40,171 nucleotides of DNA, taken from contig JAJYSV010000037.1 of the NCBI GenBank assembly GCA_021793405.1, positions 1 to 40,171 of the forward strand, read 5' to 3'. Source of the stretch: Acidobacteriota bacterium (GTDB lineage: Bacteria; Acidobacteriota; Terriglobia; Terriglobales; Acidobacteriaceae). Shown piece by piece: positions 1 through 40,171 of the stretch (its first letter is position 1; every line of letters starts with the position of its first letter). A model generated the notes under the pieces. It saw only the letters and a list, made by a program, of their open reading frames with translations, had not been told where the DNA came from and searched no databases. The position numbers and the translations under genes are program-made.

Positions 1-3
1 TTT

Positions 4-126
4 GGTGATGCAGCGTGAATCTACCAGAACTCTGGTCCTCAACCCCTCTGGAAAGACAAGCGATGCAGCCGCACCGCCCGGGTTATTTGCGCCTTGACAA
101 AGCCTTCGTCCTTATCGAGGGCCACC
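4..126. repeat. Left copy of ~125-bp direct repeat flanking IS110 remnant
   Basis: This stretch matches 803-925 at a constant offset of 799 bp with no gaps and only scattered substitutions. The best-conserved parts are the first ~27 bases (GGTGATGCAGCGTGAATC and onward) and the block around GCGCCTTGACAAAGCC with the bases after it. The second copy lies just downstream of the transposase fragment, so I infer that the repeat is the non-coding 3' end of an IS110-type element and that this left copy is the end of a second copy lying mostly outside the window. It could instead be an independent repeat into which the element inserted. Confidence 0.75.
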
Positions 127-182
127 GGGCTCTTCACAGGATACGTATATCTCATCTATACAAAGGATAGTGCAGGAGACGC

Positions 183-722
183 ATGCGGCGGATTGCGCTG
201 ACCAGCGCGGTGGGAGGAATGCTGTTCAGCCTAGCGGGAAGCCGTGCGGCAGAACAACACCCACAGGCGCGACTGCTGATGACGCAGCCGGGAGTGGGGC
301 CGATTACCTCGCTGGCCTTTGTGTTGACTATCGGGGATGTGAACCGGTTCAAGCACAGCGGTCAGGTGGCCAGTTATTTGGGGCTGATTCCACGCGAGCA
401 TAGCTCGGGCGGCAAGCAGCGGCTGGGCTCGATCAGCAAGCAGGGCAACCGGTTCGTGCGCCAGTTGCTGGTGGAGGCGGCGCAGTCGGCTTGCCGGCTG
501 GATGAAGGATTTCGCAAGCAGTACCAAGCCCGCTGCCACCACAAGCCGAAAGGCGTGGCCAAGGTGGCGGCGGCCAGAAGATTAACTGTGCGACTCTACT
601 GGATGCTCAAGCAGAACGTTGGCTATCCGGAGATCGCCCATATCGAGAGCAGCTCGCGGGTGCCCCTGACCGGCAGATGCCAGGTCGCGACGTTGAATGA
701 GCGCTCTCGCATCCAGCAATAG
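183..722 (+). pseudogene. IS110-family transposase, C-terminal fragment
   Basis: The 179-residue product matches the C-terminal (Transposase_20) domain of IS110/IS116/IS902 transposases. A helix-hairpin-helix-like PGVGPIT at residues 36-42 is followed by the family pattern IGD..RF.....ASYLGLIP, then a GGKQRLG.ISKQGN block and an R..L.EAA helix. Full-length IS110 transposases are about 320-420 residues and begin with a RuvC-like DEDD domain. That half is absent here, and an in-frame TAG at 168-170 closes the frame just upstream, so the gene is 5'-truncated and should be inactive alone. The ATG at 183 is simply the first one in the remnant. The DEDD half could lie upstream of the window only if a rearrangement separated the two parts. 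Confidence 0.85.
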
Positions 723-802
723 GCTGGATGTTCGCATAGAAGCATCATGGCCTGTGGTTAACGGCCGGATCGATGGTTGGTGGGGCAATTTGTCCACCGA
801 AG

Positions 803-925
803 GGTGATGCAGCGTGAATCTACCGGAGCTCTGGTCCTCAACCTCTCTGGCTGATCAAGCGGTGCTCCCGCACCGCCCAGGTGATTTGCGCCTTGACAAA
901 GCCTTCGTCCTTATCGAGGGGCACC
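803..925. repeat. Right copy of ~125-bp direct repeat, probable IS110 3' non-coding end
   Basis: This copy is collinear with 4-126. It begins 80 bp after the transposase stop and ends near TTATCGAGGGG. It contains TTGACA at 893-898, a consensus -35 hexamer pointing out of the element. In IS110 relatives the circular intermediate is known to join such an outward -35 to a -10 at the other end, and the non-coding end encodes the bridge RNA in characterised members. Applying either property to this copy is inference. Confidence 0.7.
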
Positions 926-945
926 CAGGCAACGGCGAATGCAAA

Positions 946-970
946 GATTCTTCGCTGCGCTCAGAATGAC
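946..970 (+). repeat. Dispersed 25-bp repeat, copy A
   Basis: The sequence GATTCTTCGCTGCGCTCAGAATGAC has a 24/25 match at 15456-15480. Its last 14 bases occur inverted at 35804-35817 and its first 11 bases occur at 28630-28640. All copies are intergenic, and this one abuts the stop codon of the ClC gene. It looks like a short dispersed repeat of the genome, of unknown role. Confidence 0.7.
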
Positions 971-2781
971 TAGCTGTGGCCGTGGGAGTGTTCCTGATAG
1001 CACTTGAGAACATCGGCTTGAGATACGACGCCTTCGAGCAAGCCTGAAACCGCGCGATTGACGATCGGCAGCAACGGCCAGCGATGGAAGTGGGCCAGGG
1101 TCTCGTTCAGCGGCAAATCGGGATAGAGATAGGGCGTGCGATCCTCGGGCAGCAACTCTTCAATCGGCTGGCTGACGCCGGTGGTCGCCTGGGTGATTTT
1201 CGCCAGGTCCGCCGCGGGCAGCACATACCAGCGATTGCCGGCGCAGCGGATCAGAGCGATGTCTTCCTTCTCCTGCTGCAGTTTGGCCGCAATCACGGCA
1301 GGGGGGTCGGAGCCAGCGAAGACCTGGCCGTCCAGCGGATGGAGTGCATCCTCGATGCGCAAGGTAGTTTCTTCGCGGGCCTCCTCCATCGACGGAAGAT
1401 TCAGGCCGTCTTGCAGCGTGAGCTGCTCGAAGATAGGCACCGGCTGCAGGCTGCGCGCGATCAGATACGCGATCGTGTTGGCCAGAATGACAGGCAGAAC
1501 GATAGAGTAGTTTCCGCTGAGTTCAAAGACCATGAAGACGCTGGTCAATGGGACGCGCAAGAAACCGGCGAAGAGGACCCCCATGCCCACCAGACCATAG
1601 GTCCCAACGGAACCGACCAGTTGGGGAAAGAAATGTTTTTCAAACATTCCTACGGAAGCGCCCAGCATCGCCCCGATAAACAGCGTTGGCGCGAACATGC
1701 CACCCGGCGTACCGCTGGAGAAGGAAACCGTGGTTGCCAAAATCTTGAGGATCGCCAGGGCCAGCAGGACATGCCAAAGATATTGCCCGTGCATGGCATG
1801 ATCGATGGTGTCATACCCGGCGCCCATCACCTGAGGAAACCCAAAGAACCCGACGCAGCCGACCAACAGACCGGCGGCGGCTGGCTGCAGCATCTGCGTC
1901 CAGTCTGGGCGAGAGCGCAGCCAGGGACGAAGGACAGCCAGCAGGCGCGAGAATAGAACGGCTGCAAATCCTCCTACAACGCCCAGGGTGGCATACGCCA
2001 GCAGCTCGCGATTGTCGCGCAGGGTAACGGCGGGAACGCGAAACATGGGTTGCGAGCCCCAGAAGGCGCGGGCAACGACGACGCTGGAAACCGCGGCCAG
2101 AACGATGGAGCCGAGAACGGCGGCGCTCCACGCGCCGATCACTTCTTCAATGACAAACAGAATGGCGGAGATGGGTGCGTTGAAGGCGGCGGCCAGACCG
2201 GCGGCAGCACCGACCGGAGCGAAGAGCCGGAGCCGTTCGCGGGACAGATGCAGCCGTCGGCCGATCAGCGACGCGATTCCTGCGCCGATCTGCAGCGAGG
2301 GGTCTTCCGGCCCCAGGGAATGTCCGGAACCGATGGCCAGCGCGGATGTGATGAATTTTCCGACCACCGTGCGGAACGAGATGTATCCGTTGTAGACGTA
2401 GAGCGCGGCTTTGGTCTGGTTGATGCCGCTGCCTCGGGCCTGGGGAAAGATGTACTTCACCATGGCGCCCAGCAGCAGGCCGACCAGCATGGGGGCCAGC
2501 AACAGGCGGTATTGGCCCGGATGTGGAACGGAGCCCAACAACAGAACTCGCAGCCATTCAATGGCCATGCGGAAGCACACGACCAGCAATCCCGACAGGA
2601 CGCCGATGAAGATGGAGAGGACAAGAAAAAGGCGGTCGCCGCGCGTGGGAGCAATGCGCTGAATCTCAGCGTCGGTCAATGGAGCATGGCTGACGGAGGC
2701 GGCAACCGTTGCGGGAGGCGCCTCAGTCGCGATGAAGGCGGCAGCACGGTTGAAGGCGGAATTTGCGGTCGGTTCACTCAC
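970..2781 (-). CDS. clcA: ClC-family H+/Cl- exchange transporter with CBS domains
   Basis: The 603-residue protein has a ClC membrane core (about residues 50-445) and a cytoplasmic C-terminal region (about 460-600) that looks like a CBS pair. Landmarks are GSGIN at 117-121 (usual GSGIP), GPEDP at 157-161 where GREGP is usual, VIEE at 210-213, GGMFAP at 359-364 and NYS at 423-425. The gating glutamate (E159), the internal proton glutamate (E213) and the ion-coordinating tyrosine (Y424) all align with E. coli ClC E148, E203 and Y445. This predicts a proton-coupled exchanger rather than a channel. The start is GTG at 2779-2781, overlapping the TGA of the upstream TPR gene as GTGA, so the two are probably translationally coupled. 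Chloride is the likely substrate; the S-to-D change next to the gate could alter anion choice. Role inferred: pH or osmotic homeostasis. Confidence 0.93.
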   Translation of the reverse strand: MSEPTANSAFNRAAAFIATEAPPATVAASVSHAPLTDAEIQRIAPTRGDRLFLVLSIFIGVLSGLLVVCFRMAIEWLRVLLLGSVPHPGQYRLLLAPMLVGLLLGAMVKYIFPQARGSGINQTKAALYVYNGYISFRTVVGKFITSALAIGSGHSLGPEDPSLQIGAGIASLIGRRLHLSRERLRLFAPVGAAAGLAAAFNAPISAILFVIEEVIGAWSAAVLGSIVLAAVSSVVVARAFWGSQPMFRVPAVTLRDNRELLAYATLGVVGGFAAVLFSRLLAVLRPWLRSRPDWTQMLQPAAAGLLVGCVGFFGFPQVMGAGYDTIDHAMHGQYLWHVLLALAILKILATTVSFSSGTPGGMFAPTLFIGAMLGASVGMFEKHFFPQLVGSVGTYGLVGMGVLFAGFLRVPLTSVFMVFELSGNYSIVLPVILANTIAYLIARSLQPVPIFEQLTLQDGLNLPSMEEAREETTLRIEDALHPLDGQVFAGSDPPAVIAAKLQQEKEDIALIRCAGNRWYVLPAADLAKITQATTGVSQPIEELLPEDRTPYLYPDLPLNETLAHFHRWPLLPIVNRAVSGLLEGVVSQADVLKCYQEHSHGHS

Positions 2782-4022
2782 TCTGACTTATCCGGGGTCT
2801 GGGCCAGTTGTAAGAGTAGCGCATCATCTCCCGTGGGTGCGCCGCATAGGCTGGCTGTCAATATTTCGGCCTGGTTCGTCCACGCCTGCAATCTTTGCTG
2901 GAGAGGCGCATTGCCGGCGAGCGCGTGTGCATTCGGGGACCCCAATTGCGTCCATTGGGTCCCAAGCGCGGAAAGAGAGGCGGCATCATCGCTGGAGAGG
3001 TTCTGGCTGGGACCGTTTTCCAGCCCTAGTTGGGCCGCGCAACTTGCATAGCGCCTGTGCGCGATATTTGCCGCCAGCAACACCCTGTCGATGTGCTGTT
3101 TCGGCGACAAATCGTAGAAAGGGATCAGTTGCAACATTCGCTGGTATTTATCCAGCTGTTCTTCGACAGCCCGCTTCTGTACTACTGTGCCTGCCGTGGG
3201 GAATTGACGTGCTTTCGCCATATAACGGCTGAGCGCCTGGGCCGCGCGTTTATATTGGCCCATCGTGGCCGCGATCTCGGACTCGGCAAGCAGGGACGCG
3301 AGTATGTCGGCAGGATTCGCATTGCGGCTCCGCTCCACCCGCTGAAATGCGGTGGAAGCATCGGAGGGATCCTGCGCCTGCCGCAAGAGATTGGCAATCG
3401 CGAACAACGCAGAAGGGTTGTCAAGGGCGTTGCCTTCCGAGGCGAGGAGCTGCCCCTGGGCGTCGTTGAACCTGTCGAGCGACAACAGATATCGAGCCAA
3501 CTCGAGGCGAATGTCGCGGCGTCGTTCCGTCCCTTCGGAGAGCCACAAACCGTTCAGTGCCGACTGATAGTAGGCGATCGCCTGTTGGGGATTCTTCCGC
3601 TGAACCGCAAGCCGGGCCAACTGCAGATTGAGATATCCGTTGCCGGGTTCAGCCTCATGAAGGGTGGAAAAATACGCATAGGCTTCGTCTATACGTCCAG
3701 AGGCAGCCAGGGCTTCCGCCAGGGCCATTTGATATTGCGTGTTGGCGGAGGAAAACGACAGGGCGGAGCGGAAGTCATCCACCGCATCGGCGGGGTGGCC
3801 GGAGGCGAGGGCGATTTCGCCGCGTGCGAACCATCGCTTCTCGAGCACTCTGCGATGCTTCTCAAACGAATTGAAGAAAAAATATGTGATTACGGCGATG
3901 CAAATCGTAACTGCGATGAGGCTCAGTAGAGCCAGACTGTCTTGAAAAATCAGTCTGCGGCGCTGTATTCGTTCCGCAGGGGAGAGGTGAAGTTTGCTAT
4001 CTGCAGTGCTGGCTGTCGGCAT
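2778..4022 (-). CDS. Membrane-anchored TPR repeat protein
   Basis: The 414-residue protein has a short basic cytoplasmic N-terminus (QRRR at 20-23), one hydrophobic helix at about 29-51, and then tandem helix-turn-helix TPR-like units from about residue 60. Typical signatures include RGEIALASGHPADAV and ALAEALAASGRIDEAYAYF. The topology suggests a periplasmic TPR domain that scaffolds partner proteins; no catalytic motif is visible. It is the first gene of a two-gene operon with the ClC exchanger, sharing the GTGA overlap. The ATG at 4020-4022 has no clear Shine-Dalgarno sequence. The partner and function are unknown, and linkage to the exchanger is the only clue. Similar anchored TPR proteins occur in envelope assembly systems, but none of their marker genes lies nearby. 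Confidence 0.8.
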   Translation of the reverse strand: MPTASTADSKLHLSPAERIQRRRLIFQDSLALLSLIAVTICIAVITYFFFNSFEKHRRVLEKRWFARGEIALASGHPADAVDDFRSALSFSSANTQYQMALAEALAASGRIDEAYAYFSTLHEAEPGNGYLNLQLARLAVQRKNPQQAIAYYQSALNGLWLSEGTERRRDIRLELARYLLSLDRFNDAQGQLLASEGNALDNPSALFAIANLLRQAQDPSDASTAFQRVERSRNANPADILASLLAESEIAATMGQYKRAAQALSRYMAKARQFPTAGTVVQKRAVEEQLDKYQRMLQLIPFYDLSPKQHIDRVLLAANIAHRRYASCAAQLGLENGPSQNLSSDDAASLSALGTQWTQLGSPNAHALAGNAPLQQRLQAWTNQAEILTASLCGAPTGDDALLLQLAQTPDKSE

Positions 4023-4397
4023 AAGATTCGAACGTAGACATCTTTATTATCTCTAAACTCAGACTAAATTCGACCAGCTCGTTCGCTGCGACCTATTTTG
4101 CTGAATCGTTGTCGACACCGGGAGGGATCTCGCGTGGCCGAGGCAGGTGGTGTGGCTTAGCAGCCCTGCGCGCGAGGAAAACGTCTCGCTTCTTCCACAG
4201 TTCCAGGCTGATTTCATCTCCCATTCATCTTCTATTTTCAGGATATTCACGAAGCCCTGCAAAACTACTCGCGGTGTCAACCAAACGTTCCCTTTCAATG
4301 CGTCGTTGCGTTGGCAATGACCTACGTGTGTCCATGGTCACCATGGCTGGGCACGATTGTTCTATAGAATTTTCATCGATCACCCATGAGAGGCCGA
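4023..4397. other. Divergent intergenic region between TPR gene and porin
   Basis: This 375-bp gap must hold promoters for the leftward TPR-clcA pair and the rightward porin. I see no convincing small gene. Two elements stand out: a 15-bp inverted repeat at 4332-4346, and an AT-rich TATAGAAT (4363-4370) that could be a -10 box for the porin, although no matching -35 lies 16-18 bp upstream. Confidence 0.5.
4332..4346. promoter_or_regulatory. Inverted repeat upstream of porin gene (possible operator)
   Basis: CCATGGT and ACCATGG are perfect 7-bp arms around a single central C. The site lies about 52 bp before the chosen porin start and about 16 bp before the candidate -10. The size and symmetry suit a dimeric regulator. 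No regulator gene is next to it, and the arms are also NcoI-like palindromes, so chance is possible. Confidence 0.3.
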
Positions 4398-6233
4398 ATG
4401 AAATATCGACCAAATATGCTGCAAACGCTGATTCTTGCATTCTGTGTGGCAGCACTGCCGATCGCAGACACGCTCGGATTCGCACAATCGAATCCAGACA
4501 CGACGACCACGGCAGCCCACAAAAAGCAGGCGCGCACAAAGCCATCGAGCATCGAATCCCAATTGAATGAGATGCGTCAGCAGATGCAACAGCAGCAAGA
4601 GGAAATCGATCAACTGAAGCAGCAACTGCAAAGCCGCGATCAGCAACTGCAGCAGGCGCAGGACGCAGCCCAGCAGGCGCAAAAAACTGCTGAGCAGGCT
4701 CAATCGCAGGTACAGGCGGCGCAGCAGAGCGCCACCCAGAGCAATGAGGCTTATACGAACCTGCATCAAGCGGTGCAGAATATTCAGGGGCAGGCGGAAC
4801 AGGCCCAGCAGACCGCATCCATGGCGGAACAGGACCAGAAGAAGCTGAAGCAAGCTGTGCTGCACCCGGATGAGATAGCCTACAAGGGCATCACGATTTC
4901 GCCTCACGGCAGCTTCCTGGCGGCTGAAACTGTGTGGCGCGGCGGGGCCACCGGCGGCGGTCTGAACACGGCCTTTACGGGTGTTCCGCTACAGGACTCT
5001 CCAGCCGCGCAACTGAGTGAATTTCAGGGTACCGGCCGTCAGTCGCGTATCGCGCTGAAAGCCACCGGCAAGTTGGCGAACATGACGATGACCGGCTACT
5101 ACGAGATGGACTGGCTGGGTACCGGCATCACGGCCAACAACAACCAGTCGAACAGCTACGTGGTGCGCCAGCGGCAATTATGGGCGGACGCCAAACTGGC
5201 CAACGGCTGGGATTTTTCCGGCGGCCAGGGCTGGTCGTTGGTGGCTGAAACCACGCAAGGCTTGACCCGCGGAACGGAGATCCTGCCGGCTACCATCGAT
5301 CCCCAGTACGAAGCCGGCTTTGTTTGGACCCGCCAATACAGCTTCCGCGTAAGCAAGGATTTCGGCAACAAGTTCTGGCTGGGCGCTTCGGCGGAAAATG
5401 CCGAAACTCTGAACCCGGGCGGCAGCAACCTGCCGACAAACCTGCTGATTGGTTCGGGTGGTACTGGTGGCGGTCTCTTCAACTCGACGGCAAACTATTC
5501 CTACAACCTGGCTCCGGATATGATCGCCAAGATCGCCGCCGAGCCTGGCTGGGGACACTATGAACTCTTCGGGGTCGCACGGTTCTTCCGCGACCGCATC
5601 TATCCGACGGGTGGAACTCCGTATAACAATACGGTGGTTGGCGGCGGCATCGGCGGCGGCTTCCGTGTGCCAGTGGCCGACAAGAAAATCATCCTTGGCC
5701 TGAAAGGGCTATACGGTGAGGGCGTGGGCCGCTACGGTTCGTCCACAATCGCCGACATCACCCTTCGGCCTGACGGCACTATCTCTCCGCTGCACGGCTT
5801 CTCCGGCCTGAGCACGGTGGAGCTGAATCCGAATAAGCGCCTGAACGTCTACTTCAACTATGGCGGCGACTACATTGGCCGCGACTATACCCTCAGCGAG
5901 GGGAAACAGGTTGGCTACGGCACTTATACTTCCGACATGTCGGGCTGCCAGATCGAGGCCCCATCCACCGCCGCGTTCCCGAGTGGGGCCCCGAATACTC
6001 CGGGCAACTCAACGAACAAATGTAGCGGCAACAACAAGGACGTGCAGGAGTTCACGGCCGGCTACTGGTTCTATATCCACAACGGAGCCAAGGGCGGTCT
6101 GCGCCAGGGGATCCAGTACAGCAACATTCGCCGTGATCTTTGGTCTGGCGCCGGCGGCCCGCTGAACCCGAGCAACGGCGCCCATGGCAATGACAACATG
6201 GTGTTCACATCCTTCCGTTACTACCTGCCATAA
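4398..6233 (+). CDS. Outer-membrane porin with N-terminal coiled coil
   Basis: From the ATG at 4398 (AGAGG four bases upstream) the protein has 611 residues. A signal peptide with a hydrophobic core at about 7-25 precedes a roughly 105-residue Gln/Ala-rich heptad region (about 49-154) predicted to form a coiled coil, probably trimeric. From about residue 163 the sequence is rich in Gly, Tyr and alternating polar/hydrophobic strands and ends ...YYLP, typical of an outer-membrane beta-barrel. Porins with a stalk of this kind are known in other phyla, for example OmpM and Omp-alpha-linked systems, where it bridges to peptidoglycan. No SLH domain is visible here. Substrate is unknown. An alternative ATG at 4386 would add four residues. 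The gene is monocistronic and ends at a strong hairpin. Confidence 0.85.
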   Translation: MKYRPNMLQTLILAFCVAALPIADTLGFAQSNPDTTTTAAHKKQARTKPSSIESQLNEMRQQMQQQQEEIDQLKQQLQSRDQQLQQAQDAAQQAQKTAEQAQSQVQAAQQSATQSNEAYTNLHQAVQNIQGQAEQAQQTASMAEQDQKKLKQAVLHPDEIAYKGITISPHGSFLAAETVWRGGATGGGLNTAFTGVPLQDSPAAQLSEFQGTGRQSRIALKATGKLANMTMTGYYEMDWLGTGITANNNQSNSYVVRQRQLWADAKLANGWDFSGGQGWSLVAETTQGLTRGTEILPATIDPQYEAGFVWTRQYSFRVSKDFGNKFWLGASAENAETLNPGGSNLPTNLLIGSGGTGGGLFNSTANYSYNLAPDMIAKIAAEPGWGHYELFGVARFFRDRIYPTGGTPYNNTVVGGGIGGGFRVPVADKKIILGLKGLYGEGVGRYGSSTIADITLRPDGTISPLHGFSGLSTVELNPNKRLNVYFNYGGDYIGRDYTLSEGKQVGYGTYTSDMSGCQIEAPSTAAFPSGAPNTPGNSTNKCSGNNKDVQEFTAGYWFYIHNGAKGGLRQGIQYSNIRRDLWSGAGGPLNPSNGAHGNDNMVFTSFRYYLP

Positions 6234-6252
6234 GCAACGGGGGGTATGATTC

Positions 6253-6292
6253 AAACAGGAGAGGCGTGGAAACTTCCACGCCTCTCCTGTTT
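6253..6292. terminator. Bidirectional hairpin terminator between convergent genes
   Basis: A perfect 19-bp stem (6253-6271 with 6274-6292) has only two bases between the arms, so a real loop would open the top pairs. The stem starts with AAA and ends with TTT, giving a short A or U tract in either direction. It sits between the porin stop (6233) and the stop of the leftward gene (6317), so it probably terminates both. Confidence 0.85.
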
Positions 6293-6316
6293 CTGTGCAG
6301 GGTTCGGCGAGCGACG

Positions 6317-7168
6317 TCAGCCGATCTTGGCCAACTGTTGGGCATACAAGGGATTGTTCGGAAATTCCCTAGCAAGGGAAGAGAGCAAATCGCGTGCCTT
6401 CACCTTGTCTTTATCGCGCACGGCGGCAACTGCCAGCAGTAATTTCGCCAGCGGCTGGAGGTAATGGCCCTGGCTAGCCGTTAGCTCAAGATCCTGCTCC
6501 CCGAGAACCTTGTTCGTTTCTCCTCCTGCCATTTGCAGGAGCCAACGAACGGGTGCCGGCTTCAATCCGAGAATGTAATTCTCCATGCCGACCGCCAGAT
6601 ACGCGTCGTAGGCGTGGGGATCCACCTGCAGCAGGCGATGGGCGTAGGCGCTGCCAGCCTTCGTATATTGGAATCCGGCGAGATCTCGACGTTCCAGCAA
6701 GGAGGCATAGTCGGCGCGAAGACCAAACGTGAGGGTTTTGGCGAACAAGGCAGTCGCATCGTCGGGATGCTGACTCAGGATGGCATCCGACAATTGGTCC
6801 GCTTTATCCAGCGCGGCATCAAATGCTTGCTTCACGGCTGGGTCTGACGTGTCTTTTTTGTGCTGGAGATAATTGGTGTCGTTGGTGAACAATTGCATAT
6901 CCAAAACGCCGGTGCGGTGGAACTCCGAAAACAGATAGCCTGCCGCGTCGGACACCGGTCCCATTGGATCCTGGAGATGCTCCGCCATGTATTTCGCAAA
7001 TATGGCATGCGCCTCCGGGAAGTGGAGGTTATACATCTCGTGAAAACCTGCGTCCAACATCTGCGGAGTCTCGACTGTTTGCCTCTGTGCGCATAGAGGG
7101 TGGGAAATGGCGAAGCTGAAGCTCAAAGCGATGGCAGGGATCAGAAACTTAACTTTCATTGCGGACAT
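6317..7168 (-). CDS. Exported TPR-like helical-repeat protein
   Basis: With the ATG at 7166-7168 (GGGGA six bases upstream) the protein has 283 residues. A signal peptide of MKVKFLIPAIALSFSF type ends near CAQ. The mature part is alpha-helical with TPR-like units (AHAIFAKYM, DDATALFAK, AHRLLQVDPHAYDAYLAVGMENY, ARDLLSSLAREFPNNPLYAQQL). No enzyme motif is visible. The frame continues upstream to 7222, but that extension has no ribosome site and would bury the signal peptide. Acidobacteria encode many such exported helical-repeat proteins without known function. It is transcribed convergently with the porin and shares its terminator. Confidence 0.75.
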   Translation of the reverse strand: MSAMKVKFLIPAIALSFSFAISHPLCAQRQTVETPQMLDAGFHEMYNLHFPEAHAIFAKYMAEHLQDPMGPVSDAAGYLFSEFHRTGVLDMQLFTNDTNYLQHKKDTSDPAVKQAFDAALDKADQLSDAILSQHPDDATALFAKTLTFGLRADYASLLERRDLAGFQYTKAGSAYAHRLLQVDPHAYDAYLAVGMENYILGLKPAPVRWLLQMAGGETNKVLGEQDLELTASQGHYLQPLAKLLLAVAAVRDKDKVKARDLLSSLAREFPNNPLYAQQLAKIG

Positions 7169-7373
7169 ACTTGTTCCCCAATAGATTCGGATCGAACGGT
7201 ATCTGTGGCCAAAGGCTCCCACTCGTTCAACATGTGAAGATATGGCACCATTATTTCACTCTTCCGCGAGGATTTTACAGTGCCGTGCGGTGACCGGACC
7301 GCGACAGAACCCGTCCCCGCCACGATGAGCGTCAAGAAAGGCACGGGACATATAGTAACCTGATGGAGACGGG

Positions 7374-8330
7374 TTGCGTCTAAACAGAGAAGCACTAAAA
7401 AAATACACCCTTACACTTGGATGGTCAGTTTTGCGCTTGCGGCAACCCGGGTTTTACACTTTGATGTTTTTGTTCTGCGTAGTGTTCTTATCCGGGCCGT
7501 CGAGGGCAGCGGCCCAGGCGAACATGCCGGGACGGGCAACGCAAGCGCACACGGATGGCAATGTGGGCTCGACAGAGCTTCCCGCAGCGCCACAGGCCCA
7601 GGGCTCCACGGGTCCGCAAACTGGAGCCTCTGGATCGCCAAAAGTTCCGGGAGACAAGGGCGACCGCGTTCATTACGATGTCAACGGAAACCCGGTTCAG
7701 AACCCCAATACGCCTCCGCCAGATTACGGACAACAGCCGCGACGCATCATGGGCTGGATTCCGAATTATCGGGCAGTCAGCGTGGGCGCCAAGCCGCCGC
7801 CGCCGAGTTTCAAAGAGAAATTCCTAATCGGAACGCAAAATACATTTGACTATTCCGCGTTCATCTTCAATGCGGTGGATACTGAAATTCCTTATGTCTC
7901 GAAAAGCTATCCGGAATTCGGCAATGGCTGGGTTGGCTACGGAGTCTATTACTGGCATGGATTTGTGGACAAAGGCATTGGAAATTACATGACCGATACC
8001 ATTGTGCCCACGCTGACCCGCCAGGACTCACGCTACTATGCGATGGGCCGGGGCCACTGGTATCTGCGCGCGCTCTACGCATACACGCGCGTTTTGATTA
8101 CCCCGAATGATGCGGGAAAAAATACCTTCAACTATTCGGAGATAGTCGGTAAGGGCGCTGCCGCCGGACTGGGCGATCTGTATTATCCGGCCCGCTATCG
8201 GGACTGGACGAAAACCGGGCAGCGCTGGCTGGTGCAGGTGGCGATACGAGACGGCGGCTTCAACGTTTTTCGCGAGTTCTGGCCGGACGCTGCAAAACAC
8301 ATTTTGCATCTCAGCCCCAAAAACCAATAG
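7374..8330 (+). CDS. Exported protein of unknown function
   Basis: The 318-residue protein starts at TTG 7374, with GGAG five bases upstream. The N-terminus is basic and long, followed by a hydrophobic stretch (about 27-41) and a likely cleavage after AAAQA near residue 48. A Pro/Gly/Gln-rich linker runs to about residue 125. The C-terminal domain (about 140-310) is rich in Tyr, Trp and Gly (YGVYYWHGFVDKG, RYYAMGRGHWYLRALYAY, GLGDLYYPARYRDW), suggesting a beta-rich or membrane-associated envelope domain. I do not recognise a family with a known role. A later ATG at 7464 would shorten the signal peptide and is the main alternative. It lies 51 bp before the dehydrogenase start, on the same strand. 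Confidence 0.7.
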   Translation: MRLNREALKKYTLTLGWSVLRLRQPGFYTLMFLFCVVFLSGPSRAAAQANMPGRATQAHTDGNVGSTELPAAPQAQGSTGPQTGASGSPKVPGDKGDRVHYDVNGNPVQNPNTPPPDYGQQPRRIMGWIPNYRAVSVGAKPPPPSFKEKFLIGTQNTFDYSAFIFNAVDTEIPYVSKSYPEFGNGWVGYGVYYWHGFVDKGIGNYMTDTIVPTLTRQDSRYYAMGRGHWYLRALYAYTRVLITPNDAGKNTFNYSEIVGKGAAAGLGDLYYPARYRDWTKTGQRWLVQVAIRDGGFNVFREFWPDAAKHILHLSPKNQ

Positions 8331-8381
8331 CGCAGGCCCGACGGTTTGCTCCGGCGTTGCTTCGCTGATTATCATCAGGCC

Positions 8382-9383
8382 ATGCTGAGAATCGGACTTC
8401 CGCAGAACATCTCTGAAGAATTCCTCCAAGGATTTCCCAAGGATAATGTCGAAATTATCCGCCTGCCCGACCATCTGGACCATGAGGTGGACGTTGAATT
8501 CTGGATACCCTCGATGTTCGGCTCCCAAGCCGCGCGAGTGTTTCCGCACCTTCGCGGCGTGAAAGTGGTGCAATGCCTGCGAGCGGGTGTGGATTGGATT
8601 CTGCCCTGGTTGCCCCAAGGCATCATTCTTTGCGATGGACAGGGTCTGCACAACATCCCAGTTGCGGAGTGGGTGGTGGCGGCCATCCTCAGCTCACTCA
8701 AGCGATTCCCGGAGTATCGTGACGATCAACGCGAGCAATTCTGGGGTGGCCAGGCGCGGCCACAGGGGGCAGCGGAACATGGGATCGGCGCGCACCACAC
8801 CTCCAACGATTCGGCGCCGGACGGCCGCCAGTACTCCTATCGAATCCTGGGAGATGAGCTCCACAAGAAGAAGGTGTTGATTGTGGGTTACGGCGGCATT
8901 GGCACGGAGGTGGGACGTCTGCTGCAGGTGTTCGAAGTGGACATCGTTCGGGTGGCACGGACGGCAAAACCGGGCGTCTCCGCCATTGACGACCTTGCGA
9001 AGCTGATTCCCGAAGCCGACGTGGTGGTGCTGCTGGTCCCACTGACGGAGCAAACCCGCGGACTAATGAATGCCGAGATGCTGGGGCGAATGAAAACGGG
9101 GGCCCTGCTGGTAAACGCCGCGCGGGGAACCATTGTGGACACGAACGCACTGCTGGCTCAGTTGCAGGCCAGACGCATTCACGCGGTTCTGGATGTGATG
9201 GAGCCCGAGCCTCTGCCCAAGGGTCATCCTCTCTGGACCGCGCCGAATTGCTTTATTACACCGCATGTCGCTGGATCTGTTACCGGCTTTGCGGCTCGCG
9301 GATTGGAGTTTGCGGCCGCACAGGTTCGGCGCTACATGGCGGGAGCGCCGCTGGAAAACCGCGTGGGTGATGCGGGCTATTGA
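8382..9383 (+). CDS. D-isomer-specific 2-hydroxyacid dehydrogenase
   Basis: From the ATG at 8382 the protein has 333 residues, the usual length for NAD(P)-dependent D-2-hydroxyacid dehydrogenases (2-oxoacid reduced to D-2-hydroxyacid). The Rossmann motif GYGGIG is at 169-174. The catalytic triad of the family is present: Arg248 (NAARGTIVD), Glu274 (VMEPEP) and His295 (TPHVAGS). Between the first catalytic segment and the Rossmann domain lies an unusual His/Asp/Ser-rich insert (about 121-152, with HHTSNDSAPDG). Substrate cannot be told from sequence; glyoxylate/hydroxypyruvate-type reductase is one possibility. The frame opens at TTG 8346, but the ATG is more likely. The stop overlaps the 3' end of the convergent FAD dehydrogenase gene. 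Confidence 0.88.
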   Translation: MLRIGLPQNISEEFLQGFPKDNVEIIRLPDHLDHEVDVEFWIPSMFGSQAARVFPHLRGVKVVQCLRAGVDWILPWLPQGIILCDGQGLHNIPVAEWVVAAILSSLKRFPEYRDDQREQFWGGQARPQGAAEHGIGAHHTSNDSAPDGRQYSYRILGDELHKKKVLIVGYGGIGTEVGRLLQVFEVDIVRVARTAKPGVSAIDDLAKLIPEADVVVLLVPLTEQTRGLMNAEMLGRMKTGALLVNAARGTIVDTNALLAQLQARRIHAVLDVMEPEPLPKGHPLWTAPNCFITPHVAGSVTGFAARGLEFAAAQVRRYMAGAPLENRVGDAGY

Positions 9384-12337
9384 TCCTCGCCCGCCAGTAC
9401 TTCTGAAAGGTGTACCGCGTGCCGGTCGGAGAGTTGCGCGATCTGTTCGCGGCAGCTGAAACCATTCGTAACAATGATTGTTTCTTTATCGGCACGCTCC
9501 ACAGCAGGCAAGAGAACCCGGTTCGCTAGGGTCATCGAGACGTGGTATTTTTCCTTCTCGAAGCCGAAGGGACCGGCCATGCCGCAGCAGCCGGAGTCGA
9601 GCATTTCGACCTGCGCGCCGGATGCATGCAAGAGTTGCATCTCCTCCGCCATGAACGGCTTTTGATGGCAATGGCCATGCACCAGAATGCGTTGATTGCT
9701 GCGGGAAGGCGGATGGTAGTGATCTGCCTTGTTGACAAGAAACTCGCTGAGGAGATAGGTCTGGCGGGCGAGTTTTTCGGCGCGTGGTGCGTAGTGGGAA
9801 TCGTTGGCCAGCAGGCTGCGCGCTTCGTCGCGGAACACGCTGGCGCAGCTGGGTTCCAGCACCACGATGGGAGTTCCAGCTTGCAGTTGAGGTTCCAGCG
9901 CATCGAGAACGCGCAGCAGGTAACGCTTCGCGCGATCCAGCATTCCGAAGTCGTATAAGGGTCTTCCGCAGCAGAGATGGCCTTTGGGCACCTGCACCTG
10001 AAAGCCCGCATTGCCCAACACCCGCCATGCAGCCAGGGCCGCCTGTGGATAAAAATAATTGTTCCACGTGTCCGGCCATAGCAGTACGACAGGACGCGAG
10101 TCGTGCGCAGCGGCTGGATTAGGATTGTGCTGCGCAGAGAGTAAACGCAAACTACTTTGGAACGTTTGCGGCGCAAACGCTGGGATCGTGCGCTCCGGAG
10201 CCATGCCGATCAAGGCCTTCACGAGATCCTGCACGACGGGAAGTCGTCCGGGAAGGTTCGCGATGCGCGGCATTTGTGATGCGAAGTGTGCCCAGCGGTC
10301 CATCATTCCAAATGCGTAGGCGTGGATTGGGCGGCGATGATGCTCATAGTAATGCGAGAGAAACTCAGCCTTATAGGTCGCGATGTCCACATTCACCGGA
10401 CACTCGTGCTTGCAGGCCTTGCAGGAAAGACAAAGCTCCAGCGCGTCTTTTACGGCGGTGCTCTGCCAGCCTTGCGGACGCAACTCACCCTGTAGCATTT
10501 CCCACAGCAGGTGCGCGCGACCGCGGGTAGAATGCTGCTCTTCGCGGGTCGCCATGTAGCTGGGGCACATGGTACCGGCATCTTCCTTGCGGCAAAGACC
10601 GACGCCGACGCAGCGCAGAGTGGCGTTGGAAAACGATCCGCCATCGTCGGGAAACTGAAAATGCGTCTCCACCGACTTTGGCTGATATTCAGCGCCGAGG
10701 CGAAGATTGTCCTGCGGCTGGTAAACGGCGATGGGATCGGCCAGCTTGCCGGGATTCATCTTATTAGTCGGGTCCCAGATGGCTTTGAATTCGCGGAAGG
10801 CCTGCATGAGTTCCGGGCCAAACATTTTCGGCAGCAGCGCGGCGCGAGATTGGCCGTCGCCATGTTCGCCGGAGAGTGATCCGCCGTGCGCGAGCACGAT
10901 GTCCGCCGCCTCGTCGATGAATATGCGGTATTTGCGGATGCCCTCCTCGCTTTCGAGATCGAAGTTGAACCGCATATGAACGCAGCCCTGACCGAAGTGT
11001 CCGTAGAGGGGCGAACGATAGCCGTAACGCCGCGCCGCATCCATGAGACGGCGCAGATAGCTGCCCAATTTTTCCGGAGGAACGGCGGAATCTTCCCAGC
11101 CCTCCCAGCCGATCGGCTCGCCGGGAACGAAGACGGTGGCGCCGAGGCCGGATTCGCGAACCTTCCAGACACGCTTGGCTTCCGATTGGGAATAAAGGCG
11201 CGCATGTGGCGCGGCAGAAATTTTCTTGTAAGCATCGATCATGGCGATGGCCTGGGCCGTGGCTTCCTCGATGCTGTCCGCGCCAAATTCCGCCAGCAAG
11301 TGGCCGCCGCCATCGGGCAGCAGTGCGAGGTCGTTGACGACGAGATGCTTGCGACGCATAAATTCCACCAGCAGGGCGTCAAATCCCTCCAGACCGATGG
11401 GTTTGTGCTGCAAGACGAACGGGACGTGGTCGGCCGCGATGAAGGCGTCTTGAAAGCCCATGCCAACGAGGACTCGGCAAGGTGGACTGGGCATGAGGCG
11501 CAGCGTCGCTTCGAGAACGGTGATGCAGGTGCCTTCGCTGCCGACCAGAGCGCGGGCCACGTTGAAGCCATTTTCCGGCAGCAGATCGTCGAGGTTGTAG
11601 CCAGAGACGCGGCGAGGAATTTTAGGGAATCGTTCGCGAATCAGGGGCGCGTAGCGGTCGCGGATTTTCTGCAAGCCGGCGTAGATTTCGCCGCGTCTTC
11701 CGCCTGCCTGGATGATAGCGGCCAGTTCGTCTTCGCTGGTGGCGCCTACTTCCAGGACGGTGCCGTCGTAGAGCAGCACACGCATGGAGTCGATGTTGTC
11801 CACGGTCTTGCCGCCCATCAGCGCGTGGACGCCGCAGGAGTTGTTGCCAATCATGCCGCCCAGCGTGCAGCGGCTGTGCGTGGCAGGGTCAGGAGCGAAG
11901 GTCAGACGGTGGTTCTCGGCGGCTTCGCGTACACGATCGAGCACGATACCAGGCTCGACGCGTGCCTGCCCGCAATCCGGATCGAGATGCAGGATGCGAT
12001 CGACATGCCTGGAAAAATCTAGCACGACGGCCACATTGCAGCACTGTCCGGCGAGGCTGGTGCCCGCGCCGCGAGAGAGGATAGGAGCGCCAAACGTGCG
12101 GCAGACGGCAACGGCGGCTTCGACGTCGGCGGTGTCCACGGGAAGCACAAGACCGATTGGAAGCTGACGGTAGTTGGAGGCGTCGGTGGCATAGAGGGCA
12201 CGGCTGCCGGAGTCGAAGCGGACCTCGCCGCGCACGGATTTGCGCAGTGCAGACTCCAGTTCGCGATACGCGAAGAATCGTTCATGCGCATGCGCCGGCT
12301 TTTGTTCGACCAGAATCGGAAACCGCGATCCTTCCAT
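9377..12337 (-). CDS. FAD-linked oxidase/Fe-S D-2-hydroxyacid dehydrogenase (YdiJ-like)
   Basis: This 986-residue fusion combines GlcD-like and GlcF-like halves, matching the size and order of E. coli YdiJ, a D-2-hydroxyglutarate dehydrogenase. The N-terminal PCMH FAD-binding domain (about 59-285) shows SRGAGTSLAG and GNNSCG. The FAD oxidase C-terminal domain (about 290-530) has GHFGQGCVH (446-454) and GEHGDG (490-495). Fe-S binding follows: C576, C582 and C591, then CLSCKACKHECP with C636, C639, C642 and C646. Two cysteine-rich CCG segments (CCGRP, and CCGMAGPFGFEKEKY near the end) complete it. It should oxidise a D-2-hydroxyacid and pass electrons onward; the substrate is not certain. The start has GAGGA five bases upstream. 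It is the third gene of a leftward operon after an enoyl-CoA hydratase and a lipoprotein, and is convergent with a D-2-hydroxyacid dehydrogenase. Confidence 0.9.
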   Translation of the reverse strand: MEGSRFPILVEQKPAHAHERFFAYRELESALRKSVRGEVRFDSGSRALYATDASNYRQLPIGLVLPVDTADVEAAVAVCRTFGAPILSRGAGTSLAGQCCNVAVVLDFSRHVDRILHLDPDCGQARVEPGIVLDRVREAAENHRLTFAPDPATHSRCTLGGMIGNNSCGVHALMGGKTVDNIDSMRVLLYDGTVLEVGATSEDELAAIIQAGGRRGEIYAGLQKIRDRYAPLIRERFPKIPRRVSGYNLDDLLPENGFNVARALVGSEGTCITVLEATLRLMPSPPCRVLVGMGFQDAFIAADHVPFVLQHKPIGLEGFDALLVEFMRRKHLVVNDLALLPDGGGHLLAEFGADSIEEATAQAIAMIDAYKKISAAPHARLYSQSEAKRVWKVRESGLGATVFVPGEPIGWEGWEDSAVPPEKLGSYLRRLMDAARRYGYRSPLYGHFGQGCVHMRFNFDLESEEGIRKYRIFIDEAADIVLAHGGSLSGEHGDGQSRAALLPKMFGPELMQAFREFKAIWDPTNKMNPGKLADPIAVYQPQDNLRLGAEYQPKSVETHFQFPDDGGSFSNATLRCVGVGLCRKEDAGTMCPSYMATREEQHSTRGRAHLLWEMLQGELRPQGWQSTAVKDALELCLSCKACKHECPVNVDIATYKAEFLSHYYEHHRRPIHAYAFGMMDRWAHFASQMPRIANLPGRLPVVQDLVKALIGMAPERTIPAFAPQTFQSSLRLLSAQHNPNPAAAHDSRPVVLLWPDTWNNYFYPQAALAAWRVLGNAGFQVQVPKGHLCCGRPLYDFGMLDRAKRYLLRVLDALEPQLQAGTPIVVLEPSCASVFRDEARSLLANDSHYAPRAEKLARQTYLLSEFLVNKADHYHPPSRSNQRILVHGHCHQKPFMAEEMQLLHASGAQVEMLDSGCCGMAGPFGFEKEKYHVSMTLANRVLLPAVERADKETIIVTNGFSCREQIAQLSDRHAVHLSEVLAGEDQ

Positions 12338-12397
12338 TTCAGTCCTCTACTCTATCTGTTGAACGTCGATGCGGCGTATCCGCATTCGGCGCATTGG

Positions 12398-12943
12398 TTA
12401 GCGCGCCAAGAGCGGAATATTCCAGTCGTCCACGACGATGCCCATGTCTTTGAGCGTGTGGATAGTGACTTGCAGATGGTTCTGGCGCCATGCCTGATTT
12501 TGAGGGGTTTGCCGCAACTCGCCAATGGCGACGACTCGTCCGTACGGCCATGCACCGTCCGGCAGAGAGGAGAGGGCCTGCGGCAGATCCGCTAAGCGAA
12601 TATTCAACACCTGTTTCCGCGCGACAGTCAGACGCGTCATTCCGCCGCGATCGATCGGACTGGAATTTTCATCCGGCAAATAGATGCGCAACTGGATCAT
12701 GTTGCTTTCAACCGAGAGCAATGGATTTCTCCATTCGCTTTCCTGAGTGACGGCGAGATAGGTGCTCTTCGAAGGCGGCGGGATTTGACTCAGGTCCTGA
12801 CGGGCTGCACTTTTGGACGCATTCCAGGAAGTGGCATGACCGGACATATCGAATGAATTGCCATGTCTGCATCCGCCGATTGCAAGCAGGCCGAACCACG
12901 CGAATAGAACCAGACCATTGAATCGAAGAAAGGAGACCCGCAT
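12398..12943 (-). CDS. Small putative lipoprotein, unknown function
   Basis: Starting at the ATG at 12941-12943, the 181-residue protein has a basic N-terminus, a hydrophobic core (GLVLFAWFGLLAIGGC) and a lipobox cysteine at residue 26. Lipidation and export are therefore likely. The mature part contains TYLAVTQESEWRNP, QLRIYLPDENSS and HLQVTIHTLKDMGIVV, and no motif I recognise. The frame stays open to 13060, but the extension overlaps the neighbouring coding region and would bury the signal peptide. No strong ribosome site is visible. It lies 38 bp downstream of the enoyl-CoA hydratase gene and 60 bp upstream of the FAD dehydrogenase gene, so it is probably cotranscribed with both. Confidence 0.7.
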   Translation of the reverse strand: MRVSFLRFNGLVLFAWFGLLAIGGCRHGNSFDMSGHATSWNASKSAARQDLSQIPPPSKSTYLAVTQESEWRNPLLSVESNMIQLRIYLPDENSSPIDRGGMTRLTVARKQVLNIRLADLPQALSSLPDGAWPYGRVVAIGELRQTPQNQAWRQNHLQVTIHTLKDMGIVVDDWNIPLLAR

Positions 12944-12981
12944 CGTTTTCAGGATATCAGCGTGGCAATAGGTGCGACTGC

Positions 12982-13776
12982 CTAACGCCCCTGCCAGATG
13001 GGTGCCCGCTTGGCAAGAAAAGCCGCAACTCCTTCGGCTTTGTCCGCAGTGCCGCAGCATAGTCCGAAGAGCTCCGCTTCGAGCGACAAGGCTTCCTCGA
13101 GAGGAATATCGTAGCCGCGATCGACCGCCTCCAGGCTGTAACGCACGGCCAGCGGCGCCATGGCGGCGATGGAGCGAGCGATGGCTTCACCGCGCGCCAG
13201 CAATTGATCGGGTGCGATGACTTCATTGATAAGACCGACGCGGAGCGCGTCCGCGGCGGAGAGGATTTCCGCGGTCAGAATCATGTGTAGCGCGACTCCT
13301 TTGCCCACCAAGCGCGCCAGCCGCTGCGTGCCGCCGTAGCCGGGAATCAGGCCTAGCTTCACTTCGGGCTGGCCGAGTTTTGTATTCTCACTGGCGATGC
13401 GCAACGTGCACGCCAGAGCTAATTCGCATCCGCCACCAAGCGCGTAGCCGTTGATGCAGGCGATGACAGGTTTGCCGCAGGTCTCGATGGAGCGAAAAAC
13501 TGCCTGGCCTCGCAAGGCAAGTTCGCGACCTTCCGCGACATTGACTGCGGCTAGTTCCTGAATGTCGGCCCCGGCAGCAAAGGCCTTTTCTCCCGCGCCA
13601 GTGAGAATGGCGGCGCGGATGGAAGCGTCGTCGCGGACGGTTTGGATGACGGCACGTAACTCGAGTAGGGTCGCTCCGTTGAGGGCGTTCATAACCTTGG
13701 GGCGGTTCAGCGTAAGGAAGGCAATCCCGTCGCGGATTTCAAAGAGAAGATTCTCAAACGGCGTTTCCGACGTCAT
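12982..13776 (-). CDS. Enoyl-CoA hydratase/isomerase (crotonase) family
   Basis: The 264-residue length is standard for enoyl-CoA hydratases. The oxyanion-hole segments are AFAAGADIQEL (65-75) and INGYALGGGCELAL (108-121). The two acid/base glutamates are E118 (GGGCE) and E138 (GQPEVKLGLIPGYGG), spaced 20 residues apart as in rat mitochondrial crotonase (E144/E164), so hydration of 2-enoyl-CoA is well supported. Physiological context, fatty-acid or amino-acid breakdown, is not shown by neighbours. GAGG lies about nine bases before the ATG. It is the first gene of the leftward operon and is divergent from the VOC-RibH gene. Confidence 0.92.
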   Translation of the reverse strand: MTSETPFENLLFEIRDGIAFLTLNRPKVMNALNGATLLELRAVIQTVRDDASIRAAILTGAGEKAFAAGADIQELAAVNVAEGRELALRGQAVFRSIETCGKPVIACINGYALGGGCELALACTLRIASENTKLGQPEVKLGLIPGYGGTQRLARLVGKGVALHMILTAEILSAADALRVGLINEVIAPDQLLARGEAIARSIAAMAPLAVRYSLEAVDRGYDIPLEEALSLEAELFGLCCGTADKAEGVAAFLAKRAPIWQGR

Positions 13777-13903
13777 GACTGGCGGACCTCGATGAGATTT
13801 TCCGGAAGACTGCTGAGTTTATCAAGTCCATCCCCGCTGCGCAAAGACTACTCTCAACGCTGGCATTCCACGAGCTCCCGTCGCGGCGTTGTACCATCGA
13901 AAC

Positions 13904-14794
13904 ATGATCAAAGGAATCACACTGGTGCGCGCCGCGCGCACATCCGCCGAGTTCGACACGCTGGCGAGCTTTTTTGGGGCGTTGGGTTTCGAGCCCGGGA
14001 AGGCATGGACCAACGAGGAGAGTCGTAACGCGCCTTTTCTGGCCCCGTTGGGCAATCTGGAATTTGTTGCCGGACGACTGCCTGCCACGCCGGAGATTCT
14101 GATCGAAGTAACTGGGCTGGCTGCCGTCTATGCTGTGGCGAAGAATTGGGCTGCCGAAAGCGGCCCGGTTGCGGAAAGCGGACAGAAAATTTCGGAGATC
14201 GTGCCGACCCATTGGAATTCGCGGGTATTTACCGCCGAGCCCGTACCGGGAATGATTTTTGGGTTCTGGGAATCGGACAACCCGCACCACGGGAAACCCG
14301 TGGCAATCGAGGGAGACCTGAGCGCCGCCGGCATGAGGTTTGGGATCGTCGTTGCGCGCTGGAACGCGGTGATCACCGATCGGCTGTTGCAAGGCGCCCT
14401 GGATGCATTGCTGCGGAGCGGAGCGAAAAAAGACGCAATTACAATTGTCCGCGTTCCCGGTAGTTGGGAGATTCCAGCGGCTGCGCGCTTGCTTGCCGAC
14501 AGCAGGCAGGTGGATGCCATCGTCACGCTGGGGGTTCTGCTGCGCGGAGACACCGCGCACTACGAGGCAATCTACACGGAAGTCTCGCGCGGAATTGGCC
14601 AGTCGCAACAGGAGACGGGCGTACCGCATTCGTTCGGCGTGTTGACCTGCGAAACTCTGGAGCAGGCGCTGGATCGGGCCGGCCTGAAGATGGGCAACAA
14701 GGGATTTGAAGCAGCGCTGGCGGCGATTGAAATGGTGGCGGTCAAGAAGAAGATCGTAGCCGCTTCAGTTGCAGACGTTGCGGCAGGCAGGTAA
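13904..14794 (+). CDS. ribH: VOC-like domain fused to lumazine synthase (RibH)
   Basis: From the ATG at 13904 the protein has 296 residues; stand-alone lumazine synthase is about 155. The C-terminal part (about 143-282) is a convincing 6,7-dimethyl-8-ribityllumazine synthase: RFGIVVARWN, RVPGSWEIP (183-191), LRGDTAHYEAI with the conserved histidine at residue 219, GVPHSFGVLT and GNKGFEAALAAIEM. It should condense the pyrimidine intermediate with dihydroxybutanone phosphate in riboflavin synthesis. Residues 1 to about 130 resemble a single glyoxalase/VOC-type fold (SAEFDTLASFFGALGFEPG, FLAPLGNLEFVAG, GMIFGFWESDN) but lack the usual N-terminal metal-ligand histidine, so this half may be non-catalytic. 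The call of this half is weaker. nusB begins three bases after the stop. No FMN riboswitch is visible upstream. Confidence 0.85.
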   Translation: MIKGITLVRAARTSAEFDTLASFFGALGFEPGKAWTNEESRNAPFLAPLGNLEFVAGRLPATPEILIEVTGLAAVYAVAKNWAAESGPVAESGQKISEIVPTHWNSRVFTAEPVPGMIFGFWESDNPHHGKPVAIEGDLSAAGMRFGIVVARWNAVITDRLLQGALDALLRSGAKKDAITIVRVPGSWEIPAAARLLADSRQVDAIVTLGVLLRGDTAHYEAIYTEVSRGIGQSQQETGVPHSFGVLTCETLEQALDRAGLKMGNKGFEAALAAIEMVAVKKKIVAASVADVAAGR

Positions 14795-14797
14795 ACC

Positions 14798-15253
14798 GTG
14801 AGCAAACGCCGCAAGTCCCGTGAAATCGCCATGCAAATGCTGTTTCAGGCAGACCTTGGCAAGCAGCACGCCGATGAGGTGCGACGGACGTTTTGGCAGG
14901 CACGGGAAAACGTCGACTCGAACACGCAAGGGTTTGCTGAAGATATTTTTCGAGTTGCCATCGAACGGCAGGAAGAGATCGATACCTACATCGCCACCGC
15001 GAGCGAGCATTGGCGGCTGGAACGGATGGCCGCGGTGGACCGCAACTTGTTACGCGCCGCAATTGCAGAAATGCTCGCGTATCCAGCGACGCCGTTGCCC
15101 ATCATTATCAACGAGTCGCTTGAGATTGCACGCATGTACTCGGCGCCGGAATCGGTCCATTTTCTGAATGGAATTCTGGATGCGGTTGCACGTGCGCTGC
15201 CGCGTACCGCCAAACAGCTCGCTCCGCGTCCCGCGAAAGAGACCCCGAGGTAG
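14798..15253 (+). CDS. nusB: Transcription antitermination factor NusB
   Basis: The 151-residue protein has the NusB layout. A basic N-terminal SKRRKSREIAMQMLFQADLG (2-21) is the RNA-binding start seen across the family. This is followed by the helical bundle (AVDRNLLRAAIAEML, PIIINESLEIARMYS, VHFLNGILDAVAR). NusB with NusE (S10) binds boxA RNA in rRNA antitermination complexes. The start is GTG at 14798, three bases after the ribH stop. The ribH-nusB order is common in bacteria and supports cotranscription. The last ~15 residues are a short basic tail. Confidence 0.96.
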   Translation: MSKRRKSREIAMQMLFQADLGKQHADEVRRTFWQARENVDSNTQGFAEDIFRVAIERQEEIDTYIATASEHWRLERMAAVDRNLLRAAIAEMLAYPATPLPIIINESLEIARMYSAPESVHFLNGILDAVARALPRTAKQLAPRPAKETPR

Positions 15254-15455
15254 CAGGGTCTTTCGGGCAGTCTATCCATCAACTCCTGTCACCGAAAATC
15301 GGGCCCATAGCAGATTTACGGTTTGTGTAGCGATTTGCGGTGGAGAGCCATTCTGAACCCTTCGACTCCTGTCAGGGCAGGTTCCTCGTAGCGAAGCAAA
15401 CAAATCCCGACGATATATACAGAATATACAGAGTCAACTCCGCCATCACCTTCTG

Positions 15456-15480
15456 GATTCTTCGCTGCGTTCAGAATGAC
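15456..15480 (+). repeat. Dispersed 25-bp repeat, copy B
   Basis: This differs from the copy at 946-970 at one base (C to T). It sits in the 264-bp gap between the convergent nusB and propeller genes; otherwise I see no clear gene or terminator in that gap. The gap also holds a short A/T-rich tract around 15413-15433 with near-repeats of ATATACAGA. Confidence 0.65.
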
Positions 15481-15517
15481 TCCTCTCTTTTTTCAATCCG
15501 GTATCTGTAAATCTTCT

Positions 15518-18067
15518 CTAGTTTTTCTGCGCCGCGGTAATCGCTCCCTGCAGCGGGCGCGGCCGGGAGGCGAGGAATAGAGCCGGCACCGGATTGTTCT
15601 GGGTGCAGGCCAGGAATGGATTCGCCGGAGCCGTCGTGGTGGTGCCGCAGGTCAGGCTTGGGTTGATTTGCTGTGTGTCCGTCAACGTGGCGGTGTTGAT
15701 GAAATGCACCATATCGTCGCGGCTGGTCGAGACATAGAAGGTCGTAGTATCGGGGCTGAAGGTACCGCCGATGGGGGCTCCGGCCTGGCCGGTGAGCGCG
15801 ACGTTGACTACGCTGCCTGTCGTCGCCTGCCCAGCGGGGCACGTTGCTCCGTTGACCCCGTTGATCTGCTGAATCGTGCATGGAACCTTATAGGCCGGCA
15901 GCGTGTTGTTGCCTCCTGTCAAACTACCCGGCAGGAAGGTAACGAAAGCCACCTGAGAGTTCGGTGAAACGAGCACCTGGTCGATGGACGCGATGTTTGG
16001 GGTTGCCAAGCCGAACTGCGTGGGCGTGCTGGGAAATTGCAGCGCTGTTTTCAACGGACATTGGCCGTCCGGAATGGTTACGGCAATATCGTTGAGCTGC
16101 CCTCCGCTGGACGCAGTCGCGCCAATGATGTGATAGCCATCGGTGGTGGCAGCCAACTGATCGGTTGCGGCCGACACGGTGGCGGCATTCGGATAATATT
16201 CCGTGGGATTCACGGCCGTGGTTGGATCGGCCAGACCGGTGGGTGGAGGACCAGCGCTCTGCGCGGCATTATTCGGCCCAATCGCGCAATAGCCGAATGC
16301 GGTGGTAGTGGGACCCGAAGCAAAGGCGCCGACTCCGGGGATGGTGACGGCGACGCCGGTGGAATCGATCGGGCAGTTGCCGGTTTGGCCGTTCTCGGTG
16401 CAGACGTGCCAGCCGGTGAACTTGGAGTATGTGTAGAGAACATTGCCGCCGGCGATGTAGACGGTCTGGCTGTCCTGGGTGAAAGACGCGCCGTAGGGCG
16501 GGTTGACCTCCACCGAAGGATCGATGGGCTCATTGTTGGAATTGCAGGCAATGGTAGGTCCGGGAGCGCCAAAAGAGATCACGGAAGCTGAAGTTGCCGA
16601 TGTGGTCGCGGTTGCGGTCGCGGCAGGCGTGTAGAGATAGAAAAGCTGCCGGCATGGATCGTGGATGATCACGAGACTGTCGTCGGGAGCAACCGCAAGC
16701 ACAGTGCCGGGAACGTTGGTGGCCTGGGTCGTCAGCGTGGCGCCGGTAACGGGGGAGATCGACGCGATCATGAGTTCCACGCTGCTTCCGAAGAACAGGT
16801 GGTTGCCCAATTCATCCATCACCATGGAGTTTGGCTGATAGGGCAACCGCGTCGGCGTTCCCACGGTCCCGCTCTGGAAATCCACGGGGACAAAATTGTA
16901 GGACTGGGGGCTGGCCATATAGAGAATGTTCGAGCCTGGACCCGGCGTATGCACATCTATCGGATTGCTGGCAATCGGCAAGCCTGTACTGAGATTCGCG
17001 ATTTCATTTTGCGGCGCCGGATTGCAGATCCCTGGCAGGCACTGAGCTACGATAGCCGCGTCGCTGGGAAATACCGGCGCCACTGCGCCGGTATTGCTGA
17101 CTGGGATATTGATGGGATCGTTCGAGGAATAGAGAAGCGAGAGCCCGGTAATCGGGTTGCCCTGCGTGTCGAGAACGGTTGTCGTCAGCGGCTGAATATT
17201 GTTGGGATTGACGGTGACGCTTTGCTGGGGGGTCGTGCCCACGGTCAACTGAATGCTTTTCGGCGGGCAGGTAAAGAAATATCCCGCGGTGCTGGTGGTC
17301 TGAGCAACGGTTGCGGAAATTACGGTCCCACCCGGTTGTTGCGCGGTGGCGACGCCATTCTGGTCGATAGTGACGATACTGGCGTTCTGCGGGTTATACG
17401 TCAGGTGGCCTGCATTGCAGGTAATGTCGCTGGTGCCGCTGTAAACAGTGGCGGCCAGCTGGGCGGTATGGGTCTGAGATACGCAGCTATTCAGTGCATA
17501 CACCGGAGCATTTTCCGGGGAAGCGGTAATGGGATTGTTGGGGCATTTATGCACGGCACTCTGACCGCCCAGGAGGACGCTAGTCACCGGGGGGTGGACA
17601 AAGACAGGCACCGGGTTGCTGGTGGCCCCGCCACCGCTAGCAGTCACATAGGCGATGCCGCCATTCGCCTGAAAGATAGGAGAGCCCGGCTGGGGTGGGA
17701 TGCAGGTCGTAAAGTCGGGAATGTTGTTGCCGGAATTGCGATTCCATGTGCCGCCGCAGACTCTGCCGCTGGGAGACACATCCCCTAGCAACAGATTGCT
17801 GGTGCCATAGGTATAGTCCGATACGGTGACGGCGGTACCCTTGCAGTTCAATGCTGAGGGCGCGAGTGTAGTGGAAATCTGACCATAACTGAGGGAGATC
17901 CCATAGGTAGCCGGTTCCAAGTCGATCTTATAAACGGCGGTGAGCAGCGGGCCGCTCTGGAAGCCGCTGCAATAGTTCTGGCCATAGTCATGGATGCAAC
18001 CGGTGGTTGACAGACCGACGGGTAGGGATAGAGCAAGTAGAACCGCAGAAAATACGAACCGCCGCAT
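15518..18067 (-). CDS. Large secreted lipoprotein with Ig-like and beta-propeller-like repeats
   Basis: The 849-residue protein starts with MRRFVFSAVLLALSLPVG and a plausible lipobox ending at Cys24 (TTGC), so export and lipidation are likely. Residues up to about 370 are Thr/Ser/Asn-rich and look like bacterial Ig-like domains (VTSVLLGG, IVTIDQNGVATAQQPGGTVISA, PLTTTVLDTQGNPITGLSLLYSS). From about 380 there are repeating strand patterns of a YVTN/NHL-type beta-propeller (NSMVMDELGNHLFFGSS, GTVLAVAPDDSLVIIHD, SPNSQVAFVTFLPGS, FSPDTTTFYVSTSRDDMVHFINTATLT). No catalytic site is visible. Acidobacteria carry many such surface proteins; binding or adhesion is inference. It lies 271 bp downstream of alanine dehydrogenase on the same strand, probably with its own promoter. 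Confidence 0.8.
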   Translation of the reverse strand: MRRFVFSAVLLALSLPVGLSTTGCIHDYGQNYCSGFQSGPLLTAVYKIDLEPATYGISLSYGQISTTLAPSALNCKGTAVTVSDYTYGTSNLLLGDVSPSGRVCGGTWNRNSGNNIPDFTTCIPPQPGSPIFQANGGIAYVTASGGGATSNPVPVFVHPPVTSVLLGGQSAVHKCPNNPITASPENAPVYALNSCVSQTHTAQLAATVYSGTSDITCNAGHLTYNPQNASIVTIDQNGVATAQQPGGTVISATVAQTTSTAGYFFTCPPKSIQLTVGTTPQQSVTVNPNNIQPLTTTVLDTQGNPITGLSLLYSSNDPINIPVSNTGAVAPVFPSDAAIVAQCLPGICNPAPQNEIANLSTGLPIASNPIDVHTPGPGSNILYMASPQSYNFVPVDFQSGTVGTPTRLPYQPNSMVMDELGNHLFFGSSVELMIASISPVTGATLTTQATNVPGTVLAVAPDDSLVIIHDPCRQLFYLYTPAATATATTSATSASVISFGAPGPTIACNSNNEPIDPSVEVNPPYGASFTQDSQTVYIAGGNVLYTYSKFTGWHVCTENGQTGNCPIDSTGVAVTIPGVGAFASGPTTTAFGYCAIGPNNAAQSAGPPPTGLADPTTAVNPTEYYPNAATVSAATDQLAATTDGYHIIGATASSGGQLNDIAVTIPDGQCPLKTALQFPSTPTQFGLATPNIASIDQVLVSPNSQVAFVTFLPGSLTGGNNTLPAYKVPCTIQQINGVNGATCPAGQATTGSVVNVALTGQAGAPIGGTFSPDTTTFYVSTSRDDMVHFINTATLTDTQQINPSLTCGTTTTAPANPFLACTQNNPVPALFLASRPRPLQGAITAAQKN

Positions 18068-18338
18068 TGAACCTCCCCGCCGCCGCTTGGCGCGGACTGG
18101 CGGTTACTGAAAACAGCTATCGTGACGCGAGTCAGATAATTCATTTTAGGGCCCCGGTGCAGCTTCGGCAACCGCCGCGCGCCTAAGATCGCAATTCGAG
18201 GGACAGGGAGGCGCGCGATTGTCTCGGAGCATTTGCGCTCCGGATTGCGCAAACTGCGAGAGTGAACGACAGCCTGGCTGGCGCAGAAGTATCGGGCGGA
18301 AGGACCCCGGGGCGGCGCGGTACCCCGCAGGAAGAAAT

Positions 18339-19454
18339 TCAGCGGACCAACTCTGCTACAGGCTTCCAGGGCTTGCCCTGTGACTCGGCGACGGGTTTGC
18401 AGGTGAGCAAGCCGTCGTAGGTATTCACGCCGTCCTGCAAGCCGCTGTCGGCCTGAATCGCGGCCTTTGCGCCCATCTTCGCGAGTCGCATCACGTAAGG
18501 AAATGTCGCATTCGTCAACGCGAGGGTCGAGGTATGCGGCACCGCCGCCGGCATGTTGGTCACGCAATAATGCACCACGCCTTCGAGCACGTAGGAGGGA
18601 TCGCTATGCGTGGTTGGCCGTGCGGTTTCAACGCAGCCACCCTGATCGATCGCAACATCGACGATCACGGCGCCCTTCTTCATGGTCGCGACCATCGCTT
18701 TGGTCACAATTTTTGGCGCGGCAGCGCCGGGGATCAACACGCCGCCGATGACCAGATCAGCCTCTTGCACGGCGCGACTGACATTGTAGGAGTTGGAGGC
18801 GAGAGTGTACACGCGTCCATTGAAGATGTCGTCCAATTCGCGCAGGCGATTCAGGTTCATGTCGATGATGGTGACTTTCGCGCCGATGCCCATGGCGACC
18901 TTGGCAGCGTTGGTACCGACGATGCCACCGCCGATGACGCAGACATTACCCGGAGGCACGCCTGGAACGCCTCCTAACAGGACGCCGCGTCCGCCTTTTT
19001 CTTTCTCAAGATGGGCGGCGCCAACCTGCACTGACATTCGGCCAGCCACTTCCGACATGGGCGTGAGCAGAGGCAGCGCGCCGGCTTTGTCGCGGATGGT
19101 CTCGTAGGCGATGCCAATCACTTTTTTCTCGAGCAGCTTGGCGGTCAAGACTGGCAGGGGTGCAAGATGCAGATAGGTAAAGAGGATCAGACCGTCGCGG
19201 AAATAGCCGTACTCTTTTTCCACGGGCTCTTTGACCTTGACGATCATGTCCGCCAATCGCCACACGTCGTAGGCCGAGCCAACAATTTCCGCTCCGGCAG
19301 ATTGGTATTCGTCATCCGGAAGCGACGACAAGTTCCCTGCCCTGGTCTCCACGAGGACTGTGTGGCCTGCTTCCGTCAGAGCCTTGACACCGGCAGGCGT
19401 CACGCCGACGCGGCTCTCGTGATCTTTCAGTTCCCTCGGAACACCAATGATCAT
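18339..19454 (-). CDS. ald: Alanine dehydrogenase
   Basis: The 371-residue protein is full length for NAD-dependent L-alanine dehydrogenase (alanine to pyruvate plus ammonia, reversible). Catalytic residues align at the classical numbering: Arg15 (ESRVGVTP), Lys75 (VKVKEP), His96 (YLHLA) and Asp270 (DVAIDQGG). The NAD-binding glycine motif is GGGIVG (175-180), and [10 protein letters not shown] near the C-terminus is diagnostic for the family. AGGAG lies eight bases before the ATG. The aldehyde dehydrogenase gene ends 30 bp upstream on the same strand, suggesting cotranscription. It may serve nitrogen assimilation or alanine catabolism. Confidence 0.97.
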
Positions 19455-19484
19455 TGCTGCTCTCCTGGAGAGTATTTCCGTTCC

Positions 19485-20993
19485 CTAGTCAATCTGGGCA
19501 CGCTGAAGTCGATCGGAATAATCCACGTACACCGATTTCCACGTGGTGTAAAAGTCCAAAGCTCCGATACCGCCCTCGCGATGACCGTTCCCCGTCTGTT
19601 TGACGCCGCCAAAGGGCAGATGCACCTCCGCTCCAATGGTGGGCGCGTTGATGTAGACAATGCCGGTCTCCAGGTCCCGCATGGCCTGATAGCCGCGGTT
19701 CACGTCGCGAGTATAGATAGATGCGGAAAGTCCGTAGGAGACGCTATTGGCAATCTCAATGGCCTGCTCCAACGAGTCAAATTGCAGCAGAGTGACGACC
19801 GGGCCAAACACCTCTTCCTGCGCAATCCGCATGGTGGGCAGGACGCCGGACAAAATGGTCGGCGCGAAGAAACACCCGGGTGCGTGCGCTTTCCCTTGCA
19901 GGCGCTTGCCGCCGGTCAACAGCGTGGCTCCTTCCCGCAGAGCAATCTCGACATAACGTCGGCTGGTTTCAATCTGCTGCTCGTTGACCTGGGGGCCCAT
20001 CTGGACATCCTTCTTCAGGCCATCGCCGACGCGTAACTTACCTGCTCGCTCGACCAATTGCTGTGTAAACGGCCGGGCAATCTTCTTATGCAGCAGAATG
20101 CGGCTGGTCGCGGTGCAGCGCTGTCCGGTGGTGCCAAAGGCTCCCCATAACGCGCCTTCCACGGCAAGCTCGAGATTGGCATCTTCCATCACGATCATGG
20201 CATTCTTGCCGCCCATCTCCAGCGAGCAGGGCTTCATGCCCGCGGCAGCGGTCTGGCCGACCCAACGGCCCACTTCGCTGGAGCCGGTAAAGCTGATCGC
20301 GGTTACATCGGGATGCTCCACGAGCGGCGCTCCCGCTTCGGGTCCAAAGCCAAACACGATGTTGACGACGCCTTTCGGCAGGCCGGCGTCGATGAGCGTT
20401 TCGACCAGATGCAACGCGGAGAGCGGCGTATCTTCCGCCGGCTTGATGACGCAGGTGTTGCCGCAGACCAGTGCGGGAAACAGCTTCCAGGAAGGGATCG
20501 CCATGGGGAAGTTCCACGGCGTAATCATGCCGCAGACACCGACGGGCGCACGCACGCTCATGGCAAATTTGTTCGGCAGCTCCGAAGGCGTGGTTTGGCC
20601 AAAGAGACGGCGGCCTTCCCCTGCCATATAGAAAGCCGTGTCGATGGCTTCCTGGACATCGCTGCGCGATTCGATCAACACTTTCCCCATTTCGCGGGTC
20701 ATATCGCGGGCGTACTGCTCCTTGCGTTGGGTGAGCAGTTCACCGGCGCGGAAGAGGATTTCCGCGCGTTTTGGCGCGGGCACCAGACGCCAACTCTGGA
20801 ATGCTTCTTTCGCGGCGGCCACGGCATCGGCAACATCGTTGGCGCCCGACGCTGGAAAAACGCCGACAAGATCGCCGGCGTTGGCGGGATTGCGGTCCTC
20901 GAACGTATGGCGCGTGCGTGCACGGAGCCATTTGCCGCCGATCAGGTTGTTCGCTTGCCTGGTTGTATGTTTTGCGGCAGCCATTGCTTTCAC
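19485..20993 (-). CDS. NAD(P)-dependent aldehyde dehydrogenase
   Basis: The 502-residue length is standard for ALDH. The catalytic Cys is in [12 protein letters not shown], the general-base Glu in [13 protein letters not shown], the cofactor segment [13 protein letters not shown] with FTGSSEVG is intact, and EEVFGPVV and the C-terminal [10 protein letters not shown] are present. The segment [16 protein letters not shown] resembles enzymes often annotated as piperideine-6-carboxylate or succinate-semialdehyde dehydrogenases, but substrate cannot be fixed from sequence. The start may be GTG 20991-20993 or ATG 20982-20984, three residues later; neither has a strong ribosome site. It probably forms an operon with ald downstream, which would link aldehyde oxidation to amino-acid turnover. 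Confidence 0.93.
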
Positions 20994-21186
20994 TCGTCTT
21001 CTGGAGCAATCACTCAGTTCCCGTAAAGTGGCCGGATCAATTTACATGCAGCCGTTCCTTGATAGAACGTCTGCGCAACGATCAATTTCCCGGCTTACAC
21101 CAACTGTGTGATTTCTCTATCGATTTCGAACAGCCTTCAACCGATAGAGGATACAGCAAACGGTGCTCGGCGCATGGATGGAGCTG

Positions 21187-23103
<1,917 letters not shown>

Positions 23104-23181
23104 GTATTGCCCTCCCCCGAATACCCGCCGGGCTGCATGATAGATTTTTCGCTATCGCTGCGAATCGGTGAAATGCGCTCC

Positions 23182-23211
23182 GCACAGGCGTTCTTTTAGG
23201 AACGCCTGTGC
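23182..23211. promoter_or_regulatory. Strong hairpin between mreB and mreC
   Basis: A perfect 12-bp stem, GCACAGGCGTTC with GAACGCCTGTGC, closes a six-base loop TTTTAG. It lies 79 bp after the mreB stop and 72 bp before the chosen mreC start. No T tract follows, so a simple intrinsic terminator is unlikely on the plus strand. It may act as a partial terminator, an RNA-processing site or a stabiliser of mreB mRNA. Confidence 0.6.
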
Positions 23212-23282
23212 ATAATGAATGTTCGCTCGTCAGCACGTCGAGTGAACACGGTCTGTTATCCTCACAGCCTGTTGCAGGCCTC

Positions 23283-24491
23283 ATGGAATCCTTTCTCAGT
23301 CGAAACCGAAATCCACTGATGCTGCTGGCCGTCGTACTGGCGCAGTTACTGGGTCTCGCAGTGCAGGTTCGGCGTCCAACAGCAGACAACAGCAGTCATC
23401 AAACGCGGCTGATCCGCTACTGGGTGGTCAGCCTGATTTCCCCCTTTGAGCGGGTATTTTTGTTTGTTGGGCATGGAGTCAGCCACACGTGGGACGATTA
23501 CGTGGATCTACGCCACGTTCGAGCGCAGAACCAGCAACTGCAGGCGGAACTGAACAGGATGCGGCTGGAGCAATCTGCGCTCGCCGAAGACGCCCGTCAA
23601 GACATTCGACTGCAGAAACTGCTTAGCTTTCAGCAGAATTACATCTCGAAAACGGTGGCCGGCCACGTGATCGGAACGAGCGGGACCGACCTGTCTCGTG
23701 TGGTCTACATCGATAAAGGCTTCGACAACGGTATCCGCACCGACATGCCTGTGATCACGCCGGATGGGGTGGTGGGAAAAATTCGCGCGGTATTTCCGCA
23801 CACGGCGCAGGTGCTCGAAATTAATGACCAGACCAGCGGGCTGGGCGTGATTCTGACTCGCACCCGCCTGCGCGGTATTCTGCGCGGTACCACGGATGGG
23901 CGGACGGAGATCACCGACATCCTTCCGGATGAACGTATTCAACCAGGCGAACAGGTCATTACCAGCGGCGGCGATCAAGTCTATCCCAGTGGCCTTCCGG
24001 TGGGCGTGGTGGAACGCATCGTGCCGGATCCGGAGCAAAATTCCGATGTTGCTCTGCTGATCAAGCCGGCGGTGAACCTGTCGCGCCTGGATGAAGTGCT
24101 GGTGATCACGCAAACGCAGGACACGGTTCCGTCCACGATGCAGCAGGACGTGTCCACCAGCGAACAGAGGGCAGCGGACGTTCTGGCGCAGCGTCTACCG
24201 GGCGCGCTTCCGCCGCCAGATGTGGGCCCTGATGGAAAGCCGCTGAACGCAAACTCTCCGCCACCGCCAGTGCGGCCGCCTGCACCGCTGCACCCGGACC
24301 GGTTTACGCCGGGCGCCACGCCGCCGGCAGATGATCTGAAGCCGGGCGCCGCGTACCAGAAGCAGATGTTCGCTCCGCAATCGCCCGCGAACGGGACGAC
24401 ACAGCCTGGCCGCGCAGCCCAGCCTTCCACCGCAGTCTCCAAGCCGACCGCAACCCCGACTTCGAAGACTCAACAGGAGCCGCAGAATTAG
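23283..24491 (+). CDS. mreC: Rod-shape-determining protein MreC
   Basis: From the ATG at 23283 the protein has 402 residues. One N-terminal membrane helix (about 10-28) leads to a periplasmic coiled coil (about 78-112: VRAQNQQLQAELNRMRLEQSAL type) and the two-barrel MreC domain (about 115-275, with VGKIRAVFPHTAQVLEINDQTSGLGV and GEQVITSGGDQVYPSGLPVGVV). MreC dimerises in the periplasm and contacts PBP2. Residues from about 290 to the end form a long Pro/Ala/Thr-rich disordered tail, not a feature of typical MreC. An open frame extends to GTG 23208 inside the intergenic hairpin, but the ATG gives the normal N-terminus. mreD starts two bases after the stop. Confidence 0.95.
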   Translation: MESFLSRNRNPLMLLAVVLAQLLGLAVQVRRPTADNSSHQTRLIRYWVVSLISPFERVFLFVGHGVSHTWDDYVDLRHVRAQNQQLQAELNRMRLEQSALAEDARQDIRLQKLLSFQQNYISKTVAGHVIGTSGTDLSRVVYIDKGFDNGIRTDMPVITPDGVVGKIRAVFPHTAQVLEINDQTSGLGVILTRTRLRGILRGTTDGRTEITDILPDERIQPGEQVITSGGDQVYPSGLPVGVVERIVPDPEQNSDVALLIKPAVNLSRLDEVLVITQTQDTVPSTMQQDVSTSEQRAADVLAQRLPGALPPPDVGPDGKPLNANSPPPPVRPPAPLHPDRFTPGATPPADDLKPGAAYQKQMFAPQSPANGTTQPGRAAQPSTAVSKPTATPTSKTQQEPQN

Positions 24492-24493
24492 CA

Positions 24494-25015
24494 ATGTCAC
24501 TCTTGTATCCAAACTCGCGACGGGAGATGGAGGAACACCGCTTCCATCCGCTCGTCTTGATTCTGGTGCCGCTGCTGGCGATCTTCTTTCAGGCGTATCT
24601 GCCGCTGCGTTTTCCATCCGTCGGATTCCTCAACGTGCCGGTGCTCGTCGTCATTTATTTTTCCGTCTCGCGACGAAGTCCCATTGGCGGAACGCTGCTG
24701 GGTATGATCATCGGAATCATCCAGGATGCGTTGACCCACCTGCCGCTCGGCGTCAATGGCATCATCGACTGCATTCTCGGCTATCTGGCGGCATCGATCG
24801 GACTGCGGATCGACGTGGACAATCCGGGCACGCGTCTGATCATGAACTTTACTTTCATCCTGCTGGCCAGCATTTTGCACGTACTGATCCTGCGCCGCCT
24901 GCTGGGCATCCACGAACAGTGGTACGGACTGCATGAGGTGGTTCGCGCGGTGGTTAATGGGTTAATCGGTGTGGTTCTGTTCGCGCTTCTCGACCGTTTG
25001 CGGCAACGTCAGTAA
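24494..25015 (+). CDS. mreD: Rod-shape-determining membrane protein MreD
   Basis: The 173-residue protein is almost entirely hydrophobic helices, with the MreD pattern of about five or six membrane spans (LVLILVPLLAIFFQAYLPL, LNVPVLVVIYFSVSRR, GTLLGMIIGIIQDALTHLPLG, GLIGVVLFALLDRL). The conserved G.iqD segment between the second and third spans is present. MreD is an inner-membrane partner of MreC. The start is two bases after the mreC stop; an ATG at 24527 (MEEHRF) is an alternative. Identity rests on both sequence and position between mreC and PBP2. Confidence 0.93.
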   Translation: MSLLYPNSRREMEEHRFHPLVLILVPLLAIFFQAYLPLRFPSVGFLNVPVLVVIYFSVSRRSPIGGTLLGMIIGIIQDALTHLPLGVNGIIDCILGYLAASIGLRIDVDNPGTRLIMNFTFILLASILHVLILRRLLGIHEQWYGLHEVVRAVVNGLIGVVLFALLDRLRQRQ

Positions 25016-25054
25016 GCCCCCAATCCGGAGTATTCTGAAGGCATATCCCCCGCC

Positions 25055-27280
25055 ATGGCTGGCACAGTCAACAAAGACGACAGAATCCCATCGATCAAGC
25101 TGACGGCGATCCAGTACGTCATTGCGTTGATTCTCGTCATCCTGGTTTCCGGACTGTGGAGACTGCAGGTGCTGGGCGCGCAGAATTATCGCGCTCTTGC
25201 GCAGGCGAACCGGATTCGGAAAGTACCGATCCTGGCACCGCGCGGAAAAATATTTGATCGTTACGGACGCCTGATTGTCGACAACTACCCTTCGGTCACT
25301 TGTTTTCTGGTTCCCGAGCAGGCCCACGATCTTGACAGCGATATTCCGCTGATCGCCGAGGGACTGCACATGCAGCCAGACCAACTGCGGGCAGTGCTGC
25401 TGCGCTATCGGCATCAGCCGAGGTATCAGCCCATCCCGCTGCAGCAGGACATCACGCCGGACGAGCAGGCCTTTATCGCGGCCCACGCCAATGAGTTACC
25501 GGAGCTGGAAACGATCGAAGAGCAGCGGCGACTCTACCCCAGCAACGGATTTGCCGCACACCTGATCGGCTACGTCGGGGAAGTTTCCGAAGACATGCTG
25601 GACGACCCGCGCTATGCCTTCTACCAGCCGGGCGACGTAGTGGGACGGTCGGGCGTCGAGGAATCCTACGATCCCATCCTGCGTGGTCAGGACGGTTCCC
25701 GCGATGTGATTGTCGATAGCCACGGACGCGAACTGGGCGCGCTCGGCATCGAACCAGCGGTGCCCGGCAAATCCATTCGATTGACGATCGATCTGGATAT
25801 CCAGAAGGCTGCCGAGGATGCCATGGGACAGCGGGAAGGAGCTCTGGTGGCCATCGATCCGCGCACCGGCGAAGTACTCGCCATGGTGAGCCGGCCGACG
25901 TTTGATCCAAACGATTTTGCCATCCGCATCCATCGCAAGCAATGGGACGCGCTGCTCACGAATCCCGAGAATCCCTTGATGAACAAGGCGATCCAGGCGC
26001 AGCTTGCTCCCGGCTCGACTTTCAAGATCATCGAAGCCATTGCCGGCTTGCAGGAAGGAATTGCGCAGACGCTGAAAGTGGACTGCCACGGCGGAGCCGT
26101 CTTCTATGGGCGCTATTTCAAGTGCTGGATATCGGCCCGGCATCAGTCGCACGGAATCACGGACATCAGCAAAGGAATTTATCAGTCCTGCGACGTGTTC
26201 TTTTACACGCTGGCGGAAAAGCTCGGCATCGACAAGATCGCGTACTGGGGCCACAGGTTCGGACTGGGAGAAAAGACCGGTATCGACCTGCCGAATGAAG
26301 CATCCGGCACCATGCCGTCGCCGGAGTGGAAGATGCGGAACTACCATCAAAAATGGTTTGCGGGAGAAACCATCTCGGTGGGAATCGGGCAAGGCGCGAT
26401 TGCGGTTACGCCGATCCAGTTGATACGCGCCATCGCGGGCATCGGGTCCGGCGGAATACTCAAACGCCCGCATGTCGTTTTTCCTAGCGAGGTACCGCCG
26501 GACCTGACTGGGTATTACCAGAGCCAGTTTCCGGGTTCGGGCGATCAAGTGATTGCCATCGATCCTGCGAACTGGCAGATCGTGACAGACGCGATGGCCC
26601 AGGTAACCACATTCGCGGGCACCGCCGGTTTCGCGCATTTGGATGGCATCGACTTCGCCGGCAAAACCGGCAGCGCCCAGATTGTCAGCAATGCATATAA
26701 AGCATCCGTGGGCGGCGGCGCGAAATTGAACGATACGGCCTGGTTTGTCGGCATGACACCGAGAAGAAACCCAGAAATTGCCGTGGTTCTGATGTGGCAG
26801 AACGGTTCCGAAGGATATCTCAGCGCGCGCCTGGCCGCCCGCGTGATCGCGGCGTATGTCGACAAGCAACGGCGCGAAGCCGATAACCTCCCGCAGGTTG
26901 TGAGCGCGGTCAAACCCGCCGAAGCCAATCCTCCGACTGTGGTTCCGGCGACTCAGCAGAACAAGGCGGCTCCCACCGCTGGCGCGAAGCAAAAAGTGAC
27001 TGGCCATCTGCAACCGAACGTAACTGGGCGTCAGCCATCGATTGCAATGGCTGCTCTTTGGACCAGTCCGGCGAATGGCACCGGGGGCACATCTGGAACG
27101 CAAATTCCCAAACGCGTCGCGTCCCTGTTTCCGATGCCCGCTGGAACGACGTTACACGCCGGAACCTTTCTTCTTCCACCCGATCCTGCCAAGTCGACCC
27201 CGCGCCCCTTCCACACAAAGCCACCGGCAGCGGCCGGCTCGCAGGATCGCAGCCCATCGCGGCAGAAAAGCGGAGCGTAA
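25055..27280 (+). CDS. mrdA: Penicillin-binding protein 2, elongation transpeptidase
   Basis: The 741-residue protein has one N-terminal membrane helix (about 18-36), a pedestal domain (about 55-230, APRGKIFDRYGRLI), and a transpeptidase domain. Active-site motifs are STFK with Ser321 and Lys324, SCD at 378-380 (SxN equivalent), and KTG at 537-539. Cysteines C344 and C357, in VDCHGG and FKCW, match the PBP2 pattern. It crosslinks lateral-wall peptidoglycan together with RodA. E. coli PBP2 is 633 residues; here residues ~605-741 form an extra Pro/Thr/Ala-rich tail with no recognised domain. The ATG at 25055 is 39 bp after mreD. rodA starts three bases after the stop. Confidence 0.96.
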   Translation: MAGTVNKDDRIPSIKLTAIQYVIALILVILVSGLWRLQVLGAQNYRALAQANRIRKVPILAPRGKIFDRYGRLIVDNYPSVTCFLVPEQAHDLDSDIPLIAEGLHMQPDQLRAVLLRYRHQPRYQPIPLQQDITPDEQAFIAAHANELPELETIEEQRRLYPSNGFAAHLIGYVGEVSEDMLDDPRYAFYQPGDVVGRSGVEESYDPILRGQDGSRDVIVDSHGRELGALGIEPAVPGKSIRLTIDLDIQKAAEDAMGQREGALVAIDPRTGEVLAMVSRPTFDPNDFAIRIHRKQWDALLTNPENPLMNKAIQAQLAPGSTFKIIEAIAGLQEGIAQTLKVDCHGGAVFYGRYFKCWISARHQSHGITDISKGIYQSCDVFFYTLAEKLGIDKIAYWGHRFGLGEKTGIDLPNEASGTMPSPEWKMRNYHQKWFAGETISVGIGQGAIAVTPIQLIRAIAGIGSGGILKRPHVVFPSEVPPDLTGYYQSQFPGSGDQVIAIDPANWQIVTDAMAQVTTFAGTAGFAHLDGIDFAGKTGSAQIVSNAYKASVGGGAKLNDTAWFVGMTPRRNPEIAVVLMWQNGSEGYLSARLAARVIAAYVDKQRREADNLPQVVSAVKPAEANPPTVVPATQQNKAAPTAGAKQKVTGHLQPNVTGRQPSIAMAALWTSPANGTGGTSGTQIPKRVASLFPMPAGTTLHAGTFLLPPDPAKSTPRPFHTKPPAAAGSQDRSPSRQKSGA

Positions 27281-27283
27281 CCA

Positions 27284-28378
27284 TTGCGCCGATTTCTTTC
27301 CTATCGCGATTTCGACTGGACGCTGCTGGCCTTTGTGCTGGCTTTGTCGGTGATCAGCGTGCTGGAAATCTACAGCGCAACGTTACACACGAAGTTCGTT
27401 CACTTCGATGAGAAGCAGATTCTGTGGCTCGCAGGCGGGTTCGTCAGCATGTTTGTTCTGTCGCTGATCGACTACCACATCCTGCTGGATGTTGCTGTCT
27501 GGGCGTACGGAATCTGCCTGGTGTCGCTGGCAGCGGTCCTGGTTGTGGGCACGAAGGTGCTGGGAGCGCGGCGCTGGATCCATCTGCCGGGCGGCATCCA
27601 CTTCCAACCCTCGGAATGGGTCAAGCTGGTTCTGATTGTGGTGCTGGCGCGATACTTTACAAACCTGGGCGGCCGCGAGTTGACCTGGAAAGACATCTTC
27701 AAGGCCATGGCCATTGTCGGGGTGCCGATGCTGCTGGTGCTGAAGCAACCGGACCTCGGGACCGCGCTGACATATGCGCCGGTCCTGCTGGTGGGTCTGT
27801 TTCTCGGCGGCATCCGGTTTCGGCAGGCCGCGATCCTGTTTCTGGCTGCCTCGCTCGCCATTGTTCCGGCGTGGTACAAGGTGCTGAAGCCGTATCAGAA
27901 GCAGCGACTCACAAGCTTTTTGCAACCCGATAACGATCCACGCGGCAGCGGGTATCAGATTCGACAATCCCTGATCGCGGTTGGTTCCGGCGGCATCTGG
28001 GGGCAGGGAGCCGAGCGTGGAAGCCAGACGCAAGGCGACTTTTTGCCCATTCCCTATACGGATTTTATTTTCGCGGCATTTTGCGAGGAGCACGGATTGG
28101 CAGGAGCCATTTTCGTCCTGCTGTTATACTTTTTATTGTTGATGCGTTTAGTTCAAAACGCTCAAACCGCCGCTGACCTGCCCGGCACTTTGATTATTAT
28201 GGGGGTCGTGGCCGTCCTGATTTTTCAGATCGCGGTCAATGTGGGCATGGTTATCGGCTTTATGCCGGTCACCGGTATTCCTTTGCCCCTAATGAGTTAC
28301 GGCGGCTCATCGGTGCTGTTTGCGTTCCTTGCCTTCGGCATCGTCATGAACATCCGCATGAGCCGCTTCGTCAATTAG
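27284..28378 (+). CDS. mrdB: RodA, SEDS peptidoglycan glycosyltransferase
   Basis: The 364-residue protein is a SEDS polymerase with about ten membrane helices. Family landmarks are GARRWI, FQPSEWVKL, LKQPDLGTAL, LQPDNDPRGSGYQIRQSLIAVGSGG, FIFAAFCEEHG and the C-terminal PLPLMSYGGSS. RodA polymerises glycan strands in partnership with PBP2. The start is TTG at 27284, with GGAG about eight bases upstream and only three bases after the PBP2 stop, pointing to translational coupling. Length and motifs are normal. Confidence 0.96.
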   Translation: MRRFLSYRDFDWTLLAFVLALSVISVLEIYSATLHTKFVHFDEKQILWLAGGFVSMFVLSLIDYHILLDVAVWAYGICLVSLAAVLVVGTKVLGARRWIHLPGGIHFQPSEWVKLVLIVVLARYFTNLGGRELTWKDIFKAMAIVGVPMLLVLKQPDLGTALTYAPVLLVGLFLGGIRFRQAAILFLAASLAIVPAWYKVLKPYQKQRLTSFLQPDNDPRGSGYQIRQSLIAVGSGGIWGQGAERGSQTQGDFLPIPYTDFIFAAFCEEHGLAGAIFVLLLYFLLLMRLVQNAQTAADLPGTLIIMGVVAVLIFQIAVNVGMVIGFMPVTGIPLPLMSYGGSSVLFAFLAFGIVMNIRMSRFVN

Positions 28379-28843
28379 CAGTAGCTCTGGCGCAGAAGCA
28401 GGCCGCGCCGGATTGCAAAATTCGCGCATCCGCCGTCCCCATCAGAACGAGTGATTGGCATGGATGCGACAAGAAGTTTTCTCGGTAAGGCAGATTCCAA
28501 CCGAGACCAGGCAGGTTCGATCGAATGCACGCATTGAGAAACGCAGCCGGACTGGAAACGGCCCCACCCCTTTTGGGGGAAGTAGTGGCCACAAAGTCCT
28601 TGCGTGCCGTTCTTTCACGTCGCAGTCAAGATTCTTCGCTTCCATTGCCAACCCGCTCTCGCGGGAGATTCGTATTTCCCTGGCCTAAAGCAAGTTTCCC
28701 GTCCGCAGCGTCATCAGAACGCACTCTCGATCCAACCGCCCTAGTCACGGTCGCCGCGCACGGAGTTCGCTAGCGCGCAGAAATCTGCCTCGCCAATACC
28801 CCGAGTCCGCCGCCTTGATGGCTTCGGACTGGAATGAGGCAGC
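28379..28843. other. 465-bp leader region between rodA and RNase E/G
   Basis: I see no credible gene here. The region holds a G+C-rich hairpin around 28560-28590 (GGCC...CCCC TTTT GGGG...GGCC), a small CCCGC/GCGGG hairpin near 28651, and an 11-base piece of the dispersed repeat at 28630-28640. Enterobacterial rne mRNA carries a long 5' leader that the enzyme cuts to control its own level, so this spacer may be an analogous leader; that is inference only. Confidence 0.45.
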
Positions 28844-31800
28844 ATGACAAAAGAAATTTATATCTCCAGCACTCCCCACGAAACGAGGCTGGCGGTCGTC
28901 GAAGACGACCAATTGGCGGAAATCTACTACGAACGCGAGAACGAATACACGCTCGCGGGATCCATTTACAAAGGCAAAGTGACCCGAGTGCTTCCTGGGA
29001 TGCAGTCGGCCTTCGTCGACATTGGCCTGGAACGCGACGCATTCCTGTACGTCACCGACTTCGCTGAAGAACAGGAAGACGGCGAAGAGTATGTGCCGCT
29101 GGCACCGGGACAATCTCGCGGCCACGGGCGTGCAGCCGGCAGCCACTCCAATGACGCGCGCGGGGCAGCAGAGGGCGACTCTCACGCCAGCGGGGAAGAG
29201 CCCGCAGCGCGTTCTTTCATTGATAGGAAGCCGGCAGGACAACCCGTTCGCGAAGCTTCAACCGCACCGGGCAGTTCCTCCGGCGACGAGGAAGGGGCGG
29301 GTGGACGGCGCTGGCGCGGACGGCGCGGACGGCGACGCGGCCGAGGCGGATCGTCGGCGCAGGAACGGCCATCCTCGAATGGTCAGGGTGGATTTGCCGA
29401 AACGCGGCGGACAGAGATCACCGAGTCAACGCAATTTGAAACGGAAGCGATTCCAGCCGAGGCGGATTTCGAACATGCGCACCAAGATTTCGCGGTTCAG
29501 GCTGTTGCGTCGGAACGTTTCCCGGCTCCGCAGTCGGAGCATCCCCGGTCGGAACAGCCTCGATCTGAGCAGCTGCCGATGGTGCTTCCCGGAGAATCGC
29601 TGTCCAAATATCGTCGTGGCGAGTCGGCACCGGCGGCCCAAGCGACCGGAGCAGTTCCCGCCGAGAGAGAGGCATCTGCTGCGACCCCTAAGGCGACATT
29701 CCAGCCATCAACGATGGTGGTGGGTCCCCTGGCGTGGGATGGCAGCGAAGTGTTGCCGGGCGAATCCATCTCGCGCCACAAGCGTACGCGAGGCGCATCC
29801 TCCGCAGTTGAAAGCTTTTCGTCTCCGGCAGCCGAGGTGGGTCCTGTTGTCGAGGAGACCGCGGCAGCACCGGCGGAGAATGGCGTGCCGGCTGACGTTG
29901 CAACCTCCCTGCCCGTAGCCGAGTTCGAAGAGCCCTCATTGGTGCAGCACGACATGACTCTGGAAGAGCCCTCGCTGGTGCAACACGTGACCACCGTGGA
30001 AGAGCCTTCGCTCGTGCGCCACGACAGATCCATAGAAGAAGCGCAGGAATTCGAGCCGGCAGAAGCTTCGGTGTCGTATCGCTTCGATCCAGCCAGTCCG
30101 AGCGCGTACCGGCAGAGCGGTGTTGTCGAACCACCCGCGGCCGAGCCGCCCATGGAAGCAGAGTCGGCACCCATGCAGGACTCCACGGAATACGAAGCAG
30201 TCGCCGAACAGACGGAAGAAGCGGACTCGGAGCTGGAGCCGTTTTTTGGTGAAGCGGCTTCTATCGTTGAACCGGCGCCTCCGCAGGAAGCAGGATTCCA
30301 GGCGCAGGAGGCCACTTCACCAGCGACAGAAGAATTGACACCAGTCCATCCAGCAGAGGTCACATCGTCCGCGACGGAAGAGACTTCGACCGAGCAGGAA
30401 GAGAGCGCGCAGGACGACGCAGACTCCGATCATGACGAGCACGTGTTTGACCCGGGTCATGGAAATCTCGAAGAAGAAACGATCGACGAGGAAGAGCCGG
30501 AAAGATACGCAGCGCAGAGCCTGCAGGACGAGGCGGAGTATGACGATCTGATTGAAGAGACGCTGGACATGCAGATGGATAGCGGCCTGCTCAGCGAGCT
30601 GGTGCGGGATCAGCATATCGAACAGCGGACACGTTTCGTTGAGGAGAATGGGAACGGGGAGTCGGCGGCGCTGGGAACCGAAGAGGACACGTTTGAAGAA
30701 GAGAGCTTTGGGGCCGAGCTGGGAGAGATCGAACTGGAGGATGCTACGTCTCCGGCGGAAGAAGACTCCGAGAGCGATGAGCCTGCCAATGCGGATGCCG
30801 CACGCAACCGGGCGAGCGGAGGCCGCAATGGACGAAGGGAAAACCGAGGACAGCGCCACGGTGGCGATCGCCGCATGCGCCGCGGTACAGCGCAAACGAC
30901 CAATCTGCCCGCTATTACAGAGCTTCTGAAGCCGAACCAGGAAATCCTGGTACAGATTGCCAAGGAACCGATTGCCCGTAAGGGCGCGCGTATCACCAGT
31001 CATATCGCACTGCCGGGACGCTTCCTGGTCTTTATGCCCACAGTGAATCATGTCGGCGTCTCGCGCAAGATCGCTTCCGATGAGGAGCGCCAGCGGCTGA
31101 AACATATTTTGTTGAGCGAAAAAGGCGCTGCGTCCGGAGGATTCATTGTCCGGACAGCCGCAGCCTCCGCCAGTGAGGAAGACCTCCGCGCGGACATTCG
31201 CTTCCTGCTGACATTGTGGGCTGAGATTCGCCAGCGCACGGAGAACGCGAAACCGCCGGCTCTGATCTACCACGACCTAAGCCTGGTGGAACGCGTTCTG
31301 CGCGATCAGGTGACGGACAACTTTTCCTCTATCTGGGTCGACACGGAAGCGGATTATGAACGCGTGCTGCGCTTCCTGAATCGCTTCGAGCCTGCCCTGG
31401 TGCGACGCGTCAAGCTGTACACCAAGGAAACGCCGCTGTTTGAGCAATTCGGTATCCAGGAAGAAATCAACAATGCCTTGCGCTCGAAGGTGTGGCTGAA
31501 GTCCGGCGGTTCGATCGTCATCAACCAGACCGAGGCGCTGGTGGCCATCGACATCAACACCGGAAAATACGTTGGCAAAACGGCGCGGCTGGAGGACACC
31601 ATCCTCAAGACAAACCTGGACGCGATTCCGGAGATTGTCCGTCAGATTCGGCTGCGCGATCTGGGCGGCATCATCGTGATCGATTTTATCGACATGGATG
31701 AGCGCAAGAATCGCAACAAGGTGATGCTGGCGCTGGAGGACGCGTTAAAGTCGGATCGCGCTCCTTCCAAGGTCCTGCAGTTCAATGATTTTGGGTTGGT

Positions 31801-32107
31801 GGCGATTACGCGCAAACGGGTCAAGCAATCGCTGGAGCGCACGCTTTCAGTTCCCTGCTCGGTTTGCATGGGCACAGGCATGGTGAAGGGTCCGCTGACG
31901 GTGTGCAATGAGATCTACGTCGAGCTACGCAAGATGTACCGTCAGATTGACCGCGGCGACGTAATGCTCCGCGTCAATCCCGAAGTCGTCAAGCAACTGA
32001 AAGCATCGAATGGGCGCTGGCTGAGCGAGATGGAGGAAATGTCGGGAAAAACTGTCATCGTGAAAAGCGATGCCAGCCTGCATCCGGAGCAGTTCGACAT
32101 ACAGTAG
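28844..32107 (+). CDS. rng: RNase E/G family endoribonuclease with split S1 domain
   Basis: The 1087-residue protein starts as normal RNase E/G (TKEIYISSTPHETRLAVVED) and enters the S1 domain (about 36-73: IYKGKVTRVLPGMQSAFVDIG...FLYVTDF). About 615 foreign residues follow (about 74-690). The second half of S1 resumes at LKPNQEILVQIAKEPI (695-710), then come the RNase H-like, 5'-sensor and DNase I-like parts. The metal-binding aspartates are D903 (AIDINTGK) and D947 (VIDFIDM), and the Zn-link is CSVC (C1005, C1008). The insert is Arg-rich at both ends (RRWRGRRGRRRGRGG at 155-169; about 660-681) and acidic between about 450 and 650, so probably disordered. It lacks the C-terminal scaffold of E. 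coli RNase E. GAGG lies six bases before the ATG. The RNase G versus E name is a choice. Confidence 0.95.
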   Translation: MTKEIYISSTPHETRLAVVEDDQLAEIYYERENEYTLAGSIYKGKVTRVLPGMQSAFVDIGLERDAFLYVTDFAEEQEDGEEYVPLAPGQSRGHGRAAGSHSNDARGAAEGDSHASGEEPAARSFIDRKPAGQPVREASTAPGSSSGDEEGAGGRRWRGRRGRRRGRGGSSAQERPSSNGQGGFAETRRTEITESTQFETEAIPAEADFEHAHQDFAVQAVASERFPAPQSEHPRSEQPRSEQLPMVLPGESLSKYRRGESAPAAQATGAVPAEREASAATPKATFQPSTMVVGPLAWDGSEVLPGESISRHKRTRGASSAVESFSSPAAEVGPVVEETAAAPAENGVPADVATSLPVAEFEEPSLVQHDMTLEEPSLVQHVTTVEEPSLVRHDRSIEEAQEFEPAEASVSYRFDPASPSAYRQSGVVEPPAAEPPMEAESAPMQDSTEYEAVAEQTEEADSELEPFFGEAASIVEPAPPQEAGFQAQEATSPATEELTPVHPAEVTSSATEETSTEQEESAQDDADSDHDEHVFDPGHGNLEEETIDEEEPERYAAQSLQDEAEYDDLIEETLDMQMDSGLLSELVRDQHIEQRTRFVEENGNGESAALGTEEDTFEEESFGAELGEIELEDATSPAEEDSESDEPANADAARNRASGGRNGRRENRGQRHGGDRRMRRGTAQTTNLPAITELLKPNQEILVQIAKEPIARKGARITSHIALPGRFLVFMPTVNHVGVSRKIASDEERQRLKHILLSEKGAASGGFIVRTAAASASEEDLRADIRFLLTLWAEIRQRTENAKPPALIYHDLSLVERVLRDQVTDNFSSIWVDTEADYERVLRFLNRFEPALVRRVKLYTKETPLFEQFGIQEEINNALRSKVWLKSGGSIVINQTEALVAIDINTGKYVGKTARLEDTILKTNLDAIPEIVRQIRLRDLGGIIVIDFIDMDERKNRNKVMLALEDALKSDRAPSKVLQFNDFGLVAITRKRVKQSLERTLSVPCSVCMGTGMVKGPLTVCNEIYVELRKMYRQIDRGDVMLRVNPEVVKQLKASNGRWLSEMEEMSGKTVIVKSDASLHPEQFDIQ
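29927..30034 (+). repeat. Three 12-codon repeats inside the RNase E/G insert
   Basis: Residues 362-397 are three tandem 12-residue units beginning EEPSLVQH, EEPSLVQH and EEPSLVRH. The bases differ at several synonymous sites between units, so the repeats are not a very recent duplication and the peptide seems to have been kept. Confidence 0.85.
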
Positions 32108-32454
32108 GGCAGCGGAATCAACGGATGCGGTCCGAACTCAACTGATGGAGTGGAATTGGGGCCGCTCCATCGTCTTCCGGGTTCGCCATTGTCGATGAAT
32201 TTTGCGCCTTATCAAAATGGAGCAGGCGGGTGGCGCATGAGGCAAAAACACGTTGCTGCTTGAGCGCCACAATCCCCGCAACATTTCCTGCTTATATGCG
32301 TCTAACCATGCGACGGACAAGAGTTCCCGACATCTTCGTCTGAGCATCAGGGCGGATCGCGTTGAGCATCTTGCGATTCACGCTGCGCATCCGACCTAGC
32401 AGAATGCGTGCATGATTCAGGTATTCACAGTATCGGGACTAACTATGGAGGGTA
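32108..32454. other. 347-bp intergenic region before beta-barrel gene
   Basis: No credible gene is visible. A 7-bp inverted repeat (GATGGAG at 32144-32150, CTCCATC at 32165-32171) just after the RNase E/G stop could be a weak transcription end; it lacks a T tract. The region before 32455 ends in GGAGGG, the ribosome site of the next gene. No clear promoter was identified. Confidence 0.4.
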
Positions 32455-33282
32455 ATGAAAACCATGATAACGGCGAAAAAAGCTATCTACAAGACCTTAA
32501 AATATGCGGGTTGCGTGGCGCTTGCATGCGGGTTGCCCCTCACGGTTGGCCTGCAGGCGCAGAGTTATTCCAGTTCCAAGGTAAGCTACAACTTTCAAAA
32601 CAATTACCAATACAACGGCCCCTATAGCCAGAATCAATACCAGCAGCCAGTGACCCCCCCGCGCTATAAGGGAGAAGGTTGGGGCAAACATTTTGTGTTC
32701 GAGGGCGGCGGCGGCGTGACCGCACCCGTGACCGGGACGCAAAAATTTGCGAACACGGGATTCAATGTTCTGCTCGGCGGCGGGTTTAGGTTCAATGATC
32801 GTCTCAGTCTTTTGGCGGAATGGAATTTCAATCGCATGGGGGTCCCCACGGACCTCGCCTTAGCCGCAGCCCAGGTTCCGGGAGGGAACGAGCATATTTG
32901 GACAGCCATGTTCAATCCAAAATTCGACTATATTCGCGGTAACAGGCTGGATGGATACGTAATCGGCGGTGGCGGGTTTTCACGCCAGCTCACTACGTTC
33001 ACAGCGCCGGTCCTCGTGCCGTGCGGGTATGGCTATGGGTATGGCTATGGGTATGGCTATGGGTATGGCGGGGCGTGCACAGGAAGCGTCAATGTGTCCC
33101 ATGAATCCAGCAATCAGGGGATGTACGACTTCGGAACCGGCGTGGAATTCCGATTCTCACCCTATAGTCGCTTTAAGCTTTTTGTAGAAGGTCGATACGA
33201 GAAGTTTTACACACCCAAGAGCAATCTCCCGCCCGGATACAACGCAACGCTTGTCCCGGTAATGATCGGCGTCCGCTGGTAA
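32455..33282 (+). CDS. Outer-membrane beta-barrel protein with Gly-Tyr repeat loop
   Basis: The 275-residue protein has a basic N-terminus and signal peptide (about 1-36, ending LQAQS). The mature part shows OmpA-like eight-strand beta-barrel character: HFVFEGGGGVTAPV, TGFNVLLGGGFRFNDRLSLLAEWNF, DYIRGNRLDGYVIGGGGFSRQL, FGTGVEFRFSPYSRFKLFVEGRYEKFY, ending in Trp as barrel proteins often do. A low-complexity GYGYGYG run sits at about residues 191-204, in a probable surface loop flanked by two cysteines (PCGYG...GACTG) that could close it by a disulfide. GGAGG is only three bases before the ATG at 32455, so the second ATG at 32464 is possible. It is monocistronic and ends at a strong terminator. 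Function unknown. Confidence 0.8.
   Translation: MKTMITAKKAIYKTLKYAGCVALACGLPLTVGLQAQSYSSSKVSYNFQNNYQYNGPYSQNQYQQPVTPPRYKGEGWGKHFVFEGGGGVTAPVTGTQKFANTGFNVLLGGGFRFNDRLSLLAEWNFNRMGVPTDLALAAAQVPGGNEHIWTAMFNPKFDYIRGNRLDGYVIGGGGFSRQLTTFTAPVLVPCGYGYGYGYGYGYGYGGACTGSVNVSHESSNQGMYDFGTGVEFRFSPYSRFKLFVEGRYEKFYTPKSNLPPGYNATLVPVMIGVRW
33025..33072 (+). repeat. 12-bp tandem repeat (GGGTATGGCTAT) in coding sequence
   Basis: Three exact copies of GGGTATGGCTAT and a partial fourth run without interruption. The unit is a multiple of three, so gain or loss of units changes the Gly-Tyr run length but keeps the frame. Confidence 0.9.
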
Positions 33283-33300
33283 CCGTGAGACTTTGCGTAG

Positions 33301-33330
33301 AAAAAACGCGCTCCTAGAGCGCGTTTTTTT
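33301..33330. terminator. Strong bidirectional intrinsic terminator
   Basis: A perfect 13-bp stem, AAAAAACGCGCTC with its complement, closes a CTA loop and runs into seven T on the plus strand and six on the minus. It lies between the stop of the beta-barrel gene (33282) and that of the leftward glycosyltransferase (33342), and should end both transcripts. Confidence 0.93.
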
Positions 33331-33341
33331 GCAGACAAGTA

Positions 33342-35093
33342 TCAAATGCCGACGGGAAACGGTTTTGGAGAGGACTCGTCCGGGTTGGCAACGTCGATGC
33401 GGAAGCGGTCGAACATGCCCTGGGTCACACTCAATACTGCGGTGTAGCCGTACCCGAACATGAACAGGAACAAAAATGGGACGGTAATGTAGTTTGCGTT
33501 GGAGATGGCGTACCAAATGGTCACGGCAAAGTAGGCGCTGATCAGCAGTTCCACCGCTGGAAGAAGACCGAGGCGCTTGCGATACTTTGCCGCCTGCGAC
33601 TTTTCGCCGCGCTTTTCCACTCTATATTTCGGCGTGCGTTTGAACGGGCTTTTAATCCCGAACAGGGCCTCCATCACGGCCCTGGCATTGGTCAAGGTGA
33701 GGCCGATGCCGCCCAGCGCCAGCACAAACGGCAGGTACAGCAGGGCGCGGTACCATTTGCCCGGATATAACTCCTTCTGCGATATCAAGTAGAACGAAGA
33801 CACTGAAAAGGTCGATGCCATAAACAGGGGCAGATCGATCCAGAGCATCTGAAACCATCCCTGATAAAAACGAATGATCATGGCAGGCATCAGCAGAATG
33901 GAAAGCAGCACCATCAGCGGATAACTGATGTTGGCCGTCAGGTGGTAAAAGGTTTCCAGCTTCACATGGAATGGCAACTTGGCGCGAAATATCTGGGGCA
34001 GGATTTTCTTCGAGGTCTGGATGAGACCTTTGGACCAACGCGCCTGCTGCGTTTTGAAGGCTGTCATTTCGATCGGCAGTTCCGCCGGGCATTCGACGTC
34101 CTGCAGATACCTGAAGCGCCATCCCTTCAACTGCGCGCGATAGCTGAGGTCAGTATCTTCTGTCAGCGTATCGTGCTGCCAGCCTCCCGCTTCGTCTATA
34201 GCAGCCCGGCGCCACATGCCCGCAGTGCCATTGAAATTGAAAAATACGCCGCAGCGGGAACGTCCGCCATGCTCCAGAACAAAATGACCATCGAGCAGGA
34301 TAGCTTCTACCTGGGTGAGGAAACTATAGTCGCGATTCAGGTGGGTCCACCTAGTCTGCACCATGCCGATTTTGGGATCGGAAAAATGGTGGACTACGCG
34401 CATGAGCCAGTCAGGGGAAGGCACAAAATCGGCGTCGAACATGGCGATCAACTCGCCCTTGGCAGTCTTCAATCCATTGTCGAGCGCGCCCGCTTTGTAT
34501 CCATGACGATTGATGCGATGGATATACATAATGGGCTGCGCGTCGCCGTGCAATCCGCTGCGGTAGCGCTCCACCACTGCGGCCGCCACCTGCTGGGTCT
34601 CGTCCGTGGAGTCGTCGAGAACCTGAATTTCCAGCCGGTCGCGCGGATATTCGAGACGGCAACAGGCATCGACGAGGCGGTCAATGACAAATTGCTCGTT
34701 GAAAATGGGCAGCTGAATGGTGATGAAAGGCAGTTCGGTAAAGCGCTCCGGCGCTTCCCGCGTCGCATTTTTTTTGTGCCGGTAGTAGAGCCAGACCAGC
34801 TGGTAGCGGTGCAATCCATAAAACGCCAGGATGACCATCAGCACAAAATAAGGAATCAGAAGCGAGGCGTCGAACCAGTTCCAGGCGTACAGATGGCCGA
34901 AGGTCTGGTTCGCGACCTGCTGCTCGTGCAGATAGTGCATCAGTCCATGGCGCGGCGCGAATAACATAGCGCAGAAATCCGCTCGACCGACGATCGGCGA
35001 ACCGGAGATCAAGCCACCCTGCCCAATTGAAAGTACTGGAGTCAACTGCATGGCCGCAAAATGGGCCTCCACGGAAGTATCTGCTGGCTTCAT
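33342..35093 (-). CDS. Cellulose-synthase-like GT2 glycosyltransferase
   Basis: From the ATG at 35091-35093 the protein has 583 residues. Processive GT2 motifs are complete: DDS (160-162), FDAD (219-222), TED (311-313) and QQARW (349-353, the Q..RW signature). One helix lies before the catalytic domain (about 77-97) and several after it (MVLLSILLMPAMIIRFY, FVLALGGIGLTL, AYFAVTIWYAISN). It should build a beta-linked polysaccharide or glycolipid at the inner membrane from a nucleotide sugar. There is no PilZ domain and no bcs gene nearby. The start is uncertain: other ATGs are at 35051, 34967 and 34940. The frame runs to 35489, but that part overlaps the DUF4126 gene, has abnormal composition and should not be translated. 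Confidence 0.88.
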   Translation of the reverse strand: MKPADTSVEAHFAAMQLTPVLSIGQGGLISGSPIVGRADFCAMLFAPRHGLMHYLHEQQVANQTFGHLYAWNWFDASLLIPYFVLMVILAFYGLHRYQLVWLYYRHKKNATREAPERFTELPFITIQLPIFNEQFVIDRLVDACCRLEYPRDRLEIQVLDDSTDETQQVAAAVVERYRSGLHGDAQPIMYIHRINRHGYKAGALDNGLKTAKGELIAMFDADFVPSPDWLMRVVHHFSDPKIGMVQTRWTHLNRDYSFLTQVEAILLDGHFVLEHGGRSRCGVFFNFNGTAGMWRRAAIDEAGGWQHDTLTEDTDLSYRAQLKGWRFRYLQDVECPAELPIEMTAFKTQQARWSKGLIQTSKKILPQIFRAKLPFHVKLETFYHLTANISYPLMVLLSILLMPAMIIRFYQGWFQMLWIDLPLFMASTFSVSSFYLISQKELYPGKWYRALLYLPFVLALGGIGLTLTNARAVMEALFGIKSPFKRTPKYRVEKRGEKSQAAKYRKRLGLLPAVELLISAYFAVTIWYAISNANYITVPFLFLFMFGYGYTAVLSVTQGMFDRFRIDVANPDESSPKPFPVGI

Positions 35094-35189
35094 TGTACGT
35101 GAGCGCAAACGGCGGCCGGGTGGACGCTGCCGCCGTGCGTTGGATTGCGCATGACGATTCGTCACTTCGTTCGATAGAATTCGCTGCAA

Positions 35190-35783
35190 GTGACAGCCTT
35201 CACGCCCAGCACGATTGCAGCTCTGATCATCGCGGCAAGTTTCGCCGCGGGATTGAATGTCTACGCCACGGTGTTGACGCTTGGCCTGCTGGCGCACACG
35301 CGTTGGGTGATGTTGCCGCCCGGCCTGGAAATCCTGGGCGATTGGGTCGTGATCGCGGTGAGCGGGACGTTGTTCGTCGTCGAGTTTGTTGCTGACAAGA
35401 TTCCCGGGCTCGACATGATCTGGAACGCCCTGCACACTTTCATCCGCGTGCCGGTTGCGGGTCTGCTGGCGTATCGGGCCAGCTCTCATCTATCGCCGGA
35501 AATGCAATTGCTGGCTACTGTCGCGGGCGCTGCGATTGCCATGGTCGCGCACAGTTCCAAAACGGCGGTACGAGCAGTGATCACGCCGAGTCCGGAGCCG
35601 GTGTCGAACATCGCGTTGAGCGCGGGCGAAGATGGAATCGCGATCGGACTGACGTGGCTGGTAACCCAGCACCCATGGACCGCTGCCAGCGTTGCGATTG
35701 GCTTGACCGTGACTGCACTGCTGATGACTCGATGGGTGGTCCGTGCTCTCCGCCGCACCTGGGCCCGATTGCAAACCAGTTAG
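35190..35783 (+). CDS. DUF4126 family membrane protein
   Basis: The 197-residue protein begins at GTG 35190 and has several hydrophobic helices (ALIIAASFAAGLNVYATVLTLGLL, VVIAVSGTLFVVEFVADKIPGLD, LLATVAGAAIAMVAHSS, AASVAIGLTVTALLM). The N-terminal AAGLNVYAT and the FVADKIPGLD..W...HT segment fit DUF4126. Its function is not known. It is divergent from the glycosyltransferase gene. The ribosome site is weak. Confidence 0.8.
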   Translation: MTAFTPSTIAALIIAASFAAGLNVYATVLTLGLLAHTRWVMLPPGLEILGDWVVIAVSGTLFVVEFVADKIPGLDMIWNALHTFIRVPVAGLLAYRASSHLSPEMQLLATVAGAAIAMVAHSSKTAVRAVITPSPEPVSNIALSAGEDGIAIGLTWLVTQHPWTAASVAIGLTVTALLMTRWVVRALRRTWARLQTS

Positions 35784-35803
35784 GCGAACCGAGCAGGACA
35801 CGA

Positions 35804-35817
35804 GTCATTCTGAGCGC
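35804..35817 (-). repeat. Dispersed repeat fragment, inverted, copy C
   Basis: GTCATTCTGAGCGC is the exact reverse complement of the last 14 bases of the repeat at 946-970. It lies 20 bp after the DUF4126 stop. Confidence 0.5.
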
Positions 35818-35900
35818 AAAACCGGAACAATATTTCCGCGCAAAATGCTTGACCAATTCAATCGTACGAGTCGAATCTGTACGTGAACGCAAGGACCATA

Positions 35901-36233
35901 ATGAACGAGGACACCATCATGGAAACAAGTAATCGACGAATCCTCTATCACCAGCAGAGGCTTGCAGAAAACTGTTTGCCGATACTAAGTGCCGCCGCTA
36001 AGAATTTCGGGGGCCATGTCTCAGTCAACTCAACCCTGCCAGCCTCGAGTCTAAATCTTGGCTACGTTTTACAAATGCCAGATAGATCCGAGAAATATCT
36101 CGAAATCGACGCGTATTTGGTCGGCACTTATCTGTCGGATGACAAGGTTAGCTTTCACAGCAAGGTAGATTCTCTAACCGAAAAGCTGCGCCATGCATTG
36201 CTCATCGACAAACGCACATCTGTGATTTCCTAG
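35901..36233 (+). CDS. Small protein of unknown function
   Basis: From the ATG at 35901 (AAGGA five bases upstream) the protein has 110 residues; an ATG at 35919 also has a good ribosome site (GAGGA), and the frame opens at GTG 35883. I recognise no family. It has no signal peptide or membrane helix. The pattern suggests a small mixed alpha/beta domain: a helix (RILYHQQRLAENCLPILSAAAKNFG), strands (YVLQMP, YLEIDAYLVG) and a C-terminal helix (VDSLTEKLRHALL). Base composition is clearly more A+T-rich than the neighbours, with codons rare in the rest of the window, suggesting recent acquisition. It sits alone between DUF4126 and the convergent mqnC gene. Confidence 0.6.
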   Translation: MNEDTIMETSNRRILYHQQRLAENCLPILSAAAKNFGGHVSVNSTLPASSLNLGYVLQMPDRSEKYLEIDAYLVGTYLSDDKVSFHSKVDSLTEKLRHALLIDKRTSVIS

Positions 36234-36267
36234 GTCGGAGCCCAAGCGCGTTCATGGCTTCGCCCTT

Positions 36268-37314
36268 CTAATTCAAGAACATGGTGCGATAGAGGGTGTC
36301 GCGCTGCACCGGCTTGAAGCCCGCATCGCGGATCACGTGGCGGAGTTCTTCTTCGGTGGTGTGGTTTGCCGTGCCAGCGGCTTTGACGACATTTTCTTCC
36401 AACATCACCGAGCCCACATCGTTGCCGCCAAAGCGCAAACCCATCTGGAGCACTTTGAGCCCTTGCGTCACCCAGCTCGACTGCACATTTTCGATGTTGT
36501 CGAGATAGAGGCGAGAGATCGCCAGCACTTTCAGGTATTCGACTGAGGTTGCCTCGTCCCAGCCACGGCCGCCGAGTGCCGTATTGTGAGGCTGGAAGCT
36601 CCACGGAATAAAGGCGGTGAATCCGCCCGTTTCTTCCTGGAGACGGCGCAGCGTTTCAAAGTGATTCACGCGCTGCTCGAACGTCTCGCCCACGCCGAAC
36701 ATCATGGTCGCGGTGGTGCGCATCCCGAGTTGATGCGCGGTGCGATGGACCAGCACCCACTCGTCGGTGCCGCATTTCAGCCTGGCAATGCGGTGTCGCA
36801 CTTCGTCGTCGAGAATCTCCGCGCCGCCGCCGGGGATCGAATCCAGACCCGCATCGCGCAGCCGCGCGATGGTATCGCGGACGGAAAGTTCGCTATATTC
36901 CGCGATCGCCAGAATCTCGGAGGCGGAAAAGCAATGCAGCCAGATGGAGGGAAAGCGCTGCTTGATGCCCGTCAACAAACGCTCGAACCAGTCGATTTTG
37001 AGGTCGGGATGTAAGCCGCCCTGCATCAGCACGCCGGTACCGCCCATCTCGACCGTCTCGCGGATCTTTTCGTAAATGGTGTCGAAGTCGAGGATGTAAC
37101 CTTCCGCAGCGAGTTTGCCCTTGAGCGGGCGATAGAACGCGCAAAAGCTGCAATACTCGGTGCAGAAATTGGTGTAGTTGATGTTGCGGTCGATGATGTA
37201 GGTGACGATGCCTTCAGGATGCAGCTTGCGGCGCACCGCGTTGGCTTCCATGCCTAGGCCAATCAGATCGTCGGACTGAAAAGCATCCAGGGCTTGTTGC
37301 CGCGTGATCCCCAT
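36268..37314 (-). CDS. mqnC: Cyclic dehypoxanthinyl futalosine synthase (radical SAM)
   Basis: The 348-residue protein is a radical SAM enzyme with the cluster motif C51-x3-C55-x2-C58 (CTEYCSFC). The preceding LHPEGIVTYIIDRNINYTN is characteristic of MqnC, and GGTGVLMQGGLHPDLKIDWFE and IPWSFQPHNTALGG agree. MqnC cyclises dehypoxanthine futalosine in the futalosine route to menaquinone. The related MqnE and CofH enzymes differ in these segments, so MqnC is the best call. No other mqn gene is in the window. The ATG is at 37312-37314; a small ORF on the same strand ends 107 bp upstream. Confidence 0.92.
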   Translation of the reverse strand: MGITRQQALDAFQSDDLIGLGMEANAVRRKLHPEGIVTYIIDRNINYTNFCTEYCSFCAFYRPLKGKLAAEGYILDFDTIYEKIRETVEMGGTGVLMQGGLHPDLKIDWFERLLTGIKQRFPSIWLHCFSASEILAIAEYSELSVRDTIARLRDAGLDSIPGGGAEILDDEVRHRIARLKCGTDEWVLVHRTAHQLGMRTTATMMFGVGETFEQRVNHFETLRRLQEETGGFTAFIPWSFQPHNTALGGRGWDEATSVEYLKVLAISRLYLDNIENVQSSWVTQGLKVLQMGLRFGGNDVGSVMLEENVVKAAGTANHTTEEELRHVIRDAGFKPVQRDTLYRTMFLN

Positions 37315-37420
37315 AGTATTAGTTTACCTGCTCAGCGCCGACGTGTGCCTGCAAACCGCAGTGTTTCCGAAGCTGTCGATGCGACCGCAATTTGAAGGCG
37401 ATCACCAACTGCCGGCGGTA

Positions 37421-37630
37421 TCACCGGACCGGCGGCTTTTCTTTTTCGGTGCCATTCGGTGCGCTTTCTTCTGGATGGTGTGAGGAATCCGCAAGTGGGG
37501 ATTCCGGAGGGGGTGACGTCGCCGGAGTCGGCGGCATCTTTCTGCGCTCCATCTTGCGAATATCATCTGGATTGGAGACCCCGAAGATCGAAAGCGCGTG
37601 GCCGATCTTACTCAAGATTCCGTTGGACAT
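37421..37630 (-). CDS. Small ORF with Pro-rich tail, unknown function
   Basis: The 69-residue frame starts at ATG with GAGGG seven bases upstream, a better ribosome site than many larger genes here. The N-terminus (SNGILSKIGHALSIFGVSNPDDIRKMERRK) looks like an ordered basic helix, and the rest is Pro/Ser/Glu-rich. It is on the same strand as mqnC and could be cotranscribed with it. Its length and tail make it easy to dismiss, and conservation would decide. Between its stop and mqnC I see only an imperfect GC-rich hairpin near 37411-37436. On the other side, about 108 bp reach to the DUF481 start with no further gene. Confidence 0.5.
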   Translation of the reverse strand: MSNGILSKIGHALSIFGVSNPDDIRKMERRKMPPTPATSPPPESPLADSSHHPEESAPNGTEKEKPPVR

Positions 37631-37738
37631 TTAACGCCCTCTCTCGTTTGATAGTGTAGTACGGGTTATAGATTCTTGCTGTGCCGACCAACACCTGGCC
37701 AACGTATCTGCATCGAAACATTGAGGAAAGCCAAACCT

Positions 37739-38917
37739 ATGCGACTTCAAGCGAAAAATTCCCGCCATCTTTTCAGGATGATCTCCGCGATTCCTTGCCT
37801 TCTATTAGCCGGTTGTTTGCTTCCCGAACTTCCCGCATGCGCGGCCGATACGGCGGCCAAGGCACAGCCGGATCTTCTGGTATTTGCCAATGGCGACAAG
37901 CTGACCGGAAAGTTGGATCACGAGGCCGACGGCACCGTATTTTTTTCCAGCGACAACGCCGGAATGGTCCAGGTTCCCTGGAGCAAGCTGAAAGAACTGC
38001 ACACAGCAAAGCAATTTGCCGTTATCGAGACCGGCTCACCCGTGGGACGCAAGAAGGCGAATCTCAACATCCCCGTCGGCACCATCGAAATCCATGGTGA
38101 CACGCTCACCGTCAACACGCTACATGGGACGCAGCAAATTCCGGTCAAAAACATCGCGTACATCATTGATCAGGCAACATTTGACAAAGATGTCTTCAAG
38201 AAACAAGGTCTAACGCAAGGAATTACAGGCTCGGTCGGCGCCGGCGCCAGCACGGTGAACTCCACGCAAAACAGCGTCAGCATCAATACGGCGGTGGTTC
38301 TATCGCGAGCCGTGCCGCCGGTAACCTGGATGCCCGCAAGACAACGCACGCTCTTAAACTTCAGCAGCAACTACGGGCAGGTCACGCAGCCGAACACTCC
38401 CACGGTGAAGACCAACATTCTGCATGGGGATTTGGAAGAAGACGAGTATTTCAGCCCGCGCTTCTATGTGCTGGAGCAGGCGGCATTCGATCATAATTTT
38501 TCGCAGGGGTTGGATTTGCAGCAACTTTACGGGATTGGCGTCGGCTACACGGCCATCAAGGAACCCAAGCAGGAACTGGACGTAACCGCAGTCATGGACT
38601 ATACGAAGCAACAGTTTTCAGCTTCCGGCACGACTCCTGCGACCAGCACCAATCTGGTGGGCTCCAGCTTCGGGGACAACTATATGCGGAAATTCCCCAG
38701 AAACATCCTCTTCACAGAAGTCGCGGCCTTCAATCCAGCATGGAACAGTCCGTCGGACTACTCAGGCAATGTATCCGTGGGTGCAACCTTCCCGGTCTTC
38801 AAGAATTTTGGGTTTTCGGTGGGAGTCATCGACAGCTATTTGAATAATCCGCCTCTGGGATTCCAGGGAAATTCGGTGCAGTTCAACACTGCATTGACCT
38901 ACACCATCCAACGCTAG
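37739..38917 (+). CDS. DUF481 family outer-membrane protein
   Basis: From the ATG at 37739 the protein has 392 residues. The first ~37 form an export signal with both a lipobox (LLLAGC, Cys26) and a possible signal-peptidase I site further on (ACAAD), so lipidation is uncertain. The segment LVFANGDKLTGKLDHEADGTVFF, followed by VQVPWSKLKELHT, is a common leader domain in DUF481 proteins. The C-terminal half is beta-barrel-like, with DUF481 features (YGIGVGYTAIKEPKQELDVTAVMDYTKQQF) and ends TALTYTIQR. Some relatives are called salt-induced outer-membrane proteins, but the role is not known. The frame is open to 37676; GAGGA is about 12 bases before the chosen ATG. Confidence 0.8.
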   Translation: MRLQAKNSRHLFRMISAIPCLLLAGCLLPELPACAADTAAKAQPDLLVFANGDKLTGKLDHEADGTVFFSSDNAGMVQVPWSKLKELHTAKQFAVIETGSPVGRKKANLNIPVGTIEIHGDTLTVNTLHGTQQIPVKNIAYIIDQATFDKDVFKKQGLTQGITGSVGAGASTVNSTQNSVSINTAVVLSRAVPPVTWMPARQRTLLNFSSNYGQVTQPNTPTVKTNILHGDLEEDEYFSPRFYVLEQAAFDHNFSQGLDLQQLYGIGVGYTAIKEPKQELDVTAVMDYTKQQFSASGTTPATSTNLVGSSFGDNYMRKFPRNILFTEVAAFNPAWNSPSDYSGNVSVGATFPVFKNFGFSVGVIDSYLNNPPLGFQGNSVQFNTALTYTIQR

Positions 38918-38996
38918 GGAACTGCTCGATGACGTGGGCTGGAAAAGGGGCGAGTTGAAGATCGCTCACCGCCCTCTCCAATACGCCGTCATTTCT

Positions 38997-39527
38997 CTAA
39001 AACGTCAATGGCTTGGACAGAATATCCATGGCCTGTTGCGGCAATGGCTTGTTGGCGCTCGCCAGCAACTCGCTGACCTGCCACATTTGCGTGGAGGAAA
39101 GAATTTGATCGAACGACGGCATTCCAGTCAGGCGAATTCCGTTGGCAACCTTCCAATATGTTTCTCCCGGCGGATCGTCACTGACACCGACAACGCTGCG
39201 CGGCCCGTGCGCTTGCCACAACTGGGGAGCCCGAGGATACATATGCGGAGCGAGCGCGGAGTTCTGACTATTCAGACCGTGACAAAATGCGCAATTCTGC
39301 CGGTAGACCTGCGCTCCGGCGACCATATTGTCCGCAGTGGGCTGGATGGGCACCGACTTCGGCATATCTTTCTGTATACGATCGTGAAGTGGCACATGCA
39401 CAATCTGTTTCTCAAAGGGAAAAGGCGCGTCCGCGACTGCGACTGGAGGGTTGCCAAAGCGGAGGTAGCAAAGTGCGCCGATCGGTAGTATTACCAGACC
39501 GATCAACAGGCCAATCAAAAACTTCAT
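38997..39527 (-). CDS. Monoheme cytochrome c, membrane-anchored
   Basis: From the ATG at 39525-39527 (GGGAG seven bases upstream) the protein has 176 residues. An N-terminal hydrophobic segment (MKFLIGLLIGLVILPIGALC, 1-20) anchors or exports it. The heme c site is CAFCH (C79, C82, H83), and the likely axial Met is in TGMPSF (M136), a usual class I layout. It would carry electrons in the periplasm; the partner oxidase or reductase is not in the window. The upstream TTG at 39539 is less likely. It is convergent with the DUF481 gene, with 79 bp between stops and no strong terminator visible. Confidence 0.92.
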   Translation of the reverse strand: MKFLIGLLIGLVILPIGALCYLRFGNPPVAVADAPFPFEKQIVHVPLHDRIQKDMPKSVPIQPTADNMVAGAQVYRQNCAFCHGLNSQNSALAPHMYPRAPQLWQAHGPRSVVGVSDDPPGETYWKVANGIRLTGMPSFDQILSSTQMWQVSELLASANKPLPQQAMDILSKPLTF

Positions 39528-39666
39528 ACAGACTCCCAAGCCGGTGAATTTTCGTCCTGCAGTAGAGGGCGGACTCGCCTCTCTACTCCGAGTACAGATA
39601 GACTACATATGTCACGCAACCCTAGTAAATGATTTCGATGATTTAATGGAGACTTAGGAGAAAACA

Positions 39667-40171
39667 GTGCTGTCTCAGTTCACCCGGAGAGCCAACAGCT
39701 TTCCTTTGTCCATTTGGACGTCCATGTTGTCCAGTGCCGCTCGTACCGGTTTCGGATTCACTTTTTCGAGCACCGCATGTTTAGCACTTCTGGTGTTATT
39801 GTGCAGCGCGGGCGCTCCATTGGAGGCCCAGAGCCAGGCTCCAGACCAGCAGACGCCATCGTCTTCATCCTCCTCTGTCCAGTCGAAGCAGCAAATCAAT
39901 GAAACCAGACGCACGCTGGAAAGCAGGCGTCAGCAGACCAAGCGACGCCGCGAGGCGGCGCTGGTAACGGACACCTACACGCACCGATGGGAGGTTTACA
40001 CCGGCGGCGGATATATGCGCTTTCGCCCAGGCCCTTATATTCACAATTCCGGCATGGGCGGCTGGATTGTGGGTGCGACACGCTATTTCACTCCGCGACT
40101 GGGAATTACAGTCGACGTGCGCGGCTTTTATGGGAACAATTCCCTGGGTGCAGTCCAGGGAGGCGGCTACA
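39667..40171 (+). CDS. Exported beta-barrel protein, partial (runs off window)
   Basis: An open frame starts at GTG 39667, with AGGAG six bases upstream, and continues past the window end (168 codons so far). After a long basic N-terminus comes a hydrophobic signal segment (ACLALLVLLCSAGAPLEAQS), a Gln/Ser-rich linker with a six-Ser run, a charged helix (NETRRTLESRRQQTKRRREAAL), and then beta-barrel-like sequence (RWEVYTGGGYMRFRPGPYI, GWIVGATRYFTPRLGITVDVRGFYG). This resembles OmpA-type eight-strand barrels. Only the start is visible, so length and family are open. The A+T-rich stretch 39594-39655 upstream probably holds its promoter. Confidence 0.7.
   Translation, partial: MLSQFTRRANSFPLSIWTSMLSSAARTGFGFTFSSTACLALLVLLCSAGAPLEAQSQAPDQQTPSSSSSSVQSKQQINETRRTLESRRQQTKRRREAALVTDTYTHRWEVYTGGGYMRFRPGPYIHNSGMGGWIVGATRYFTPRLGITVDVRGFYGNNSLGAVQGGGY

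Follow-up and report, generated by a model that had tools for sequence, protein, structure and literature searches.

In alphaproteobacteria and plants, the S1 domain of RNase E carries insertions of ~50-150 aa, which are alike only in their site, their charge and their predicted disorder; the available part of PMC4245959 calls their role not understood. The same source reports that RhlB binds an S1/5'-sensor fragment of the Caulobacter enzyme, and that the activity of Arabidopsis RNase E is lower once its S1 insertion is deleted, an observation that we count in favour of the scaffold reading developed below. Caulobacter RNase E has a separate C-terminal scaffold, and an Arg/Trp peptide at its C-terminus binds PNPase (PMC3376730, in excerpt). 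In Caulobacter and Sinorhizobium, alternating Arg-rich and acidic blocks in the C-terminal part of RNase E drive condensation into BR-bodies, according to the accessible portions of PMC10412687 and PMC12691583. The C-terminal microdomains (SLiMs) of gammaproteobacterial RNase E were acquired once, with few losses, in a region that also has tandem repeats (PMC4435900, in excerpt). For Fibrobacteres/Acidobacteria, table 2 of a 2011 survey gives an RNase E/G of 511 aa with no predicted degradosome potential (PMC3071783, as far as its available part goes). A literature search conducted largely without subscription papers and preprints returned no paper joining acidobacteria with RNase E and an S1 insertion or disorder. 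Papers found for acidobacteria and degradosome named Acidobacteria once each, and no match listed for LPGES, the motif described below, concerned RNases by its title.

The window analysed here is a stretch of 40,171 nt from an Acidobacteriaceae genome (Terriglobia, Terriglobales; assembly GCA_021793405.1, contig JAJYSV010000037.1). Its positions 28844-32107 (+ strand) form a single open frame for an RNase E/G protein of 1087 aa (PF10150, E 1.4e-101), the only match to this domain in the genome. A TIGR00757 score of 474.1 bits (cutoff 325.95) places the protein in the RNase E/G family. The best-scoring NCBIfam model is ribonuclease G (474.5 bits, under the equivalog cutoff of 594 for PRK11712), and the E. 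coli-type RNase E model reaches 252.1 bits. Upstream lie five genes, which we take from their translations to be mreB, mreC, mreD, mrdA and rodA (21904-28378, +). E. coli rng (cafA) sits in the mre cluster as well. Upstream DNA of 2.5 kb or more was available for 69 relatives. In 63 of them (46/51 Terriglobales-like, 15/15 Bryobacterales-like and 2/3 others; the groups are defined below), the end of rodA lies no more than 1 kb upstream of the RNase gene, and in 66 no more than 1.7 kb, the three additional distances being 1.07-1.63 kb; in L126, L172 and L173, no rodA was seen upstream. By score and locus, the gene is classified as RNase G-type, sharing with E. coli RNase G the mre-adjacent position and the best NCBIfam score. 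To our knowledge, E. coli RNase G has neither such an insert as is described here nor a scaffold.

In phmmer, residues 5-76 and 688-1016 match positions 11-83 and 94-422 of the E. coli RNase E chain 2bx2. The S1 domain is thus broken after residue ~76 and restarts at ~688, a gap filled by about ten residues in E. coli RNase E; the Pfam S1 match itself is weak (residues 39-76, E 0.16, below cutoff). The break is placed within S1 because the limits of this domain in E. coli RNase E are 36-118 (PMC4245959, available part). The first part of S1 (residues ~36-76, 28949-29071, +) is delimited by profile and phmmer alignment. Its F57 and F67, which we assume to be RNA-binding residues, are invariant in 70 aligned rows. 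The rest of S1, the 5' sensor and the catalytic core with its RNase H-like and DNase I-like domains follow at 30905-32104 (+), as judged from phmmer and conserved columns. R770, T771, D903, N905 and D947 are invariant in the same 70 rows, while C1005 and C1008 are conserved in at least 90% of them; the roles of all seven, which include the catalytic Asp/Asn and the Cys pair, are presumed to be those known from E. coli RNase E. The intervening insert comprises ~610 aa (residues ~77-687, ~29072-30904, +), which agrees with the first-pass annotation of an S1 domain split by ~615 disordered residues at 29063-30913. That annotation also mentioned S1 insertions in plant RNE and some bacteria.

The insert shares with the S1 insertions of Caulobacter crescentus and Arabidopsis its site within S1, its charge and its predicted disorder, and differs from them in length. 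Those insertions are diverse, span ~50-150 aa and come with no reported motif in the available text, whereas here the insert measures 327-878 aa in 90 motif-bearing relatives and carries a motif found across the class. It is acidic overall, with 50 Arg and Lys against 131 Asp and Glu in residues 77-684 (608 residues counted as insert). The middle (residues 327-626, 29822-30721, +), which the first-pass annotation had described as acidic, is net negative in all six 50-residue blocks; net charge per residue is -0.22 to -0.40 in five of these and -0.10 in the other. It includes a conserved segment with two helices predicted at low confidence (residues 535-600, 30446-30643, +). The annotation had also placed Arg-rich stretches at both ends. 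This holds on the 3' side, where Arg box 2 (residues ~654-680, 30803-30883, +), recognised by charge and conserved columns, adjoins the second part of S1. The 5' end fits approximately: it opens with 50 slightly acidic residues, and the first Arg cluster appears ~80 residues in. This Arg box 1 (RRWRGRRGRRRGRG, residues 155-168, 29306-29347, +) scores z 6.8 against Terriglobales-like and 3.3 against Bryobacterales-like inserts when compared with shuffled inserts, and holds six Arg/Gly columns conserved in at least 90% of 70 rows. It also contains Trp, like the PNPase-binding peptide of Caulobacter, a resemblance only. Charge is arranged in alternating blocks (z 8.8; none of 200 shuffles as high), as in the RNase E of BR-bodies, and block scores exceed z 3 in 74/75 Terriglobales-like and 15/15 Bryobacterales-like inserts.

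Searched against Pfam and PHROG, the insert gives no match at E <= 1, and an intein, a mobile domain or another known domain was therefore rejected. Most of the insert is weakly constrained: its identity to the two nearest relatives is 59-60%, against 96-97% for the core, and dN/dS is ~0.11-0.27 (0.11-0.19 between the window and these two), against ~0.02 in the core, ratios that are rough because synonymous sites are near saturation. A tandem repeat with a 36-nt unit and 2.8 copies (EEPSLVQHD.., 29927-30026, +) was not seen in the two aligned relatives L097 and L098.

Relatives were drawn from the window's family, with an RNase E/G domain in 189/200 genomes (listed frames mostly 850-1380 aa, shorter where cut by contig ends), and from the phylum, with the domain in 131/149 genomes (listed frames 490-1306 aa). 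For a large class, the proteins seen here contradict the 511-aa listing and its lack of degradosome potential (PMC3071783, table 2, as available). Loci chosen by hand or by tool gave 138 frames, of which 130 with both halves were kept (L037 and L134 are identical in sequence). Eight partial or broken frames of 284-891 aa, all lacking an S1 match, were dropped; one of these has three motif copies and seven have none, since most of the seven hold little or no insert. Grouping was by catalytic identity to the window: at least 72% defines 75 Terriglobales-like rows, which bear Terriglobales names where named, and 60.5-68% defines 15 Bryobacterales-like rows with mostly Bryobacterales names, leaving 40 others. 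One motif-less enzyme of 61.6% identity (L061) was moved by hand to the others, so that the Bryobacterales-like band would otherwise count 15/16; the tree described below is unaffected by this placement because it was built on catalytic domains alone. Insert lengths are 372-878 aa in Terriglobales-like, 327-515 aa in Bryobacterales-like and 3-543 aa in other enzymes.

The first-pass annotation had further noted that the usual C-terminal scaffold is missing, and the comparison bears this out. From the restart of S1 to its end, the window enzyme has 403 residues, the median of the 75 Terriglobales-like relatives (306-405 aa; 403-405 aa in the 15 Bryobacterales-like ones). It thus has no C-terminal extension and lacks the long noncatalytic region that serves RNase E as degradosome scaffold, unlike the Caulobacter enzyme with its separate one. 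An insert of at least 100 aa is present in 113 enzymes (75+15+23), none of which has a C-terminal part above 480 aa; of 17 with a shorter insert, seven exceed that length. These seven (L076, L079-L081, L083, L084 and L086) are deep paralogues with 34-40% catalytic identity, inserts of 3-7 aa and a C-terminal part of 583-664 aa, which amounts to an extension of ~180-260 aa; five printed tails are acidic with Arg runs. In this sample, long insert and C-terminal tail are mutually exclusive. In the phylum sample, each of the 13 f21 and seven f44 genomes carries two family domains, and each of the 17 genomes of the window's own family one; in the larger family sample, five of 200 genomes, with two matches, are exceptions. 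This pattern, seen in few lineages and uncorrected for kinship, fits a swap of the scaffold location between paralogues.

The insert is not random filler, and the strongest evidence for its proposed role is a motif that the first-pass annotation did not mention. In a window-by-window comparison with the inserts of relatives, set against shuffled inserts, a single peak dominates (PGESLSKY; z 8.2 against Bryobacterales-like and 8.3 against Terriglobales-like inserts, position means 0.3 and 0.8). It belongs to copy 1 of the motif (LPGESLSKY, residues 248-256, 29585-29611, +), and the next peak is copy 2 (LPGESISRH, residues 304-312, 29753-29779, +; z 6.5 and 6.9). LPGE[ST] occurs in 75/75 Terriglobales-like and 15/15 Bryobacterales-like inserts, in 0/40 others and in 33/9000 shuffled inserts. 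Gathering by this string, which fixes the first five places by definition, gave 145 copies, in which L/I, S/A, K/R and Y/H dominate places 6-9 (Arg at the ninth in 15), so that the consensus reads LPGE[ST][LI][SA][KR][YH]. Each of the 90 inserts has at least one copy fitting LPGE[ST][LIVFM]x[KR][YHF], with one to three copies per protein in Terriglobales-like and one in Bryobacterales-like rows. We know of no gammaproteobacterial RNase E binding site that the motif resembles.

At the DNA level, a strict pattern matched 16/21 own-family genomes and 0/177 other genomes of the phylum sample. A looser one matched 17/17 own-family and 0/132 other phylum genomes, as well as 159/200 class genomes (three with two matches, 41 with none; reversed control 0). 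The motif lay inside the RNase E/G frame in all 50 loci read around matches (30 picked by tool, 20 by hand), and 28 further class matches, judged by eye, lie 1-2.5 kb before the catalytic domain on the same strand. Codons vary freely at every position, with 89 distinct 27-mers among 91; constraint on DNA or RNA is therefore rejected in favour of selection at the protein level. A search of the same genome for other proteins with the motif, which might have pointed to a bridging partner, gave two matches of the looser pattern (LPGET and LPGEW when translated in its frame); these look like chance, since the reversed control gives three. Two class genomes (G472 and G497; L251, L252) carry the motif in tandem with a 10-residue period (LPGESLAKYVLPGESLAKY), and one own-family genome (G116; L234, contig 71) has a second copy of the RNase E/G gene, which likewise encodes LPGESLSKY.

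In a catalytic-domain tree of 131 rows, made by a quick method and containing some long branches, one branch (SH-aLRT 99) separates the 91 LPGE[ST] rows, window included, from the 40 without the motif. The motif requires one change on this tree, and so does an insert of at least 100 aa. Seven rows from other acidobacterial lineages (L052-L057, L073) carry an insert motif of their own, F[EQ]R[IVL]x[DE][DEH], once or twice; at least two copies were found in 0/4600 shuffles. Lineage-specific docking motifs may prove to be general.

AlphaFold, given a 70-row alignment, models the window protein with a mean pLDDT of 52.7, leaves S1 itself unfolded and assigns less than 50 to nearly all of the insert. 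The insert looks disordered, for which the low pLDDT is weak support because the whole model is poor. A short-insert relative (L168, 45 rows) gives a mean pLDDT of 58.9, again with S1 unfolded; a Foldseek search with this model put RNase E chains on top and revealed nothing new. Docking of the motif in cis cannot be read from either poor model, and neither bears on it because S1 is unfolded.

Taken together, these observations make it probable, if only slightly, that the insert is a degradosome-type scaffold, carried by an RNase G-type gene inside its S1 domain, and that LPGES docks a partner. The scaffold would be housed within S1 in place of the C-terminus. The motif, in its one to three copies, would dock a partner protein or the enzyme's own surface, while the Arg boxes would hold RNA near S1 and the acidic block would balance them, and might promote clustering through charge, as happens in the BR-bodies of alphaproteobacteria. 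First candidates for the partner are PNPase and a DEAD-box helicase. Both are encoded in the genome, where profiles for PNPase, DEAD-box helicases and RNase J score above cutoff and RNase Y below. The persistence of nine residues amid changing surroundings suggests a docking platform, but the motif might act in localisation, proteolysis or modification rather than in assembling a degradosome. Like the gammaproteobacterial scaffold, as partly available (PMC4435900), the insert is long and apparently disordered, and has Arg-rich and Ala/Glu/Pro-rich parts, short motifs and tandem repeats; unlike it, it lies inside S1, in a gene whose locus and best score point to the RNase G type. Its alternating charge blocks resemble those of BR-body RNase E (PMC10412687, PMC12691583, in excerpt), a likeness drawn from sequence alone, and those blocks are C-terminal. 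A further-reaching version, which is somewhat doubtful, is an 'inside-out' degradosome in Terriglobia: the RNase G-type enzyme of a cell-shape operon would have grown an equivalent charged segment with motifs within S1 and so replaced the C-tailed RNase E paralogue as scaffold, and LPGE[ST][LI][SA][KR][YH] would recruit a partner specific to the class directly where RNA enters. The first-pass proposal of a scaffold or a condensate-forming segment at that site is supported in part and indirectly, through the class-wide motif, the retained Arg boxes, the charge blocks and, in the sample, the exclusion of a C-terminal tail.

Other readings account for some of these features. The motif and the charged blocks might fold back on the catalytic domain as a cis-acting gate, the acidic part competing with RNA at the S1/5' sensor until substrate or a partner displaces it. 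In Caulobacter, a helix of the S1 insert places acidic side chains in the RNA site (PMC4245959, available part). Seven core columns (H12, E34, Y35, L37, H810, W831 and K1053) separate the 91 motif rows (at least 93%) from the 23 inserted motif-less rows (at most 15%), the most striking being W831, which is Arg in 20/23 of the latter. With domain limits that we assume, four of the seven lie inside the RNase H-like domain and two near it, a weak hint that they could mark a cis surface. The motif is also a small island just above pLDDT 50 in both models (residues 247-257, and 192-205 in L168), with a four-residue helix, although it is not the sole island. However, the clustering of 4/7 columns is weak, the models are poor and a chain of 600 aa is far longer than a gate requires. 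Such a gate seems unlikely. Somewhat less credible again is a condensate segment without specific docking, in which the alternating blocks would drive BR-body-like phase separation and the motif would be a minor sticker. The non-random charge blocks in 89/90 motif-clade inserts and the condensation driven by C-terminal blocks in Caulobacter and Sinorhizobium speak for it, but a sticker needs neither a motif core that all 90 inserts keep while the sequence around it aligns poorly, nor a motif confined to one gene in all loci read.

A mostly neutral expansion, that is, a tolerated, drifting loop whose motif has an unrelated minor role, for instance as a protease or modification site, is the most improbable of these alternatives. 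The first-pass annotation had named a length and content random even among sister species as what would count against its proposal. Length (327-878 aa) and most of the content (60% identity to the closest relative, against 97% for the catalytic part) indeed vary to that extent, the tandem repeat is absent from the nearest relatives, and in some other acidobacterial enzymes the site holds no more than 3-35 aa. The motifs do not vary in this way: motif and charge order are kept, and all 90 inserts of the motif clade reach at least 327 aa, which argues against drift. Should the segment prove to be a scaffold, evolution would be able to place this part of RNase E freely, even in the interior of an RNA-binding fold, and peptide pull-down with the nine-residue motif would offer a direct route to the partner. 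The finding bears on the role of S1 insertions in general, which PMC4245959, in its available part, calls not understood.

The PNPase of the window's genome (L177:1183-3573, -) has a tail of ~95 aa, as judged by eye, that is acidic and then Arg/Gly-rich (RRRRRPGGGG..), and might pair with the RNase insert through charge. A leader of 465 nt (28379-28843) separates rodA from the RNase gene and has a mean column identity of 89% with two relatives, even though synonymous sites are near saturation. It contains a conserved RNA-like element (28544-28604, +), recognised by alignment and recurrence, in which AACGGCCCC and GGYCACAAA flank a variable hairpin. Its core, AACG[GA]CC[CA] - variable hairpin - GG[CT]CAC, recurs within 900 nt upstream in 45/54 Terriglobales-like loci and in 0/15 Bryobacterales-like and 0/3 other loci, against three matches in 873 kb of other same-strand sequence. 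The element has no Rfam match. Because its RNAfold energies are unexceptional (z -1.93 to 0.54 in six sequences), the proposed structure rests on recurrence and few covarying pairs, 4/8 predicted pairs being changed on both sides in 40 aligned rows. An autoregulatory role of the leader is possible. Downstream of the RNase gene, an open frame at 32455-33282 in the ORF list contains a (GY)n run and perhaps encodes an outer-membrane beta-barrel protein.
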